From assembly GCA_001664005.1 (NCBI GenBank), contig CP016093.1:2997001-3061000 (forward strand): a stretch of DNA of 64,000 bases, read 5' to 3'. Source of the stretch: Rhizobiales bacterium NRL2 (GTDB lineage Bacteria > Pseudomonadota > Alphaproteobacteria > Minwuiales > Minwuiaceae). This document shows positions 1 to 64,000 of the stretch, piece by piece. The first letter of the stretch is position 1; every line of letters begins with the position of its first letter. The notes under the pieces are model-generated. The model was given only the letters and a program-made list of their open reading frames with translations. It did no database searches and was not told the DNA's origin. Both the position numbers and the translations under genes were made by a program.

Positions 1-213
1 GCGGTCGACGTGGCCGAACGGATCGCCGCGCACCCGCCGCTGGCCGTCGGCCATATCAAGCGCATTGCACGCGCCGCCAACGAGCCCGGCGACGCCGACG
101 CACTCGGTCTGGAACGCACGCTTTTCCTCGATCTGCTTGTCCAGGACGAGGCTTTGAACAATCTTGAGGCCTACAATGCCGGCAAGCTGGCGCTGAAGGA
201 TCGCGGGGACTGA
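1..213 (+). CDS. Enoyl-CoA hydratase/isomerase family protein, C-terminal fragment
   Basis: Only the last 70 codons are in the window; the frame is open from base 1, so the gene begins upstream. The visible part (A-ERIAAHPPLAVGHIKRIAR, then a helical tail ending LALKDRGD) matches the C-terminal helical region of crotonase-fold enzymes, where an AxxIA-x-P-P/A-L-A-V-x-x-x-K pattern precedes the trimer-forming helices. The catalytic part is not visible, so the substrate cannot be judged. It ends 9 bases before the dehydrogenase gene on the same strand, so it probably heads or belongs to that operon. Confidence 0.75.
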   Translation, partial: AVDVAERIAAHPPLAVGHIKRIARAANEPGDADALGLERTLFLDLLVQDEALNNLEAYNAGKLALKDRGD

Positions 214-222
214 ACGGGTAGC

Positions 223-1389
223 ATGAAGCCAGGACAGCACGAATTCCTGCCCCAGGACCGCGTGGTCTGGGGCCGGCCGGCGGCCGAGGCCGTTTCCGAC
301 GAGGCCGAGAAGCGCAACGCCCGGCGGGTCTTTGTGGTCGCCAGCAAGACGCTGAACCGCCAGACCGATGTGATCGAAGGGATCAGGAAAGCGCTCGGCG
401 ACCGCTTCGCCGGCGTCTTCGACGAGATTCGCGAGCACACGCCACGCGATTGCGTCATCGAGGCCGTCAGGGCGGCCAGGGCCGCGGAACCGGACCTGCT
501 GCTTTCTGTCGGCGGCGGCACGCCGATCGACGCGGTGAAGGTGATGCTCGTCTGCATGGCCGAAGGCGTCGACACGGTCGACGGCATGGGCGATCTGCAC
601 ATGAAGGTGCTGGCGGACGGCAGCCGCCACATCCCGAAGATCGGGGCGCCCCCCTGCCCTCACGTGGCGGTGCCGACGACGCTCTCGGCGGCGGAGTTTT
701 CCAATCTGGGCGGGTGTACAGATCCGGTGCGCCGGATCAAGGACGGCTACACCGCGCCGGGGATCAACCCGATGACCGTGATCCTGGATCCGGCGGTGAC
801 CATCCACACGCCGGACTGGCTCTGGCTCTCCACCGGTGTCCGCGGCGTCGATCATGCCGTGGAGGGCATCTGCGCGATCGAACCCTCGCCGATGGTCGAC
901 GGCTGCAGCCTGCAGGCGCTGCGCCTGTTCAACGACGCCCTGCCCGCCACCAAGCGCAATCCGTCCGACATGGGCGCCCGGCTGGCCTGCCAGCAGGCAG
1001 CATGGCTGTCCGGCTCCGGCATTCTCAGGGTCCAGTACGGGGCCAGCCACGGCATCGGCCACAGCCTGGGGGCGGTGACCGGCATGAGCCACGGCCACAC
1101 CTCCTGCGTCATGCTGGCGCCGGTGCTGCGCTACAATCTCAGCCACACCGAGGCACGGCAGAAATGGATCGCCAGCGCCATGGGACGCGAGGATGGCGAC
1201 GCCGCTCGCGCTGTCGCCGATCTGGTGCGCTCGCTGGATCAGCCGGGCAGCCTCAGGGCGATGGACGTCCAGCGCGAGCAGTTCGACGACATCGTCGCCG
1301 GCGCGATGCAGAACATGTGGGTGCGCACCAATCCCCGACCGATCGACAACCCGGAACAGGTCCGCGAGATACTGGAACTGGCGTGGTGA
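223..1389 (+). CDS. Iron-containing alcohol dehydrogenase family / maleylacetate reductase-like dehydrogenase
   Basis: 388 residues, full length for the Fe-ADH (group III) family. The NAD-binding GGG-T-P-I-D segment is at about residues 97-103 (LSVGGGTPIDAVK) and the VPTTLSAAEFSN segment at 150-161. The metal-site region reads TGVRGVDHAVEG (204-215) and SHGIGH...MSHGH (275-292). Histidines 211, 276, 280 and 290 are kept, but the position four before His211, an Asp metal ligand in true Fe-ADHs, is Arg207. That resembles maleylacetate reductases, which lack the metal. The substrate is unknown. The stop overlaps the GTG start of the next gene, implying translational coupling to the methyltransferase. 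Confidence 0.85.
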   Translation: MKPGQHEFLPQDRVVWGRPAAEAVSDEAEKRNARRVFVVASKTLNRQTDVIEGIRKALGDRFAGVFDEIREHTPRDCVIEAVRAARAAEPDLLLSVGGGTPIDAVKVMLVCMAEGVDTVDGMGDLHMKVLADGSRHIPKIGAPPCPHVAVPTTLSAAEFSNLGGCTDPVRRIKDGYTAPGINPMTVILDPAVTIHTPDWLWLSTGVRGVDHAVEGICAIEPSPMVDGCSLQALRLFNDALPATKRNPSDMGARLACQQAAWLSGSGILRVQYGASHGIGHSLGAVTGMSHGHTSCVMLAPVLRYNLSHTEARQKWIASAMGREDGDAARAVADLVRSLDQPGSLRAMDVQREQFDDIVAGAMQNMWVRTNPRPIDNPEQVREILELAW

Positions 1390-2225
1390 GCGGCGCGGAG
1401 GTCGATCTCTACGACCGCCACCCGATCAACGCCGAGCAGGTGCTGGCGGCAGTGGCGGCATCGGGCGGTGACCCGCAACGCCCGGGCGCGGCGGACCTGC
1501 GGCCACACGATCAGGATCACTATGGTGGCGTCGATGCGGTGCTGGCCCTGGCGACGGCGGCCGGCATCGAGGACGGACAGACGGTCGCCGACATCTGCGC
1601 CGGCATCGGCGGGCCTGCACGCCTGATCGCGGAGCGCTGGCCCGGCGTCCAGGTCCTGGCCCTGGACCTGAACGAGGGACGCTGCCGCGACGCCCGCCGG
1701 CTCAACCGGCTGGTAGGCCTGGACGGACGGGTCTGCGTGGTGCGCGCCGACGCTCAGCGCGTGCCGCTTTCGCCTTCGGGCATCGACGTGGCGATCAGTC
1801 AGGAAGCGATGCTCCACATTCCCGACAAGCTGGCCGTGATGCGTTCGATCCTGGCGGCGCTGAAACCCGGGGGCCGGTTCGCCTTCACCGACCTGGTGGC
1901 CGCCCCGGCGCTGACCGAGAGCGAGCGCGAAGCCATCGCCACCGGCGGCATGCAGATGGTCAACATCCAGAGCACCGCCCAGTACCGGAAGATGGCCGTG
2001 GCCGCGGGCTTCGAGGTCGTGCAGGTCGACGACCTGTCGGCCGACTGGGTGGGCATCCTGACGGAGCGGATGGAAATGTACCGGAGCCTGCGCCAGGCGA
2101 CGCTGGATGTGCATGGCGGCGACGCGCACGACCGCTACATGGCCGGTTACGAGGTCTTTGTCGGACTGGTTCGCGCCGGACACCTCGGCGGGGCGCGGAT
2201 CGTGCTGAGGCGGCCCCTCGATTAG
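1386..2225 (+). CDS. Class I SAM-dependent methyltransferase
   Basis: 279 residues from a GTG that overlaps the preceding stop (GTGA). I chose this start because the frame is open far upstream but only as antisense-like noise inside the dehydrogenase. Motif I is VADICAGIGGPARLIAE, followed by the acidic end of beta-2 (ALDLNEG), the VRADAQRVP segment and ALKPGGRFAFTDLVA. This is the layout of Methyltransf_11/25 small-molecule methyltransferases of the UbiE, sarcosine or phosphoethanolamine methyltransferase type. The acceptor is not predictable. Coupling to the Fe-ADH-family gene suggests a shared small-molecule pathway. Its stop codon lies inside a perfect inverted repeat. Confidence 0.85.
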   Translation: MSGAEVDLYDRHPINAEQVLAAVAASGGDPQRPGAADLRPHDQDHYGGVDAVLALATAAGIEDGQTVADICAGIGGPARLIAERWPGVQVLALDLNEGRCRDARRLNRLVGLDGRVCVVRADAQRVPLSPSGIDVAISQEAMLHIPDKLAVMRSILAALKPGGRFAFTDLVAAPALTESEREAIATGGMQMVNIQSTAQYRKMAVAAGFEVVQVDDLSADWVGILTERMEMYRSLRQATLDVHGGDAHDRYMAGYEVFVGLVRAGHLGGARIVLRRPLD

Positions 2226-2245
2226 GTCAGCAAAACTGACCTAAT
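2221..2245. promoter_or_regulatory. Perfect 10-bp inverted repeat upstream of indolepyruvate oxidoreductase
   Basis: ATTAGGTCAG, five bases CAAAA, then CTGACCTAAT: two perfect 10-bp arms spanning the methyltransferase stop codon and lying 68 bases before the next start. No T-run follows, so it looks more like a protein-binding operator than an intrinsic terminator. The binding protein is unknown and no regulator gene is adjacent. Confidence 0.5.
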
Positions 2246-2312
2246 ATTGACTTTCAGTCTGCTCCGAAGTACCTTCCAATACACCCATGCCACTGGTCCA
2301 GAGGAACTTCCG

Positions 2313-5300
2313 ATGAGTCTTGCCGAGGTCACTCTTGACGACAAATACGAGCTGGAGGAAGGCCGCGTATTCCTGACCGGCATCCAGGCGCTGATCCGCC
2401 TGCCCATGATGCAGCGCCAGCGCGACGTCGCGGCCGGCCTGAACACGGGCTGCTTCATCTCCGGCTATCGCGGCTCCCCGCTCGGCGCCTATGACCAGCA
2501 GCTCTGGCAGGCGAAGAAATTCCTGGAAAAGAACCACATTCACTTCCAGCCCGGGGTGAACGAGGATCTGGCGGCCACGGCCGTCTGGGGCTCGCAGCAG
2601 ACCAACCTCTATCCCAGCGCCAAGTATGACGGCGTCTTCTCCATCTGGTACGGCAAGGGCCCGGGCGTCGACCGCTCGCTGGACGTGCTCAAGCACATGA
2701 ACTCGGCCGGCATGTCGAAGCATGGCGGCGTGCTGCTGCTGGCCGGCGACGACCATGGCGGCGTCTCGTCCACGCTGCTGCACCAGTCGGAGCATGTCTT
2801 CGCCTCGGCGATGATACCGGTGCTGCATCCGGCGAACGTGCAGGAGTATCTGGACTTCGGCCTGCTCGGCTGGGCCATGAGCCGCTTCGCCGGCGTGGCG
2901 GTCGGCTTCAAGTGCGTTTCCGAGACGGTGGAGAGCGCGGCCAGCGTCTACATCGATCCCCACCGGGTGAACGTCACCCTGCCGGACATCGAACTGCCCG
3001 AGGGCGGCCTGTCCATCCGCTGGCCCGACGACCGCTTCAAGGAGGAGGAACGCCTCCACCGCTACAAGACCTACGCCGCCATTGCGTTCGCCCGCGCCAA
3101 CGGCATCGACCGCATCGTCATCGACAGCCCGAAGCCTAGGCTGGGAATCATCACCACCGGCAAGTCCTATCTGGACGTCATGCAGGCGCTGGAAGATCTC
3201 GGCATCGACGAGAAGATGGCCGCCGATATCGGCCTGCGTGTCTACAAGGTCGGCATGCCCTGGCCGCTGGAGCCGGAAGGCGCGCGTCACTTCGCCGAGG
3301 GTCTGGAAGAGGTCCTGGTGGTCGAGGAGAAACGCGCCCTGATCGAGAACCAGATCAAGGAGCAGCTCTACAACTGGCGCGAGGATGTCCGCCCGCGCGT
3401 CGTCGGCAAGTTCGACGAGAACCGCGACTGGCTGTTCCCGAGCCACGGCGAGCTGGGTCCGACCGAGATCGCCCGGGCCATCGCCCAGCGCCTGCGGCCG
3501 GTCCACACCAGCCCGCAGATCGAGGATCGCCTCGACTTCCTGGAGCGCAAGCAGCGCATGGCCGCGATGGCCACGCAGGCGAAGGACGGCGAGCAGAAGC
3601 TGGAGCGCATGCCCTACTTCTGCTCCGGCTGCCCGCACAATTCCTCGACCCGCGTCCCCGAAGGCAGCCGCGCCACCGCAGGCATCGGTTGCCATTTCAT
3701 GGCCGTGTGGATGAACCGGGAAACCTCGACCTACACCCAGATGGGCGGCGAGGGCACACCCTGGATCGGCCAGGCGCCGTTCACCGAGGACAAGCACGTC
3801 TTCGCCAACCTCGGCGACGGCACCTACTTCCATTCGGGCCTGCTGGCGGTCCGCGCCTCGGCGGCGGCCGGGGTCAACATCACCTACAAGATCCTCTACA
3901 ACGACGCGGTCGCCATGACCGGCGGACAGCAGCATGACGGCCAGCTCACGCCGATGGACATCGCCGCCCAGGTGAGCGCGGAGAATATCACCAAGCTGGT
4001 GGTCGTCACGGACGAACCCGACAAGTACCCGGCGGACGCCTTCCCTGCCGGCACCCCGATCCATCACCGCTCCGAGCTGGATCAGGTGCAGAAGGATCTG
4101 CGCGACACGCCGGGCTGCACGGTGCTGATCTACGACCAGACCTGCGCCGCCGAGAAGCGCCGCCGGCGCAAGCGCGGCCTCTATCCCGATCCGCCGAAGC
4201 GCGCCTTCATCAACACCGAGGTCTGCGAGGGCTGCGGCGACTGTTCGGTAAAGTCGAACTGCGTCTCCGTCGAACCCGACGAGACCGAATTCGGCCGCAA
4301 GCGCAAGATCAACCAGTCGAGCTGCAACAAGGATTTCTCCTGCGTCAACGGCTTCTGCCCCAGCTTCGTGACCGTCCATGGCGGCGGCCTGCGCAAGCCG
4401 AAGCGGGCCTCGGCGCCGACGAAGGCCTCCGGCGGGATCGACGACATCGTCGCCGATCTGCCGACGCCCGAGACCGCGTCCGTGGACGAACCGGTCGGCA
4501 TTCTGGTCACCGGCATCGGCGGCACCGGCGTGCTGACCGTCGGCGCCCTGCTCGGCATGGCGGCGCATCTGGAGGGCAAGGGCTCGTCTGTGCTGGACTA
4601 CACCGGCCTCGCCCAGAAGAACGGCGCGGTGATGAGCCATGTCCGCATCGCGAAACGCCCAGAGGATATCCAGGCCGTCCGCATCGCGTCGGGCGGCTCC
4701 GATCTCGTGCTGGGCTGCGACATGGTTGTCGCCGCCTCGGAAGCCGCGCTCCAGACCATGGACAATGGCGGCACACGCGCCATCGTGAACAGCCACCTGG
4801 CGCCGACAGCGGCCTTCACGCTCAACCCGGATCTGCAGTACGGCCCGAACGCCATGCAGGACGCCATCCGCCAGGCGGCCGGCGACAACCAGACCGAGTT
4901 CCTGGACGCCACGCGGATCGCCACGGCGCTGATGGGCGACAGCATCGCCACCAACCTGTTCATGCTGGGCTACGCCTACCAGCGGGGTCAGCTTCCCGTC
5001 GGCCTGGAGGCGATCATGCGCGCCATCGAGCTGAACGGCGTGGCCGTGGCCATGAACAAGGAAACCTTCAACTGGGGCCGTCTGGCCGCTCACGACATCG
5101 ACCGGGTCGAGAAGGCGGCCGAGCCGACCGGCACCGTGGTGCCGTTCCACAAGCCGCTCACGGACCTGGAGGACATCGTCGCCCATCGCCGCGATCTGCT
5201 GACGAAGTACCAGGACGCGGCCTATGCCGACCGCTACGAGGCGCTGGTGCGCAGGATCGAGAAGGCTGACAAGGCCGCTGGCGGCGGCTTCACCGGCCTC

Positions 5301-5822
5301 GCCGAAGCGGTGGCTCGGAACTTCGCGAAGCTGATGGCCTACAAGGACGAATACGAGGTCGCCCGGCTCTACACCGACGGCACCTTCATGCGCCGCATCC
5401 GCGAGCAGTTCGAGGGCGACTACAAGCTGAAGTTCCACCTCGCGCCGCCGATCGTCAGCCGGCCCGACCCGGAGACCGGCGAGGTCGGGAAGAAGGAATT
5501 CGGCCCCTGGGTCATGCCGCTGTTCCGCGTGCTGGCGAAGATGAAGGGCCTGCGCGGCACCCGCTTCGATATCTTCGGACGCACCGAGGAGCGCCGTCAC
5601 GAGCGCCAGCTCATCGCCGACTACGAAGCGCTGATGGAGGAGGTCGCTGCGAAGCTCGACGGCGCCAACTACATGACCGCGCTGGAGCTCGCCAAGCTGC
5701 CCGAGCAGATCAAGGGGTACGGCCACATCAAGGAGCGCAACCTGGCCCAGGCGAAGCGGAAGGAGGCCGAACTGCTGGCAGCGTTCCGCAACCCGGCCGA
5801 CGCTTCCGAGGCCGCCGAATAG
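2313..5822 (+). CDS. Indolepyruvate ferredoxin oxidoreductase, fused alpha/beta (IorA-IorB) form
   Basis: 1169 residues, the size of the single-chain enzyme of proteobacteria. It oxidatively decarboxylates aryl (indole-) pyruvates to acyl-CoA and reduces ferredoxin with TPP, which serves aromatic amino acid catabolism. The order is a pyruvate:ferredoxin oxidoreductase N-domain (FISGYRGSPLGAYD near residue 50), a TPP half (CSGCPHNSSTRVPEG, GGEGTPWIG, NLGDGTYFHSG, about 430-520), a cysteine-rich stretch (CEGCGDC...C...C...C, about 634-690) and a gamma-type domain (GILVTGIGGTGVLT, from about 729). The ATG at 2313 follows GAGGAAC at a good distance; an upstream in-frame start at 2247 has no such site. 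It has its own leader with a 25-bp inverted repeat and is probably a separate transcription unit. Confidence 0.95.
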   Translation: MSLAEVTLDDKYELEEGRVFLTGIQALIRLPMMQRQRDVAAGLNTGCFISGYRGSPLGAYDQQLWQAKKFLEKNHIHFQPGVNEDLAATAVWGSQQTNLYPSAKYDGVFSIWYGKGPGVDRSLDVLKHMNSAGMSKHGGVLLLAGDDHGGVSSTLLHQSEHVFASAMIPVLHPANVQEYLDFGLLGWAMSRFAGVAVGFKCVSETVESAASVYIDPHRVNVTLPDIELPEGGLSIRWPDDRFKEEERLHRYKTYAAIAFARANGIDRIVIDSPKPRLGIITTGKSYLDVMQALEDLGIDEKMAADIGLRVYKVGMPWPLEPEGARHFAEGLEEVLVVEEKRALIENQIKEQLYNWREDVRPRVVGKFDENRDWLFPSHGELGPTEIARAIAQRLRPVHTSPQIEDRLDFLERKQRMAAMATQAKDGEQKLERMPYFCSGCPHNSSTRVPEGSRATAGIGCHFMAVWMNRETSTYTQMGGEGTPWIGQAPFTEDKHVFANLGDGTYFHSGLLAVRASAAAGVNITYKILYNDAVAMTGGQQHDGQLTPMDIAAQVSAENITKLVVVTDEPDKYPADAFPAGTPIHHRSELDQVQKDLRDTPGCTVLIYDQTCAAEKRRRRKRGLYPDPPKRAFINTEVCEGCGDCSVKSNCVSVEPDETEFGRKRKINQSSCNKDFSCVNGFCPSFVTVHGGGLRKPKRASAPTKASGGIDDIVADLPTPETASVDEPVGILVTGIGGTGVLTVGALLGMAAHLEGKGSSVLDYTGLAQKNGAVMSHVRIAKRPEDIQAVRIASGGSDLVLGCDMVVAASEAALQTMDNGGTRAIVNSHLAPTAAFTLNPDLQYGPNAMQDAIRQAAGDNQTEFLDATRIATALMGDSIATNLFMLGYAYQRGQLPVGLEAIMRAIELNGVAVAMNKETFNWGRLAAHDIDRVEKAAEPTGTVVPFHKPLTDLEDIVAHRRDLLTKYQDAAYADRYEALVRRIEKADKAAGGGFTGLAEAVARNFAKLMAYKDEYEVARLYTDGTFMRRIREQFEGDYKLKFHLAPPIVSRPDPETGEVGKKEFGPWVMPLFRVLAKMKGLRGTRFDIFGRTEERRHERQLIADYEALMEEVAAKLDGANYMTALELAKLPEQIKGYGHIKERNLAQAKRKEAELLAAFRNPADASEAAE

Positions 5823-5826
5823 GGCA

Positions 5827-5890
5827 AGGCCGTCGTTTCACGACCGGCCTGGCAAAAATCCCTGTCATCGCCGCCTTGTGCGGGGATGAC
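5827..5890. terminator. Two hairpins between convergent genes
   Basis: Between the oxidoreductase stop and the convergent acetyltransferase there are two stem-loops. One is at 5827-5850 (AGGCCGTCG against CGACCGGCCT with one bulged base). The other is at 5864-5890 (GTCATCGCCGC against GCGGGGATGAC with one mismatch). Neither has a strong T-tract. The second belongs to the GTCATC-type intergenic repeats seen again near 23.65 and 47.6 kb. A shared convergent terminator is the likely function. Confidence 0.45.
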
Positions 5891-5904
5891 ACTGTTCGCC
5901 CGGC

Positions 5905-6627
5905 CTATCCCCGGTGGACCAGAACCGGTCCAGTGAGTTCGGAGAGGCGGCGCCTCTGCCGGCCTTCGGCGTCGAAGTTGTCCGGCGCCAACCACGTCTC
6001 ATAGGCTTCGCGCAGCCGGGGCCACTCCCGGTCGATGCAGGCGTACCAGGCGGTGTCGCGGTTGCGCCCCTTGACGACGTAGTGCTGGCGGAAGACACCC
6101 TCGAAGGAGAAGCCGAAGCGCTGCGCCGCGCGCCGGGAGCGTTCGTTGAGGCTGTCGCACTTCCACTCGTAGCGGCGGAAGCCGCACTCGAAGACGCGCT
6201 TCATCATCAGGTACATCGCCTCCGTCGCCGCGGCGCTCCGCTGCAGGTCCGGGGAGAAATGGATGTGACCGACCTCGACCCGTCCCATGGCGCGTTCGAT
6301 GTTGAGAAAGCTGGCGAGTCCGAGCGCGCGGCGGCTCGCAGCGTCCCGGATCAGGACGAAGAGGGGATCCCTGCCCGTGCATGTCGCCTGATACCAGGCC
6401 CTGAAGGTCTCGATATCGGGAAAGGGGCCATAGGGCAGGTAGATCCAGTCCCGCGCCTCGCTGCCCGTCTGGAAGACTTCGTAGAGCTCGTCCGCCTGAG
6501 CCGGCCGGCCCGCCGGCTCCAGCGTGCAGTAGCGGCCCGTCATCGGCGCGTCACCGGGGCCCGCCGCGCCCTTCCAGCCGGGCAGCGGCTCTCCGGTCCT
6601 GTACGCCGGCACGAATTTCTCGGTCAT
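5905..6627 (-). CDS. GNAT-family N-acetyltransferase, RimJ/RimL type
   Basis: 240 residues. The GNAT fold is visible as ALGLASFLNI, then VEVGHIHFSPDLQRSAAATEAMYLMM (beta-4 to helix 3 with the acetyl-CoA loop, here QRSAAAT in place of the usual Q/RxxGxG/A) and YEWKCDSLNERSRRAAQRFGFSFEG near the end. The N-S/N-x-x-S-x-x-x-A-x-x-x-G-F pattern is typical of RimJ/RimL relatives, which acetylate protein N-termini or small amines. The exact substrate is unknown. It is convergent with the indolepyruvate oxidoreductase. The next minus-strand gene starts more than 500 bases upstream, so it may be a single-gene unit. Confidence 0.85.
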   Translation of the reverse strand: MTEKFVPAYRTGEPLPGWKGAAGPGDAPMTGRYCTLEPAGRPAQADELYEVFQTGSEARDWIYLPYGPFPDIETFRAWYQATCTGRDPLFVLIRDAASRRALGLASFLNIERAMGRVEVGHIHFSPDLQRSAAATEAMYLMMKRVFECGFRRYEWKCDSLNERSRRAAQRFGFSFEGVFRQHYVVKGRNRDTAWYACIDREWPRLREAYETWLAPDNFDAEGRQRRRLSELTGPVLVHRG

Positions 6628-6684
6628 CCCCAGCTCCCCGTTCGGACTTCGCGGGAGGATTCTAGCCGGTGTTCAACCGGTCTG

Positions 6685-7149
6685 TCAGGAAGACTCGTCG
6701 CGCCGCTGCGCCATCGCGGGCTCGCACTGCGTCCGCGCGCGATGCAGCGGGCGGTAGAACATGAACGGACGCCGCCCGAAATCGTCGTCGCCGGAGCGGA
6801 AGAAGATGCTGCGGGTATCAAAGCGGGCCTCGCAGGAGCAGGTCAGATCCGCAGCTGGCGCCGTTTCCATCACAACGAAACCGGTCATGGTCGTCTCGAC
6901 GCGCCCGCGCCGCGACAGGAAGGCGGGATCGATCCGGCCCGCGCGCGTGCCGTGGCCGACACGTTCGCCCTGCCCGTCGAAGATGCGGCAGTCGAGATGC
7001 ACGCCGTTCACGCGCTGGTCGAAGCTCTGCCAGTCGAGCTTCACCTCGAGCGGAATGGTCCTGACCCCGTCGGCCGGTTCGGCGGCGCTAGCCGCCCCGC
7101 CGGCAAGGGCGATCACGGCGGCGATGGCGGTCACTGCTGTGCGGCGCAT
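6685..7149 (-). CDS. Small exported protein of unknown function
   Basis: 154 residues. The ATG at 7149 is preceded by GGGAGG and opens a clear signal peptide: MRRTAVTAIAAVIALAGG then AASA|AEP. An upstream in-frame ATG at 7227 would bury the signal peptide and has no ribosome site. The mature part is about 130 residues of mixed beta-like sequence with four cysteines (DCRIFDG, LTCSCEAR, TQCEP), which would suit disulphides in the periplasm. I recognise no family. It lies between the acetyltransferase and the marR gene on the same strand. Confidence 0.65.
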   Translation of the reverse strand: MRRTAVTAIAAVIALAGGAASAAEPADGVRTIPLEVKLDWQSFDQRVNGVHLDCRIFDGQGERVGHGTRAGRIDPAFLSRRGRVETTMTGFVVMETAPAADLTCSCEARFDTRSIFFRSGDDDFGRRPFMFYRPLHRARTQCEPAMAQRRDESS

Positions 7150-7223
7150 GCCACGCCTCCCGTTGTCCGTTGCGTTGCCGTTCAGGTGGTGACGGCAGGA
7201 CGGCCGGACAACGACGGCGATCT

Positions 7224-7724
7224 TCACATCTGGTCGACGGCGGCGTCATTGCGGTGCGAATCGAGCCAGCGGCGCAGACGGAACAACGGCTTCTGCAACG
7301 CCGCCAGTTCATCGGTCGGCCAGTCGGCGAAGATCCGCGCGGCGTCGGGGGCCAGACGCCTGAGGGCCGCATCGTGGGCCGCGCGTCCCTCGGCCGTCAG
7401 AAAGAGCCGCTTGCGGCGCGCATCTTCAGGATCGGCCTCGGCCCGGAGATAGCCCTTCGCCAGCAGCTTCTGCACGGACTTGGTCATGCCGGGCTGCTGC
7501 ACCTGGAAGGCGCGCGCAAGGTCGGTGACAGTGCGGTCGTCGCCCAACCGGACGAGATGGTTGAGAATGCTGAACAACGGCAGCGGCAGATCCTCGCCCA
7601 GGATCTGCCGCGCCCGTTCGGAAGCGAGCTGGTTGCAGATGCCGATGCTGGTCAGCAGTTCCCACTGCAGCCGCTCGCGTTCGCTCAGCCCCTCATGGAC
7701 GAATGTGTTGGCGGATTCGCTCAT
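7224..7724 (-). CDS. MarR-family transcriptional regulator
   Basis: 166 residues. The winged helix-turn-helix is seen in LPLPLFSILNHLVRLGDDRTVTDLARAFQVQQPGMTKSVQKLLAKGYL, followed by the wing DPEDARRKRLFLTAEGRAAHDAA, the classic MarR D-x-R-x-x-x-L-x-L-T-x-x-G pattern. The ATG overlaps the stop of the upstream nitroreductase-like gene (ATGA), so the two are one operon. The regulator probably represses its own operon and the divergent sulfatase through the twin palindromes at 8902-8937. Confidence 0.9.
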   Translation of the reverse strand: MSESANTFVHEGLSERERLQWELLTSIGICNQLASERARQILGEDLPLPLFSILNHLVRLGDDRTVTDLARAFQVQQPGMTKSVQKLLAKGYLRAEADPEDARRKRLFLTAEGRAAHDAALRRLAPDAARIFADWPTDELAALQKPLFRLRRWLDSHRNDAAVDQM

Positions 7725-8884
7725 GCCCCGACTATAGCAGCGACCGGCCGGCGCGGCGTCGGTCCCGGCGCCGCCGCATGACCCAGCCGGACCAGCATCT
7801 GGACATGCGCCGGCGGTTCGACCGCAAGCGTATCCAGCAGCCGCGCCTGCAGGTCCGCCATTTCCGGGTATTCCTGCAGGAGCTGGCTCATGGGGTGCAG
7901 CGCGACGCCGGACGCGGTCGCCTGCAGATTGAGGCGCACATAGTCCATGCCGGCGCGGATCTGGCTCAGGCGGCTGTTGTCGGGGCTCACCACCCAGGCG
8001 AAACCCATCGCCGTCTGCGCCTGGTCGCGGGCCATGTCGAGACCGATCTGGAACGACTCCGTGCCAGGCGTGGCGATGGCCTCCCGGCTGACGAACCCCA
8101 GCCGCGTGCCCCACCAGATCATCGGACCGGCGAGTTCGATGCCGTCCGGGTTGCGGGCGATCTCCTCCGGTCCCAGCCGCATCAGGTCGATGCTTTCCCT
8201 GAACGTGCGGGGCGTCTCGATCTCGCGGCGGAGCCCGGCTTCCATGAGGTCGCGCAGCACCGGCCGCAGCGCCGGATCGTTGCTGCCCATCACCCGCGCG
8301 CCATGCAGGCCCGGACCGGTCAGCGCCGCCAGTTCGCCGTCCGTCACCGGATGGGCGGTATCATAGGTTTCCTTGTTGCTTCGGCGCACGGCGACCGCCG
8401 CGAACAGCGGATCGCGGACGACGCCCGGGTCGCGGACGAGTCGAATGCGGGCCACCGGCCGGCCGTCCAGACGCTCCGGCGCGAAGGGCCCCTCCGGCAG
8501 CAGTTCGATCTCGGCGCGGTGCCCGCTCTCGGCGGCGGCCATGCGATAGATTTCCAGAAATGTCCCGTGGCCGATCAGGATCTGGCGGCCCGGCGGATCG
8601 GTTTCCGGCAGCAGGCGATCAAGGTCGACATGCAGCGTCAGCGCGTCATCGCCTTCCAGGCGCAGCAGCCAGGGCTGCATGTTGTGCGGGTTCGGCGCCA
8701 GCAGGGCGTGGGCGGCCGCGCGAATACGGGGATCGTCGATCCCCTGCCCCGGCGCCCGCCATGGAGCGACCGCGCTGTCCGGCATCGCGCCCCGGGTCAT
8801 CGCCCAGTAGCCGCCGCCCGCCGTCAGCGCGGCAACCGCACCGCCCGCACCCATGATCCTGATGAACTTCCGCCGCGAAACCAT
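7721..8884 (-). CDS. Tat-exported nitroreductase-like (Acg-type) flavoprotein
   Basis: 387 residues. The N-terminus MVSRRKFIRIMGAGGAVAAL is a twin-arginine signal (S-R-R-K-F) followed by a hydrophobic stretch. The body carries HALLAPNPHNMQPW (about 60-73), typical of nitroreductase-fold proteins, and RRSNKETYD. Two half-domains as in the Acg family suggest a flavin-binding or FMN-sequestering protein acting in the periplasm; the substrate is unknown. The ATG at 8884 has GGAGAA six bases upstream. It is translationally coupled to the MarR gene downstream and is divergent from the sulfatase. Confidence 0.8.
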   Translation of the reverse strand: MVSRRKFIRIMGAGGAVAALTAGGGYWAMTRGAMPDSAVAPWRAPGQGIDDPRIRAAAHALLAPNPHNMQPWLLRLEGDDALTLHVDLDRLLPETDPPGRQILIGHGTFLEIYRMAAAESGHRAEIELLPEGPFAPERLDGRPVARIRLVRDPGVVRDPLFAAVAVRRSNKETYDTAHPVTDGELAALTGPGLHGARVMGSNDPALRPVLRDLMEAGLRREIETPRTFRESIDLMRLGPEEIARNPDGIELAGPMIWWGTRLGFVSREAIATPGTESFQIGLDMARDQAQTAMGFAWVVSPDNSRLSQIRAGMDYVRLNLQATASGVALHPMSQLLQEYPEMADLQARLLDTLAVEPPAHVQMLVRLGHAAAPGPTPRRPVAAIVGA

Positions 8885-8901
8885 CGCCGTTCTCCATAAA
8901 A

Positions 8902-8937
8902 ATATTCTGTGGAATATATATATACATTCTCTGGAAT
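8902..8937. promoter_or_regulatory. Twin operator-like palindromes between nitroreductase/marR and sulfatase
   Basis: ATATTC-TGTG-GAATAT at 8902-8917 and ATTC-TCTG-GAAT at 8926-8937 share the core ATTCTNTGGAAT. Their centres are 22 bp apart, about two helical turns, in the only AT-rich stretch of this divergent promoter. The most likely ligand is the adjacent MarR protein. Confidence 0.6.
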
Positions 8938-8996
8938 ATATCAAACGGAATTGCAGCGGCCCGCGGCGATTGGAGCCGGCGCGCCACGCCACTAGG

Positions 8997-10601
8997 ATGG
9001 CGGCGGACAGTGCATCGGGAACGGAAGTCTTGGGCGAACCACGCAACATCCTCTTCGTGATGGCGGACCAGCTCCGCTTCGATTTTCTGGGCTGCACGGG
9101 CCATCCCTGGATGCGGACGCCGACCATCGACGCACTGGCCGCCCGGGGCGTGCGCTTCGCCAACACCTACGTGCAGGGCGCGGTCTGCGGACCGTCGCGC
9201 ATGTCCTTCTACACGGGCCGCTACGTCCTCAGTCACGGCGCCAGCTACAACAATTATCCGCTCCGGCCCGACGAATGGACCCTGGGCGACTATCTGAACC
9301 CGCTGGGACTGCGGACGGCGCTGGCCGGCAAGACGCACATGAAGGCGGACGAGACCGGTATCCGCCGCCTCGGTCTCGATCCTGCCCAGGGACCTGGACG
9401 GTTCCTGGCCGAGTGCGGCTTCGAACCCTGGGACCGCGACGACGGGCTGCAGAAACTGGCGCCGTTCGTCCCCGACACGCAGTACGAATCCTGGCTTCGC
9501 GCCCGCGGCTATGAGGGCGTGAACCTGTGGCACGAGGCGGCCAATTCGGTGCGCCGCGACGACGGCGGCGATCCGTCGGGCTGGTTGATGCGTAACGCCC
9601 GCTTCCCAACGGTAGCCGCAGAGGAGGACAGCGAAACCGCCTACATGACGCGCCGCGCCATGGACTTCATCGATGACGCCGGGGAGCGGCCCTGGTGCCT
9701 GCACCTCTCCTACATCAAGCCGCACTGGCCCTATGTCGCGCCGGATCCCTATCACAGGAAATACGGGCGCGAGCATGTCCTGCCCGGCAATCGGAGCCAG
9801 GGCGAAGGCGAGACGCATCCCGTGGTGGCCGCCTTCCGCGATCATCCGGAATCCATCGAGTTCCGCCGCGACGAATGCCGCGACACCGTGATCCCGGCCT
9901 ATATGGGCCTAATCGAGCAGATCGACGACCACCTGGCGCGGCTGATCGATTTCCTGGATGACCGGGGACGTCTGGAGGACACGGTCATCATCGTCACCAG
10001 CGATCATGGCGACTATCTTGGCGACCACGGCCTGGGCGAGAAGGAGCTCTATTTCGAGGAGGCGCTCCGCATCCCGCTGATCGTGGTCGATCCCTCCCCG
10101 GCTGCGGAGGCCAGCCGCGGCCGCGTGGTCGAGGCCATGGCGGAAGCCATCGACCTGATTCCGACGCTGGTTGAGCTGATCGGTGGGGCGCCAGCCTGGC
10201 ACCGCCTGGAAGGCCGCTCCCTCCTCCCCTTCATCCGCGGCGATGGCGCTGCCGGCTGGCGCGACGCCGTCTTCGCCGGGCATGACTATTCACTGCGTCA
10301 CGCCCGGCCGGCGCTGGGTCTGGAACCGCGCGAGGCGAAGTCATGGATGGTGCGGACCGAACGCTGGAAATACGTGCGCCATCCCCGCTTCCGGCCGGAG
10401 CTCTACGATCTGGAAAACGACCCCGCCGAGCAGATCGATCTGGGCGGCGATCCCGGCCATGAGGACGTTCGCAGTGATATGCAGCATCGGCTGCTGGACT
10501 GGATGCAGGCGCGTCTCAACCGCGTCGGCATCACCGACGAAGCCATCCGCCAAAGCACCGGCAAGGCGTGGGAACGAGGCTATCTGTTCGGCAAGTGGTA
10601 G
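8997..10601 (+). CDS. Type I sulfatase / phosphonate monoester hydrolase-like enzyme
   Basis: About 534 residues. The alkaline phosphatase-superfamily start NILFVMADQLRFDFLG supplies metal-binding Asp. The sulfatase signature C-G-P-S-R-M-S-F-Y-T-G-R is at about 64-75; its Cys64 is the residue converted to formylglycine. DHGDYLGDHG at about 335-344 supplies further metal ligands. PMH-type features (MADQLRFDFLG, C-G-P-S-R) make a phosphonate or phosphodiester monoester as plausible a substrate as a sulfate ester. No signal peptide is seen, so it is cytoplasmic. The start is uncertain: ATG 8997 was chosen, and TTG 9030 after GGAAG is an alternative. No formylglycine-generating enzyme gene is nearby. 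Confidence 0.85.
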   Translation: MAADSASGTEVLGEPRNILFVMADQLRFDFLGCTGHPWMRTPTIDALAARGVRFANTYVQGAVCGPSRMSFYTGRYVLSHGASYNNYPLRPDEWTLGDYLNPLGLRTALAGKTHMKADETGIRRLGLDPAQGPGRFLAECGFEPWDRDDGLQKLAPFVPDTQYESWLRARGYEGVNLWHEAANSVRRDDGGDPSGWLMRNARFPTVAAEEDSETAYMTRRAMDFIDDAGERPWCLHLSYIKPHWPYVAPDPYHRKYGREHVLPGNRSQGEGETHPVVAAFRDHPESIEFRRDECRDTVIPAYMGLIEQIDDHLARLIDFLDDRGRLEDTVIIVTSDHGDYLGDHGLGEKELYFEEALRIPLIVVDPSPAAEASRGRVVEAMAEAIDLIPTLVELIGGAPAWHRLEGRSLLPFIRGDGAAGWRDAVFAGHDYSLRHARPALGLEPREAKSWMVRTERWKYVRHPRFRPELYDLENDPAEQIDLGGDPGHEDVRSDMQHRLLDWMQARLNRVGITDEAIRQSTGKAWERGYLFGKW

Positions 10602-10611
10602 ACAAAACAAA

Positions 10612-10663
10612 GCCCGCCGTCCGGCTGAAAGAGAGGGGGGACTTTCAGGACCGGACGACGGGC
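10612..10663 (-). terminator. Strong intrinsic terminator, best oriented for the minus strand
   Basis: A long stem pairs GCCCGCCGTCCGG (10612-10624) with CCGGACGACGGGC (10651-10663, one mismatch) and continues inward as CTGAAAG (10625-10631) with CTTTCAG (10642-10648). On the minus strand it is followed by TTTGTTTTGTC; on the plus strand the following bases are only weakly T-rich. It can end the sulfatase transcript, but the T-tract suits a minus-strand transcript coming from the right. Confidence 0.65.
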
Positions 10664-11032
10664 CAGTATTTGGTGGAAACGACGGGTTCCAGGTCGGTCC
10701 CGGTGGATCGGGTCGCAGGAGGGGTGATTGTCCACCGGTTCCTGGTGTGAAACCCTTTGATGTCGTTTCCTGGCAGTTTCCTTGGACGGTCCGGGCAGGT
10801 GGAGGGGGGCACCTGACTATGATCGGAACGTCCGCGGAACGCTGCCTTGAACCCGATATGTGTCTTGCCTCGCGGTCCGCCAAGGGCCGAATTAAGGCAT
10901 TTTGGGGGCACACGGATCGGTGATTGTCCGCGAGGCGGCGCGATCATGGAACACGGCGCCGCAGGCCGACGCATAACCCGCGTTCGATCAAGGAATTAGA
11001 GCAATCCTCCGGCAGATTGACTCCATTGATGT
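10664..11032. other. Non-coding stretch without a recognisable gene
   Basis: With the flanking terminator and hairpins this forms the largest gap in the window, 540 bases between the sulfatase stop and the dihydroorotase stop. Reading frames are open on both strands in places, but none has a convincing ribosome site plus protein-like composition. I see no known RNA family. The minus-strand terminator at its left end leaves open a small minus-strand RNA. Confidence 0.4.
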
Positions 11033-11103
11033 CCTCGGGCTTGGCCCGAGGTCCCGTGTCGCGGCGCGATGGGGTGCACAGGCCCTCGGATCGAGTCCGA
11101 GGG
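11033..11103. repeat. Paired intergenic hairpins (family A)
   Basis: CCTCGGG-CTTGG-CCCGAGG at 11033-11051 and CCCTCGGA-TCGAG-TCCGAGGG at 11083-11103. These are two perfect stems with five-base loops about 50 bp apart, just beyond the dihydroorotase stop. They match the layout of the elements at 45.07, 47.79 and 51.6 kb. Confidence 0.65.
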
Positions 11104-11141
11104 CGACAATCTTTGACGGTTCAATCAGATGCCGGGACGAC

Positions 11142-12470
11142 CTACAGCGTCTCCTGGAAGCGGACAGGCCGGCCGATATCCCGGCTCGTCAATTCGCCGT
11201 CGCGCATCGCGACCTGTCCCCGCACGATCGTCATGACGGGCCAACCGGTCACGCGCATGCCGTCGAATGGCGTCCAGCCGGAGCGGTTGGCCATGTCGGC
11301 GTCACGGATCGTTTCCTTCCGCTTGAGATCGACCAGGGTCAGGTCGCCGTCATAGCCGCGGGCCATGCGGCCCTTGCCGGCAATACCGAAGACGCGGTTC
11401 GGCCCGGCGCTCGTCAGGTCGACGAAGCGCGCCAGGCTAAGCCGGCCCCTGGCCACGTGGTTCAGCAGAATGGGGACGAGGGTCTGGACGCCTGGCATGC
11501 CGGCCGGGCTCAGCGGATAGGGGCGCGCCTTCTCCTCCAGCGTGTGGGGCGCGTGGTCGGAGCCGATGACGTCCACCACGCCCTGGTTCAGCGCCCACCA
11601 CAGACCCGCCCGGTGCGCCGCCGAACGGATCGGCGGGTTCATCTGCGCCCGCGTGCCGAGACGGGCATAGGCCGTCTCCGCCTTCAGCGTCAGGTGCTGC
11701 GGCGTCGCCTCGACCGTGGCGATGTCCTTGTTGGCCGCCAGGAAACCCATCTCGTCTGCGGTCGTCACGTGGAGCACGTGCACACGCCGTCCGGCGATCC
11801 GGGCGAGGCGGATCAGGCGCCGCGTGGCCTTGAGTGCGCTCTGCGCGTCGCGCCAGACGGGATGGCTCGACGGGTCGTCATGGGTGCGGAAGTGCTGGCG
11901 GGCGTTCATCCGCGGCTCGTCCTCGGCGTGCACAGCGACGCGCCTGCGCCCCACCCTGAGCGCGCGCAGCAGGTTCATGTCGTCAGGAACCAGGAGGTTG
12001 CCCGTCGATGCCCCCATGAAGATCTTCACGCCGCAGACGCCGGGCAGGCGCTCCAGTTCGGCGAGGTCGTCGACATTCTCCACCGCCGCGCCGACATAGA
12101 AGGCGTGATCGACCGCCGCCCGGCCCTTCGCGCGCTCCAGCTTGTCGCGGATGGCGTCGGCGGTCGTCGTCGAAGGCGTCGTGTTGGGCATCTCGAAGAT
12201 CGCCGTGACGCCCCCCAGCGCCGCGCCGTCCATCCCGGCCTGCAGGTCTTCCTTGTGCTCCAGCCCCGGCTCGCGGAAATGCACCTGGCTGTCGATCACC
12301 CCGGGCAGCACGTGCAGGCCCGAGGCGTCGATGCGTTCGCCCGCATCGGCCTTGCCGAGGTCGCCGATTTCCCGGATCACGCCGCCGGTAATGCCGATAT
12401 CGGCCGCGCCCTCACCTTCGTGATTGACCAGCGTGCCGCCCGAAACGATCAGATCGAATGTCCTAGTCAT
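11142..12470 (-). CDS. pyrC: Dihydroorotase (class I type), amidohydrolase family
   Basis: 442 residues. DSQVHFREPG (first metal-binding His pair), EMPNTTPST, the carbamylated-lysine region CGVKIFMGAS, AVHAEDE, VLHVTTADE and the catalytic SDHAPHT are all present in order, as in class I dihydroorotases that ring-close carbamoyl aspartate in pyrimidine synthesis. Allantoinase and hydantoinase are close relatives; the E-M-P-N-T and D-H-A-P-H context fits dihydroorotase best. The ATG at 12470 was chosen because an upstream start at 12506 adds only basic residues and runs toward the divergent gene. It is divergent from the oxidase, with 77 bases between the starts. Confidence 0.85.
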   Translation of the reverse strand: MTRTFDLIVSGGTLVNHEGEGAADIGITGGVIREIGDLGKADAGERIDASGLHVLPGVIDSQVHFREPGLEHKEDLQAGMDGAALGGVTAIFEMPNTTPSTTTADAIRDKLERAKGRAAVDHAFYVGAAVENVDDLAELERLPGVCGVKIFMGASTGNLLVPDDMNLLRALRVGRRRVAVHAEDEPRMNARQHFRTHDDPSSHPVWRDAQSALKATRRLIRLARIAGRRVHVLHVTTADEMGFLAANKDIATVEATPQHLTLKAETAYARLGTRAQMNPPIRSAAHRAGLWWALNQGVVDVIGSDHAPHTLEEKARPYPLSPAGMPGVQTLVPILLNHVARGRLSLARFVDLTSAGPNRVFGIAGKGRMARGYDGDLTLVDLKRKETIRDADMANRSGWTPFDGMRVTGWPVMTIVRGQVAMRDGELTSRDIGRPVRFQETL

Positions 12471-12547
12471 GGCACGGGTTCTACCCTCTCGCGCGCCCCG
12501 CGTCACCCGGCTTGCGGGTCCGCAGACCGCGTTCCATGCTGGCCGCC

Positions 12548-13729
12548 ATGAAGCGGACGGACATCGTGATCGTCGGCGGCGGCGTCATCGGCTCGGCCAT
12601 CGCCTGGTGGCTCAAGGCGGCGCGCGGCTGCGACGCCCGCGTGACGGTCATCGAAGCGGACCCGACCTACGCGCAGGGCGCCACCGGACGTTCGCTCGGC
12701 TCGATCCGCCAGCAGTTTTCCACGCCCGAGAACATCCTGATATCGCGCTTCGGCATCGACTTCATCCGGCAGGCCGGCGAGCGGCTGGGCGTCGATGGCG
12801 AGGACCGGCCCGACGTGCAGTTCCGCGAGGGGCACTATCTGTTCATCGCCACAGAGGCGGGCGCGGAAACCCTGGCCGCGAATGTCCGCGTCCAGCGGGC
12901 GACGGGCGCCGCGGTCGCAATGCTGACGCCCGCGGAACTGGCGGACCGGCTGCCGTGGATCAGCACCGAGGGGGTCGCGGCGGCGGCGCTGGGGGAGCGC
13001 GACGAAGGCTGGCTGGACGCCTACGCCCTGCTGCGGGCGTTCCGCGCCGGCGCGATTCACGCGGGCGTGGAATATGTGACGGACCGGGCCGACGGTCTGA
13101 TGCGGGACGGCGGCCGGTTGACGGGCGTGGCTTTGAGCGACGGCGGCGAACTTGGCGCCGGTATCGTGGTCAACGCCGCCGGGCCCTGGGCGGGCGGGCT
13201 GGCCGCGACGGCAGGAATCGATCTCCCGGTGTGGCCCCGCCGGCGCACGGTGTTCACCGTGACCACGCCGGATCCGCCCGTCGATCCGGTCCTGCTGATC
13301 GATCCGTCGGGAGTCTATCTGAGGCCCGAGGGCGCACAGTTCCTCACCGGCTCCTCGCCCCTGCCCGGCCAGCCGGATCCGGACGGCGGCGAACTGGAGC
13401 CGGACTACAGCGCGTTCGACGATCTCATCTGGCCGTCGCTCGCCCACCGCGCGCCCTGCTTCGAGCGGCTGCGCATGACCGGCGCCTGGGCCGGTTTCTA
13501 CGACTTCAACAGCTTCGACCAGAACGCGATCCTGGGACCGCATCCCGAAATCGGGAATCTCTACTTCGCCAACGGGTTTTCGGGGCACGGCCTGCAGCAG
13601 GCGCCGGCGGTCGGCCGCGCGCTGGCCGAATGGATCCTGGACGGGCGCAGCCACTCGCTCGAACTCGGCCGCTTCCGATACGACCGGATTCCGGAAGGAC
13701 ACCCGATCGTCGAACGCGGCGTCATCTGA
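12548..13729 (+). CDS. FAD-dependent oxidoreductase, DAO (glycine/D-amino acid oxidase) family
   Basis: 393 residues. The N-terminal dinucleotide fold is DIVIVGGGVIGSAIAWWLK with the acidic VIEADPTY end. The DAO-type C-terminus is AGFYDFNSFDQNAILGPHPEIGNLYFANGFSGHGLQQAPAVG. This sarcosine/D-amino acid oxidase-like class oxidises secondary or D-amines; the substrate cannot be told. The ATG at 12548 sits directly before the Rossmann strand. The last 8 bases overlap the convergent LysR gene, so the two end within each other. Confidence 0.85.
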   Translation: MKRTDIVIVGGGVIGSAIAWWLKAARGCDARVTVIEADPTYAQGATGRSLGSIRQQFSTPENILISRFGIDFIRQAGERLGVDGEDRPDVQFREGHYLFIATEAGAETLAANVRVQRATGAAVAMLTPAELADRLPWISTEGVAAAALGERDEGWLDAYALLRAFRAGAIHAGVEYVTDRADGLMRDGGRLTGVALSDGGELGAGIVVNAAGPWAGGLAATAGIDLPVWPRRRTVFTVTTPDPPVDPVLLIDPSGVYLRPEGAQFLTGSSPLPGQPDPDGGELEPDYSAFDDLIWPSLAHRAPCFERLRMTGAWAGFYDFNSFDQNAILGPHPEIGNLYFANGFSGHGLQQAPAVGRALAEWILDGRSHSLELGRFRYDRIPEGHPIVERGVI

Positions 13730-14633
13730 CCGGACCGTCCCCGGCCTCCCGCGCCGCCTCCGCCCGCATCCACGCCAGAAAGGCGGCCAGGTTGGGACGC
13801 GCCGCATCCTGTTCGCGATAGACCAGGTAATAGCCGCTGGCATATTCCCGCCCTGCATCGTGGAGCGCGGTCAGCCGCCCCGCCTCGACATCGCGGCGCA
13901 CCAGCGACTCCACCGTCAGGGCGACGCCCTGCCCGCTCAGCGCCGCCTCGACGACCAGCGTGCTCATCCCGAAGACAAGGCCATGGCGGACATCGATGTC
14001 CCAGCCGTTCTCCAGCACCCATTGCTCCCACTCGGAATAGTCGGCGTCGTGGAGCAGGGTGAGATTGGCGAGATGCGCGGGCGTGAGGCCCTTCGTGCCC
14101 GCCGGCAGCAGATCGGGATGGCAGATCGCGACCATGCGGCCGGCCATGAAGCGCTCGGAGATGACGCCCGGCCAGCCGCCGCCGCCATAACGGATCGCGA
14201 CATCGACGGGGTCGCGGTCGAAGTCGACAAGCTGGCGGCTGGGTGAGATGCGAAGCTCCACTTCCGGCGCAGCCATCTGGAAGCGGCCGAGGCGCGGCAC
14301 CAGCCAGCGCGAGGCGAAGGATGTGGTCGTGTTCACCTCCAGCGGCCGCGTCATGGACTGGCGCCGGGCCTCACGGGAGGCCTGCTCCATCACCTCGAAG
14401 GACCGGCTGAGTTGTTCGGCGTAGCGGGTCCCTTCCGGCGTGAGCATGATCCCCTTGCCCTGGCGCGTGAACAGCCGCACGCCAAGCCATCGCTCCAGCG
14501 CGCGCACCTGCTGGCTCACCGCGGCGTGGGTCACGTTCAGTTCCTCGGCGGCGCGGCTCATGTTCAGGTTGCGCGCCGCCGCCTCGAAGGCCTTGACCGA
14601 GGTCAGCGAAGGCAGGTCCCAACGGGTCGGCAT
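13722..14633 (-). CDS. LysR-family transcriptional regulator, GcvA-like
   Basis: 303 residues. The N-terminal helix-turn-helix is LTSVKAFEAAARNLNMSRAAEELNVTHAAVSQQVRALERWLGVRLF, with TPEGTRYAEQL following. The effector domain begins near residue 95 with LEVNTTTSFASRWLVPRLGRFQ, as in GcvA-type regulators. It ends inside the convergent oxidase gene, whose expression it may control. Upstream lies a 100-base promoter region facing a small plus-strand open frame, with the short palindrome TTCTC-TTTC-GAGAA at 14699-14712. Confidence 0.9.
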   Translation of the reverse strand: MPTRWDLPSLTSVKAFEAAARNLNMSRAAEELNVTHAAVSQQVRALERWLGVRLFTRQGKGIMLTPEGTRYAEQLSRSFEVMEQASREARRQSMTRPLEVNTTTSFASRWLVPRLGRFQMAAPEVELRISPSRQLVDFDRDPVDVAIRYGGGGWPGVISERFMAGRMVAICHPDLLPAGTKGLTPAHLANLTLLHDADYSEWEQWVLENGWDIDVRHGLVFGMSTLVVEAALSGQGVALTVESLVRRDVEAGRLTALHDAGREYASGYYLVYREQDAARPNLAAFLAWMRAEAAREAGDGPVR

Positions 14634-14737
14634 ATGTCAATTCATCTTACAGAACGAGAATAATTGCTGGCTCGCCTCCGGCTACGGTTCGAACCATCTT
14701 CTCTTTCGAGAAAACGACGCCCAACCAGAGGAGATCA

Positions 14738-14905
14738 ATGATGTACGACGTCTTCGCCATGTCAATTTTCGAAGCTTCCCGCACCGTTCGTCATCGTGCG
14801 GACCATCCGGGCTCGACCCTGCCGCCGCGTGGCGGCGAGACGAGCGCCCGCCCCGGCCGCACCAATGGCGGGCTTCCGGGCCGGCGACCGCGCCGCGATG
14901 GCTGA
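14738..14905 (+). CDS. Possible small protein of 55 residues, unknown
   Basis: An open frame begins ATGATG right after a strong ribosome site, AGAGGAG four to five bases upstream, divergent from the LysR gene. It reads MMYDVFAMSIFEASRTVRHR and continues as a basic, proline- and glycine-rich tail to TGA. The ribosome site is the main support; the C-terminal half has a composition that any GC-rich frame would give. It could be a small regulator-linked protein or a decayed gene. The rest of the 14634-14958 gap shows no other feature besides the palindrome at 14699. Confidence 0.35.
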   Translation: MMYDVFAMSIFEASRTVRHRADHPGSTLPPRGGETSARPGRTNGGLPGRRPRRDG

Positions 14906-14958
14906 TCGAAACCTGTGAATCTGGCTGACGGGTCCGGGCCGGCGGCGCGGCCTGTCAG

Positions 14959-16263
14959 TCAGCTTTCGCCGAAAACCCGCGCGAAGATCGTGTCGACATG
15001 CTTCAGGTGGTATTCGAGGTCGAACATGGCCTCCAGCTTTGCCGCCGAAACGGCCGCCGAGACTTCCGGGTCGGCCTTCAGCAGGGCCAGCAGATCGGCT
15101 TTGCCGTCGGCATCCCAGACCTTCATCGCGTTGCGCTGCACCAGGCGATAGGCATCTTCGCGGCTGACCCCGCCCTGTGTCAGGGCCAGCAGCACGCGCT
15201 GTGAATGGATCAGTCCCCCGAGACGCTCCAGGTTCGCCTTCATCCGCTCCGGATAGACCACGAGATTTCCGACCACGTTGGCCAGGCGCATCAGCGCGAA
15301 GTCGAGGGTAACGGTAACGTCGGGACCGATCATGCGCTCGACCGAGGAATGCGAGATATCGCGTTCGTGCCAGAGCGCCACGTTCTCCATCGCCGGAATG
15401 ACCTGGGCGCGGACATAGCGCGCGAGACCGGTCAGGTTCTCGGTCAGCACCGGATTGCGCTTGTGCGGCATGGCCGACGAGCCCTTCTGGCCCGGCGAGA
15501 AGTATTCCTCGGCCTCCAGCACCTCGGTCCGCTGCAGATGGCGGATCTCGGTCGCCAGCCGCTCCACCGACGAAGCGATGACGCCGAGGGTGGCGAAGAA
15601 CATGGCGTGGCGGTCGCGCGGGATCACCTGCGTGGAGACGGGCTCGACCGTCAGCCCCAGTTTCTCCGCCACGTGCTCCTCGACCCGCGGATCGATATTG
15701 GCGAAGGTGCCCACAGCGCCGGAAATGGCGCAGGTGCCAACGTCCCGGCGGGCCTGGACCAGCCGTTCCCGGTTGCGGGCGAACTCGGCGTAGAAGGTCG
15801 CCAGAGTGACGCCGAAGGTCGTCGGCTCGGCATGGATGCCGTGGCTGCGGCCGACCTTGACCGTCATCTTGTGCTCCAGCGCACGCTGCTTCAGTGCGGC
15901 GAGCAGCGCGTCGATGTCGGCCAGCAGGATGTCCGCCGCCTGGGTGAGCTGGACCGCCAGGCAGGTGTCGAGCACGTCCGAAGATGTCATGCCCTGGTGG
16001 ACGAACCGCGCCTCGTCGCCGACATGCTCGGCCAGCGACGTCAGAAACGCGATGACGTCGTGCTTGACCTCGCGTTCGATCTCATCGATGCGCTCGACCT
16101 CGAAGCCGCCCCGCTCCCACACCGCCTTCGCGGCTTCCTTCGGTACGATACCGAGCTCGGCCTGGGCGTCGGTCGCGTGGGCCTCAATCTCGAACCAGAT
16201 TCGGAACTTGTTCTCCGGCGACCAGATGGCGGTCATCTCGGGACGCGAATAGCGGGGGATCAT
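14959..16263 (-). CDS. purB: Adenylosuccinate lyase
   Basis: 434 residues, the length of the short bacterial PurB type. It catalyses two fumarate-releasing steps in purine synthesis (SAICAR to AICAR, adenylosuccinate to AMP). The N-terminus MIPRYSRPEMTAIWS is highly typical. SSDVLDTC (about 94), GRSHGIHAEPTTFG (catalytic His, about 140) and the superfamily signature GSSAMPHKRNP (about 263-273) are intact. It appears to be a single-gene unit: 89 bases separate it from the upstream minus-strand adaptor gene's region, and the downstream side faces other genes. Confidence 0.97.
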   Translation of the reverse strand: MIPRYSRPEMTAIWSPENKFRIWFEIEAHATDAQAELGIVPKEAAKAVWERGGFEVERIDEIEREVKHDVIAFLTSLAEHVGDEARFVHQGMTSSDVLDTCLAVQLTQAADILLADIDALLAALKQRALEHKMTVKVGRSHGIHAEPTTFGVTLATFYAEFARNRERLVQARRDVGTCAISGAVGTFANIDPRVEEHVAEKLGLTVEPVSTQVIPRDRHAMFFATLGVIASSVERLATEIRHLQRTEVLEAEEYFSPGQKGSSAMPHKRNPVLTENLTGLARYVRAQVIPAMENVALWHERDISHSSVERMIGPDVTVTLDFALMRLANVVGNLVVYPERMKANLERLGGLIHSQRVLLALTQGGVSREDAYRLVQRNAMKVWDADGKADLLALLKADPEVSAAVSAAKLEAMFDLEYHLKHVDTIFARVFGES

Positions 16264-16352
16264 CGGGGGCTCTCCGAATGGTGAGCCGACCGGATATCAG
16301 GCTTTCGTGAGGGTCACAATGGACGGATGGCCGCGCCCCGGCCGCGCCGGCG

Positions 16353-17513
16353 TCAGTCGCGGATGCGCGCGATCGCGGCACGGGCGACGGTCAGAAGCTT
16401 GCGCTCCCGGCCCGTGTCGATGGCGATCGAAGCGGTCATGCCGGCGCGCAGGGCGGGGCGGTCCTGGTCCGGATCCAGGCGCAGCTTTACCGGAACACGC
16501 TGGACCACCTTCACCCAGTTGCCGGACGCGTTCTGCGGCGGCAGGATCGAGAATTCCGCTCCGGTCGACGGGGCGATGCTGTCGACCACCGCGTGCCAGC
16601 TCACGCCCGGATAGGCGTCGAGCTCGATCTCGACCTTCTGACCGACCGTGATGTGGGTGAGCTGCGTTTCCTTCAGATTGGCGACGATCCAGGGTTCGCT
16701 GTCGTCGACAATGGCGAAGACCGGCCGGCCTTCCTCGACATATTCGCCGACTTCCAAGTCCATGACGGCGACGACGCCACCGACCGGCGCAATCAGCCGG
16801 GTGCGCTCCAGCGCCAGCAGCGCCTCGTCGCGTGCCGCCTCGGCCTTGAGGAACAACGGGTGCTCCTCGACCGGTTTGTCGACATTGCCGCCGATGGCGA
16901 GCAGCGCCTGATTCACGCGCTCGCGCTGGGTGGCGACGCGGCGCTCGGCGGCGACCAGTTCGGCCTCGACTTCCTCGAATTTCTGCGAGGGCGCAATGCC
17001 CCGCTCGGCCAGGTTCTTGAAGCGCTGATACTGCTTGTTGAGCTGATCGATGCGCGACCGCTCCTCGTCCAGCAGCGCCTGTTCGGCACGGTAGTTGGCC
17101 CGGAGCTGCGCGATCTGGCTGCGCACGCGGTTGATCTCCGCCTCGGCCTCCCGGAAGGCAATCTCCCAGTCGCGGCCATCGAGTTCGATCAGCACGTCGC
17201 CGGCCCGAACGCGGTCGTTCTGATCCACGTGCACCGCCGCGACGCGGCCGTCGATATCGGCCGAAACAGCGACCTTGGTCGACTTCACATAGGCGTTCTC
17301 GGTGGTCACGTAGCGCCCGGACTTGGCGTAGAAATAGCCGCCCACCACCAGCGCGGCCAGCGGCACCGCGAACAGCAGGAAGAAGCGCAGGAAACGCCGA
17401 CGCCGGCGCGGCTCTTCAGCCGGCGCCGGATCGGCGACGCCATGGTCGCGCGCCTCGATCACCGCGTGATGGTCCCGATTGCCGGAAGGCAGGTTTCTGT
17501 GAATGTCAGCCAC
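16353..17513 (-). CDS. EmrA/HlyD-family membrane fusion (efflux adaptor) protein
   Basis: 386 residues. A basic cytoplasmic leader (EEPRRRRRF) precedes one transmembrane segment (FLLFAVPLAALVVGGYFY, about 44-61). Next come the barrel/lipoyl half TTENAYVKSTKVAVSADIDGRVAAVHVDQNDRV, a long coiled-coil hairpin (about 120-235) and the second lipoyl half RLIAPVGGVVAVMDLEVGEYV. This is the adaptor that bridges an inner-membrane pump and an outer-membrane channel. No EmrB-type permease or TolC-type gene is adjacent. Nested inverted repeats lie 60-90 bases upstream. Confidence 0.9.
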   Translation of the reverse strand: MADIHRNLPSGNRDHHAVIEARDHGVADPAPAEEPRRRRRFLRFFLLFAVPLAALVVGGYFYAKSGRYVTTENAYVKSTKVAVSADIDGRVAAVHVDQNDRVRAGDVLIELDGRDWEIAFREAEAEINRVRSQIAQLRANYRAEQALLDEERSRIDQLNKQYQRFKNLAERGIAPSQKFEEVEAELVAAERRVATQRERVNQALLAIGGNVDKPVEEHPLFLKAEAARDEALLALERTRLIAPVGGVVAVMDLEVGEYVEEGRPVFAIVDDSEPWIVANLKETQLTHITVGQKVEIELDAYPGVSWHAVVDSIAPSTGAEFSILPPQNASGNWVKVVQRVPVKLRLDPDQDRPALRAGMTASIAIDTGRERKLLTVARAAIARIRD

Positions 17514-17571
17514 GTCGAATTCGTTGGGTCAGGCCGTACTTGGCATCATTGCGTGAAACATGACCGGAACA

Positions 17572-17600
17572 TAGCGTCGCCTGACGCTACTCACCAGTAG
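17572..17600. promoter_or_regulatory. Nested inverted repeats upstream of the EmrA-like gene
   Basis: TAGCGTC-GCCT-GACGCTA at 17572-17589 is a perfect 7+4+7 repeat. CTACT-CACC-AGTAG at 17587-17600 is a second perfect repeat sharing its edge. They sit about 60-90 bases upstream of the adaptor start in the 157-base gap. This is the usual place for a TetR- or MarR-type efflux operator, but no regulator gene is next to it. Confidence 0.5.
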
Positions 17601-17670
17601 TCGCGGACACATGACACCCATCGCCTCCGCTCATGGGCCCGAAGGCGGGAGCGAAGCGCAAAGGCGCCGG

Positions 17671-18555
17671 TCAGCGGGCCGCGCGGACCTCGTTCTCGAT
17701 CGGCCTGACCGACATGATGTAGTCGGCGATGGCGGCGAGATCCTCGTCGCTGAGGTATTTCAGGCCATCCTCGATGGCTTCTTCCATCGTGCCCTGGACA
17801 CTGTCGAAATCCGGCAGCATGGCGGTCTTCATCAGCGTCACCAGATCGTTGCGGCTCCAGTCGCCGATGCCGGTCTCGTGCGGCGTGATGTTGGGCGCCA
17901 GCTGCCCTTCGGGGCCGTCCGGCGTGCCGGCGAGATACATGTCGTCGTCCAGACCGCCCATGACATTGCGCGGCGTGTGGCACTCGCTGCAATGGGCCAG
18001 GGCCTCGACCAGATAGGCGCCGCGGTTCCAGGTGGCGTCCCGCCCGGAATCGGGATCGAAGCGGCCCTCGTCGAAATTCAGCAGCCGCCAGCCGCGCTGC
18101 AGGAACCGCCAGGAGAAGGGAAAGCCCACGTCATGTTCGCGGCTGGCCCGCGAAACCGGCTCGAGGGAGAACAGATAGGCCTTGATGGCCAGCGCGTCCT
18201 CCCGGCTCATCTTCGTGTAACTGGTATAGGGAAAGACCGGAAAATAGCGCGCGCCGTCCGGGGCGACACCCTCATGCAGGGCGCGCACGAAATCTTCGTC
18301 GCTCCAGGCGCCAATGCCGGTCTCCGGATCCGGCGTGATATTGGGGCTGTAGAAGGTGCCGAACGGAGTCTTCAGTGCATGGCCGCCGGCCAGCGGCGCC
18401 CCGTCCTTCGCCGTGTGACAGGCGATGCAGCCGCCGGCCCGGACCAGATAGGCGCCCTTCTCCACCAGATCCTGCGCCAGCGCCGACGAGCAGGCGGCCA
18501 GGGCCATCGCCCCGGCCGCCCAGCCGATCGTTCGGGCGCGAAGCCCCGTCATCAT
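17671..18555 (-). CDS. Periplasmic di-heme cytochrome c
   Basis: 294 residues with two haem c sites: CIACH (about 43-47) and CSECH (about 190-194), each in a cytochrome c domain of the type found in alcohol/gluconate dehydrogenase cytochrome subunits (SPNITPDPETGIGAWSDEDFVRALHEG and APNITPHETGIGDWSRNDLVTLMK). The export signal ends MALAACSSALAQ; LAAC could also be a lipobox, so it may be membrane-anchored. The start overlaps the stop of the upstream cytochrome gene (ATGA). It probably carries electrons from a periplasmic dehydrogenase that is not in this cluster. Confidence 0.9.
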   Translation of the reverse strand: MMTGLRARTIGWAAGAMALAACSSALAQDLVEKGAYLVRAGGCIACHTAKDGAPLAGGHALKTPFGTFYSPNITPDPETGIGAWSDEDFVRALHEGVAPDGARYFPVFPYTSYTKMSREDALAIKAYLFSLEPVSRASREHDVGFPFSWRFLQRGWRLLNFDEGRFDPDSGRDATWNRGAYLVEALAHCSECHTPRNVMGGLDDDMYLAGTPDGPEGQLAPNITPHETGIGDWSRNDLVTLMKTAMLPDFDSVQGTMEEAIEDGLKYLSDEDLAAIADYIMSVRPIENEVRAAR

Positions 18556-18974
18556 TCGCCGGGCTTCGGACCGCGATAGGTCTCGTGGCAGCTCTTGCAG
18601 GTCTTGCCCGTGGCGCCGAGCGCCGCGAGGGTCTTGCTCCGGTCACCGGTCATGGCCGCATCGACCAGGTTCTCGCTGGCGGCGACCATCTCGTCCATGG
18701 ACTTCTTGAAGCCTTCCGCATCGCTCCAGATGTTGGCCTTGGCGCGATATTCCATCGATCCCTCGGGGAATTTGGCGTGCAGCCCCTGGGCCAGCATGTT
18801 GACCGTCTTGGCGTGGGCGACCGCGTCGCCTTCGCCGTCGCCGATCGCCTTCATGGCGCCGCCGATCGTCTTCATGTCCTTGACCCGCTGATCCGACATG
18901 GACCCGTGTGCGCCCGCCCACGCAGCGCCTGCTGCGAACACGACCGCCGCGCCAATCATCAGAACCTTGTGCAT
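18552..18974 (-). CDS. Cytochrome c-prime / c-556 family protein
   Basis: 140 residues. A signal peptide is clear (MHKVLMIGAAVVFAAGAAWAGA), which fixes the ATG at 18974 rather than an upstream in-frame ATG at 19097. A four-helix body carries the single haem site CKSCH near the C-terminus (TGKTCKSCHETYRG), the hallmark of the c-prime class. These proteins bind haem with an open or weak axial site and have been linked to NO binding or electron transfer. It is translationally coupled to the di-heme cytochrome downstream, so both likely serve one periplasmic redox chain. Confidence 0.9.
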   Translation of the reverse strand: MHKVLMIGAAVVFAAGAAWAGAHGSMSDQRVKDMKTIGGAMKAIGDGEGDAVAHAKTVNMLAQGLHAKFPEGSMEYRAKANIWSDAEGFKKSMDEMVAASENLVDAAMTGDRSKTLAALGATGKTCKSCHETYRGPKPGE

Positions 18975-19107
18975 TGAACCGTCACTCCCATTGTTTTCCC
19001 CGCCTGCCGGCCGATGACCGGCGACGCGCGCATTGTCGTGACCGGCCGCGTGGTTAACAAGGCTTGGGCGGCGAATATTCGTGCATTTCCGCTTCACTCA
19101 CGCGTGA

Positions 19108-19419
19108 TCAGAGAACCAGTCCGAGATTGGCTCCGGCGATCAGCACCACCAGTCCGGACGCCAGCGCCAGGCCCAGATTGTGGGTGAACCAGAGCAGCGC
19201 TGCGGCGGCGGCGAGCGCCACGATCTCGACCGGCCCGGCCCGGACAATGACAGGCGCGATCACGGCCGCGATCGCACAGCCCGGCAACACGTCGAAGAGC
19301 CGCCGCAGACGCCCGCCTTCCTTGATGCTGGAACCGAGAAAATACCCGGAAGCCCTTGAAGTAAATACAACAAGAGCGACCATGACGATTGCCAGCCATG
19401 CCTCCGTCTCCACGCTCAT
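19108..19419 (-). CDS. azlD: AzlD-family branched-chain amino acid exporter, small subunit
   Basis: 103 residues, nearly all hydrophobic, with about four membrane segments (WLAIVMVALVVFTSRASGYFLG, DVLPGCAIAAVIAPVIV, VEIVALAAAAALLWF, LGLALASGLVVLIAGA). F-T-S/T-R near the N-terminus and LPGCAIAAVIAP are typical of AzlD. It works with AzlC as a two-component exporter of branched-chain amino acids. The start overlaps the stop of azlC (ATGA), so the pair is translationally coupled. Confidence 0.88.
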   Translation of the reverse strand: MSVETEAWLAIVMVALVVFTSRASGYFLGSSIKEGGRLRRLFDVLPGCAIAAVIAPVIVRAGPVEIVALAAAAALLWFTHNLGLALASGLVVLIAGANLGLVL

Positions 19420-20117
19420 GCGCGCCCTCCCGGCAGAAGCAGCGTGGATGCCGCGCCCGCGCCGACGGCGGCCAGAAGGGTCAGGCTGGGCGGCGCAAAG
19501 GGCGAGACCGCCACCGCCACGACGGCGGAGACGAGCCAGGGCAGACGCGGCCCCACCCTGTCCCGGACCAGCAGGACGATGATCAGGCCGAGAAAGATCA
19601 CGCCGCCGAAGCCCAACGCCGCGATCGTTGCCGGTCCCAGCAGACCCGGCAGCATGCCCCCCGCCGCGACGCCCGCCATCCAGGCCACGTAGAGGGTAAG
19701 CGAACTGCCGCAGAAGAAGGCGGCGAGATCCGGTCGTCCGCGATGACGCATGGCAAGCGCCCAGCTCGCATCGACCAGGGTGAAGATCGCCAGCAAGCGC
19801 AGCGACCAGCCGGCCCGCCTGAGATCCCTGGAAAGGCTGAGCCCCATCAGGATGTTGCGCGTGGAAACCAGCGCCGCGGAAATGGCGATCGCGAGGAAGG
19901 ACAGCGGATGCTCCCAGAGCGGCAGCACCGCGAACTGGGCCGCGCCGGCGAAGGCCGTCGCGCTCATGACGAGGCCTTGCTCCACCGGCATGCCGACCGC
20001 CACCGCGGCAGATCCGAAGACCACGCCGAACATCAGGGCGCCGATGGCGAAGCCCAGCGATTCGCGCGCGCCTTCGGCCATGCTGGCGCGCAGCCTCGGC
20101 TGCTGGTCGTCGGTCAT
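19416..20117 (-). CDS. azlC: AzlC-family branched-chain amino acid permease, large subunit
   Basis: 233 residues. GARESLGFAIGALMFGVVFG, then SATAFAGAAQFAVLPLW and STRNILMGLSLS match the AzlC pattern (A-G-x-x-Q-F, R-N/H-x-x-M-G-L). About six to seven membrane segments follow. The ATG at 20117 (MTDDQQPRLR) was chosen because the upstream extension is not protein-like and overlaps the region toward the divergent gene. It forms an operon with azlD. Confidence 0.9.
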   Translation of the reverse strand: MTDDQQPRLRASMAEGARESLGFAIGALMFGVVFGSAAVAVGMPVEQGLVMSATAFAGAAQFAVLPLWEHPLSFLAIAISAALVSTRNILMGLSLSRDLRRAGWSLRLLAIFTLVDASWALAMRHRGRPDLAAFFCGSSLTLYVAWMAGVAAGGMLPGLLGPATIAALGFGGVIFLGLIIVLLVRDRVGPRLPWLVSAVVAVAVSPFAPPSLTLLAAVGAGAASTLLLPGGRA

Positions 20118-20266
20118 GATGAACGGGTCCCGGGGGATTGGCGGCGGAGCGGTCGAGAATGGGACCGCGGCGCGGAAAATCAAGCCGCTGTCGCTTTGAC
20201 GCCCGCCTCGGGGCCGAACGTGGTCTAATCGCCGGACATGAACAAGCGAACGGCGAGGCGCGCGAG

Positions 20267-22297
20267 ATGAGCGAGACGAAGGACGCGCTGGTCGTGTTCA
20301 TGCCCTCGGGCCGGCGGGGCCGGTTTGCCCACGGCACGCCGTTGCTCGACGCCGCCCGCTCCCTCGGCGTCTATGTCGAAAGCGTCTGCGGCGGACGGGG
20401 GCTCTGCGGCCGCTGCCAGGTGACGCCGACCGCCGGGCGTTTCGCCAAGCACAAGATCACCTCCAGCCCGGAAAATCTCAGCGCCGTGGGCGAGGTCGAG
20501 GCGCGCTACACCCGGCGCCGTGCACTGCCCGCCGACCGCCGGCTCTCCTGCCAGGCCAGGATCGGGGGCGATCTGGTGGTCGACGTGCCGACGGATTCCG
20601 CAGTCAACAAGCAGATCGTGCGCAAGCGCGCGGAGACCCGCCATATCGACCGCGACCCGGCGGTATGTCTGATGTACGTCGAGGTGGCCGAACCCGACAT
20701 GGCCAATCCCAGCGGCGATCTCGACCGCCTGCAACAGGCGCTGGCGCGCGAATGGATGGTCGAGGGCGCGCGGCTGGACGCGCCGCTGCTGCCGCACCTG
20801 CAGAAGGTTCTGCGCACGGGGGGCTGGAAGGTCACCGCGGCGGTCCACGACGACGGCGCGGGACCGGTGATCATCGGTCTCTGGCCGGAACTGCGCCAGC
20901 GCGCCTTCGGGCTCGCCGTGGATATCGGCTCCACCACCATCGCCGCGCATCTGGTCGACCTGATGAGCGGCCGTACCGTGGCCTCCGCCGGCACCGCCAA
21001 CCCGCAGGTGCGCTTCGGCGAGGACCTGATGAGCCGCGTGTCCTACGTGCTGATGAACCCGGACGGCCTGCCGGCGCTGACCGAGGCCGTGCGCGGGGCC
21101 GTCTCCGGCCTGATCGACAAGGTCGCGGCAGAGGCGAATGCGGGCCGCGAGGACATCCTGGACGCCACCTTCGTCGGCAACCCGGTGATGCACCACATCT
21201 TCCTCGGCCTCGATCCGACCGAGCTCGGCGGCGCGCCCTTCGCGCTGGCCGTCTCGGGTCCCGTCGCCTTGCCCGCGCGGGAGATCGGCGTGGAGATCCA
21301 CCCCGGCGCGCGCGTCTACGTCCTGCCCTGCATCGCCGGTCATGTCGGCGCAGACGCCGCCGCCGCGACGCTCGCCGAGGCGCCGCATCGGGGCGAAGCG
21401 ATCACCCTGCTGGTCGATGTCGGCACCAACGCCGAGATCGTCCTCGGCAGCCGCGACCGGCTGCTGGCGGCCTCATCGCCCACCGGGCCGGCCTTCGAAG
21501 GCGCGGAGATATCGTGCGGCCAGCGTGCGGCGCCTGGCGCCATCGAGCGCGTCCGCATCGACCCGGAGACGCTGGAGCCGAAGATCAAGGTCATCGGCTG
21601 CGACCGCTGGTCCGACGAGCCCGAATTCGCCGTGGAGAGCCCGGCGGTCGGCGTCACCGGCATCTGCGGCTCCGGCATCGTGGAAACGATCGCGGAGATG
21701 TTCCTCGCCGGCATCATCGACGAGGACGGCGTGGTCGACGGCGCAATGCTCGAACGCTCCGACCGCGTCATCTCGGACGGCCGCACCTTCAGCTACGTGC
21801 TCTGGCGCGAAGGCAGCGTGGCGGTGCGCGTGACCCAGACCGACGTCCGCGCCATCCAGCTCGCCAAGGCCGCGCTCTATGCCGGCGTGCGGCTGCTGAT
21901 GGATCGCCTCGGCGTGGAAACCGTCGACCGCATCCGGCTGGCCGGCGCCTTCGGCAGCTATATCGACCCGAAATACGCCATGGTGCTGGGACTCATACCC
22001 GACTGTGCGCTGGACCAGGTGGCGGCGGTCGGCAACGCCGCCGGCACCGGTGCGCGCATGGCGCTGCTCAACCGCGGCCATCGCCGCGAGGTCGAGAAGC
22101 TGGTGCGCGACGTGGAAAAGGTCGAGACCGCGATGGAGCCGAAGTTCCAGGCCCATTTCGTCAATGCCATGGCCTTCCCCAACAAGGCGGAGCCCTTTCC
22201 CTGCCTGGCCGAAGCGGTCGCCCTGCCCGCCCGCTCGGGACCGGCGGCTGGCGATCCGCCCCGGCGACGCGGCGGCCGCCGCAGGCGCACCGGCTGA
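20267..22297 (+). CDS. RACo-like ferredoxin/ASKHA ATPase (reductive activator of corrinoid proteins family)
   Basis: 676 residues. The N-terminal 2Fe-2S ferredoxin domain has C-x4-C-x2-C as CGGRGLCGRC (about 41-50) and a later cysteine, SCQARIGGD. A linker leads to the large C-terminal ASKHA-type domain with AVDIGSTTIAAHLVDL (about 221) and DVGTNAEIVLG (about 386). In characterised members, ATP hydrolysis drives low-potential electrons to Co(II) of an inactivated corrinoid protein so that methyl transfer can resume. No corrinoid protein, cobalamin methyltransferase or B12 gene is visible in this window. The ATG at 20267 begins immediately before the ferredoxin strand. Confidence 0.85.
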   Translation: MSETKDALVVFMPSGRRGRFAHGTPLLDAARSLGVYVESVCGGRGLCGRCQVTPTAGRFAKHKITSSPENLSAVGEVEARYTRRRALPADRRLSCQARIGGDLVVDVPTDSAVNKQIVRKRAETRHIDRDPAVCLMYVEVAEPDMANPSGDLDRLQQALAREWMVEGARLDAPLLPHLQKVLRTGGWKVTAAVHDDGAGPVIIGLWPELRQRAFGLAVDIGSTTIAAHLVDLMSGRTVASAGTANPQVRFGEDLMSRVSYVLMNPDGLPALTEAVRGAVSGLIDKVAAEANAGREDILDATFVGNPVMHHIFLGLDPTELGGAPFALAVSGPVALPAREIGVEIHPGARVYVLPCIAGHVGADAAAATLAEAPHRGEAITLLVDVGTNAEIVLGSRDRLLAASSPTGPAFEGAEISCGQRAAPGAIERVRIDPETLEPKIKVIGCDRWSDEPEFAVESPAVGVTGICGSGIVETIAEMFLAGIIDEDGVVDGAMLERSDRVISDGRTFSYVLWREGSVAVRVTQTDVRAIQLAKAALYAGVRLLMDRLGVETVDRIRLAGAFGSYIDPKYAMVLGLIPDCALDQVAAVGNAAGTGARMALLNRGHRREVEKLVRDVEKVETAMEPKFQAHFVNAMAFPNKAEPFPCLAEAVALPARSGPAAGDPPRRRGGRRRRTG

Positions 22298-22846
22298 TCA
22301 GCCGGGGAACCGCGCGGCGAAGTCCTCCGGTTCCAGTTCCGCCGTCTTCGCGACGAAGCTGATCGTGTGGTAGTTGCCGCAGAGCGCCAGGATCTCGAGC
22401 TGCTGTTCGGCGCTCCAGGCGGCGCGGAAGGCCTTGCGGCGTTCCGGCGCCGGCGCGCCTTCGCGGCAGATGTCGTCGACCACATCCAGCAACAGCCGCT
22501 CCGTCGCGTCCTCCCAGCAATCGGCCGCCCCGCCCTCGCCCGCCGTCGCGCGGATCTGCGCCTCGGTGAACCCAACATGGCTGCCGAATGCTGCAACATG
22601 CACGCCCCATTCGTACTCACAGCGCAGATTGGCAGTGACTCGGAGGATGACGATCTCGCGCTGCCGCATCGGCAAGGGGCTCTCCCGGTCCAGCAGGTTC
22701 GCCACGCCCTTCCCGAGAAACCGGGTGCTGTTGGCGAAGCTGCGGAACAGCTTCAGGACATAGCCGTCGCGTTGCGGATAGCGGGACAGCAGATCGGCAA
22801 CCTCGGGCGCATAGGGCCGGGCGACCGGGGCGAGCGGATTGGACAT
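22298..22846 (-). CDS. Carboxymuconolactone decarboxylase (CMD/AhpD) family protein
   Basis: 182 residues. The CMD core is seen as PMRQREIVILRVTANLRCEYEWGVHVAAF, where the E-x-x-I-L-R and E-W-x-x-H pattern is that of CMD-family proteins, many of which have peroxidase or decarboxylase roles. The AhpD redox CxxC is not present, so AhpD function is unlikely. It is divergent from an HxlR regulator across a 77-base promoter carrying two GCTAC-N7-GTAGC palindromes, and is probably controlled by that regulator. Confidence 0.8.
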   Translation of the reverse strand: MSNPLAPVARPYAPEVADLLSRYPQRDGYVLKLFRSFANSTRFLGKGVANLLDRESPLPMRQREIVILRVTANLRCEYEWGVHVAAFGSHVGFTEAQIRATAGEGGAADCWEDATERLLLDVVDDICREGAPAPERRKAFRAAWSAEQQLEILALCGNYHTISFVAKTAELEPEDFAARFPG

Positions 22847-22860
22847 GGCAAGGGCCTTTC

Positions 22861-22904
22861 GCTACGTTTTCAGTAGCAAATACATATGCTACATTTTTAG
22901 TAGC
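22861..22904. promoter_or_regulatory. Two GCTAC-N7-GTAGC operators in a divergent promoter
   Basis: GCTAC-GTTTTCA-GTAGC at 22861-22877 and GCTAC-ATTTTTA-GTAGC at 22888-22904 have identical arms and spacing with centres 27 bp apart. They fill the space between the CMD-family gene and hxlR. Autoregulation by the HxlR protein with control of both directions is the natural reading. Confidence 0.65.
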
Positions 22905-22923
22905 GTCAATCGGAGAACTAACC

Positions 22924-23265
22924 GTGACCCCAAGACCCGGAACGCCCGTCCGCGGCTCGACCACCGGCCGCCCCGTCATGGCTCTGCTGGACCTGCTGGG
23001 CCAGCGTTGGGTGCTGCGCATCCTGTGGGAGCTGCGAAACGGTCCTTTGACCTTCCGGGCGCTGCGCGCCAGTTGCGACGACGTTTCGCCGACAGTGCTC
23101 AACGGCCGCCTGAAATCGTTGCGCGAAATGGGGATCGTCCGGCCGGGCGATGACGGCTACGAGATGACCGCGATGGGCGAGGAGCTTGGCCGGCAGCTGC
23201 GCGGTCTGTCAGAATGGGCGGAGCGCTGGGCCGAGGCCCTGAACGCGGACGGGAGTACGCCATGA
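22924..23265 (+). CDS. HxlR-family transcriptional regulator
   Basis: 113 residues, the usual size. ALLDLLGQRWVLRILWELRNGPLTFRALRASCDDVSPTVLNGRLKSLREMGIV is the winged helix-turn-helix of HxlR/DUF24 proteins (G-x-R-W x-x-x-I-L-x-E-L, G-P-x-R/T-F). The usual N-terminal redox-sensing cysteine is absent; the only cysteine is in the second helix region (RASCDD). GTG is the start, with GGAG eight bases upstream. The stop overlaps the ATG of the cupin gene, so the two are coupled. Confidence 0.9.
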   Translation: MTPRPGTPVRGSTTGRPVMALLDLLGQRWVLRILWELRNGPLTFRALRASCDDVSPTVLNGRLKSLREMGIVRPGDDGYEMTAMGEELGRQLRGLSEWAERWAEALNADGSTP

Positions 23266-23633
23266 ACGAGATCTTCCACAGCCAGGGCGACGCCCTGCCG
23301 AAACCCGCCGAAGGCACGCTGGTGCAGCGCACCGCGGGCACGGCCTGGCAGGAAAGCGACACCGAAGGCTTTCTGGTCAAGCCGCTGCACGAGGACCCTG
23401 AAGGCGGCCACAGGACCTGGCTGATGAAGGTGGAGCCCGGCGCCTACGCGCCGCTGCACGCGCATCAGGAATACGAGGAGATCTACGTCCTCGAAGGCGA
23501 GTTCTACGACGCCGACACGACCTACAGGGCGGGCGATTTCGCCATACGTGCGCCCGGCACGCAGCACATCGCCGGCAGCAAGACCGGCGCGGTGGTCATG
23601 CTGGTCTTCTCCCGCGCGCCGAAGGGCGCGTAG
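23262..23633 (+). CDS. Cupin-domain protein
   Basis: 123 residues. The cupin motif 1 is visible as GAYAPLHAHQEYEEIYVLEGEFYD (H-x-H-x4-5-E) and motif 2 as GDFAIRAPGTQHIAGSKTG. One beta-barrel with a likely metal site resembles ChrR-type or small dioxygenase cupins; the substrate is unknown. It is translationally coupled to the HxlR regulator (ATGA), so it likely responds to the same signal as the divergent CMD-family gene. Together they may form a small detoxification or ring-metabolite unit. Confidence 0.85.
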   Translation: MNEIFHSQGDALPKPAEGTLVQRTAGTAWQESDTEGFLVKPLHEDPEGGHRTWLMKVEPGAYAPLHAHQEYEEIYVLEGEFYDADTTYRAGDFAIRAPGTQHIAGSKTGAVVMLVFSRAPKGA

Positions 23634-23652
23634 CGGGAGCCCCATCTTCGTC

Positions 23653-23721
23653 ATCGCCCGGCTCAGCCGGGCGATCCATGACAGCGGCGCGGGCAATGGG
23701 CTGCCCGGACAAGCCGGGCAG
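23653..23721. repeat. Intergenic hairpins (family B)
   Basis: ATCGCCCGGCT-C-AGCCGGGCGAT at 23653-23675 is a perfect 11+1+11 stem, and CTGCCCGG-ACAAG-CCGGGCAG at 23701-23721 is a second. They sit between convergent genes and share the GTCATCGCC start with elements at 5864 and 47600. Likely roles are as a repeat, as a shared terminator, or both. Confidence 0.6.
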
Positions 23722-23739
23722 CGACGGATTCCAATCGGA

Positions 23740-24567
23740 TCACAACACCTCGATGCCCGGCAATGACGGCGGGTCGGCCAGGGCCGACTGGGCGACCACG
23801 AGGGCGAGATCCTCGTCGCCGACAGCCTTCGACCAGGCGACCACCGCATGGACCGCGCCGGCGGCGTGACCCGCCGCTTCCTGCAGCTTCATCCCCTCCA
23901 GCCAGCGCGCCATGAACACACCGGCGAACAGGTCGCCCGTGCCGTTGGGCGCGTCCGGCACGGTCGGCATTTCCAACCGCCACGCCCGATCGGATGTCAC
24001 CACCAGAACGGCCACCCGCCCCGTCTCCGCCGGCGCCGAGGTACAGATGACCGCCCTTGGGCCCTTCGCGATCAACGACCGCGCGGCGGCCAGCGCGTCT
24101 TCCGTGCGGCCGATCTCCATCTCCGCCAGCAGGCCCAGCTCGAAGCAGTTTGGCAGCACCACGTCGGCCAGCGGCAGAAGCCGCTCCCGGATCACCGCCT
24201 CGACGCCGTCGCGGACATAGACGCCGGTGTCGGCGTCGCCGAGGATCGGGTCGATCACATAGGGGGTCGGGCCATCGCGGCGCAGGGTCTCGACGGTCTC
24301 CGCCACTGTCTCGCCGTTCGCCGCCTCCGCCAGATAGCCCGAGAAGACCGCCGAAGGCCGGCCGCGCGCCAGCACGGAACGGACCATCGCAGCCAGGGTA
24401 TCCGGCGGCACGGCCAGCCCTTCCGGCTTCGCGTGGCCGGGATGGTGGCTCAGGACCACCGTCGGCACGTCCCAGACCTCGTGGCCCAGCCGGCGGAGCG
24501 CGAATGCGGTTGCCGAATTGCCCACATGGCCCTTCGCGACCTGGCTGGAGATGGACAGGATCGCCAC
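23740..24567 (-). CDS. pdxY: Pyridoxal kinase
   Basis: 275 residues. It phosphorylates pyridoxal, salvaging vitamin B6 to PLP. The ribokinase-like fold is visible: SSQVAKGHVGNSATAFALRRLGHEV at the N-terminus (S-Q-V-x-x-G-x-V-G-N), VIDPILGDADTGVYV in the middle, LPNCFELGLLAE and the ATP/anion-hole signature APNGTGDLFAGVFMARWL near the C-terminus with catalytic Asp. The gene is divergent from the CoA-ester lyase with 72 bases between the starts. Confidence 0.93.
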   Translation of the reverse strand: MAILSISSQVAKGHVGNSATAFALRRLGHEVWDVPTVVLSHHPGHAKPEGLAVPPDTLAAMVRSVLARGRPSAVFSGYLAEAANGETVAETVETLRRDGPTPYVIDPILGDADTGVYVRDGVEAVIRERLLPLADVVLPNCFELGLLAEMEIGRTEDALAAARSLIAKGPRAVICTSAPAETGRVAVLVVTSDRAWRLEMPTVPDAPNGTGDLFAGVFMARWLEGMKLQEAAGHAAGAVHAVVAWSKAVGDEDLALVVAQSALADPPSLPGIEVL

Positions 24568-24639
24568 CCGCGCCCCCTCGTTGCAGAACCGATTCCGGCC
24601 TTTATAGTGCCGCCGGCTTCATTGAGGGAGATTTCGAAC

Positions 24640-25518
24640 ATGGCTGCCAACGTCCGTCCCCGCCGCTCGGTCCTCTACATGCCGGGCTCCAACGCCCGCG
24701 CGCTGGAGAAGGCGAAGTCCATTCCCGCCGATGCGCTGATCCTCGACCTGGAGGACGCGGTATCGCCGGACGCGAAGGCCCAGGCGCGCGAGCAGGTCTG
24801 CAAGGCGATCGCCGACGGCGGCTATGGCAAGCGCGAGATGATCATCCGCATCAACGGTCTCGACACGCCCTGGGGCGCCGACGACATGGACGCCGTTTCC
24901 AAAGCCGGCCCGGATGCGATTCTGGTGCCGAAGATCAACGACGCGGCGACGGTCGAGAAGCTGGTGGAGGCCATGGACGAGGCCGGCGCGCCGGCGGCCA
25001 CGGCGCTGTGGTGCATGATGGAGACGCCGATCGGCATCCTGAATGCGAAGGAGATTGCCGCCGCCTCCAGCCGCGTTGCGGTCTGGGTCATGGGCACCAA
25101 CGACATCGCCAAGGATACCGGCGCGCAGCACACGGCCGACCGCCTGCCGATGATCACCTCGCTGGGTCTGTGCATGCTGGCGGCGCGCGCCTATGGCATC
25201 CAGATCCTCGACGGCGTCTACAACGACATCAAGGACGAGGAAGGCTTCAGGGCGATCTGCCGCCAGGGCCTGGAACTCGGCTTCGACGGCAAGACCCTGA
25301 TCCATCCCTCCCAGGTCGGGCCCTGCAACGAGGTCTTCTCGCCGACCGAGGCGCAGCTGGAGAGCGCGGCGCGCATCGTCGCCGGCTTCGAGGAAGCCCA
25401 GCGCGAAGGCAAGGGCGTCGTCACCGTCGACGGCCGCATGATCGAGAACCTGCATGTCGAGCAGGCGAAGAAGCAGCTCGCCATGGCCGAAGCCATCAAG
25501 GAGCTGCAGGCGGCCTGA
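24640..25518 (+). CDS. HpcH/HpaI aldolase / CitE-like CoA-ester lyase
   Basis: 292 residues. RRSVLYMPGSNARALEKAKSIPADALILDLEDAVSPDAKAQAR is the CitE/malyl-CoA lyase opening, with the D-L-E-D metal site. MIIRINGLDTPWGADD, ALWCMMETPIGILNAKEIA and GFDGKTLIHPSQVGPCNEVFSP follow in order. Members cleave or thioesterify malyl-, citramalyl- or methylmalyl-CoA; which one applies cannot be told here. GGGAG lies ten bases before the ATG. It is divergent from pdxY and convergent with the large exported protein. Confidence 0.88.
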   Translation: MAANVRPRRSVLYMPGSNARALEKAKSIPADALILDLEDAVSPDAKAQAREQVCKAIADGGYGKREMIIRINGLDTPWGADDMDAVSKAGPDAILVPKINDAATVEKLVEAMDEAGAPAATALWCMMETPIGILNAKEIAAASSRVAVWVMGTNDIAKDTGAQHTADRLPMITSLGLCMLAARAYGIQILDGVYNDIKDEEGFRAICRQGLELGFDGKTLIHPSQVGPCNEVFSPTEAQLESAARIVAGFEEAQREGKGVVTVDGRMIENLHVEQAKKQLAMAEAIKELQAA

Positions 25519-25527
25519 CCGGCCGGC

Positions 25528-27600
25528 CTATTCCGGGGCGCTGTGGCTGGCTTCCAGCTCCAGCGCCTCGGCGGCGGCCCCCGGCCCGTCGCGCTGCGAC
25601 AGGACCATCAGCTGCAGGATCGGAACCGGCGCGTCCGCCTGTGTCGCGATCTCCAGCGCGCCGCCCTCGCGCAGGAAGGCGGCCACCGCCTCACCGATCC
25701 GCGCCGTTCGCGGCGTCCCGAAGGCGAGTCCCATCTGGGTTGCCTGCGCGGCCAGACCTTCGCGCACCTGCGCGGCGGATTCGGGATCGCTGCCCCCCAT
25801 CATGCGGAAGGCGATCCGCCGCGCGCCGTCGTCGGCCAGCCTGAACCGGAGACCGCTCAGGGCCGCCTGCATCATCTGGGCGTTGCGCTGCGCTTCCGGC
25901 TGGTTGCGCATTGCCTCGAAGTCCAGGTCCGACAGGCGCGCCGAGAACCCCGTCTCGGCCAGCCGGTCCGCCGACAGCCCGAGCCGGCGCAGGTCGATGA
26001 CGCCGCCGGCGAGATCGATTCCCAGGTCGAAGTCCATGTTCAGGTCGAGGCGTTCGAAGCCCTCGGACCTCAGCGTCTCGATCAGGGGCCGGTAGCCGGG
26101 CCGCACCGTCGCCACGTCTTCCAGCCCGACCGTCATGCCGTCGACGGCGAAGGCGAATTCCACGCGGCCCTCGGCGTCGGCGCGAAAGGCAGACTGCTCG
26201 TAGCGGGCCACGGTGACCTCGCCGCCGTTGGCCAACTGGATCCGCTGGTCCTCGACCAGCCAGCGGCCCAGGTCGAAAGGCGGCACCGCCTCCGCAATAC
26301 TCGTCTCGCGGTAGTAGCCGCCCGCCGCGTCCAGCTTTTCAAGCGTGACCGGATCGCCCAGCACCCGGCGCAGATAGGCGGGCAAGTCGCTCAGATCGAG
26401 TCCCGAGACCACCGACCGCGCGACCGTGGAGCGGTTGCCGAACCGGTCCACCTGCGTCTGATCGACCATTTCCGCGCTCTCCAGCGTCAGGCCGTGGACC
26501 TGACTGATCTCGATCCGGCCGATGCTCTGGCGCTGCAGGTCGCCCAGATCCACCAGCACGCCACGCATGACCGCCCGTTCCATTCCTGTCTCCAGGCGGA
26601 CGGCGCGCTCGAGGACAGTCACCGCCAGCTCGACCAGCGCCGCCAGCGCCTCCCTGTCGCGCGGCGCATCCTCCTGCGGCGCGGCGCGGATCATGGCCGG
26701 ATAGAGCGCCAACGACATCGGATCGAAACGGCCGCCGGCAATCTCGTAGCTCTCGTAGCCGACCTGGCCCTTCAGCGGCGCCTCGGCTTCGGCGCCGGCG
26801 CCTTCGCCGGCTGCCGCGGGCGGCAGGTCGTAATCGACCAGGAAGCCCTCGTGCACCACTTCGGCGAAGCTGACCACGCCCTCCGCGCCATATGCGATAT
26901 CGCCGACCGCGAGGCGGCCCGAGATCACCGAGGCGTCGACCGACCGCTCCCAGTCCGGGTGCCGCGCCAGAAGGCGCATTTCCAGAGACCCGGTCTCGGC
27001 GCGCGCGACGCCCCCGGCCGCCGCGCCCTCGATCATCACGGACTTGAGCCTGCCCGTGGCCTTGAAACCCTCGCTCGTCAGATCGAGCGCCAGGTCCTTC
27101 TGCACGAATCCGGCGACCTCCAGCCCGGCCGCGTTTACCAGCACAGGCGGCGCGAGACGCGCCGCGGACACGCGCTCCAGCGCGCCGGCTCCGCCCGTCA
27201 GAACGACAACGCCGTCGCTCGCCCGGGCGACGCTGAGCCGCTGCCAGGACAGGCGCTCGACAAGGGGCTGTTCCGCCGATCCATTGCCGGCCAGCGCGGC
27301 ATCCAGGGCGCCCAGGTCATAGTCCCGGATCTCGACGTCCTCGAAGGTCACCAGCAGCGGCGCCGACCGCCCGCCCGGCAAGGGCAGATCAAGACGGTCG
27401 GTGAACCGCGCCAGCGTCGCCCGGTCGTCCCAGTAGTCGACGCGCGCATCCGCATGGCTTACCCGGTTGTCCCCCCGCCCGGCGGCATAGGAATCCAGCG
27501 CGGAACGGAACTGCTCCTCGGCATAGAGGGGCAGGCCGAACCAGACGCCGGCGGCCGCGACCGCGGCGACGATGACGCCGAGTACCAGAAAGCGTTTCAT
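25528..27600 (-). CDS. Large exported/membrane-anchored protein of unknown function
   Basis: 690 residues. The N-terminus MKRFLVLGVIVAAVAAAGVWFGLPLYAEEQ is a signal anchor. The remainder has almost no cysteine and consists of repeated beta-type segments such as ARVDYWDDRATLARF, VEIRDYDLGALDAAL and QVHGLTLESAEMV, which resemble the DUF945 or AsmA-like style of periplasmic proteins. I do not recognise the family firmly. An acidic, Ala/Gly-rich insert (AAAGEGAGAEAEA) is near residue 260. It stands alone on the minus strand, with a two-gene signalling operon upstream. Confidence 0.7.
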   Translation of the reverse strand: MKRFLVLGVIVAAVAAAGVWFGLPLYAEEQFRSALDSYAAGRGDNRVSHADARVDYWDDRATLARFTDRLDLPLPGGRSAPLLVTFEDVEIRDYDLGALDAALAGNGSAEQPLVERLSWQRLSVARASDGVVVLTGGAGALERVSAARLAPPVLVNAAGLEVAGFVQKDLALDLTSEGFKATGRLKSVMIEGAAAGGVARAETGSLEMRLLARHPDWERSVDASVISGRLAVGDIAYGAEGVVSFAEVVHEGFLVDYDLPPAAAGEGAGAEAEAPLKGQVGYESYEIAGGRFDPMSLALYPAMIRAAPQEDAPRDREALAALVELAVTVLERAVRLETGMERAVMRGVLVDLGDLQRQSIGRIEISQVHGLTLESAEMVDQTQVDRFGNRSTVARSVVSGLDLSDLPAYLRRVLGDPVTLEKLDAAGGYYRETSIAEAVPPFDLGRWLVEDQRIQLANGGEVTVARYEQSAFRADAEGRVEFAFAVDGMTVGLEDVATVRPGYRPLIETLRSEGFERLDLNMDFDLGIDLAGGVIDLRRLGLSADRLAETGFSARLSDLDFEAMRNQPEAQRNAQMMQAALSGLRFRLADDGARRIAFRMMGGSDPESAAQVREGLAAQATQMGLAFGTPRTARIGEAVAAFLREGGALEIATQADAPVPILQLMVLSQRDGPGAAAEALELEASHSAPE

Positions 27601-27683
27601 GAGGGGGGTCCAGACGAGGCGGTTGGCGACGCGGCCATTGTCGTCACCGGTCCCGCCGACGCAAGCCTCGGGCGGGTCGAAGT

Positions 27684-28235
27684 TCAGCCGCGCTCCGCCG
27701 CCGCCTGCTTGCGCGCCCGCTGCGCATCCTCCTGGGCCAGCCGCTGGCGCAGGCGGGCGTCCGGATCGGGGAACCTGTTGACCAGCTGCCGCAGGCTGTC
27801 GAGCAGCACCGCCAGATCCTCCGCCACCATGCCCGGCGAATGGCAGACCATGCGCAGCGCATCGAAATGGATCGTCAGCGGACCGGGTTCGTATGCCCGC
27901 GCTTCGCCCATGCGGAATATCAGCTCGCAGAAATTGTCGGCAACGTCGGTGAGATCCTGACGGCCGAAGGTGCCGGCGAGATCCCGGATCGACTGCGCTC
28001 GGGCGTAGACTGCCCGGTAGCGTTCGCCGGCGAAGCCGCCCTGTTCGTGGACCTGCCGCATCAGGTCGGCCAGCGAAGCGAGGTCGTCGGCCAGCCAGGC
28101 TTCGAAATCCTCACGCAGATTCTCGACCGCAGAGGCGCCGCGCCGCAGCGCCTCGGCACGGCCGATGCGCGGCTTCTGACGCGCGAGCTGCGAGAAGCGC
28201 GTCGGCAGGTGCTCGACAATGGCGTCATCGGTCAC
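27684..28235 (-). CDS. Hpt-like helical protein lacking the phosphorylatable histidine
   Basis: 183 residues, almost entirely helical. FAGERYRAVYARAQSIRDLAGTFGRQDLTDVADNFCELIF (residues 68-107) follows the Hpt helix-hairpin pattern, in which H-x-x-K-G-x-x-G-x-F/L-G carries the phosphorylated His. Here the aligned residue is Gln81 and the usual Lys-Gly is Arg84-Asp85, so phosphotransfer is not expected. It starts 21 bases after the stop of the response regulator on the same strand and probably partners it. The Hpt assignment is inference from pattern only. Confidence 0.6.
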   Translation of the reverse strand: MTDDAIVEHLPTRFSQLARQKPRIGRAEALRRGASAVENLREDFEAWLADDLASLADLMRQVHEQGGFAGERYRAVYARAQSIRDLAGTFGRQDLTDVADNFCELIFRMGEARAYEPGPLTIHFDALRMVCHSPGMVAEDLAVLLDSLRQLVNRFPDPDARLRQRLAQEDAQRARKQAAAERG

Positions 28236-28256
28236 TGCAGGGTTCCTTTGCCATGT

Positions 28257-28814
28257 TCAGCCGGCCGACGCGCGGGCGGGTTCGACCGCGGCCTCGCCGG
28301 CCTCGCCGTCGATCGGGTCATCGTCCTTGCGGCGCGCGGGGCGATTCTCGCTCACCTCGTCGCGGAAACGCCGGCTGGGACCGTTGTAGCCGCTGGAGCT
28401 GACGAACGGCCGGGGCCTGTGCGCCACCCAGGCGAGACGGTCGTAGAGGGACGTGACGCTGTGCGGCTTGACCAGCACCATGTTGGCGCCGCAGTCGCGG
28501 GCGGCCTGAACGTCGCGCAGGCGCGTATGGCTGCAGGTGATCAGCACCGGAATGCTGCGCGCGAGATTGGTGCGGTCCGCCCTGAGTTCGCTGATGAACG
28601 CCGCGCCCTTGCCCTCGCTCAGCCGGTAATCGCAGATCATCAGGTCGACGCACTCGCCACCCAGCACTTCCCGGGCGGCCTCCACCGTCGTCACGGCGAT
28701 GACGTTCCTGGCGCCCAGCGCGTGCAGCATCTCGCCGACGATGCGGCGCGATCCGTCGTGGGGATCGGCCACGAGGATGGTGACGTGCTCGAGATTGACT
28801 TCCAGATGCGCCAT
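28257..28814 (-). CDS. CheY-like response regulator with a basic C-terminal tail
   Basis: 185 residues. The receiver domain spans about 10-130: ILVADPHDGSR (acidic pocket, Asp17), the phospho-acceptor Asp62 in MICDYRLSEGKG, the switch region LITCSHT (93-97) and Lys116 in VLVKPHS. No DNA-binding domain follows; the last 50 residues are charged and low-complexity (RRKDDDPIDGEAGEAAVEPARAS). It is a single-domain regulator, likely acting on a partner protein, plausibly the Hpt-like protein encoded next. The operon order is regulator then Hpt-like gene. Confidence 0.9.
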   Translation of the reverse strand: MAHLEVNLEHVTILVADPHDGSRRIVGEMLHALGARNVIAVTTVEAAREVLGGECVDLMICDYRLSEGKGAAFISELRADRTNLARSIPVLITCSHTRLRDVQAARDCGANMVLVKPHSVTSLYDRLAWVAHRPRPFVSSSGYNGPSRRFRDEVSENRPARRKDDDPIDGEAGEAAVEPARASAG

Positions 28815-28934
28815 GCAATGGCCGCCGCAATTTCCGAACGATTGTTCACGAATGGTCGCGGAACCCTAGTCCGCGACGGTAAACAGCTCGTTAGCGCCGG
28901 GTTCAAAAGCCGGATGGCCGTCACCATGTCGCAG

Positions 28935-28960
28935 GCGGGTCCGGCGCGCGCCGGACCCGC
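28935..28960. promoter_or_regulatory. Perfect 26-base palindrome in the leader of the 79-residue protein gene
   Basis: GCGGGTCCGGCGC followed directly by its reverse complement, with no loop. It ends ten bases before the AGGAG ribosome site at 28970-28974. As RNA it would form a very stable stem that may insulate or modulate the start region; no T-tract follows. Confidence 0.45.
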
Positions 28961-28982
28961 TGAGGGAACAAGGAGCAAACAA

Positions 28983-29222
28983 ATGAACAAGAAGCTCGAT
29001 GAAGCCATGAAGGAGCCGGGCGCGGTCTATGACGCGCCGGCCGACGTGCTCGCCGACGGCGACCTGAACGACGACGAGAAGCGCCGGGTGCTGGAGAACT
29101 GGCTGGACGAGGCCGAACAGCTCTCCTCGGCCGTGGCCGAGAACATGGGCGGCGGCGAGAAGGCCCATGTCGGCGCCGTCACCGAGGCGCTGAAGAAGCT
29201 CAAATACGGCCCCGGCGCCTGA
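28983..29222 (+). CDS. Small helical conserved-type protein of unknown function
   Basis: 79 residues. ATG 28983 follows AGGAGCAAACAA. The sequence has YDAPADVLADGDLNDDEKRRVLENWLDEAEQLSSAVAENM, a pattern (P-x-x-V-L-x-D-x-x-L-x-x-x-E-K-x-x-x-L-x-x-W-x-x-D/E-A) that I recall from short uncharacterised alphaproteobacterial proteins. It is acidic, helical and lacks any signal or membrane segment. In-frame ATGs at 28914 and 28926 would translate the palindrome and have no ribosome site. It lies 17 bases before the NUDIX gene. Confidence 0.7.
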   Translation: MNKKLDEAMKEPGAVYDAPADVLADGDLNDDEKRRVLENWLDEAEQLSSAVAENMGGGEKAHVGAVTEALKKLKYGPGA

Positions 29223-29239
29223 CCGCGCGGCCCGGTTCC

Positions 29240-29650
29240 ATGTCACGCCAGGGCCCGGCGCTGACCGTCGACTGCGTCGTCTTCGACGCCGAAGGGCGGC
29301 TGCTTCTCATCCGCCGCGGCAAGCCGCCGTTCGAAGGCATGCACGCCCTGCCCGGCGGCTTCGTCGACCTGGGCGAGCGCGTCGAGGACGCGGCCGCCCG
29401 CGAACTGGCCGAGGAGACCGGCATCCAGGCCCGGCCGGAGCGGCTGATCGGGGTCTATTCGGACCCCGGGCGCGATCCGCGCGGTCACGTGGTTTCCGTC
29501 GCCTTCCTCTTCCGGCTGCCGCCGAGCGCACCGGAACCCGCAGGCGGCGACGACGCCGCCTTCGCCGCCTTCCACGCCGACTGGCGGAAACTCGACCTCG
29601 CCTTCGACCACGCGCAGATCCTCGACGACGCGCTGAAAGCGCCTTCCTGA
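29240..29650 (+). CDS. NUDIX hydrolase
   Basis: 136 residues with an intact Nudix box: G40-x5-E46-x7-R54-E55-L-x-E58-E59-x-G61. The preceding strand VDCVVFDAEGRLLLIRRGKPPFEGMHALPGGFVDLGE and the RLIGVYSDPGRDPRGHVVSVAFLF after it fit the ADP-ribose pyrophosphatase / 8-oxo-dGTP type. It hydrolyses a nucleoside diphosphate linked to some moiety; which one is not known. It follows the 79-residue gene closely and may be co-transcribed. The tRNA-Arg gene lies 44 bases downstream. Confidence 0.9.
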   Translation: MSRQGPALTVDCVVFDAEGRLLLIRRGKPPFEGMHALPGGFVDLGERVEDAAARELAEETGIQARPERLIGVYSDPGRDPRGHVVSVAFLFRLPPSAPEPAGGDDAAFAAFHADWRKLDLAFDHAQILDDALKAPS

Positions 29651-29694
29651 AGCTTGGGAATCCGCCGCGGGGCTGATATATCGTCGGCCCCAGC

Positions 29695-29771
29695 GGCCCC
29701 TTAGCTCAGCCGGATAGAGCGACAGATTCCTAATCTGTAGGTCGCAGGTTCGAGTCCTGCAGGGGTCGCCA
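29695..29771 (+). tRNA. tRNA-Arg (anticodon CCT)
   Basis: 77 bases with encoded CCA. The acceptor GGCCCCT pairs with AGGGGTC (one G-U). The D arm is GCTCAGCCGGATAGAGC. The anticodon stem ACAGA/TCTGT holds the loop TTCCTAA, giving anticodon CCT. The T arm is GCAGG-TTCGAGT-CCTGC, the discriminator is G. It reads AGG codons. No integrase or att-like duplication is visible beside it. Confidence 0.97.
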
Positions 29772-29820
29772 GCGCGCCTCCCGCCGCTATGATGCGCCGG
29801 CGCAACCTGGGGAGGACGCC

Positions 29821-30693
29821 ATGACCGACGACCTGATCGTCACGCCCGAATTCGTCGAAGCCAACCTGGACCGGATCCGCGTCATCGACTGCTCGGTCTG
29901 GTTCGAGACGAAACCCGTCGGCGCATCCACCATTCATGGCGGGCGCGATCACTGGCTCCAAGGCCACATTCCGGGCGGCGCCTATCTGCACATGGTCGAC
30001 GACCTCTCTGACGCGGCGGGCGCCTACCCCTTCGCCATCGCGCCGCAGGACCGGATCGACCGCGTTCTCTCGGAAATCGGGATCGAACGCGGCGACACGG
30101 TGGTGCTCTACGGCGCCGGCACGCCGGTCGCGGTGACGCGGGCCTGGTGGGTGCTGACGGTCTCCGGGCTGGACGACGTCCGCATCATGGACGGCGGCTG
30201 GCAGCGCTGGATCGCCGAGGGCCGGCCGGTCGCCACGGGCGAGGAGCGCTTCACGCCCTCCCGATTCCGGGGCGCGCGCGACGAGGCGGCGGTCGCCGGC
30301 CGGGCGGATGTCCGGCAGGCCATGGAGACCGGCGACGCCCTGCTGCTCAATGCCCTCTCACGACCGCAATTCGAGGGCACGGGCGGCACCCATTACGGCC
30401 GGCCCGGCCGCATCCCCGGCAGCGTCAGCCTGCCCGCCAACGAACTGCTGGACCCGGCGACGGGGGCCTTCGCCAGCCCGGAGCGGATGCGCGAACTGCT
30501 GGGCGGCATCGACCCGGACCGGCCCGTGATCACCTATTGCGGCGGCGGCATCGCGGCGGCGGCGGCGCTGTTCGCGCTGCGCGTGGCGGGACACGGCAAT
30601 CTCCGTCTGTATGACGATTCCCTGCTGGAATGGTCCGCCGACCCCGACCTTCCGATGGAGACCGGTGCGGCCGGCGACCCGGCGGCGGAATAG
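29821..30693 (+). CDS. Two-domain sulfurtransferase (thiosulfate/mercaptopyruvate type rhodanese)
   Basis: 290 residues. Two rhodanese domains: an inactive N-terminal one (VIDCSVWF ... HIPGGAYLH) and an active C-terminal one with the catalytic loop CGGGIAAAA starting at Cys240 after VITY. The enzyme moves sulfur from thiosulfate or mercaptopyruvate to cyanide or another acceptor. The loop C-G-G-G-I differs from the classic C-R-K-G-V and C-G-S-G-V, so the donor cannot be assigned. GGGGAGG lies seven bases before the ATG. Confidence 0.9.
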   Translation: MTDDLIVTPEFVEANLDRIRVIDCSVWFETKPVGASTIHGGRDHWLQGHIPGGAYLHMVDDLSDAAGAYPFAIAPQDRIDRVLSEIGIERGDTVVLYGAGTPVAVTRAWWVLTVSGLDDVRIMDGGWQRWIAEGRPVATGEERFTPSRFRGARDEAAVAGRADVRQAMETGDALLLNALSRPQFEGTGGTHYGRPGRIPGSVSLPANELLDPATGAFASPERMRELLGGIDPDRPVITYCGGGIAAAAALFALRVAGHGNLRLYDDSLLEWSADPDLPMETGAAGDPAAE

Positions 30694-30781
30694 GCGGCAT
30701 CCGCCTCGTCTTCTTGCATTCCGGCGGGCGCTGGGCGAGGAAGAGTGTGAACGACGCAAAATCAGGCGGAGAAACGCGCTC

Positions 30782-31333
30782 ATGTCCGCGCAGTTCCGGG
30801 CCCGCCTACAGGATCCGATCCTGGAGCGGCTCTATGACTACTGGTCCGGAAAGCGCTCGGCGGAGCAGCGGCCGGGCCGCCGCGACATCGATCCCGTCGA
30901 GATGCGCGACCTCCTGCGCTATGTGGTTCTGGCGGACCTGATCGACGGAGAACGCATCCGCTTCCGGCTGGTGGGCACCAACATGGTCGACCGCTGGGGC
31001 AGCGACTTCACGGGCCGCCACCTCGACGAGATCATGTTCGGCGACTACCGGAGGTATCTGGAACAGCTGTTCCTCGAGACCGCGCGGGATGCCCTGCCGA
31101 TCTTCTCGACCGGCCGTTTCCGCTGGGACGTCGGCCGGGCGGCCGAGACCAGGCGGCTGTTCCTGCCGCTGGCGAGCGATGGCCGGACCGTCGACAAGAT
31201 CCTGGTCGGTCAGACCTTCACCGACGAAATCGCGCCGCCCGATTCCCTGAAGATCTCCGAGGCCCGGCCGGAGGAGGGCGAAACCTTCCGCGCCCGCGAC
31301 GACGGCGACGCTATCGCGGCCGGTCGCCCTTGA
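30782..31333 (+). CDS. PAS_5-type PAS-domain protein
   Basis: 183 residues. LQDPILERLYDYWSGKRSAEQRPGRRDIDPVEMRDLLRYVVLADLIDGERIRFRLVGTNMVDRWGSDFTGRHLDEIM is the pattern of the PAS_5 family (D-P-x-L-x-x-L-Y-x-Y-W, P-x-R-x-D-I-D-P, R-L-V-G-T, T-G-R-x-L-D-E), which is common as stand-alone proteins in alphaproteobacteria and has no known ligand. The ATG at 30782 has GGAG upstream. Its last 23 bases overlap the convergent dioxygenase gene. Confidence 0.85.
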   Translation: MSAQFRARLQDPILERLYDYWSGKRSAEQRPGRRDIDPVEMRDLLRYVVLADLIDGERIRFRLVGTNMVDRWGSDFTGRHLDEIMFGDYRRYLEQLFLETARDALPIFSTGRFRWDVGRAAETRRLFLPLASDGRTVDKILVGQTFTDEIAPPDSLKISEARPEEGETFRARDDGDAIAAGRP

Positions 31334-32147
31334 GGGTGATCCGGTGCATCAGACGCCGGAAGCCGTGATAGTCGTTGATCGGGTTGTGCATCGCGCAGCG
31401 GTTGTCCCAGAAGGCGATGGTGCCCGGCTGCCAGACCAGGCGGCAGGTGAACTCCGGCTTGACCTGATGTTGATGCAGGTACTGCAGGATCGGCTGGCTC
31501 TCGGCTTCGGTCATGCCGTCGAAACGCACGGTGTGGGCGGTGTTGACGTAGAGCGCCTTGCGCCCTGTTTCCGGATGCGTCCGCACCGCCGGATGATGCG
31601 AGAGATATTCCTTGCCGGCTTCCGCCGTGCCCGACGTGCCGATCCGGTCCTCCCGGGTCTTGGAGACGTCGGCCCGGGCCGACGAGTGCACCGCGACCAG
31701 CCCGTCGAGGATGTCCCTGAACCGTTCCGACAACGCCTCGTAGGCGAGATACTGGTTGGCGAACAGCGTGTCGCCGCCATAGGGCGGAATCTCCCGGGCG
31801 AGCAGCATCGAGGCCATCGGCGGCTCTTCGAGATAGACCGTGTCGGAATGCCAGACGCCGCCGAAATTGGTCTTCTCGTGCGCCAGCTTCATCACCTCGA
31901 TGATCTCGGGGTGATCGTCCAGGCCCTTCACGAAGGGATAGCGGTCGGCTTCCCCGAAGGCCTTCGCGAAGCGCAGGAACTGCTCGGCGGTAAGGTCCTG
32001 GTCGCGGAAGAAGATGACCAGATTGTCGAGCCACGCCTGACGGATGGCGCGTGTCGTCGCCTCGTCCAGCGGTTCCCTGAGGTCGACGCCGGTGATCTCC
32101 GCGCCGAGCGCGCCGGCGACCCGGCGAACATCCAGATTGGCGATCAT
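31311..32147 (-). CDS. TauD/TfdA-family Fe(II)/2-oxoglutarate dioxygenase
   Basis: 278 residues. The facial triad is His100 and Asp102 (WHSD), plus the distal His in the C-terminal segment around WDNRCAMHNPINDYHGFRRLMHR; the 2-oxoglutarate arginine follows in that same segment. The family hydroxylates taurine, sulfonates, aryloxyacids or related carboxylates. The exact substrate is unknown, and no sulfonate transporter is adjacent. GGAGG lies seven bases before the ATG at 32147. The gene is divergent from an acetyltransferase and ends inside the PAS_5 gene. Confidence 0.92.
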   Translation of the reverse strand: MIANLDVRRVAGALGAEITGVDLREPLDEATTRAIRQAWLDNLVIFFRDQDLTAEQFLRFAKAFGEADRYPFVKGLDDHPEIIEVMKLAHEKTNFGGVWHSDTVYLEEPPMASMLLAREIPPYGGDTLFANQYLAYEALSERFRDILDGLVAVHSSARADVSKTREDRIGTSGTAEAGKEYLSHHPAVRTHPETGRKALYVNTAHTVRFDGMTEAESQPILQYLHQHQVKPEFTCRLVWQPGTIAFWDNRCAMHNPINDYHGFRRLMHRITLKGDRPR

Positions 32148-32251
32148 CGACGCGGCCTCCGGATGACGGTTTTCGAAACAAGTGGCATCGAACCCTCCCC
32201 TAAATGTCCGATGGCTGGATAATAGGGGCCGCTAGGGGAGGACGCCAAGCA

Positions 32252-32725
32252 ATGCCAGTGAGCCAAATCGTCATCCGTCCCATGCGCGACGAGGACGTCC
32301 CGGTGGTGCATGCGATTCACGAACGCGCGGTCTCGATGACCTGCGCGCCGTTATTGCCCGAGGCGGTGGTCGCGGCCTGGCTCAGGGACCGCACGCCGGA
32401 GGGATATCTGCGCGCTCGCGACGAGCGCGGCGAGCGGTTCTGGATAGCGGAACACAGAGGTTTGCGGGCCGGCTTCGCGAGCTGGCGCGGCGAATGGCTG
32501 ATGGCGCTCTTCGTCGATCCCGACCATCAGGGCAATGGCATCGGGCGCCTGCTGCTCGACGCCTGCGACCGGGACGCGGCGGATGGCGGCGGGAAGATCG
32601 CACGGCTCGATTCCACCCTGAACGCCCGGGACTTCTACGAACGCCTGGGCTTTCGCGTCACCGGCGAAGGCTACGAGGAGAAGTTCGGCGAACGCGTGCC
32701 GCATCTGGAAATGCTGCGCCTGTGA
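32252..32725 (+). CDS. GNAT-family N-acetyltransferase
   Basis: 157 residues. IVIRPMRDEDVPVVHAIH begins the fold; LMALFVDPDHQGNGIGRLLLDACDRDA is the acetyl-CoA site (Q-x-x-G-I/N-G: QGNGIGRLL), and RLDSTLNARDFYERLGF is the C-terminal motif. This is a small-molecule acetyltransferase of unknown substrate. The ATG at 32252 follows AGGGGAGGAC. It is divergent from the TauD gene, and a hypothetical gene follows on the same strand. Confidence 0.88.
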   Translation: MPVSQIVIRPMRDEDVPVVHAIHERAVSMTCAPLLPEAVVAAWLRDRTPEGYLRARDERGERFWIAEHRGLRAGFASWRGEWLMALFVDPDHQGNGIGRLLLDACDRDAADGGGKIARLDSTLNARDFYERLGFRVTGEGYEEKFGERVPHLEMLRL

Positions 32726-32797
32726 AGCATGGGAAGATTTCGGTCCGGGGGCCGATTCGGGCTATACGGTGCCAGGGGCTGCAAAGCGGAGAACGGC

Positions 32798-33094
32798 ATG
32801 ACGAGCGATACCGACGTGACCGACGCACAGATTGCGGGGCTGCTGCTGGCAGTGGCGGCGCTGATGGGCGAGATCCGCCGTAAGGGCGTCCTGGATGGCG
32901 GCGAGATCGACGGCGCGCTGCAGCGCCTGGCCGACGACATCGGCGGCTCGAAGCTGGCGCAGGCCACGCCCGAGGATCCGATGATCCGCGCGACGCTGGC
33001 GCCGCTGGAGCAATTGCGCCGCATGAATACCCTGTTCAACGAGGAATCGGGCCGGTTTCCCGGCTGGATCTCGAAAGGTGATGAGGACGCGTAG
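32798..33094 (+). CDS. Small hypothetical protein
   Basis: 98 residues. TDAQIAGLLLAVAALMGEIRRKGVLDGGEIDGALQRLADDIGG is an amphipathic helical stretch, then a charged tail ending GDEDA. ATG 32798 follows GGAGAACGGC. I recognise no family. It sits 5 bases before the membrane-protein gene, so the two are probably one transcript. Confidence 0.6.
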   Translation: MTSDTDVTDAQIAGLLLAVAALMGEIRRKGVLDGGEIDGALQRLADDIGGSKLAQATPEDPMIRATLAPLEQLRRMNTLFNEESGRFPGWISKGDEDA

Positions 33095-33099
33095 AGACC

Positions 33100-33519
33100 A
33101 TGGCGTTGATCGGCTTCACTGCGGCCTGGTTCGTCGCCGGCGTCATCGGCACGCTGCTGGGCCACCAGATACTGCTCACCCTTCTGCACGGCATCGGCTT
33201 CGCGCCCTTCGCGCCGTGGCAGATGCAGCCGGTCCAGCCTTTGGGCGTCCCGCAACTCGTCTCGACCGCCTTCTGGGGCGGTGTCTGGGGCATTGTCCTG
33301 GGGTTGGTTTCGCCGCTGTTCGGCAAGGGCCTGCGCTACTGGCTGCTGACCGCCCTGTTCGGCGCGGTGGCGCCGACGCTGGTCGCAGTGGCCGTCGTCC
33401 TGCCGCTCAAGGACATGCAGCCATCCGGCGATCCCGTCGCGGGGCTGGTCACCGGTCTCGCCGTCAACGCCGCATGGGCCCTGGTCACGGTGGTCTCGCG
33501 CCGTGTCTTCCGGCGATAG
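33100..33519 (+). CDS. Small integral membrane protein, unknown function
   Basis: 139 residues, about 70 percent hydrophobic, with four likely membrane segments at roughly 3-25, 53-72, 78-100 and 112-132. GFTAAWFVAGVIGTLLGHQ and FWGGVWGIVLGLVSPLFGKGLRYWLLTALFGAVAPTLVAVAVVLPL suggest a small channel-like or assembly protein. No family is recognised. It shares a likely transcript with the upstream 98-residue gene and is convergent with the MAPEG gene. Confidence 0.7.
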   Translation: MALIGFTAAWFVAGVIGTLLGHQILLTLLHGIGFAPFAPWQMQPVQPLGVPQLVSTAFWGGVWGIVLGLVSPLFGKGLRYWLLTALFGAVAPTLVAVAVVLPLKDMQPSGDPVAGLVTGLAVNAAWALVTVVSRRVFRR

Positions 33520-33528
33520 ATCGCCGCC

Positions 33529-33993
33529 TCAGATTCCCAGCGCCGCCAGCAGGGCGCTGACGGTCATGTAGATCAGGATCAGCGAGCCGACCGTCCAGAG
33601 CGTCGCCCGCATGTCATGGGTCTGCGCCGTCAGATAGGCCGCGAAATGCAGCAGCCTGGAGACGACATAGCCATAGAGCAGGAGCTGGGCGAGCAGCAGC
33701 GGCGGTCCGCTGAGCACATAGAGGAACCCCGCCGCCAGGAAGAAGGGAAGGTTTTCCAGGTCGTTCTGATGGATCCGCCGGATGCGCTCGACCCGCTCGT
33801 CGGGCTCGATCTGCTTCGGATCCGGATCGGGATTGAGCGGGGTCTTCCTGATGTCTTCAGGCGCGCGGAAACCGCCCTTGACCTGCATCATCCGCGCGAC
33901 AGTCAGCCAGGACATGGCCACCGCCTTCAGGATCATCAGTGCCGCGGCGACAGCGTACGTCGCGAATACCGGGTTCTGGAGACTGAGTTCCAT
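33529..33993 (-). CDS. MAPEG-family membrane protein
   Basis: 154 residues. NPVFATYAVAAALMILKAVAMSWLTVARMMQVKGGFRAPED, then ERIRRIHQNDLENLPFFLAAGFLYV, is the MAPEG hallmark (E-R-x-x-R-x-x-x-N-x-x-E-N-x-x-x-F). Four membrane segments fit. Relatives are microsomal glutathione transferases; a role in glutathione-linked detoxification is possible but unproved here. ATG 33993 follows a G-rich site. An upstream in-frame start would run into the GlxA-type regulator region. Confidence 0.88.
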   Translation of the reverse strand: MELSLQNPVFATYAVAAALMILKAVAMSWLTVARMMQVKGGFRAPEDIRKTPLNPDPDPKQIEPDERVERIRRIHQNDLENLPFFLAAGFLYVLSGPPLLLAQLLLYGYVVSRLLHFAAYLTAQTHDMRATLWTVGSLILIYMTVSALLAALGI

Positions 33994-34036
33994 GGCAATA
34001 CCCCCCTTGCGCCCGCGCACCGAGCCGGCGTCAGAC

Positions 34037-35026
34037 TCAGAGATAGGCCTCGGCCTGCGCCCGCTCCATCTGCGGCGAGCGCCCGTACATCTCCCGATAG
34101 CACTTGGAGAAGTGCGACGCCGAGACGAAGCCGCAGGCGATGGCGACGTCCACGATCGGCATGTTCGACTGCAGCAGCAGGTGCCGCGCCCGGTCGATGC
34201 GGATTTCCAGATAGTAGCGCGCAGGCGAGCGGCCGAGATGGCGGCGGAACAGACGTTCGACCTGCCGCCGGGACAGGCCGACATATTCCGAAATCTCCGC
34301 CAGCGACAGCGGCTCGGAGACGTTCGCCTCCATCAGTTCGATGATCAGCAGCAGCTTGGCGTGATGCAGGCCGAGCCGCGCCTGCAGCGGCAGACGCTGG
34401 CGGTCGCGCTGGTTCCGGATGCGGTCGATCAGGCAGTATTCGCAGACCTTGGTCATGACCGACTGACCGAAATGCTCTTCGATCACGTGCAGCATCATGT
34501 CGAGCGCGGCAGTGCCGCCGGCGCAGGTGTAGATGCCATCGTCGATCTCGCAGAGGTCGGCGTGCACCTCCGCCATGGGAAATTTCTCGGCGAAGGCCGG
34601 CAGCGTCTCCCAGTGGATCGAGCAGCGCTTTCCCTCGAGCAGATCCGCCTGAGCGAGCAGCCAGGCGCCGGTGCACAGACCCCCCACGGCGATGCCGCGC
34701 CGGTGCATGGATCTGAGCCACCCCTCGAACTGCGCGTTGCGGAAGTTCTCCACCTTCACGCCGGAGCAGACCAGAACCATCTCGGGCTTCATGTCGTCCA
34801 GCATGCGGTGCCGGGCCTGGTCCAGGGACAGATCAACGCCCACCGCGAGACCGTTCGACGCCTTCACGGGCTCCCCGTCCGCCGAAACCACGGTCCACTC
34901 ATAGGCGGTCTTGCCCAGGGTGCGGTTGGTCAGCCTCAGCGGCTCGAGCGCCGAGGCGAAGGCGATCATCGAGAAGTTGGGGACCAGGAAAAAGACGATC
35001 CGGTGGGGGATTATCGACTGGTCCAT
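34037..35026 (-). CDS. GlxA-type AraC-family transcriptional regulator
   Basis: About 329 residues from ATG 35026 (339 from ATG 35056). The N-terminal DJ-1/PfpI-like domain begins RIVFFLVPNFSMIAFASALEPLRLTN and contains GVKVENF and GLCTGAWLLA. The C-terminal AraC double helix-turn-helix begins near SLAEISEYVGLSRRQVERLFRRHLGRSPARYYL and continues DVAIACGFVSASHFSKCYREMYG. This architecture is that of GbdR/CdhR regulators of glycine betaine, dimethylglycine and carnitine breakdown. Its place divergent to soxBDAG makes it the probable activator of that operon. The start is uncertain, as neither ATG has a strong ribosome site. Confidence 0.88.
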   Translation of the reverse strand: MDQSIIPHRIVFFLVPNFSMIAFASALEPLRLTNRTLGKTAYEWTVVSADGEPVKASNGLAVGVDLSLDQARHRMLDDMKPEMVLVCSGVKVENFRNAQFEGWLRSMHRRGIAVGGLCTGAWLLAQADLLEGKRCSIHWETLPAFAEKFPMAEVHADLCEIDDGIYTCAGGTAALDMMLHVIEEHFGQSVMTKVCEYCLIDRIRNQRDRQRLPLQARLGLHHAKLLLIIELMEANVSEPLSLAEISEYVGLSRRQVERLFRRHLGRSPARYYLEIRIDRARHLLLQSNMPIVDVAIACGFVSASHFSKCYREMYGRSPQMERAQAEAYL

Positions 35027-35066
35027 TCGGGCGACTCGCGTCCTACCGTCGGCCATGCGCGGCTGA

Positions 35067-35186
35067 GATATGGTTTTACCGTCAAGGGCCTAGAACCGCA
35101 TACCGCGCCCTCGGATTCGGGGCATCTTGCTCAGAATTCAAGGCGGCGTCTCCCCATTTTTTTCAGCCATGTGACAAAACCATATC
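35067..35186. promoter_or_regulatory. Inverted repeat GATATGGTTTT / AAAACCATATC in the glxA-sox divergent region
   Basis: GATATGGTTTT at 35067-35077 and its exact reverse complement AAAACCATATC at 35176-35186 lie 98 bp apart. They are in the non-coding part between the regulator start and the sox operon (35057-35381). Binding by the adjacent regulator and looping is a reasonable guess. The rest of this region is GC-rich and shows no other feature. Confidence 0.5.
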
Positions 35187-35381
35187 GACCGTCACTTCAG
35201 GGCCGCGCGAAGGGCCGGTGTCGCGGCTGGAAAAGACGGCGTCGCGGCGCGCGCTCCCGCCGCGCGGCCGTTCCGCGAAACTCCGCGACTTCCGGGGTCC
35301 GCGGGGCCGCGGCCGGCCCTTGCGCGAACCGTCCGAACCGGTTTCGCTGGGACAAGGTCAAACGCGTTCGGGGGGCGCCGC

Positions 35382-36632
35382 ATGAAACGCTATTCTGCCC
35401 TGGAGCTGCTGCGCGAGGGCCTGCGCGGCCATACCGGCTGGCGGAAGGTCTGGCGTCATCCGGAACCGAAGCCGTCCTATGACGCCGTCATAATCGGCGG
35501 CGGCGGGCACGGCCTGGCGACCGCCTACTATCTGGCCAGAGAGCATGGCATGACGAACATCGCCGTGATCGAGAAGGGCTGGATCGGCGGCGGCAACGCC
35601 GGGCGCAACACCACGATCATCCGCTCCAACTATCTCTTCGACGAGAGCGCGGCGCTCTACAACCACGCCTTCGGGCTGTGGAAGACGCTTGGGCGGGAGC
35701 TGAACTTCAACATCATGATGAGCCATCGCGGCGTTCTGAACCTCGCCCATGACGATGGCGAGATGCGGCAGCTCAAGCGCCGCGTCGAGTCCAACCGGCT
35801 GAACGGCGTCGAGGCCGAATGGCTGGACGCGAAGGAGGTCAAGGGCTTCTGCCCGGCGATCAACATCTCCCCCGACATCCGCTATCCGGTGCTCGGCGCG
35901 ACCCTGCAGCGATCGGGCGGCGTCAATCGTCATGACGCCGTGGTCTGGGGCTATGCCCGCGCCGCGGACGCCATGGGCGTGGACATCATCCAGCAGACCG
36001 AGGTCACGAACATCCTGACCGAGAACGGCGAAGTCACGGGCGTGGAGACCACGCGCGGGACCATCCGCACGCCCAGGGTCGCGTCCGTCACCGCCGGCCA
36101 TACCTCGGTGATCGCGAAGATGGTCGATCTGAGACTGCCGATCGAGAGCCACCCCTTGCAGGCGCTCGTTTCGGAGCCCATCAAGCCGGTACTCGACTGC
36201 GTGGTGATGTCCAACGCGGTCCATGTCTACTGCAGCCAGTCCGACAAGGGCGAACTGGTCATCGGCGCCGGCATCGACGCCCAGCTCTCCTACACCCAGC
36301 GCGGCAACCTCGACATCATCGAGCACCAGATGGCCTCGCTGATGGAGCTGTTTCCGATGTTCTCGCGGCTCAGGATGATGCGGCAGTGGGGCGGCATCGT
36401 CGACGTCTGTCCGGACGCCAGCCCGATCATCTCGAAAACGCCGGTGAAGGGCTTCTACGTCAATGGCGGATGGGGCACCGGCGGCTGGAAGGCGACCCCG
36501 GGCTCGGGTCACGTCTTCGCCGACCTGATCGCCCGCGACGAACCCAACGCCATCGCCGCGCCTTTCGCCGTCGAGCGTTTCGTCACCGGCGCGCTTGTCG
36601 CCGAGCACGGCGCCGCCGCCGTGGCGCACTGA
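35382..36632 (+). CDS. soxB: Sarcosine oxidase subunit beta
   Basis: 416 residues, normal for SoxB. The flavin fold is [19 protein letters not shown] with [16 protein letters not shown] after it. [12 protein letters not shown] contains His184, in the place of the histidine that covalently holds FMN in heterotetrameric sarcosine oxidases. [22 protein letters not shown] is the typical C-terminus. The subunit oxidises sarcosine to an imine. It is first in soxBDAG and is likely activated by the divergent GlxA-type regulator. Confidence 0.95.
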
Positions 36633-36648
36633 GGGAGCCCGACCGCCC

Positions 36649-37020
36649 ATGTTCGTGATCGATTGCCCCCATTGCGGCCCGCGAGACCAGGCGGAATTCG
36701 CCTATGCCGGCGAGGCCCATATCGCGCGCCCCGCCAACGCTGACGAACTCACCGACGCGGAATGGGCCGGCTACGTCTTCATGCGCAGGAACGATAAGGG
36801 GCTCTACGCCGAGCGCTGGTGGCACGCGGCCGGATGCCGGAAGTTCTTCAACATGTTGCGCAATACTGCGACCGACCAGATCCACGCCGTCTATCGCATT
36901 GGAGAACGGCCGCCCGAGGTGAGGGCCGACCTGCCGCGGACGCCCTCGGGGGAATCCTCGATCGGCTCCGGCAACGACGCGGTGAAGCTGGTGCGCGGAA
37001 CAGAGGCTGAAGACGCATGA
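36649..37020 (+). CDS. soxD: Sarcosine oxidase subunit delta
   Basis: 123 residues. CPHCGPRD at 6-13 with a later His and Cys (WWHAAGCRKFFNMLRNT) gives the zinc-binding pattern of SoxD. RNTATDQIHAVYRIGERP is highly typical. The small subunit completes the heterotetramer and holds zinc. GAGGGAG lies 11 bases before the ATG at 36649. The stop overlaps the start of soxA (ATGA). Confidence 0.93.
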   Translation: MFVIDCPHCGPRDQAEFAYAGEAHIARPANADELTDAEWAGYVFMRRNDKGLYAERWWHAAGCRKFFNMLRNTATDQIHAVYRIGERPPEVRADLPRTPSGESSIGSGNDAVKLVRGTEAEDA

Positions 37021-40000
37021 GCCAGTCGCACCGCATCGAGGGACGCGGCCTGATCGACCGCGCCCGCCATGTCAGCTTCCGCTTCGCCGGGCGGGACTAT
37101 TTGGGCCATCAGGGCGACACCATGGCCTCCGCGCTGCTCGCCAATGGCGAGATCATGGTCGCCCGCAGCTTCAAGTATCACCGCCCGCGCGGCATCGTCG
37201 CCGCCGGCGTCGAGGACCCGGCAGCCATGGTCCAGCTCGGCGGGGGCGCGGCGACCGATCCGAATGTCCTGGTCACCGATCAGGAAATTCACGACGGCCT
37301 GGTCGCCGAGGCGCAGAACGCCTGGCCCAGCCTGAAATACGACATCGGCGCCGCCAACGACGCGCTCAGCCGCTTCTTCCCGGCCGGATTCTACTACAAG
37401 ACCTTCATGGGCGGGCCTGGCTGGATGCGCTTCGAGCCCTTCATCCGGCGCGCCGCGGGCCTGGGCCGGGCGCCGGAAGGACCCGATCCGGACCGCTACG
37501 AGGCGGTGAACCGCCATTGCGACGTGCTGATAGCGGGCGCGGGGCCGGCGGGCCTGATGGCGGCGCTTTCGGCCGCCCGCTCCGGCGCGCGGGTGATACT
37601 GGCCGAAGGCACACCGCATGCCGGGGGCAGCCTGCTGTCGGCGGCGCCGGAGAGCGTCGCCCTCGACGGCCAGCCCGTGTCTCAATGGCTGTCGGCGGTC
37701 CTGGAGGAGCTTCGCAGTCACCCGGAAGTGACCATCCTCACGCGGACCACGGCCTTCGGCTATTACGCACAGAATTTTGTCGGCCTGCTCGAGAAGGTGC
37801 AGGACCACCTGCCCCGCCGCGAACGGGACGGCCGCCTGCCCCGTCAGCGGGTCTGGCGGGTGCGGGCGAAACAGGTCGTGCTGGCCACCGGCGCGCTGGA
37901 GCGCCCGCTGGTGTTCCACGAGAACGACCGCCCCGGAATCATGCTGGCCGGTGCGGCGCGGACCTTTCTCAACCGCTACGGCGTCATTGCGGGAAAGCGC
38001 GTTCTGATCTTCGCCAACAACGACACGGCCTGGCAGACCGCCTTCGACCTGCACGACGCCGGCGCGGAGATCGCCGGGATCGTCGACCTCCGGCGAGATC
38101 TCGACGAGCGGCTGGCGCTGGGCGCGCTGAAAAAGGGCATCGCCGTCCATCCCTCGACCGCCGTGGTCGGGACGACGGGCCGCCATCGTGTCAACGCCGC
38201 GTGCCTTGCGGGACTCGACGGCCAGCAGCGGATACGTGGTTCCGTCTCCCGCATCGACTGCGACCTGATTGCGGTCTCCGGCGGCTGGAACCCCAATGTG
38301 GCGCTCTTCGCCCAGTCGCGCGGCCAGCTCCGCTGGGACGAGACGCTGACGTCCTTCCGGCCGGGCCGGTCCTGGCAGGCGGAACGCTCCGCCGGGGCCT
38401 GCAACGGCGTCTTCGACCTTGCCGAGGCGATGGCGGAGGGCGCCCGCGCCGGCGTCGATGCGGCCCGCGCATCCGGCTTCACCGTGCGTCCGAAGAAGCA
38501 GCCGGAGGTGGAAACTACCAACGTCCAGAGCCTGAATGTCAGGGCGTTCTGGGAAGTGCCGGGATTGAAGTCGGGCGTGAAGGCCAAGGCCTTCGTCGAC
38601 CTGCAGGACGACGTGAAGACCTCCGATCTGAAGCTCGCCATTGCCGAAGGCTATGACAGCGTCGAGCATGCCAAGCGCTACACCACCCAGGGCATGGGCA
38701 CCGACCAGGGCAAGATCTCCAACGTCAACGCTTTCGGGATCATGGCCGAGGCGCGCGGCATCTCCATCCCGGAGGTCGGCACCACCACCTTCCGCCAGCC
38801 CTATCGGCCGGTGACGATCGGCGCGCTGGCGGGCCAGCATGTCGGCCCGCATTTCGTGCCGCGGCGGACCACGGCGATGCACGACTGGCACGTGAAACGC
38901 AAGGCGGTCTTCGAGCCGGTCGGCGACTGGCTGCGCGCCCGCGCCTACCCGAAGACGGGCGAGAGCTTCCACGACGCCGTGCAGCGGGAGGCGCTGGCCG
39001 CACGGACCACGGCCGGCATGCTCGACGCCTCGACGCTGGGCAAGATCGATATCAAGGGACCGGACGCCCGGACCTTCCTCAACCGCGTCTACACCAACGC
39101 CTGGAAGAAGCTGCCGGTGGGCGCGTGCCGCTACGGCCTGATGCTGGGCGAGGACGGCATGATCGTCGATGACGGCGTCACCGCCTGCCTGGCCGACGAT
39201 CATTTCCACATGACGACGACCACGGGCGGCGCGGCCGGCGTGCTGCGCACGCTGGAGGACTATCTGCAGACCGAGTGGCCGGACCTCAAGGTCTGGCTGA
39301 CCACGACCACGGAGCAATGGGCGGTCTGCGCCGTCTGCGGCCCGAACGCGAAGAAGATCGTCGAGCAGGTGGTCGACGGCGTCAACCTCGATCCGGAGAC
39401 CTTCCCCTTCATGACGTGGCGCGAAGGCAGCGCGGGCAGCGTGCCGGTCCGGGTCTTCCGCATCTCCTTCTCGGGCGAGTTATCCTACGAGATCAACATT
39501 CCGGCGACCTACGGCCTCTGGCTGTGGGAGCGGCTGATCGAAGCCGGCGAGCCGCACGGCCTCGTGCCCTACGGCACCGAGACGATGCACCTGCTGCGCG
39601 CCGAAAAGGGCTTCATCATCGTCGGCCAGGAGACCGACGGCACCAACACGCCGCAGGACCTCGCCATGCCCTGGGCGATCGCCTGGAAGAAGGGCGACTT
39701 CATCGGCAAGCGCTCGCTCAGCCGGCCGGACACAGCGCGCGACGACCGCCGGCAGCTCGTCGGTCTGTTCACGGACGACCCGGCCTTCGTCGCCATGGAG
39801 GGCTCCCAGATCATCGAGACGCCGGAGGAACCCAAGGCCCGGCCCATTCCGATGATCGGCCATGTCACCTCGAGCTACATGAGCCCCAACCTGAAACGCT
39901 CGATCGCCCTCGCCGTGGTCAGGGCCGGTTCGCGGCGCATGGGAGAGACTGTCTATATCTCCCGCGATGGCGACAGACCCATGCCGGCGAGGATTGTCGG

Positions 40001-40037
40001 GCACGACTTCCTGGCGGCGAAGGAGAGCAGCCAATGA
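37017..40037 (+). CDS. soxA: Sarcosine oxidase subunit alpha
   Basis: 1006 residues. Residues 1-100 form a Fer2_3-like domain (FRFAGRDYLGHQGDTMASALLANGEIMVARSFKYHRPRGI). CDVLIAGAGPAGLMAALSAARSGARVILAEG (about 164-194) is the dinucleotide fold. HIKG-style GcvT/aminomethyltransferase sequence fills the last 380 residues (GMLDASTLGKIDIKGPDARTFLNRVYTN, RISFSGELSYEINIPA), where folate accepts the one-carbon unit as methylene-THF. Both the start and the stop overlap neighbours by four bases, which gives tight stoichiometry for the complex. Confidence 0.96.
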   Translation: MSQSHRIEGRGLIDRARHVSFRFAGRDYLGHQGDTMASALLANGEIMVARSFKYHRPRGIVAAGVEDPAAMVQLGGGAATDPNVLVTDQEIHDGLVAEAQNAWPSLKYDIGAANDALSRFFPAGFYYKTFMGGPGWMRFEPFIRRAAGLGRAPEGPDPDRYEAVNRHCDVLIAGAGPAGLMAALSAARSGARVILAEGTPHAGGSLLSAAPESVALDGQPVSQWLSAVLEELRSHPEVTILTRTTAFGYYAQNFVGLLEKVQDHLPRRERDGRLPRQRVWRVRAKQVVLATGALERPLVFHENDRPGIMLAGAARTFLNRYGVIAGKRVLIFANNDTAWQTAFDLHDAGAEIAGIVDLRRDLDERLALGALKKGIAVHPSTAVVGTTGRHRVNAACLAGLDGQQRIRGSVSRIDCDLIAVSGGWNPNVALFAQSRGQLRWDETLTSFRPGRSWQAERSAGACNGVFDLAEAMAEGARAGVDAARASGFTVRPKKQPEVETTNVQSLNVRAFWEVPGLKSGVKAKAFVDLQDDVKTSDLKLAIAEGYDSVEHAKRYTTQGMGTDQGKISNVNAFGIMAEARGISIPEVGTTTFRQPYRPVTIGALAGQHVGPHFVPRRTTAMHDWHVKRKAVFEPVGDWLRARAYPKTGESFHDAVQREALAARTTAGMLDASTLGKIDIKGPDARTFLNRVYTNAWKKLPVGACRYGLMLGEDGMIVDDGVTACLADDHFHMTTTTGGAAGVLRTLEDYLQTEWPDLKVWLTTTTEQWAVCAVCGPNAKKIVEQVVDGVNLDPETFPFMTWREGSAGSVPVRVFRISFSGELSYEINIPATYGLWLWERLIEAGEPHGLVPYGTETMHLLRAEKGFIIVGQETDGTNTPQDLAMPWAIAWKKGDFIGKRSLSRPDTARDDRRQLVGLFTDDPAFVAMEGSQIIETPEEPKARPIPMIGHVTSSYMSPNLKRSIALAVVRAGSRRMGETVYISRDGDRPMPARIVGHDFLAAKESSQ

Positions 40038-40657
40038 ACGCGCCGGTCCGCCGCTCCCCCCTCGCCCATCGCGAACCGCTCGACGCCGCCGACGAACTGC
40101 TCCGTCTGCGGGAGCGGCCCTTCGAGGCGAAGCTGATCCTCCGCGCCCACGCCGGCGACGCCGAACTGGCGTTGAGAGCAGTGGCCGGCCTCGATGCGCC
40201 CGGCAACTGCCGTTTCCTCGATGCCGACGGAATCACCGCCGCCTGGCTGTCGCCGGACGAGTTTCTGGTTCTCGGCGGGGAGGGCAAGGAACACGAGCTG
40301 GCGGAAAGTCTCGCGTCAGCGCTCGACTGGCGGCATCACCAGGTGGCGAACGTCACCGACTACTACACGACGCTGGAGTTCGCCGGGCCGAAGGCGCGCG
40401 AGGCGCTGATGAAGCTGACGACCCTGGACATGCACGCCCGCAGCTTCGTTCAGGGCGACGCCCGGGGCACCGTTTTCGGGCACTGCAACGCCTGGATCCT
40501 GCAGCGCAGAGATGACGGCGCGGCGGGCGGGCCGTCCTTCGATCTGATCGTGCGCTGGTCGCACGCGGACTACCTGTTCTGCGCCCTGGCCCATGCGGGC
40601 CGCGAATGGGGCATGCCGGAGGCAACGCCGCGCGGTGGCGAAAACCTGCTGGCCTGA
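40034..40657 (+). CDS. soxG: Sarcosine oxidase subunit gamma
   Basis: 207 residues. RSPLAHREPLDAADELLRLRERPFEAKLILR and AAWLSPDEFLVLGGEGKEHELAESL match SoxG, a GcvT-fold structural subunit without a catalytic role of its own. NVTDYYTTLEFAGPKAREALMKLTTLDMHARSF is the conserved middle. ATG overlaps the soxA stop. It is the last gene of soxBDAG; 68 bases then separate it from the alcohol dehydrogenase on the same strand. Confidence 0.93.
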   Translation: MNAPVRRSPLAHREPLDAADELLRLRERPFEAKLILRAHAGDAELALRAVAGLDAPGNCRFLDADGITAAWLSPDEFLVLGGEGKEHELAESLASALDWRHHQVANVTDYYTTLEFAGPKAREALMKLTTLDMHARSFVQGDARGTVFGHCNAWILQRRDDGAAGGPSFDLIVRWSHADYLFCALAHAGREWGMPEATPRGGENLLA

Positions 40658-40725
40658 CAGTCCGAGTTGCGCGAACCCCGGCCGGGCGGCAGACTCGCCG
40701 CCCGCATCCTGGGGAGGACAAGTAC

Positions 40726-41769
40726 ATGCGCGCAGCCATCTTCCGCGAACCCGGCCGGCCACTGGAGGTCGGCGCCATCGAGGATCCGACACCGCAGGCC
40801 GGCGAACTGATCCTGAAGGTGGAGGCCTGCGGCATCTGCGGCTCCGACCTGCACATCTCCGACAACCATGACGGCTCCGGCGGCATGCCGCCGCTGAAGC
40901 CGGATTCGGTGATGGGCCACGAATTCTGCGGCGAGATCGTCGCCATCGGCCCGGGCACCGAGACCGCACTGAAGGAAGGCGACCGCGTCGCCGCGCTGCC
41001 GACCATCGGCTGCGGGACCTGCGACAAGTGCCTGACCGGCGACGTCAAGCGCTGCCGCACCGCGCGCGGCATCGGCCTGGGCGACGTGCCGGGCGGTTAC
41101 GCCGACTATGTCCGCGTGGGAGCCAGGGAGAGCCTTCGTCTGCCGGGTCATTTCGGCAAGGGCGATGGTGCACTGATCGAGCCGCTGGCCGTCGGCCTGC
41201 GCGCCGCCGTGCGCGCCCGCCTGCAGCCGGGCGACAGCGTGCTGATCATCGGCGCGGGCCCCGTCGGGCTCGCCACCGCGATCTGGTGCCGGCACTTCGG
41301 CGCGCGTCATGTCGTCGTCTCCGACCTCAACCACAACCGCGCGGAGATGGCCGCGAAGTACGGCGCGACCGACGCCATCGACGCCTCGAAGGAGGACGTG
41401 ATCGAGCGCTACAAGCAGATCGCCGGCGGCCGGCCGGAGGTGGTCTTCGACTGCGTCGGCGTGAAGGGCTCCATGCAACTCGCCATCGACTACGCCGCCT
41501 TCGACGCGAAGGTGGTCATCGTCGGCGTCTGCATGCACCTGGACCACATCCTGCCGGTCAAGCCGGTGACCAAGGAACTGGACCTGATCTTCGCCTATTG
41601 CTATCTGCGCCAGGAATTCGGCCTGTGTATCGACATGCTGGACCAGGGCCGGATCGAGGCGGCGGGGCTGATCACCGACCGGGTCGGCTTCGACGGCTTC
41701 TCCGAGGCCTTCGAGGCGCTCAAGACGCCGAACAGGCAGGTCAAGGTGCTGCTCGAACCCGACAGGTGA
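40726..41769 (+). CDS. Zinc-dependent alcohol dehydrogenase (MDR family)
   Basis: 347 residues. The catalytic zinc Cys/His pattern is CGICGSDLH (about 36-44) and GHEFCGEIV (about 65), and the structural zinc site is [15 protein letters not shown] (about 93-107). The Rossmann stretch is [17 protein letters not shown]. The family covers threonine, sorbitol and other dehydrogenases. GGGGAGGACAAGTAC precedes the ATG. It is followed 4 bases later by mtnA and the aldolase; in the DHAP shunt an alcohol dehydrogenase reduces (methylthio)acetaldehyde, which is the context-based guess for its role. Confidence 0.88.
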
Positions 41770-41773
41770 GATC

Positions 41774-42871
41774 ATGCTGGTGAATGGCGTTCCGTGGCGG
41801 CCGGTGCAGCTGGCCGGAAATGGCTGGGCGGTGACGATCATCGACCAGACGAAACTGCCGCACGCCTTCGAGACCGTGGACCTGACGACCGTCGAGGAAG
41901 CCGCGCACGCCATTCGCGCCATGCTGGTGCGCGGCGCACCGCTGATCGGGGCGACCGCCGCCTATGGCGTCGCGCTGGCCATGCGCGCCGACCCTTCGGA
42001 CGACAGTCTTGCCACCGCCATCGAGACGCTGCGCAAGACGCGCCCCACGGCGGTGAACCTGTTCTGGGCGCTGGAGCGCATGCGGGCCGCGCTGCACAAC
42101 CGCCCCGTCGAGGAGCGCGCCGGGGCCGCCTACGAGGCCGCCGCCGAGCTCGCCGACGAGGATGCGGCGATGAACGAGGCCATCGGCAATCACGGGCTGG
42201 AGATCATCCGCGACCTCGCGGCGAAGAAGCCCGGCGAGACGGTCAACATCCTGACCCACTGCAATGCCGGCTGGCTGGCCACCGTCGACTGGGGCACGGC
42301 GCTGAGCCCGATCTACAAGGCCCATGACGACGGCATCAACGTCCATGTCTGGGTCGACGAGACCCGGCCGCGCAACCAGGGCGCGTCGCTGACGGCCTGG
42401 GAGCTGGGCGCCCACGGCGTGCCGCTGACGGTCGTGGTCGACAATGCGGGCGGGCACCTGATGCAGCACGGCCAGGTCGACATGGTGATCACCGGCACCG
42501 ACCGGACGACGCGCCGGGGCGATGTCTGCAACAAGATCGGCACCTATCTGAAGGCGCTGGCGGCGAAGGACAACGGGGTGCCGTTCTACGTCGCCCTGCC
42601 CGGCCCCACCATCGACTGGCAGGTCGCCGACGGCGTCGCCGAGATCCCGATCGAGGAGCGCGGCGCCGAGGAGGTCGGCCGCATCTCGGGGCGGACCGAG
42701 AGCGGCGAGATCGTCACCGTCGACGTGTTGCCGGAGAACGCGAAAGCGGGCAATCCGGCCTTCGACGTGACGCCTGCGCGGCTGGTGACCGGCCTGATCA
42801 CGGAGCGCGGCGTCGCCCCGGCGACCGAGGAAGGCCTGCTTTCGCTCTATCCGGAAAAGAACGATGGCTGA
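41774..42871 (+). CDS. mtnA: S-methyl-5-thioribose-1-phosphate isomerase
   Basis: 365 residues. It isomerises methylthioribose-1-P (and 5-deoxyribose-1-P) to the ribulose-1-P form. [16 protein letters not shown] (53-68), [14 protein letters not shown] with catalytic Cys163, and [18 protein letters not shown] with Asp243 are intact. eIF2B-alpha-like proteins lack this Cys/Asp pair. It sits between the alcohol dehydrogenase and the class II aldolase, and its last 8 bases overlap the aldolase start. No mtnBCD genes of the universal methionine salvage route are beside it, which points to the DHAP shunt instead. Confidence 0.95.
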
Positions 42872-43508
42872 CGCCGCTGCGACGTTGCTGGCCGCCTGCC
42901 GGGCCATGGAGACCGCGCGGCTCTCGCCTGGCACATCGGGCAATCTCTCGGCCCGGGACGGCGACGGTTTCTGGATCACGCCCTCGGGCCTGGCCTACGA
43001 CGCGCTGGACGAGAGCATGATGGTCTTCATGAATCTCGACGGCGGCTGGAAGGGCGATCTGAAGCCCTCCAGCGAATGGCGCTTCCACCTGGACATCTAC
43101 CGGGCGCGGCCGGACGCCGGCGGCATCTGCCACACCCATTCGCTGAACGCGACGGCGCTTGCGACGCGGCGGGAGGGCATCCCCGCCTTCCACTACATGG
43201 TCGCCGCCGCGGGGGGGCGCGATATCCGCTGCGCCCCCTACCGCACCTTCGGTACGCAGGAACTGTCCGACGCGGCGCTGAAGGCCCTGGAGGACCGCCG
43301 CGCCTGCCTGCTCGCCAATCACGGCGTGATCGCCCTGGGCGAGACCGTCGAGAAGGCGCTGAAGCTCGCCCAGGAGGTCGAGAACCTGGCCGCCCAGTAC
43401 ATCCTGGCCCGCCAGCTCGGCGGCCCGGCGATCCTCTCCGACGGGGAGATGGACGTGGTGCTGGAGAAATTCAGGACCTACGGCCAGCAGCCGGCGCGGA
43501 CTGGCTGA
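42864..43508 (+). CDS. Class II (fuculose-phosphate-type) aldolase, probable methylthioribulose/deoxyribulose-1-phosphate aldolase
   Basis: 214 residues. [28 protein letters not shown] opens the class II aldolase/adducin fold. [11 protein letters not shown] holds the catalytic Glu, [13 protein letters not shown] the zinc H-x-H, and [16 protein letters not shown] the third His. In Rhodospirillum rubrum and some E. coli a relative (Ald2) cleaves 5-methylthioribulose-1-P or 5-deoxyribulose-1-P to DHAP and an aldehyde, encoded next to mtnA. The overlap with mtnA here makes this the best assignment; MtnB-type dehydratase is the alternative from the same superfamily. Confidence 0.85.
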
Positions 43509-43946
43509 TCAGACCGGCTCGATCAGGCGGCACGTGGCGAGACAGGTCGCGGCCAGTGTCCACTCGTCGCCCGTGACGGCGTAGACGTCCGCGCGGCTGG
43601 ACGCGCTGGTCCGCGACCGGCCGGCGATCCGCCCCAGCGCCACGAGCCGTTCGCCCGCGGCGGGCGCGATATTGTGGACGTTGTAGCCCGTCGTCGACGC
43701 CCGCCAGCCGTCCGGACAGGCCGCAGTCGCGGCGCTGACCGCAGCATAATCGGCCAGCACGCCGACGACCGCGCCCTGCACGATCCGCCCGTCGAAGGTG
43801 ATCTCGGGCCGGATCGGCATCTCGATGGCGGACCGCCCGTCGGCGAAGCCGATGCAGCGCAGCCCGAGCCAGACCGAGCTCGGCATGGCGTGGATGCCGG
43901 CGGCCAGCGCCGCACGGAACCCGGTGCTGTAGGGCGAAAGATCCAT
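43509..43946 (-). CDS. PaaI-type hotdog-fold thioesterase
   Basis: 145 residues. FADGRSAIEMPIRPEITFDGRIVQGAVVGVLADYAAVSAATAACPDGWRASTTGYNVHNIAPAAGERLVALGRI is the 4HBT/PaaI pattern, in which G-x-x-x-x-L-x-D follows the beta-2 strand. The usual HGG before the central helix is replaced by VQGA, so activity may be weak or altered. It starts one base after the stop of the second thioesterase gene, an operon of two paralogues. Confidence 0.8.
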   Translation of the reverse strand: MDLSPYSTGFRAALAAGIHAMPSSVWLGLRCIGFADGRSAIEMPIRPEITFDGRIVQGAVVGVLADYAAVSAATAACPDGWRASTTGYNVHNIAPAAGERLVALGRIAGRSRTSASSRADVYAVTGDEWTLAATCLATCRLIEPV

Positions 43947-43947
43947 A

Positions 43948-44376
43948 TCAGGCGGCCGCCGTTTCCGGACGCGGCCGCGTGGCGCGGAAGGTCGCGTTGC
44001 CGCGTGCGATCGCCTCTCCGTCGGCGCGGACGAAGCACTGTGCAAAAGCCAGGTTGCGGCCGGGCCGGACGAACTCCGTCTCGAAGCTGAGCCACTGGCC
44101 CTGCTGGCCGCTGGCGAGATAGTCGAGGTAAAGGTTCACCGTCACCAGCCGCGTGCCTTCGGGCAGATGCAGCCGCATGGAATGGCCCATGGCGTTGTCG
44201 GCCAGCGCGCTGATCAGGCCGCCATGGACAAAGCCCCGCGCGTTGCAGTGCGCAGCCGCGGCCCGAAGCCCGATGATCAGCGCCTCGGGTGTCTCCCGCA
44301 CGTAGATCGGCTCCCACGGATCGGTCAGTCCGCTTCGTCTCGTGTTCGGCGCGAAGCCCGCTGGTACATCGGTCAT
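43948..44376 (-). CDS. PaaI-type hotdog-fold thioesterase
   Basis: 142 residues. HCNARGFVHGGLISALADNAMGHSM holds the H-G-G-x-x-x-x-L-x-D/S signature of acyl-CoA thioesterases, and RLVTVNLYLDYLASGQQGQWLSFETEFVRPGRNLAFAQCFV the following strands. It hydrolyses acyl-CoAs of unknown type. It is first in a two-gene operon with the paralogue downstream and is divergent from a TetR regulator, with the palindrome TAGAC-AG-GTCTA between them. Confidence 0.88.
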   Translation of the reverse strand: MTDVPAGFAPNTRRSGLTDPWEPIYVRETPEALIIGLRAAAAHCNARGFVHGGLISALADNAMGHSMRLHLPEGTRLVTVNLYLDYLASGQQGQWLSFETEFVRPGRNLAFAQCFVRADGEAIARGNATFRATRPRPETAAA

Positions 44377-44415
44377 TCTGTCCTCCCGTTCGAGCCGGAG
44401 GATGCAGGATTTTAT

Positions 44416-44427
44416 TAGACAGGTCTA
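44416..44427. promoter_or_regulatory. TetR-type palindrome TAGAC-AG-GTCTA
   Basis: A perfect 5+2+5 repeat in the AT-rich 102-base gap between the thioesterase operon and the divergent TetR gene. It is a likely operator for that TetR protein. Confidence 0.55.
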
Positions 44428-44478
44428 CATAATTTTGTATTGATGCTAGCTTCCGCGCGGCAATGATGGAGCAAGGCA

Positions 44479-45066
44479 GTGGGCAAGAGAGCGCAGCATG
44501 AAATGGCCCTGCTGACGGAAGCGGCGAAACTGTTCCGGCGCCAGGGCTACGCCGCGACCGGTACGAACGAGATACTTGCCGCCGCCGGCGCGCCGCGCGG
44601 CTCGCTCTACTACTACTTCCCGGGCGGCAAGGAAGAGATCGGCGCCCGCGCCATCGAGGCCGCGGCGAAGCGGGTCACGCTGACGCTGAGGGCGCTCGCG
44701 GCGGAGGCTTCGGATCCGGCGGATTTCGTCGACCGCTATGTGGCGAAGCTGATCGGCTGGATGGCGAAGTCCGGCTGGCGCGACGGCTGCCCCATCACCA
44801 CGGTACTGCTGGAGAACGCGCCGGGCTCGGCGGCGATCACCGCGGTCGGCCGGGAAGCGCATGAGCGCTGGCGCGGGGAAGTCGAGACCATGCTCCTGCG
44901 CCATGCCTGGCCCGAAGACCGTGCGCCGGCCACGGCCCGGACGATCCTGATGGCTTTCGGCGGCGCGCAGATTCACGCCCGCGTCGCCGCCTCCCCCGCT
45001 CCGCTGGAGGATTGCGCCGCCGAACTTCGCCGCCTGTTGGCGGGTTCCGAAACCTCCGAGTTCTGA
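44479..45066 (+). CDS. TetR-family transcriptional regulator (LmrA/YxaF-like)
   Basis: 195 residues from GTG, with GGAG seven bases upstream. TEAAKLFRRQGYAATGTNEILAAAGAPRGSLYYYFPGGKEEIGARAI is the DNA-binding domain, with the PRGSLYYYFPGGKEEL-like recognition region of LmrA/YxaF relatives. The C-terminal ligand domain has WRDGCPITTVLLENAPGS. In characterised relatives a flavonoid, antibiotic or fatty acid ligand is sensed; here the divergent acyl-CoA thioesterases suggest an acyl-type or aromatic ligand. Confidence 0.9.
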   Translation: MGKRAQHEMALLTEAAKLFRRQGYAATGTNEILAAAGAPRGSLYYYFPGGKEEIGARAIEAAAKRVTLTLRALAAEASDPADFVDRYVAKLIGWMAKSGWRDGCPITTVLLENAPGSAAITAVGREAHERWRGEVETMLLRHAWPEDRAPATARTILMAFGGAQIHARVAASPAPLEDCAAELRRLLAGSETSEF

Positions 45067-45071
45067 CCGGC

Positions 45072-45160
45072 GTCCTGGGGCTTGACCCCAGGACCCAGTC
45101 CTTCAGTTCGCTGGGCCCTTGGATCGAGCCTGCCCCGGACACGATCCGGGGTCCAAGGGC
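45072..45160. repeat. Paired intergenic hairpins (family A)
   Basis: GTCCTGGGG-CTTGA-CCCCAGGAC at 45072-45094. Then an inner CCCCGGA-CACGA-TCCGGGG at 45133-45151 sits within the outer arms GCCCTTGGA (45115-45123) and TCCAAGGGC (45152-45160). It is located between the convergent tetR and egtD genes and may double as their terminator. Confidence 0.7.
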
Positions 45161-45183
45161 GTCAGATCTCCGGGACGCTACAG

Positions 45184-46158
45184 CTACGCCGCTTCCAGGA
45201 CGTGCACGCTGAACAGGCCGTTGGCGTCGGTCAGGCTGCGCCGCGCGCGGAAGCCGGCGTCCTCCGCCATCGCCCGGAATTCATCGAGGCCGTACTTGTG
45301 GGAGTTCTCCGTGTGCAGGGTCTCGTCCTCGCGGAAGTCGAAGCGCCGGCCGGCGACGGTCACGGCCTGGTCGCATCCGCTGACCAGATGCATCTCGATC
45401 CGCCCCTCGTCATCGTTCCAGACGGCGCGGTGGCTGAAGGCGTTGAGCTCGAAATCGCCGTCCAGTTCCCGGTTGATGCGCCGAAGCAGGTTGAGGTTGA
45501 AGGCCGCCGTCACGCCCTCGGCGTCGTCATAGGCCGCCTCCAGGATCGCCGGGTCCTTCTTCAGGTCGACGCCGATCACCAGAAAGCCGCCCTGCCCGAC
45601 GGTCCGGCGCGCGCCGCGGAGGAACTCGGCCGCTTCGTCCCGGCTCAGATTGCCGATCGTGGAACCGGGGAAGAAGCCGATGCGCGGGCCCTTCGGCACG
45701 ACATCGTCCAGGCGCACCGGGTCGGTGAAGTCGGCGCAGACCGCGACCACCTCGATCGCCGGGTTCTCGGCCGCGAAGGCGCCGGCATTGTCGAGCAGAT
45801 GGTCGCGTGAGATGTCGATCGGCACGTAGCATTGCGGCCGCCCGAGCGCCTGCACGAACAGGCGGATCTTGTCGGCGGAGCCGCTGCCGAACTCGATCAC
45901 CGTCGCGCCTTCGGGCAGCAGGCGGCGCAATTCGTCGGCATGGTCGCGCAGGATGCCGCACTCGGTACGGGTGGGATAGTATTCCTGCAGCTCGCAGATG
46001 CGCTCGAACAGGCGCGAACCCTCCTCGTCGTAGAAGAACTTGGCGGGCGTCGCCTTCCGCGGTTTCGCCAGCCCCTCCAGGATGGCGGTGCGAAAGTCCT
46101 CCAGTTCCGGCTCCAGGTCGAGAAAGCCCCGAAGGTGCGTGTCGGCGGCGATGTTCAT
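45184..46158 (-). CDS. egtD: L-histidine N(alpha)-methyltransferase
   Basis: 324 residues. It trimethylates histidine to hercynine with three SAM. KPRKATPAKFFYDEEGSRLFERICELQEYYPTRTE at the N-terminus is the EgtD signature, followed by the SAM site VIEFGSGSADKIRLF and FFPGSTIGNL. The C-terminal LHTENSHKYGLDEF is also typical. The ATG overlaps the egtB stop (ATGA). With egtB this makes hercynine and its sulfoxide conjugate; no C-S lyase gene (egtE) is beside the pair. Confidence 0.95.
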   Translation of the reverse strand: MNIAADTHLRGFLDLEPELEDFRTAILEGLAKPRKATPAKFFYDEEGSRLFERICELQEYYPTRTECGILRDHADELRRLLPEGATVIEFGSGSADKIRLFVQALGRPQCYVPIDISRDHLLDNAGAFAAENPAIEVVAVCADFTDPVRLDDVVPKGPRIGFFPGSTIGNLSRDEAAEFLRGARRTVGQGGFLVIGVDLKKDPAILEAAYDDAEGVTAAFNLNLLRRINRELDGDFELNAFSHRAVWNDDEGRIEMHLVSGCDQAVTVAGRRFDFREDETLHTENSHKYGLDEFRAMAEDAGFRARRSLTDANGLFSVHVLEAA

Positions 46159-47450
46159 GACAGGTCCTCCGCGAGGCGCAGGCCGGAGAACTGCCAGCGC
46201 TGATGGGGATAGAAGAAGTTGCGGTAGCTGGCGCGGACATGGCCCGGCGGCGTGACGCAGGAGCCGCCGCGCAGCACGAACTGGTTGGCCATGAACTTGC
46301 CGTTGTATTCGCCCACCGCGCCGGCCGGCGGACGGAAGCCGGGATAGGCGCCGTAGGGGCTGGCGGTCCATTCCCAGACTGCGCCGAACATCTGCCTGAG
46401 CCCCTCGCCCGCCGCGGCGGGACGCGGCAGCAGGGCCTCGGGTTCGGGCCCGGGCGGGACGAGACCTTCCGCCGCGAACTCCCATTCGGCCTCGGTGGGC
46501 AGGCGTTTGCCGGCCCAGCGGGCGAAGGCGTCGGCCTCGTAAAAGCTGACATGGGCCACGGGCGCGGCAGGCTCGACGGGGCGCAGCCCGTAGAGGCCCA
46601 TGACCTCGATGCCGCCCTCGGCGTCCCGCTCCCAGTAGAGCGGCGCGCTCCAGCCCTGGGCCTGAACCGTGGCCCAGCCGTCGGCCAGCCACAGTTCCGG
46701 CCGCCGGTAACCGCCGTCGGCGATGAAATCGAGCCACTCGCCGCAGGTCACCGGCCGGTCGGCCAGACGGAACGGCCGCAGCAACACCTCGTGGCGCGGC
46801 CCCTCATTGTCGAAGGCGAAGCCGGGGCCTGCATGGCCGATCTCCCGGATACCGCCCTCGAAGTCGATCCAGCCGAACGGCGGCGCGGCGGCCTCGGCGA
46901 GGGGCGGCGCGCCGTCGGTCGCGTAGGCCGGCCTGAGGGGATTGCGCGACAGCAGATTCAGCGCGTCGGTCAGCAGCAACTCCTGATGCTGCTGTTCGTG
47001 GTTGAGGCCGAGTTCCGTCAGCCCCGCGACCGCGCCCGACGGATCGTTCGCAACTTCCAGCAGCGCCGCCATGGCTTCGTCCACATGGGCGCGGTAGGCC
47101 ATGACCTCGTCCAGCGGCGGCCGGGTCAGCATGCCCCGCTGCGGCCGGGGCTGGCGGGGGCCTTCGGCCTCGTAATAGGAATTGAAGATGTAGTGGTAGC
47201 GCTCGTCGAAGGCGCGGTAGTCCGCCGCGTGCGGGCGCAGCACGAAGGTCTCGAAGAACCAGCTCACATGGCCCAGATGCCACTTGGTCGGGCTGGCGTC
47301 TTCCATCGCCTGCACCACCTGGTCCTCGGGCGAGAGCGGCGCGGCCAGCGCCTCGCTCCGCTGCCGCACGGCCCGGTAGCGCTCAGGGGTCAAGGCCGCC
47401 GTTTCCGGGTCAGGACCCCCGTGCGGCAAGGCCGTGGCATCGTCTGGCAT
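46155..47450 (-). CDS. egtB: Ergothioneine biosynthesis protein EgtB (iron-dependent sulfoxide synthase)
   Basis: 431 residues. The N-terminal DinB-like part gives the iron ligands: His61 in KWHLGHVSWFFETF, and His151/His155 in NHEQQHQELLLTD. The C-terminal FGE/sulfatase-modifying-type fold includes PFGWIDFEGGIREIG, RLPTEAEWEFAAEGL and NGKFMANQFVLRGGSCVTPPGHVRASYRNFFYPHQRWQFSGLRLA. It joins hercynine to a thiol donor (gamma-glutamylcysteine or cysteine) with O2. ATG 47450 has GAGGGA upstream. First gene of the egtBD operon. Confidence 0.95.
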   Translation of the reverse strand: MPDDATALPHGGPDPETAALTPERYRAVRQRSEALAAPLSPEDQVVQAMEDASPTKWHLGHVSWFFETFVLRPHAADYRAFDERYHYIFNSYYEAEGPRQPRPQRGMLTRPPLDEVMAYRAHVDEAMAALLEVANDPSGAVAGLTELGLNHEQQHQELLLTDALNLLSRNPLRPAYATDGAPPLAEAAAPPFGWIDFEGGIREIGHAGPGFAFDNEGPRHEVLLRPFRLADRPVTCGEWLDFIADGGYRRPELWLADGWATVQAQGWSAPLYWERDAEGGIEVMGLYGLRPVEPAAPVAHVSFYEADAFARWAGKRLPTEAEWEFAAEGLVPPGPEPEALLPRPAAAGEGLRQMFGAVWEWTASPYGAYPGFRPPAGAVGEYNGKFMANQFVLRGGSCVTPPGHVRASYRNFFYPHQRWQFSGLRLAEDLS

Positions 47451-47895
47451 GTTGTCCCTCGTGGTTCTTCTTGTGCCTGCGGACGCGCCCGGGCGCGTCA
47501 TCGCCACGCCCGAAATCAGACATAGGAATGCGTCACCGGGATGAAAGGGACGAATTGCCGCCGCACCCTGCGGAATAAACCTCCGCGCATGAATTGCGTC
47601 ATCGCCCGGCCCGGCCGGGCAAGCCATGCGGACAGGTCACCGCGATCCGGCGCCTGCCTCACGGCAATGTCAGCAGCGCCGCGTCACCGGATCGGCTCAG
47701 GCATGGGTCCCGCGCCGGCGCTGTGCGCCGCGCAGGACTCGGCACCTGTTTCCAGTGGAGTCCTGGGGCCGGCGAAGCCCCCCCGGCGTCCCGGGACTCG
47801 ATCCCGGGACCCTGTTTGTTGGCGACGCGGCGCTGGACCCCGCACGATTCAGCAGGCCCGCTGGCCGGCCCAGCCAACCCCAGCGGGCCATGCGG
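47451..47895. other. Intergenic region with repeats upstream of egtB
   Basis: 445 bases between the egtB start and the oxoprolinase stop. It holds the egtB leader, a family B hairpin (GTCATCGCCCGG..., stem 47604-47620), GC-rich irregular repeats around 47750-47785 and a family A hairpin at 47788-47810. I see no convincing gene in it. Confidence 0.5.
47788..47810. repeat. Intergenic hairpin (family A)
   Basis: GTCCCGGGA-CTCGA-TCCCGGGAC, a perfect 9+5+9 stem followed by CCTGTTTGTT. It matches the first member of the pairs at 45072 and 51605 in loop and flanking bases. Confidence 0.65.
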
Positions 47896-50800
47896 CTACG
47901 CTGGCTTGCCAAACCCGCCGCCACTTGGCGTCGAAATGACGATGGCGTCGCCGGGTTCGAGCTTGGCGATGGCGCGGCCTTCCAGTTCCTCCGTTGAGCC
48001 GTCCCGGCGCTCGACCCAGTTGCGGCCGACCTCGCCGTTCGCCCCGCCTTCCAGGCCGAAGGGCGGCACGACGCGGTGGGAGCCGAGCAGCGAGGCGGTC
48101 ATCGCCTCCCGGAAGCGCATCCGGCGGAAGGTGCCGTCGCCGCCCCTGTGCCGGCCCTTGCCGCCGGAGCCGCGGCGGATGTGGAAATCCTCCAGGATCA
48201 CGGGGAAGCGGAACTCCAGCACCTCCGGGTCCGTGAGCCGGGTGTTGGTCATGTGGGTGTGGACCGCGTCGGTGCCGTCGAAGTCCGCGCCGGCGCCGGA
48301 GCCGCCGCAGATGGTCTCGTAGTACTGGTAGCGGTCATTGCCGAAGGTGAAGTTGTTCATCGTCCCCTGCGCCGCCGCCATGACGCCCAGCGCGCCAAAC
48401 AGCGCGTCGGTGATGCACTGGCTGGTCTCGACATTGCCGGCGACCACGGCGGCCGGGTATTCGGGCCGGAGCATGGACTTCTGCGGGATCTTCACGTGCA
48501 GCGGCTTCAGGCAGCCGCCGTTCAGCGGGATATCCGAGTCCACCAGGCAGCGGAAGACGTAGAGCACCGCGGCCATGGCGACCGACGTGGGCGCGTTGTA
48601 GTTGGTCGGATGCATCTCCGAGGTGCCGGCGAAGTCGATCTCCGCCGAGCGGTCCTCGCGGTCGATGGTCACCTTCACCCGGATGACGTAGCCGTCGTCC
48701 ATCGGGTATTCGAACTCGCCGTCCTTCAGGACGTCGATGACGCGGCGGACCGACTCCTCGGCGTTGTCCTGGACGTGGCCCATATAGGCGCGGACGACGT
48801 CGAGGCCGAAATCGTCGACCATGCGTTTCAGCTCCCGCGCGCCCTTCTCGCAGGCGGCGATCTGCGCCGAGAGGTCGGCCAGGTTCTGCTTCGGGTTGCG
48901 CGCCGGATACCTGCCCGAGGTCAGGATCTCGACGACTTCGCCTTCGCGGAAGCGGCCGCCGTCGACCAGCAGGACATTGTCCAGCAGCACGCCCTCCTCC
49001 TCGACCGTCTTCGAATCCGGCGGCATGGAGCCCGGCGTCTTGCCGCCGATGTCGGCATGGTGGCCGCGGCTGGCGGTATAGAACAGCACCTCGGTCTCCG
49101 CCTCGTCATAGACCGGCGCGATCACGGTGACGTCGGGCAGGTGCGTGCCGCCATTGTAGGGCGCGTTCAGCATGTAGACGTCGCCGGGCTTCATGGTGGC
49201 CGCGTTTTCCCGGATCACCGTCTTGATGCTCTGCGACATGGAGCCGAGGTGGACCGGCATGTGGGGCGCGTTGGCGATCAGCTCGCCCTCCGCGTCGAAC
49301 AGGGCGCAGGAGAAGTCCAGCCGCTCCTTGATGTTGACCGAATAGGCCGTGCGCTCGAGGACGACGCCCATCTGCTCGGCGATGTTCATGAACAGGTTGT
49401 TGAAGATCTCCAGCATCACCGGGTCGGCCTCGGTGCCGATGGCGCGCGCGCCGGAGCGGGCCTCGACGCGGCGCAGCACCAGATGGCGCTTGCCCGTCAT
49501 CTCGGCGCGCCAGCCGGGCTCGACGATGGTGGTCGCCGTGGCCTCGGTGACGATCGCCGGGCCGTCGATGGCCTCGCCCGGCTGCATCGCCTCCCGGTCG
49601 AAGACGCCGGTGTGGCGCCAGTCGCCGTCCATCCAGGCCTGCACTTCGGCCAGCGCCTCGGGCGCGCCCTCGCCCGTCTCCGATTCAGCGTCCTCGATCA
49701 CCTCGCCCGGCGCCACGGCCTCGACGGTGGCGGCCTCGACGATGATGGTCTTCTCCGGGCTCTCGAAGCCGAACTGCTGGCGGTGGGCCTCGGCGAAGCG
49801 CCGCTCGACCTCCTCCAGCCCACCGAAGGCAATGGCCAGCGCGGTATCCGACCCTTCGTAGCGGATCAGCGCCCCCAGATGGATCTCGATCTTCGCCTCG
49901 GGCACGTCCTGGTCCAGCAGTTCCCGACGCGCCTGCCCGGCCAGCTCGTCGTGGACCGCCTTGATCGCGTCCATGTTCTCCGCTGCCAGCGGCTTCTCGA
50001 CGGTCTTCTCCCTGAGCGCGCGGGTGTCGGCGAGGCCCATGCCATAGGCGGAGAGCACGCCCGCATGGGGGTGCAGCAGCACGGTCTCGATGCCCAGCTT
50101 GTCGGCCACCAGGCAGGCATGCTGCCCGCCCGCGCCGCCGAAGCAGTTGAGCACGTATTTCGAGACGTCATAGCCGCGCTGGATCGAGATCTTCTTGATG
50201 GCGTTGGCCATGTTCTCGACCGCGATATCGAGGAACCCGGCCGCGACCTGTTCGGGCGTGCGGCGGTCACCGGTCTCCTCGGCGATGCGGTCGGCCAGTT
50301 CCGCGAACTTCTCCCGCACGACCTCGGCGTCCAGCGGCGCGTCGCCGTTCGGGCCGAAGACGGCGGGGAACTGCTCCGGCTGCAGCTTGCCCAGCATGAC
50401 GTTGCAGTCGGTGACCGCCAGCGGGCCGCCATTGCGGTAGCAGGCGGGACCGGGATGGGCGCCGGCCGAATCGGGGCCGACCTGGTAGCGTCCGGCCTCG
50501 AAATGCAGAACCGAGCCGCCGCCCGCGGCGACGGTGTGGATCAGCATCATCGGCGCGCGCATGCGCACGCCCGCGACCTCCGTCTCGAAGGCGCGCTCGA
50601 ACTCGCCGTTGTAGTGGCTGACGTCGGTGGACGTGCCGCCCATGTCGAAGCCGATGACCCGGTCGAAGCCCGCCATGGCGGCGGTGCGGACCATGCCGAC
50701 CACGCCGCCAGCGGGCCCCGACAGGATCGCGTCCTTGCCCTGGAACAGCCGCGCGTCGGTCAGCCCGCCATTCGACTGCATGAACATCAGCCGGGCGTCG

Positions 50801-51501
50801 CCCAGTTCGCCCGCCACCTGGTCGACATAGCGGCGCAGGATCGGCGAGAGATAGGCGTCGACCACCGTGGTGTCGCCGCGGCTGACGATCTTCATCAGCG
50901 GGCTGGTGCCGTGGCTGGTGGAGACCTGGGTGAAGCCGGTCTCGCAGGCGATCTCCGCCACCCGTTCCTCGTGGGCGGTGAAGCGGAAGCCATGCATGAA
51001 GACGATGGCGACGGCGCGGATACCGTCGTCGAAGGCGGCCTGCAGCGCCTGGCGCGCCGCGGCCTCGTCCAGCGGCTCCAGCTCTTCGCCGTTGGTGTCG
51101 ACGCGTCCCGGCACCTCGGCCACGCGTTCATAGAGCATTTCCGGCAGTTCGATCTTCAGCGCGAACAGCTTCGGTCGGTTCTGATATCCGATACGAAGAA
51201 CATCGGAGAAGCCCTTGTTCGTAATGAACAGACAGCGGTCGCCCTTGCGCTCCAGCAGCGCATTGGTGGCGACCGTGGTGCCCATCTTGACCGCCTCGAT
51301 CCCGGCGTCGGGTATCGGATCGCCGGCCTCCAGGCCCAGCAGGTCGCGGATGCCCTGCAGCGCGGCGTCCTTGTAGCGGTCCGGGTTCTCGGAGAGCACC
51401 TTGTGGGTGACCACCGAACCGTCGGGCCTGCGGCCGACGATGTCGGTGAAGGTGCCGCCCCGGTCGATCCAGAACTGCCAGCGGTTCGCCATGTCGTTCA
51501 T
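47896..51501 (-). CDS. 5-oxoprolinase / hydantoinase, fused A+B form
   Basis: 1201 residues. Residues about 1-690 are the hydantoinase A-type ASKHA half: [51 protein letters not shown] and [20 protein letters not shown]. The rest is the hydantoinase B-type half: [44 protein letters not shown] and [16 protein letters not shown]. The fusion is that of eukaryotic-style ATP-dependent 5-oxoprolinase, which opens pyroglutamate to glutamate, although acetophenone carboxylase and hydantoinase relatives share the fold. It is likely a single-gene unit; nearness to egtBD may reflect glutathione/gamma-glutamyl metabolism. Confidence 0.9.
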
Positions 51502-51604
51502 CGATGCCCTCCCGAACGCCTTGCGTTCAACCTACGCCGGCGGCGCGGGCGATCAAGTGGCGGGCTGCGCGTGACAACGGGACGGGCCGCGATACATCGG
51601 TCCC

Positions 51605-51675
51605 GTTCCGGGGCTCGACCCCGGAACCCAGTGCAGCGGCGATGCCGGACTGGACCCCGGGATCAAGTCCCGGGG
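51605..51675. repeat. Paired intergenic hairpins (family A)
   Basis: GTTCCGGGG-CTCGA-CCCCGGAAC at 51605-51627 and CCCCGGGA-TCAAG-TCCCGGGG at 51655-51675. Both stems are perfect. The loops are CTCGA and TCAAG, the latter the complement-type of CTTGA. They lie between the divergent oxoprolinase and SDR genes, so a terminator role is unlikely here. Confidence 0.7.
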
Positions 51676-51706
51676 CGGGCCGGCGTCAAACCGGAGGGAT
51701 GGAATC

Positions 51707-52399
51707 ATGGACGTGAAACGGGCGCTGATCGTCGGCGCGGGCAAGGGCATCTCGGCCAGCTTCGCCAAGGGGCTGGCCGCGCGCGGCGCCAAGGTCATGC
51801 TGGCGGCACGGAACACGGACAAGCTGGCGGATCTCGCCGCGGAGACCGGTGCGCTGACGGAAAGCTGCGACGCCGGCGATCCGGCCTCGGTCGCGGCGCT
51901 GTTCCAGGCGGCGGACCGGGAGATGGGCGGCGTCGATCTCGTCCTCTACAACGCCTCCAGCCGGGCCCGCGGCGGCATCGCCGAACTCGATCCGGCGGAT
52001 GTGGAAATGGCCATCCGCATCTCCGGTTTCGGCGGTTTCCTGGTGGCGCAGCAGGCGGGAAAACGCATGCTGGATCAGGGACATGGCGCGATCTTCTTCA
52101 CCGGAACCTCAGCCAGTGTAAAGGGCTATCCCAACTCGTCGAGCTTCGCCATGGGCAAGTTCGCCCTGCGCGGTCTCTGCCAGTCGCTGGCGCGGGAACT
52201 GTCGCCGAAGAACATCCACATCGCTCACTTCGTTATCGACGGCGGCGTGCGCTCCGACACGCGGAAGGAGCCGGAGGGCAAACCCGACTCCTTCCTCGAT
52301 CCCGACGCGATCGCGCAAACCTATCTGGCCGTGCTTGACCAGCCGCGCAATGCCTGGTCCTGGGAGGTGGAACTCAGGCCGTTCGTCGAGAATTTCTAG
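51707..52399 (+). CDS. SDR-family oxidoreductase with Phe in place of the catalytic Tyr
   Basis: 230 residues. ALIVGAGKGISASFAKGLAARGAKVML is the coenzyme site (G-x-x-x-G-I-x). The active-site region reads IFFTGTSASVKGYPNSSSFAMGKFALRGLCQSLARELSPKNI, where the usual Y-x-x-x-K is F147-A-M-G-K151; Ser135/137 and Lys151 remain. Loss of the Tyr hydroxyl would weaken or change classic dehydrogenase chemistry. GGAGG lies nine bases before ATG 51707. The last 4 bases overlap the convergent GH3-like gene. Confidence 0.85.
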   Translation: MDVKRALIVGAGKGISASFAKGLAARGAKVMLAARNTDKLADLAAETGALTESCDAGDPASVAALFQAADREMGGVDLVLYNASSRARGGIAELDPADVEMAIRISGFGGFLVAQQAGKRMLDQGHGAIFFTGTSASVKGYPNSSSFAMGKFALRGLCQSLARELSPKNIHIAHFVIDGGVRSDTRKEPEGKPDSFLDPDAIAQTYLAVLDQPRNAWSWEVELRPFVENF

Positions 52400-53901
52400 G
52401 CTGCGCTGCAGTCCATCTGTGCGCTCTGGCGGGCCGATGCTGGCCGGTGCTCCCGGAAGCCGACGGTTACCGCCGCCTCCGCTCCGTCCGCCCGCGCGGT
52501 GTCATAGGCCAGGCTCGCCCGGCGCAGGCGGCGGTCGACAGCCTCCGCAATCGCCGCCAGACGCGGCTCCACGTCGGCACGGCGCTCCAGCAGCAGCCGG
52601 AAGGTTCCCTTGCGCGGGCCGCCCAGCAGGGTGAAACGCGGCGGATCGCCGAAGGCGGCGTCCAGCGCTTCGCCGGCCGCGGCGTTGGCCTGGGAGACCT
52701 GCAGCCGCGCCTGTTCCGCCAGCCCGGTCTGGAGATCGTGGCGGCGCACCCGCAGCGTCGGGCAGCGGCCGAGATGGCCGTCGACCCGCACCGTGGCCTT
52801 GAGGCGATAGCGGTAGAGCCCCGACATGGTCGTCACGAAGACCTGGTAGTCCTGTCCGGGGCGGATCCCGTAGAGACCCAGGAACGCCGCCGGCGCCGGG
52901 TGCTCGGCATCGACCTCCGCGAACTCGAAATAGGCTTCCGTGAGCAGGGGCAGGAAGGTCTCGCCCAGGCCCATGGCGACGGTGGCCCGGACCTCGCTCA
53001 GCTCGCAGCCGGTATCGACGATGCGCACCCGAATGGGCAGCCAGGCCGGGCGGCCGGAATCGTCGGCGGTGAGGTCCGCGGCGACGACCGTCAGCGACGG
53101 CCAGACCGACGCCACGCTCAGAACGCCTTCCTGTGCCGTCACCAGCGAGAGTTCTTCGATACGCCCGTCGTCCGGCGCGATCGCATCGCGCGCAGCGGCG
53201 GCGAGACCCGATGGCAGACGGTCGGCGATGCTCAACTCGCCGCCCTCCAGATCCGCCAGCAGCCGCTCGCCATGGCGCCCGAGCACATCCTGCAGCAGAT
53301 CCAGGCTCTCCAGACGGCCGGCGTCGATGCCGGTGACGTCGCGATGGCCGAGCCAGAGCAGCGCGACGACATAAGCGCGCGCTTCCAGGTCGAGGATCTG
53401 GCGCAGGCCCGGAACGGGGTCCGCCCCCGCCGTCCCTGCGAGCGCGCCGAGATCCAGCACGCGGCCGGCGGCGAACCCGCTTTCCCGCGCCAGCGCCCGG
53501 TGCGCCACCTCGCGGGCCCGCGCCCTGTACGCCAGATCGCCGGCGACGAGCGGAACACGGTCGCAGCGCCGGACGGCGCCGGACGCCGGCAGGTGGGTGA
53601 CGGGGCGGTCCGCCGAAAGCACGGGCTGACCGGAGGCGCGCTGCATCTCGATCATCGGACGCAGGGCGTGGAACTCGTGCACCGGCACGGCGCGGCGGTA
53701 GGCCTCGACGTCGCCGATGGCCGCAAAGCCGTGGCGGCGACCCATGACGGTCTCCGCGTTGCGCGCAAGGATCCGGCGCAGAACGTCGGCCTGTGCGGTC
53801 TCGGGCTGCCGGGCGGCCTTGCGCAGCCCGGCTTCGAAGGTGTCGGCCGAACCGGTGCTACCGGCCTGGCCCATGGTGTCGTTCGGCTGAAGGTTCATCA
53901 T
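52396..53901 (-). CDS. GH3-family (auxin-responsive-like) acyl-adenylate/amide synthetase homologue
   Basis: 501 residues. TAQADVLRRILARNAETVMGRRHGFAAI, VPVHEFHALRPMIEMQRASG, then EAYFEF (about 320) and FVTTMSGLYRYRLKATVRVDG are the succession of blocks of the GH3 family, which adenylates a carboxylate and joins it to an amino acid. The ATP loop, S-S-G-T-T-x-G in active members, reads ASGAVRR here (106-112), so ATP use is in doubt. Plant GH3s conjugate auxin and jasmonate; bacterial roles are poorly known. The gene is divergent from a TetR regulator across palindrome-rich DNA. Confidence 0.75.
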   Translation of the reverse strand: MMNLQPNDTMGQAGSTGSADTFEAGLRKAARQPETAQADVLRRILARNAETVMGRRHGFAAIGDVEAYRRAVPVHEFHALRPMIEMQRASGQPVLSADRPVTHLPASGAVRRCDRVPLVAGDLAYRARAREVAHRALARESGFAAGRVLDLGALAGTAGADPVPGLRQILDLEARAYVVALLWLGHRDVTGIDAGRLESLDLLQDVLGRHGERLLADLEGGELSIADRLPSGLAAAARDAIAPDDGRIEELSLVTAQEGVLSVASVWPSLTVVAADLTADDSGRPAWLPIRVRIVDTGCELSEVRATVAMGLGETFLPLLTEAYFEFAEVDAEHPAPAAFLGLYGIRPGQDYQVFVTTMSGLYRYRLKATVRVDGHLGRCPTLRVRRHDLQTGLAEQARLQVSQANAAAGEALDAAFGDPPRFTLLGGPRKGTFRLLLERRADVEPRLAAIAEAVDRRLRRASLAYDTARADGAEAAVTVGFREHRPASARQSAQMDCSAA

Positions 53902-53923
53902 ATCCCCCCGGATATTTAACAGC

Positions 53924-53976
53924 GTTCAAAACGCAAGATAGGCATTTTTGAACGACGTTCAATAACTTTTTTGAAC
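53924..53976. promoter_or_regulatory. Cluster of GTTCAA/TTGAAC operator palindromes
   Basis: GTTCAAAA (53924-53931), TTTTTGAAC (53945-53953), GTTCAA (53957-53962) and TTGAAC (53971-53976). The core TTGAACG-A-CGTTCAA at 53948-53962 is a perfect palindrome, and GTTCAA-N8-TTGAAC at 53957-53976 overlaps it. The cluster lies in the AT-rich gap between the GH3-like gene and tetR, most likely the TetR binding site. Confidence 0.65.
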
Positions 53977-54050
53977 ACTGTATATTTTTCCCGTGAAATT
54001 TTCCGCCGCGCGTGGCACACAACGCCCCGGAACCGAAACGGAGGCACGCC

Positions 54051-54641
54051 ATGGCGCGCAGGTCCGACCATACCCACGACGAAATCCGGGCGATGGCGGT
54101 CGACGCCGCCCGCGCGAAGATCGGGAACGCCGGACTGGACAAGGTCACGCTGCGGGGCATCGCCCGGGACATCGGCTATTCGCCGGGCACGCTCTACAAC
54201 GTGTTCGACAGCGCCGACGAGCTGATGATGCGGGTCAACGCCGGCACCATCGACGACCTGGTGGCCGCCCTCTCCGCGGCCGAACGGAACGGCGCCGAGC
54301 CCGACCTTCGCGCCTTGCTGGCCATCTACCGGGACTTCGTTGAACAGAACCGGCATCGCTGGCAGGCGGTCTTCGACTACTCCCTTTCCGACCCGGGGGC
54401 GGCGCCCGACTGGTACGTCGCCAAGCTGAACGACGGCCTGGCGGTGGTGGAACGCGCGGTCGCGCGGTTGCCCGGCGACTTCCCCTACCCGCCCGCGGTG
54501 GTCGCCCGCGTGATCTGGGCGGGACTGCACGGCATCTTCTCGCTGGGCGCCGAAGGCAACCTGAAGTTGGTCACCGACCGCGATGCCGCGGACCTTGCCG
54601 AAGCGCTCATCGCCCTGATCGACCGGGCAATCCGGCACTGA
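54051..54641 (+). CDS. TetR-family transcriptional regulator
   Basis: 196 residues. HTHDEIRAMAVDAARAKIGNAGLDKVTLRGIARDIGYSPGTLYNVFDSADELMMRV is the DNA-binding domain (G-I-A-R-D-I-G-Y-S-x-G-T-L-Y-N-x-F). The C-terminal ligand domain carries YRDFVEQNRHRWQAVFDYSLSDPGAAPDWY and a WAGLHGIFSL helix, as in TetR_C WHG-type regulators. GGAGG precedes ATG 54051 by about seven bases; GTG 54012 is an alternative. It is divergent from the GH3-like gene and probably represses it and itself. Confidence 0.9.
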   Translation: MARRSDHTHDEIRAMAVDAARAKIGNAGLDKVTLRGIARDIGYSPGTLYNVFDSADELMMRVNAGTIDDLVAALSAAERNGAEPDLRALLAIYRDFVEQNRHRWQAVFDYSLSDPGAAPDWYVAKLNDGLAVVERAVARLPGDFPYPPAVVARVIWAGLHGIFSLGAEGNLKLVTDRDAADLAEALIALIDRAIRH

Positions 54642-54759
54642 CGCCACGTCATCGCGGATTTCGGTTGTCAACGGGCCGGAAAGTTCATGGGATAGCCGCC
54701 AATGGCGCGCGTCGCCAAGGCTCGCGCCGGCCACCTCGAACCGGAAGGAATTGCGAGAC

Positions 54760-55530
54760 ATGAGAAGGTTCCTGACCCTCACCGCCGCCGCCGTCGCCAT
54801 GACGGTCGCCGCCGGCGCGTCCCAGGCCGAACCCCTGCGCATCGGCACGGAGGGCGCCTACCCCCCGTTCAACAACCTCACTGCCGACGGCAAGCTTGTC
54901 GGCTTCGACATCGACATCGCCAATGCGCTCTGTGACGAGATGAAGGTGGAATGCGTCTTCGTCACCCAGGACTGGGACGGCATCATCCCGGCCCTGCAGG
55001 CCGGCAAGTTCGACGCCATCATCGCGTCCATGTCGATCACCGACGAGCGCAAGAAGAAGGTCGACTTCTCGGAGAAGTACTACAACACCCCGCCCGCCAT
55101 CGCGGTGCCGAAGGATTCCGACATTACCGGCGTCGACGCCCGGGCCCTGGCCGGCAAGACCGTGGGCGCGCAGTCCTCGACGACGCATTCCAACTACGCC
55201 GAGACGACCTACACCGATTCCGACCTGCGCATGTACCCGACCGCCGACGAGTACAAGCTGGACCTTGCCAATGGCCGGCTCGACGCCGTGACCGACGACG
55301 TCACGGTGCTCGAGGAATGGGTCAACAGCGAGGACGGCGCCTGCTGCAGGATCGTGGGCACCATCAAGCCGGTGCCGGAGATCCACGGCGAGGGCGCTGG
55401 CATCGCCGTGCGCAAGGGCGAGACCGAACTGGCCGAGCGCTTCAACGCCGCCATCAAGGCGATCCGCGCCAATGGCAGGTACAAGGAAATCAACGACAAG
55501 TACTTCACCTTCGACGCCTATGGCGGGTAA
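54760..55530 (+). CDS. Polar amino acid ABC transporter, substrate-binding protein (HisJ/ArgT type)
   Basis: 256 residues. The signal peptide is MRRFLTLTAAAVAMTVAAGASQA, cut near residue 23. LRIGTEGAYPPFNNLTADGKLVGFDIDIANALCDEMKVECVFVTQDWDGIIPALQAGKFDAIIASMSITDERKKKVDFS is the family 3 solute-binding signature region. KTVGAQSSTTHSNY and GAGIAVRKGETELAERFNAAIKAI follow. It captures a basic or polar amino acid in the periplasm for the two permeases downstream. GGAAGGA lies eleven bases before ATG 54760. Confidence 0.93.
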   Translation: MRRFLTLTAAAVAMTVAAGASQAEPLRIGTEGAYPPFNNLTADGKLVGFDIDIANALCDEMKVECVFVTQDWDGIIPALQAGKFDAIIASMSITDERKKKVDFSEKYYNTPPAIAVPKDSDITGVDARALAGKTVGAQSSTTHSNYAETTYTDSDLRMYPTADEYKLDLANGRLDAVTDDVTVLEEWVNSEDGACCRIVGTIKPVPEIHGEGAGIAVRKGETELAERFNAAIKAIRANGRYKEINDKYFTFDAYGG

Positions 55531-55548
55531 GCCCGAACAGAGGGGTGG

Positions 55549-55571
55549 GGGATGGCCTGGCGGGCCATCCC
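55549..55571 (+). promoter_or_regulatory. Intercistronic hairpin between binding protein and permease genes
   Basis: GGGATGGCC-TGGCG-GGCCATCCC, a perfect 9+5+9 stem 18 bases after the binding-protein stop with no T-tract. In the enterobacterial histidine transport operon a REP hairpin in the equivalent place (hisJ-hisQ) stabilises the upstream message; the same could raise binding-protein yield here. Confidence 0.5.
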
Positions 55572-55618
55572 GCCCTGCTCATCCAGGCGCATGATGACTG
55601 GCCGACAGCTCAACCGGG

Positions 55619-55639
55619 CCCCGGGTTCCAATCCCGGGG
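55619..55639. repeat. Intergenic hairpin, family A-like
   Basis: CCCCGGG-TTCCAAT-CCCGGGG, a 7+7+7 stem. It resembles the second member of the family A pairs (compare 51655-51675), with a longer loop. Confidence 0.45.
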
Positions 55640-55653
55640 CGGATCGGTGCTGA

Positions 55654-56367
55654 TTGCCTGAGAAGCTCGAGCTTCTCGCCTTCGGCGCCGACGGCTGGGG
55701 CGACGAGATCCTTTCCGGCGTCGGCGTTACCGTCTCGCTCGCGCTCGCGACGCTGCCCCTGGGCCTCGCGCTCGGATTCCTGGTCGCGCTGGCGCGTCAG
55801 TCGAGCGAGGCGACGCTCCGCCTGGCCGGCGGAATCTACACCACCGTCTTCCGCGGCCTGCCGGAGTTGCTGACGCTGTTCCTCGTCTATTACGGCGCCC
55901 AGATCGGTATCCAGGAACTGGCCCGCCTGTTCGGCGCCGAAACGGCCATCGAGATCAACAGCTTCGTCGCCGGCATGGCAGCGCTGGGCATGGTATTCTC
56001 CGCTTTCGCCTCGGAAGTCTTCCTGTCGGCCTTCCGCGCCATCCCGCGCGGCCAGTACGAAGGCGCCTATGCCTTGGGCCTGGGGCGCGTCACCACGATG
56101 CGGCTGGTGATCCTGCCGCAACTGATCCGCATCGCGCTGCCCGGCCTCACGAACCTGTGGATGATTCTGTTGAAGGAAACCGCTCTGGTCTCGGTCATCG
56201 GGCTTTCCGACATCATCCGACAGACGGGAATAGCCGCCCGCGTGACCAAGGACGCCTTCCTGTTCTTCGGCACGGCATGCCTGCTCTATCTCGTTCTCGC
56301 GCTGCTCTCTTCTGTCGCCATCGGCGGGATCCACCGCTGGGCAACGCGGTCGGAGCAGCGGACATGA
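55654..56367 (+). CDS. Polar amino acid ABC transporter, permease (HisQ type)
   Basis: 237 residues. LSGVGVTVSLALATLPLGLALGFLVALARQ opens the His/Glu/Gln/Arg/opine permease family. FRGLPELLTLFLVYYG, then the cytoplasmic EAA loop EVFLSAFRAIPRGQYEGAYALGLGRVTTMRLVILPQLIRIALPGL, is intact. About five membrane segments. The start is TTG 55654, chosen by family length since no ATG is available; an 18-bp palindrome covers codons 3-9. The stop overlaps the next gene start (ATGA). Confidence 0.9.
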   Translation: MPEKLELLAFGADGWGDEILSGVGVTVSLALATLPLGLALGFLVALARQSSEATLRLAGGIYTTVFRGLPELLTLFLVYYGAQIGIQELARLFGAETAIEINSFVAGMAALGMVFSAFASEVFLSAFRAIPRGQYEGAYALGLGRVTTMRLVILPQLIRIALPGLTNLWMILLKETALVSVIGLSDIIRQTGIAARVTKDAFLFFGTACLLYLVLALLSSVAIGGIHRWATRSEQRT

Positions 56368-57206
56368 GGGGCGCCTGGACGAATGACACCATCGCGCCCC
56401 GCCCTGCGCCGCCGCCCCGGCGACGCCACGCGCGCGGCGAACGCGCCCTGGGCTACGCTGTCATCACGCTGCTCGGCCTGTTGGGCCTTGGAATCATTGC
56501 GTTTCTGGCCGACAGCTGGGACACGGCGTTCTTCGCCAGATACGCGCCGAAGTACCTCTCCGGTCTCTGGGTGACGGTCCAGCTCGTCGGCCTGTCGGTG
56601 GTTCTGGGCGCGATGCTGTCGCTGCCGGTCGCGCTCGGGCGCATGTCGCCGAACCGCGCCGCCGGCTGGGCGGCCTTCGCCTATGTCTACTTCTTCCGCG
56701 GCACGCCGCTGCTGGCGCAGATATTCCTCGTCTACTACGGCGCGGGCGTCTTCGTGGACGAGCTGCGGCAGGCCGGTCTGTGGACATTTTTCCGCGAGCC
56801 CTGGAATTGTGCGGTCTTCACCTTCACGCTGAACACGGCCGCCTATCAGGCGGAGATCCTCCGCGGCGCCATCGAGAGCGTGCCGAAGGGGCAGTGGGAA
56901 GCGGCCCAGTCCATGGGCCTGCGGCGCTGGGCGACCTTCCGCAAGATCATCCTGCCCCAGGCGCTGATCGTGGCCCTCCGGCCCTATGGCAACGAGATCA
57001 TCCTGATGATCAAGGGCTCCGCCATCGTCGCGATCATCACCGTACTGGACCTGATGGGCGAGACCCGGCGCGCCTTCTCGCGCACCTACGACTTCCAGAC
57101 CTATATCTGGGCGGCCCTGTTCTACCTCGCGATCGTCGAGTCCCTGCGGCTTGTCTGGGACCGGCTGGAACGGCGGCTGACGCGGCATATCCGCCGCGAC
57201 GACTGA
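56364..57206 (+). CDS. Polar amino acid ABC transporter, permease (HisM type)
   Basis: 280 residues. A basic cytoplasmic tail (PPPRRRHARGERA) precedes the first segment LGYAVITLLGLLGLGIIAFLA. YLSGLWVTVQLVGLSVVLGAML, FFRGTPLLAQIFLVYYGAG and the EAA loop AEILRGAIESVPKGQWEAAQSMGLRRWATFRKIILPQALIVALRPYGNE follow. It pairs with the HisQ-type permease as a heterodimer. No ATP-binding gene follows; the next gene is on the other strand, so the ATPase must be elsewhere. Confidence 0.92.
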   Translation: MRGAWTNDTIAPRPAPPPRRRHARGERALGYAVITLLGLLGLGIIAFLADSWDTAFFARYAPKYLSGLWVTVQLVGLSVVLGAMLSLPVALGRMSPNRAAGWAAFAYVYFFRGTPLLAQIFLVYYGAGVFVDELRQAGLWTFFREPWNCAVFTFTLNTAAYQAEILRGAIESVPKGQWEAAQSMGLRRWATFRKIILPQALIVALRPYGNEIILMIKGSAIVAIITVLDLMGETRRAFSRTYDFQTYIWAALFYLAIVESLRLVWDRLERRLTRHIRRDD

Positions 57207-57208
57207 AC

Positions 57209-58216
57209 CTAGGCCGGGTCCGGCGCGACGCGCACCATGCGCTTGCCGCGGTTCTCGCCGGCCAGCAGGCCGATCAGCGCACCCGGGGCGTTCTCCAGGC
57301 CATCGACGATGTCCTCCACGACCTTCACTTCGCCGGCCTCGACCCACCGGCGCAGGTCGGCCAGCGCGCGGGCATCGTCGTCGGCGAAGTCCATGACAAT
57401 GAAGCCCTCCATGCGCAGGCGCTTCACCACTACCAGGCCGGGCAAGTTGCGCGGCCCGCTGGGCGCCGTGGTGTCATACTGGCTCACGGCGCCGCAGCAG
57501 ACGACCCGGCCCTTCTCGTTCATCTGGAACAGCACCGTCTCCAGAATCTGTCCGCCGACATTGTCGAAATAGATGTCCACGCTATCCGGACAGGCGGCCT
57601 TCAACTCGCGGAACAGGTTGCCGGCGCGGTAATCGACGCAAGCGTCGAAACCCAGTTCCTCGACCACCCAGTCGCATTTCTCCCTGCCGCCGGCGATACC
57701 GACCGCCCGGCACCCAAGCGCCTTCGCGATCTGGCCGACGAAGATGCCGACCGATCCGGCGGCGGCGGAGACGACGACGGTCTCGCCCGCCTTCGGCCGG
57801 CCCACGCCCACCAGCCCGTGATAGGCGGTCTTGCCAGCAATGCCGTAGACCGACAGCAGGTGCGAGAGCGGCCGCAGGGCCGGCAACTTCTCGGCAGCGC
57901 CGGCGCGGACCGCGGCATACTCCGCCCAGCCGGACTCCGTCGCAACGATGTCGCCGACGGCGAGCGAGTCCGCCTTCGATTCGACCACCTCGCCGATGGC
58001 ATAGGTGTGCATGACATCGCCCGCCTTTACCGCATCGCGGTAGGTCGCGCCCTGCATCCAGGCCCGGTTCGCCGCGTCGATCGACATCAGGATCGTCTTC
58101 ACCAGAACCTCGCCCTCGGCGATCGAGGGAATTTCGCTTTCGCGGCTCTCGAAATGCTCCGGCTCCAGCTCGCCCTGCGGCAGTTCACGGATAACCACCT
58201 GCCTGTTCACGCTCAT
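57209..58216 (-). CDS. NADP-dependent oxidoreductase, MDR family (CurA/leukotriene B4 dehydrogenase-like)
   Basis: 335 residues. VLVKTILMSIDAANRAWMQG, GWAEYAAVRAG and KTAYHGLVGVGRPKAGETVVVSAAAGSVGIFVGQIAKALGCRAVGIAGGREKCDWV are typical of zinc-free MDR double-bond reductases, with the A-A-x-G-x-V-G NADPH motif. DNVGGQILETVLFQMNEKGRVVCCGAVSQY follows. It reduces an enone/enal or curcumin-like substrate. GAAGGGAG precedes ATG 58216. It is probably an independent unit just downstream of the GT4 gene. Confidence 0.9.
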   Translation of the reverse strand: MSVNRQVVIRELPQGELEPEHFESRESEIPSIAEGEVLVKTILMSIDAANRAWMQGATYRDAVKAGDVMHTYAIGEVVESKADSLAVGDIVATESGWAEYAAVRAGAAEKLPALRPLSHLLSVYGIAGKTAYHGLVGVGRPKAGETVVVSAAAGSVGIFVGQIAKALGCRAVGIAGGREKCDWVVEELGFDACVDYRAGNLFRELKAACPDSVDIYFDNVGGQILETVLFQMNEKGRVVCCGAVSQYDTTAPSGPRNLPGLVVVKRLRMEGFIVMDFADDDARALADLRRWVEAGEVKVVEDIVDGLENAPGALIGLLAGENRGKRMVRVAPDPA

Positions 58217-58248
58217 CGAATGCTCCCTTCTCGCCGGCGACGCGGCGC

Positions 58249-59397
58249 CTAATCCCGCTGCGCGAGCAGGTCCCGGTAGAGGTCCAGGGTCCGGCGGCAC
58301 ATCAGTTCCTTGGTGTAGTTGGCCTTCACGTGCGCGACCGCGCGTCCGGCCAGTGCGTCGCGCTCGGGCTGGGTCATAGCCAGCGCCTCGTCCAGTGCGG
58401 CGGCCATGGCGCGCGCGTCGCCCGGCGGCACGCGCCAGCCGGTCTCGCCGGGCGCCACGGTTTCGCGGCTGCCGCCATGATCGGTGACGATCACAGGCCG
58501 GCCCATGGCCTGCGCCTCGACGGCGATGCGGCCGAAGCCTTCGGGCTGGGTCGAGGCCGAGACCACCACGCTGGCGATCGAATAGGCCGCGGGCATGTCG
58601 CGGCAGGCGCCGACGAACCAGACCCGATCGGCGACCCCGAAGCGTTCCGCCATCTGCCGCAGTTCCGCCTTGTAGGCGTCGCGGCCCAGGTCGCCGCCGA
58701 CGAAGACCGCCACCCCGTCCCGATTGGCGATCAGCGACAGGGCCTCGATCAGCACGGGCTGTCCCTTCAACCGGGTCAGCCGGCCCGGCAGCAGGATCAC
58801 CGGCGCCCCATCGGGCAGGGACCAGAGTTCCGAGAGCTGGATCAGCCGCGCCGCCGGCACGTCGCCCGGATGGAACAGGTCCAGATCGACGCCGCGCGGG
58901 ATCACCACGACGCGCGCGGGTTTCGATTCCGGGTACCGCTCGATGACATAATCGCGGATGAACTCCGAAATCGCGATGACCCGGTCGCCGCGCACCATCA
59001 CGCTGTTGTAGGCGCGCTTGAAACGGTTGCCGACGCCATAGGCGCCATGGACCGTGGTCACGAAGCGCCTCTTCGTGCGGCGGGCCGCGTACATCGCACT
59101 CCAGGCCGGCGCGCGGGAGCGGGCGTGCACCAGATCCACATTCTCGGTCTCGATCAGGCGGGCCAGCCGCCCGATGTTGCGCCAGATTGCCAGCGGGTTC
59201 TTGGAGCGCACAGGCAGTTCCACGTGTTCGGCGCCCACACGCGTCAACTGGCGGACCATCGAGCCGCCTGTGGACACGACCAGCGCACGGTGCCCTGCAG
59301 CGACCAGCGCCTCGGCCATATCCACCGTGCCGCGCTCGACGCCGCCGGTCTCCAACGCCGGCAGCACCTGGAGGACCGTCAGGCTGGGGTCAGTCAT
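58249..59397 (-). CDS. Glycosyltransferase family 4 protein
   Basis: 382 residues. The N-terminal GT-B half is TVLQVLPALETGGVERGTVDMAEALVAAGHRALVVS; the C-terminal donor half includes VILLPGRLTRLKGQPVLIEAL and the E-x7-E motif PEGFGRIAVEAQAMGRPVIVTDHGG. The family uses nucleotide sugars to build lipopolysaccharide or exopolysaccharide cores; the acceptor is not known. The ATG at 59397 begins the first Rossmann strand directly. It is divergent from the alpha/beta hydrolase gene. Confidence 0.93.
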   Translation of the reverse strand: MTDPSLTVLQVLPALETGGVERGTVDMAEALVAAGHRALVVSTGGSMVRQLTRVGAEHVELPVRSKNPLAIWRNIGRLARLIETENVDLVHARSRAPAWSAMYAARRTKRRFVTTVHGAYGVGNRFKRAYNSVMVRGDRVIAISEFIRDYVIERYPESKPARVVVIPRGVDLDLFHPGDVPAARLIQLSELWSLPDGAPVILLPGRLTRLKGQPVLIEALSLIANRDGVAVFVGGDLGRDAYKAELRQMAERFGVADRVWFVGACRDMPAAYSIASVVVSASTQPEGFGRIAVEAQAMGRPVIVTDHGGSRETVAPGETGWRVPPGDARAMAAALDEALAMTQPERDALAGRAVAHVKANYTKELMCRRTLDLYRDLLAQRD

Positions 59398-59476
59398 CGC
59401 TCGGCCCTTGCGGCGGATTCCCGGACATGCTTCGGTCCCGGCACTCTGACAGCAACATGACAACGGCCCCAATCCG

Positions 59477-60244
59477 ATGAACGAACGCGCGCCCGGTCGA
59501 CTGGCGAGGCCCGACGGCGAGAGCATCGCCTATCACAAATTGAATGGGAATAACCCTGGCGTGTTGTTCTGCGGGGGTTTCATGTCGGACATGACTGGCA
59601 CCAAGGCGACGGCCCTCGAAGCGCATTGCCGGGCGAGCGGACGGGCTTTCGTACGCTTCGACTATCTCGGCCATGGCGAAAGCAGCGGGGACTTCGCCGC
59701 AAAGGCCTGCATCACCCGCTGGGCGGAGGATGCCGCCGCCGTGCTGGACGAACTGACCAGCGGACCGCAGATCGTCGTCGGCTCCTCCATGGGCGGCTGG
59801 ATCGCGATGAAGCTTGCCCTCGCGCAGCCCGAACGGGTCGCGGCCATGGTCGGCATCGCCGCCGCGCCCGACTTCACGCCCGGCATGTGGGACGGACTTA
59901 GCCCGGAACAGCAGGCCGAATGCCGCGAGACCGGCCGGGTCCGCATCGCTTCCGACTACGACCCGACGGGCTATGTCATCACCCGCCGGCTGATCGAGGA
60001 CGGCGAGGCGAATTTCGTCATGGCCGAAGAGCCGGTCGACATCGCCCAGCCGGTGCGGCTGCTGCACGGCATGGCCGACCCGGACGTACCCTGGCAGCGC
60101 TCGCTGGACATCGCGCGGCAGGTCCGCAGCCAGGATGTCCGCATCAGCTTCTCGAAATCGGGCGATCACCGCCTGTCCGAACCGGGCGACATCGCCCTGC
60201 TCTGCGCGACGGTCGACGAACTGGCGGCTGCGATCTCAGTCTGA
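59477..60244 (+). CDS. Alpha/beta-hydrolase family protein
   Basis: 255 residues. The nucleophile elbow is G-S-S-M-G-G (VVGSSMGGWIAMKLALAQPERVAAMVGIAAAPDF), with the acid at VRLLHGMADPDVPW and the catalytic His at SGDHRLSEP. FVRFDYLGHGESSGDF supplies the oxyanion-region strand. It resembles short carboxylesterases or palmitoyl thioesterase-like hydrolases; the substrate is unknown. It ends 9 bases inside the convergent epimerase-like gene. Confidence 0.9.
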   Translation: MNERAPGRLARPDGESIAYHKLNGNNPGVLFCGGFMSDMTGTKATALEAHCRASGRAFVRFDYLGHGESSGDFAAKACITRWAEDAAAVLDELTSGPQIVVGSSMGGWIAMKLALAQPERVAAMVGIAAAPDFTPGMWDGLSPEQQAECRETGRVRIASDYDPTGYVITRRLIEDGEANFVMAEEPVDIAQPVRLLHGMADPDVPWQRSLDIARQVRSQDVRISFSKSGDHRLSEPGDIALLCATVDELAAAISV

Positions 60245-61102
60245 GCGCTGCTCCGCCGCCAGCACCGCCGGCAATCCCTCGCGGTAGGTCGGGTAACGTA
60301 GCCTCACGCCAAGCTCCTGCTTGATCAGGTCGTTGCGGACCTTCTTGCTTTCCCCGTAGAAGCTTCGTCCCATCGGGCTCATCTCCGCCTCCTCGAACGG
60401 CACCTCGGGCGGCGGATCCGTCCCCAGAAGTTCCGCCGCGAATGCCACCACGTCCTGGGGCGGCGCGGCCATGTCATCGCAGACATTGTAGACGCCGCCA
60501 TCGCGCGGTTGTTCAATCGATGCTTCAAGAACAGCCGCTATGTCATCGACGTGAATGCGGGAAAACACCTGTCCCGGCTTGACGATCCGGCGCGAGGTGC
60601 CATCGCGCAGGGCATTGAACTGACTCCGGCGCGGCCCGTAGATACCGGCCAGCCGGAAGATCTGCACCGCCGGTCCGTCGATGCCGCCCGAAAGGCCCAG
60701 CCAGTCCAGTTCCGCCTGCACCCGCCGCGCGCCGCGCTCGCCCGCGGGGCGCAGTGCGCTGCGTTCATCGACCCAGCCGCCCTGGCGGTCGCCATAGACC
60801 CCGGTGGTCGACAGATAGCCGATCCAGCGCAGCCCGGCGCAGGCCCTGATCTGTTCGGCGCAACAGCGGACGACCGGATCCCCGTCCCCGTCGGGCGGAA
60901 CCGAGGCCAAGACGTGCGTGACGCCGTCCAGGGCCTCGTCGGCCAGCGCCTTGGCGCCGTCGAAGTCCCATGCCGCGATGCCCTCGGCTTCCAGTTCCTT
61001 CCGGCTTTCCGCCGTCCGCGCCGTCGCGCTCCAGCGCACATCGGGCAGGCGCCGGCGCAGCGCGCGCGCCGAATAGCCGTGGCCGAAGGAGAATATGTGC
61101 AT
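60236..61102 (-). CDS. NAD-dependent epimerase/dehydratase-like SDR (YeeZ type)
   Basis: 288 residues. The start MHIFSFGHGYSARALRRRL is the atypical-SDR nucleotide-binding G-x-G-x-x-A pattern. WIGYLSTTGVYGDRQGGWVDE contains the S-T-T-G-V-Y-G active-site region with Tyr, and RLAGIYGPRRSQFNALRDGTSRRIVKPGQVFSRIHVDDIAAVL follows. The function of this class is unknown. The ATG at 61102 directly opens the first beta strand. It is divergent from the TPR gene with 53 bases between the starts. Confidence 0.88.
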   Translation of the reverse strand: MHIFSFGHGYSARALRRRLPDVRWSATARTAESRKELEAEGIAAWDFDGAKALADEALDGVTHVLASVPPDGDGDPVVRCCAEQIRACAGLRWIGYLSTTGVYGDRQGGWVDERSALRPAGERGARRVQAELDWLGLSGGIDGPAVQIFRLAGIYGPRRSQFNALRDGTSRRIVKPGQVFSRIHVDDIAAVLEASIEQPRDGGVYNVCDDMAAPPQDVVAFAAELLGTDPPPEVPFEEAEMSPMGRSFYGESKKVRNDLIKQELGVRLRYPTYREGLPAVLAAEQRSD

Positions 61103-61155
61103 GGCGGCCTCCGCCGGTTGTTGCGAGCGGTTCCCCTCTTCGCTATCGGTTTCCG

Positions 61156-61899
61156 ATGCTTCGCACAATCGCCATCCTCGCCGCACTCGCCCTGCCCGTC
61201 GCGCCCGCACTGGCGCAGCAGGTCGACAGCTACACCCGCTGCCTCGAAGCCGTCAGGGCCGACGCCGAGAAGGGCCTCCAGTCCGCATTGCAATGGCGCG
61301 ACGTGGGCGGCGGGGTTCCGGCACGGCACTGCACCGCAGTGGCCTACGCCGCCAATGGCCAGCACCGGATCGCCGGCGCCCAGCTGCAGACGCTGGCCGA
61401 CGATCTGGCCAAATCCGACAGCCGCGCCGCTGCGGAGGTCATGGGCCAGGCTGCGGCCATGTGGACGCTGGGCCAGGCCGAGGACAAGGCGCTCAGGGCG
61501 CTGGAGCAGGCGCTGGCATGGCAGCCCAAGAACCCTGCGCTCCATCTGGACCGCGCGCTGCTGCTGGCCGGTCAGGACCGCTTCGGGCCCGCCGAGCAGT
61601 CGGCGAGCCGCGCCATCCAGCTCAACGACCTGATGGTCGAAGCCTATGCCGTACGCGCCATGATCCGGCGGAGCAGCGGCAATTTCGCCGGCGCCGAGGA
61701 GGACACGGCCACCGCCCTGGCGCTGGCGCCGGACAATCCGCACGCCATCATGGAGCGCGCCCGGGCGCGGGCCCGCGGCGGCGACATGGACGGCGCGCGC
61801 GACGACCTGACCGGCCTGGTCGCCCGCGATCCCGAAGCCTCCTGGGCCGAATCGGCGCGGCGGCTGCTCGAAGAACTCGAACTGGAACACGGCGGCTAG
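61156..61899 (+). CDS. Exported tetratricopeptide-repeat protein
   Basis: 247 residues. The signal peptide is MLRTIAILAALALPVAPALA, cut before QQ. TPR units are seen as AEDKALRALEQALAWQPKNPALHLDRALLLAGQDRFGPAEQSASRAIQLNDLMVEAYAVRAMIRRSSGNFAGAEEDTATALALAPDNP (about 110-200), giving at least three repeats. It probably acts as a periplasmic scaffold. The last 4 bases overlap the convergent queG gene. Confidence 0.85.
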   Translation: MLRTIAILAALALPVAPALAQQVDSYTRCLEAVRADAEKGLQSALQWRDVGGGVPARHCTAVAYAANGQHRIAGAQLQTLADDLAKSDSRAAAEVMGQAAAMWTLGQAEDKALRALEQALAWQPKNPALHLDRALLLAGQDRFGPAEQSASRAIQLNDLMVEAYAVRAMIRRSSGNFAGAEEDTATALALAPDNPHAIMERARARARGGDMDGARDDLTGLVARDPEASWAESARRLLEELELEHGG

Positions 61900-63029
61900 A
61901 GCCGCGACCACTCCGCCAGAACGTCGGCGTCACGCTCACCGGGTTCGCAACGGGCGCGGGCGGCGGCCAGGCGATCCGGATCGACGATGCGGGACAGCGC
62001 CCAGACCGCCGCGCCGCGCACCAGCGGCGAAGCGTCGTCCAGCAGGCCTTCGACCCGTGCCGACAGCGACTCGTCGCCGGCATTGCCGACCGCCATCAGG
62101 ACATTGCGCAGGAACCGGTCCCGCCCCAGCCGCTTGACCGGCGTCTGAGCGAACATCCGCCGGAACGCGGCGTCGTCGAGTTCCAGCAGTTCCGCCAGCG
62201 GCGCGTTCAGAATTTCCTCCCGCATCGCCAGCCGGTCGTCGCGGGAGGCCCGGGCGAACTTGTTCCACGGACAGACCGCCAGACAGTCGTCGCAGCCAAA
62301 GATCCGGTTGCCTATCGCGGTGCGGAATTCATGCGGGATCGGCCCGCGGTGCTCCACCGTGAGATAGGCGATGCAGCGGTTCGCATCGAGTTGATAGGGC
62401 GAGGGAAAGGCGTCGGTCGGGCAGACGTCGAGACATCGCCGGCAGGCGCCGCAATGGTCGCCCCCTGCTTCGTCCGCCGGCAGGTCGAGGGTCGTGAAGA
62501 TTGCGCCGAGAAAGGTCCAGGAGCCGGCGCTGCGGCTGACGAGATTGGTGTGCTTGCCCTGCCAGCCGAGGCCCGCTGCGGCGGCCAGGGGTTTCTCCAT
62601 CACGGGAGCCGTGTCCACGAACACCTTGATTTCACAGCCTGTTTCATCGACCAGCCAGCGGCCCAGGGTCTTCAGGCGTTTCTTGACCACGTCGTGATAG
62701 TCGCGGCGCGCGGCATAGGCCGAAACCGCGCCGCGGCCGGGATCGTTCAGCAAGGCCAGAGGATCGTGGTCGGGCCCGTAGTTCGTCGCCAGCATCACGA
62801 TCGATCGCGCCGCGGGCCAGAGCGCCGCAGGATCGCGCCGCCAGGCGGCCCGCTCGGCCATCCAGTCCATGTCGCCCTGCCGGCCGGCCGCCAGGAACGC
62901 ATCCAGGCGTTCGCCCGCCCCGGCAATTCCGGCAGGCGCGGTGACGCCGGTCCCGGCAAAGCCGAGGTCGAGCGCGCGCGTCCGGATCGCCGCCTTCAGA
63001 CCAGCCGGATCAGAAATCGAGATCGTCAT
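61896..63029 (-). CDS. queG: Epoxyqueuosine reductase
   Basis: 377 residues. This is the last step of queuosine synthesis, reducing epoxyqueuosine in tRNA with cobalamin and two 4Fe-4S clusters. The N-terminal cobalamin-binding part has ARSIVMLATNYGP and AYAARRDYHDVVKKRLKTL. The ferredoxin part is CGACRRCLDVCPTDAF and CDDCLAVCPWNKFA. The C-terminal HEAT-like helices (NVLMAVGNAGDESL) are also typical. The start overlaps the end of the upstream GST-family gene by 20 bases, so the two are probably coupled. Confidence 0.95.
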   Translation of the reverse strand: MTISISDPAGLKAAIRTRALDLGFAGTGVTAPAGIAGAGERLDAFLAAGRQGDMDWMAERAAWRRDPAALWPAARSIVMLATNYGPDHDPLALLNDPGRGAVSAYAARRDYHDVVKKRLKTLGRWLVDETGCEIKVFVDTAPVMEKPLAAAAGLGWQGKHTNLVSRSAGSWTFLGAIFTTLDLPADEAGGDHCGACRRCLDVCPTDAFPSPYQLDANRCIAYLTVEHRGPIPHEFRTAIGNRIFGCDDCLAVCPWNKFARASRDDRLAMREEILNAPLAELLELDDAAFRRMFAQTPVKRLGRDRFLRNVLMAVGNAGDESLSARVEGLLDDASPLVRGAAVWALSRIVDPDRLAAARARCEPGERDADVLAEWSRL

Positions 63030-63681
63030 AATGCGCCGGCGGCGCCAGCCCCGCGATGCGGTCCGCCAGCAGCGGACGGAACGACGGCCGGGACTTCATC
63101 CGGCTGTACCACTGCCGTGCCTCCTGAAATTCGTCCCAGGGCGCCTCGCCCAGATAGTCGACGACCGACAGATGTGCCGCCGCCATGAGGTCCGCAAGAC
63201 TCATCTCGTCGCCAGCAAGCCAGCGCCGCCGCTCCGAGAGGTGGCCGATATAGTCGAGATGGAAACGGATGTTCGTGCGCGCGGTCCGGATCGCCATCGG
63301 ATCCGGCGCGCCGGCGCGGATCATCCCGCGGTAGTGCCGCTCGAACAGCAGCGTGTCGGAGACCTCGACGGCGAACTTGTAGTCGAACCAGCCCACCAGC
63401 CGGCGCACTTCGGCGCGGGCGACGGCGTTCTGGCCGAGCATGACCGGCTGAGGGTGACGTTCGTCGATATATTCGGCGATGGCGCGGGCGTCCGCCAGAG
63501 CCGGCACGCCGCCCCCCGGAGCCAGCACCGGCGGCCAGCCCGACGGATTCAGCGAGAGGAAGCTCTCGCCCGGCGCCCACGGCTTGGTCAGAGCGAGATC
63601 GAATCCGATTCCCTTCTCCGCCAGCAGCAGCCGGATGAACCGGCTCCCCTGCGACAGCCAGTAGTGATAGAGGGTCGTCAT
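63010..63681 (-). CDS. Glutathione S-transferase family protein (FzlA candidate)
   Basis: 223 residues from ATG 63681 (236 from ATG 63720; neither has a strong ribosome site). The thioredoxin-fold half is TLYHYWLSQGSRFIRLLLAEKGIGFDLALTKPWAPGESFLSLNPSGWPPVL with VPALADARAIAEYIDE; a helical half follows (LAGDEMSLADLMAAAHLSVVDYLGE). In alphaproteobacteria a GST-like protein, FzlA, binds FtsZ and aids division; the sequence style and the place between queG and uppP make that possible, but it is only an inference. Confidence 0.85.
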   Translation of the reverse strand: MTTLYHYWLSQGSRFIRLLLAEKGIGFDLALTKPWAPGESFLSLNPSGWPPVLAPGGGVPALADARAIAEYIDERHPQPVMLGQNAVARAEVRRLVGWFDYKFAVEVSDTLLFERHYRGMIRAGAPDPMAIRTARTNIRFHLDYIGHLSERRRWLAGDEMSLADLMAAAHLSVVDYLGEAPWDEFQEARQWYSRMKSRPSFRPLLADRIAGLAPPAHYDDLDF

Positions 63682-63783
63682 CCAGGATCGCCGATTCCGC
63701 CGCGCAAAGACCTTCGCCATTCAGTGGCGCTCTGATAAGACACGTTCCGGCCATCTCAGGCAATCGACCGCGGGATCGAAGCG

Positions 63784-64000
63784 TTGACCGACCTTCAACT
63801 CATCATCATCGCCCTGGTCCAGGGGATCACCGAGTTCCTGCCAATCAGCTCATCGGGCCACCTGTATCTGACGTCGAACCTGCTGGGCTGGCCCGATCAG
63901 GGCGTGAAGGTGGATGCGGCCGTCCATGTCGGCACGCTGGCGGCGGTGATCATCTACTGCTGGCGGGAGGTGGGCCGCGTGATCGGCGGATTCTTCCAGG
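63784..64000 (+). CDS. uppP: Undecaprenyl-diphosphatase, N-terminal part
   Basis: The window ends after 72 codons. [61 protein letters not shown] matches the UppP/BacA start, with the conserved Q-G[13 protein letters not shown]. It dephosphorylates undecaprenyl diphosphate so that the carrier can be reused in peptidoglycan synthesis; it is an inner-membrane enzyme. The start is TTG 63784 by alignment to the family, with no strong ribosome site. The C-terminal part lies beyond the window. Confidence 0.93.

Follow-up and report, generated by a model that had tools for sequence, protein, structure and literature searches.

The plant GH3 acyl acid amido synthetases have bacterial relatives, among them OlsH, a lyso-ornithine lipid synthetase (NF052613; PMC12493201). 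Enzymes of this kind spend ATP on linking amino acids to other acids, for example fatty acids or plant hormones. They work by adenylation followed by rotation of the C-terminal domain (PMC11253546). Three GH3 nucleotide motifs are listed in the OlsH paper, where a single Ser-to-Ala change in motif I (S115, of TSG) is reported to have abolished activity and the Ser of motif II to be non-essential (PMC12493201). On the strength of the first of these results, motif I matters in a bacterial GH3.

Here we describe P0002, a bacterial GH3 homologue encoded in a 64,000-nucleotide stretch of the genome of Rhizobiales bacterium NRL2 (contig CP016093.1, positions 2,997,001 to 3,061,000; hereafter the window). 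Its motif positions are comparable with those of OlsH. In comparison with the plant GH3s, and with the motifs taken from the OlsH paper, motifs I and III are lost, motif II is partly lost, and the C-terminal domain is shortened. Our preferred reading, to which we assign a probability of about 0.7 from sequence comparison and modelling, is that P0002 is a GH3-fold pseudoenzyme in which ATP binding and adenylation have been lost and which is kept by selection. No bacterial pseudo-GH3 appeared among the papers listed in a literature search, which is not proof of absence.

The gene and its family

P0002 is read from an ATG start as 501 amino acids plus a stop codon, and the end of its gene overlaps that of a convergent SDR gene by four bases (Table 1). 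The protein scores above the Pfam cut-offs (23.6) for GH3 (PF03321; 82.4 bits) and GH3_M (PF23571; 54.8 bits), and its membership of the GH3 homologous superfamily is borne out both by these profiles and by the predicted fold described below. GH3_C is absent from its Pfam matches at E values up to 1 and is present in two intact relatives, L007 and L008, and in L001, which is the other of the two PF03321 matches in the genome. Against the OlsH model NF052613, P0002 scores 41.6 bits, far below the cut-off of 620, and so falls outside that family.

In the second GH3 of the genome, L001 (G000:C1:3227315-3227839), the loop is normal. Its score against the OlsH model is 558 bits, likewise under the cut-off of 620 yet much nearer to it than that of P0002; given its presence, the organism may make N-acyl ornithine-type lipids. 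P0002 was also considered as a recent copy of L001, and this was rejected because the two lie in different parts of the tree, in which the exact placement of P0002 is uncertain.

Table 1. Features of the P0002 locus, with positions in the window
Feature	Position	Strand	Basis
P0002, degenerate GH3 homologue	52396..53901	-	ORF, Pfam, dN/dS, tree
Residue 497, Asp (Lys in relatives); chain stops four residues on	52411..52413	-	alignments
Hinge site, residues 396-399, EQAR (nearest relatives TGEK)	52705..52716	-	alignments
Motif III (residues 361-369), GLYRYRLKA without the closing Asp	52795..52821	-	alignments
Motif II (residues 299-303), CELSE with Ser-Glu retained	52993..53007	-	alignments
Motif I (residues 106-114), ASGAVRRCD in place of the (S/T)SGTTxGxxK of most relatives	53560..53586	-	alignments
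G-run resembling a ribosome-binding site, before ATGATG	53904..53909	-	sequence; putative role
Second, imperfect palindrome TTTAACAGCGTTCAA	53915..53929	.	sequence; putative role
Perfect 15-base palindrome TTGAACGACGTTCAA, possible TetR operator	53948..53962	.	sequence; putative role
Divergent TetR-family regulator (TetR_N, TetR_C_33), possibly dedicated repressor	54012..54641	+	Pfam; presumed target

A chance ORF or a sequencing error is unlikely, because the loop is identical in a second genome, that of the sister species G007, and the differences between the two genes fall 16/20/76 at codon positions 1/2/3. A sequencing error or frameshift at the loop itself was rejected, as the letters are the same in G007 and the protein stays aligned before and after the loop. 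A plus-strand gene, for which a 490-amino acid ORF spans 52447-53919, was likewise rejected, with the Pfam match and the codon-position bias favouring the minus strand; the G+C content of the three codon positions, a mirror image between the strands, favours the minus strand only weakly.

Loss and retention of conserved residues

The sequence ASGAVRR that a first-pass annotation had placed at residues 106-112 is exactly there, and is followed by CD at 113-114, where GH3 enzymes have (S/T)SG(T/S)(T/S)xGxxK. The possibility raised at that stage, that the real P-loop lies elsewhere, finds no support: a regular-expression search of P0002 revealed no second (S/T)(S/T)G(S/T)(S/T)xG, and the loop occupies the same position in three printed alignments (12, 5, and 48 rows), in two pairwise alignments, and in a 22-row alignment as scored. 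The same annotation had regarded the later motifs as intact, which is correct for EAYFEF and TTMSGLYRYR, both of which are present, but not for the end of motif III, where Ala369 replaces the closing Asp of GLYRYRxGD. Beyond this, the hinge GEK has become QAR and the C-terminal Lys has become Asp497. Motif II, YxSSE in the enzymes, retains its Ser-Glu and has lost its Tyr, which is missing in some relatives too.

How unusual these changes are can be judged from an alignment of 48 rows, obtained from 54 hits by dropping six repeat copies (L002, L024, L025, L026, L033, and L044); three Phenylobacterium metagenome-assembled genomes within the data set (L037, L038, and L049) are near-identical and not independent. 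With P0002 and its orthologue set aside, 46 rows remain; 45 of these have a residue aligned with position 114, and in all 45 it is Lys. This Lys is kept even in rows where motif I otherwise varies (for example, TSATTG in L041 and TGGSSGG in L029-L031). Asp at residue 369, Gly-Glu at 397-398, and Lys at 497 are each found in 46/46 rows, and residue 399 is Lys in 31 and His in 15. Of 51 near-invariant columns, defined by a conservation of 90% or more among the relatives, P0002 deviates in 24, one of which is a gap. Each of 21 relatives, scored with itself and P0002 left out, deviates in 0-8 of 50-56, the highest counts being those of the fragment L044 (8/51) and the actinobacterial L055 (8/56). 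An Asn-Pro pair conserved in the 21 relatives is Arg196-Leu197 in P0002, which also lacks about 25 residues of a segment conserved among its nearest relatives.

Not everything is lost. An amide synthetase that has diverged strongly and still works, its ATP site built anew from different residues, would account for what is kept, namely S107, G108, E303, E326-F327, G361-L362, and R364-Y365. The two serines probed in OlsH both have serine counterparts in P0002: S107 for the essential S115, and S302 for the Ser of motif II. The retention of S107 and of the motif II Ser-Glu counts against the pseudoenzyme reading. We nevertheless regard a rebuilt site as highly improbable, since P0002 has Asp for the Lys114 found in the relatives, Ala for their Asp369, Gln-Ala for their hinge Gly-Glu, and Asp for their Lys497, and none of these changes is conservative. 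Taken with the GH3 mechanism (PMC11253546), the residues lost lead us to infer that adenylation, and with it the ATP chemistry of the family, has probably been lost.

Predicted structure

An AlphaFold model of P0002 computed with 22 sequences has a mean pLDDT of 80.3 and a pTM of 0.71, with values under 50 at residues 1-15, in the loop (108-112), in the hinge (390-398), and in the tail (486-501). The intact relative L033, modelled with the same 22 proteins, reaches a pLDDT of 88.3 and a pTM of 0.84, falling under 50 at its two ends only. GH3 crystal structures top the structure-match lists for both models, and the fold predicted for P0002 is that of a GH3 protein, shared with the plant enzymes 4b2g, 7dk8, and 4epl (VIA Z 35.4, 34.7, and 34.7, respectively). 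Its best match, to 4b2g_B, has an rmsd of 7.5 Å over 457 residues, and that to 4epl 8.4 Å over 443. Against 7dk8, 523 residues of L033 align at 3.4 Å, compared with 444 residues of P0002 at 7.4 Å. The larger values for P0002 may in part stem from the placing of the C-terminal domain in the models and not from decay, because P0002 superposes on 4eql_B at 3.2 Å over 373 residues (Z 29.7) and L033 on 6avh_D at 8.2 Å over 444 residues. We give this comparison no weight.

An orthologue under purifying selection

Within the family, four of nine genomes match P0002 at E values up to 0.001 (the order search covers the same nine), and strong matches are confined to two, its own and that of G007; those in G003 and G008 are weak, and the proteins matched are different GH3s whose loop is normal. 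The G007 orthologue is 93% identical, of equal length, and free of gaps and stop codons. The first-pass annotation had proposed a survey of whether orthologues share the altered loop: the one orthologue found does. This says little about constraint on the loop, because no changed codon lies in the loop itself. For the gene as a whole, dN/dS between the two species is 0.16 (NG86) or 0.11 (YN00), and eight neighbouring genes range from 0.009 to 0.140, so that P0002, the highest of the nine genes compared, is on these sequence-based estimates the fastest-evolving of them yet still constrained. The longest run without a change covers 74 residues and falls short of significance (p 0.14 and 0.23).

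These figures bear on the possibility that P0002 is a pseudogene in early decay that is still open in two sister species. Its high dN/dS relative to the neighbouring genes, the very long stem branch on which the pair sits, the restriction of strong matches to two family genomes, and the C-terminal truncation are all what decay would produce. However, decay is difficult to reconcile with a dN/dS of 0.11-0.16 and with 501 codons that have acquired neither an indel nor a stop; nor does it explain why, out of 33 amino acid changes between the species, only one lies in residues 236-328, where 17 codons have changed, or why the G-run and both upstream palindromes are unchanged in G007, with 5 of the 110 intergenic bases differing. 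We consider early decay improbable.

A different chemistry, which the first-pass annotation had offered beside a pseudoenzyme, would make P0002 a GH3-derived enzyme that carries out, for example, ATP-independent acyl transfer or hydrolysis via Cys113, Cys299, or the new arginines. The altered loop RRCD and the Cys of motif II are identical in both species, and there is no amino acid change in residues 76-127, but that segment contains just two changed codons, both synonymous, which makes its conservation weak evidence. No catalytic arrangement can be recognized in the model, in which both loop and hinge are of low confidence, and we hold this proposal to be very improbable.

The pseudoenzyme reading combines missing catalytic residues with purifying selection, the latter measured in one species pair. 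It was already suggested by the loop, and now has wider grounds, because motif I, the Asp that closes motif III, the hinge residues, and the Lys near the C terminus have been lost together and this degenerate state is common to the one orthologue found; as far as sequence can speak to the matter, it speaks in favour. The highest dN/dS of nine genes, the single orthologue, and the long branch in the tree weigh on the other side.

Relatives and phylogeny

Relatives were sought in three overlapping genome sets, each of them a sample. P0002 as query gave 19 matches with E up to 1e-3 in 385 genomes of the class, many of them OlsH-like and on another branch; profile A2 found seven with E up to 1e-20 in 398 genomes of the phylum, and a search of the 289 nearest genomes found five with E up to 1e-10. 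Scanning the contigs of named genomes with A3 gave 24 loci; the corresponding scan with P0002 as query found nothing, and extending the search to the order of G087, where one genome was covered, brought no further relatives.

In the resulting tree, P0002 and its orthologue fall inside a proteobacterial branch with L007 (identical to L033), L034, and L008 (support 93/93), and the stem leading to the pair measures 3.02 changes per column. P0002 (L003 in the tree) is a long-branch row and one of ten rows with an odd letter make-up, and there are signs of long-branch joins elsewhere in the tree, so that its exact placement is uncertain. The intact alphaproteobacterial GH3s nearest to it in the tree share 30% (L007) and 29% (L008) identity with P0002 and, unlike it, still have Lys in motif I, Asp at the end of motif III, GEK at the hinge, and the C-terminal Lys.

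Gene neighbourhoods

These intact relatives differ from P0002 in context too, sitting between a fatty acid hydroxylase gene and an enolase-superfamily gene. Among 15 proteobacterial loci (L033-L041, L044, L045, L049, and L105-L107), 14 have the hydroxylase immediately upstream of, or fused to, the GH3 and the enolase-superfamily gene immediately downstream; in the fifteenth, L044, the enolase gene is present and the contig starts inside the GH3 gene. The labels were checked with Pfam in five loci for FA_hydroxylase and in three for MR_MLE, the rest depending on tblastn. Two of the hydroxylases, scanned against the OlsE model, scored 149.6 and 193.6 bits, below its cut-off of 475. In the 12 other loci of the scan, the hydroxylase is found in none, and the enolase gene lies just upstream in L042 and L043, about 1 kb downstream in L053-L055, about 4 kb away in L048, and is not found in six.

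The hydroxylase and GH3 occupy one ORF in L035 and L040 (by Pfam) and in L041 and L028/L106 (by reading frame), and the enolase-superfamily gene has weak matches to o-succinylbenzoate synthases and N-acylamino-acid racemases. The cassette might represent a pathway of the amino-lipid type; no such lipid-type cassette turned up in the literature search. No hydroxylase or enolase partner of P0002 was found in the 64-kb window, and elsewhere in its genome there are four FA_hydroxylase matches and one enolase-superfamily match (31% identity, 40 bits).

Ending 0.9 kb from P0002 is a gene at 47896-51501, which we take to be hydantoinase-like. It has relatives of 65-71% identity at L033:22-1830 and L034:2-1504, some 5-6 kb from the intact GH3, and this proximity is possibly a trace of shared ancestral gene order. 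Further from P0002, at 45184-47627, are two adjacent minus-strand ORFs that presumably resemble egtD and egtB, the ergothioneine genes. At 51602-51682, upstream of the SDR gene, is a hairpin-forming repeat of about 78 bases; a stretch of 86 bases folds at -54.2 kcal/mol (z -3.6). Another 25 partial matches to the repeat are spread over 23 places in the genome, and G007 has 10.

On the other side of P0002, 110 bases separate its start from the divergent TetR gene and contain both palindromes. A whole-genome search for the palindrome, with two mismatches allowed, found six places, one of them perfect; the two in this intergenic region are the perfect site and one of the others. None of the intergenic differences from G007 falls in either palindrome. 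The TetR protein is 99% identical in G007, and among the family matches listed no other exceeds 34% identity. Four genomes that do not have P0002 were compared around their SDR orthologue (L088-L091; regions of 9-12 kb, the L091 contig beginning just before the SDR orthologue); there, tblastn detected neither P0002 nor the TetR gene, nor any of nine other window genes tried, so these regions share the SDR gene alone with the window.

The divergent arrangement and the palindrome suggest that TetR would repress both P0002 and itself, the link between regulator and operator being drawn from sequence, and that a small ligand would release it. P0002 would then act by binding a ligand or a partner protein, and not by amide-bond synthesis; a possible partner is the other, intact OlsH-like GH3 of the genome. 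A binding or partner role in the cell is reached by exclusion, and we rate any specific regulatory role much lower than the reading of P0002 as a non-adenylating, maintained protein. The fullest version, in which a biosynthetic GH3 left its lipid cassette behind, gave up its ATP chemistry, and now binds a ligand or regulates a partner under its own TetR, possibly controlling the OlsH-like paralogue, is one that we put forward tentatively and think unlikely.

Implications

The intact relatives of P0002 point to a lipid-type gene cassette, which is a separate lead. If P0002 is indeed a pseudoenzyme, it would be an experiment of nature that separates the GH3 residues needed for catalysis from those needed for the fold, and would offer a simple, TetR-linked setting for finding out what purpose a dead adenylating enzyme might have.
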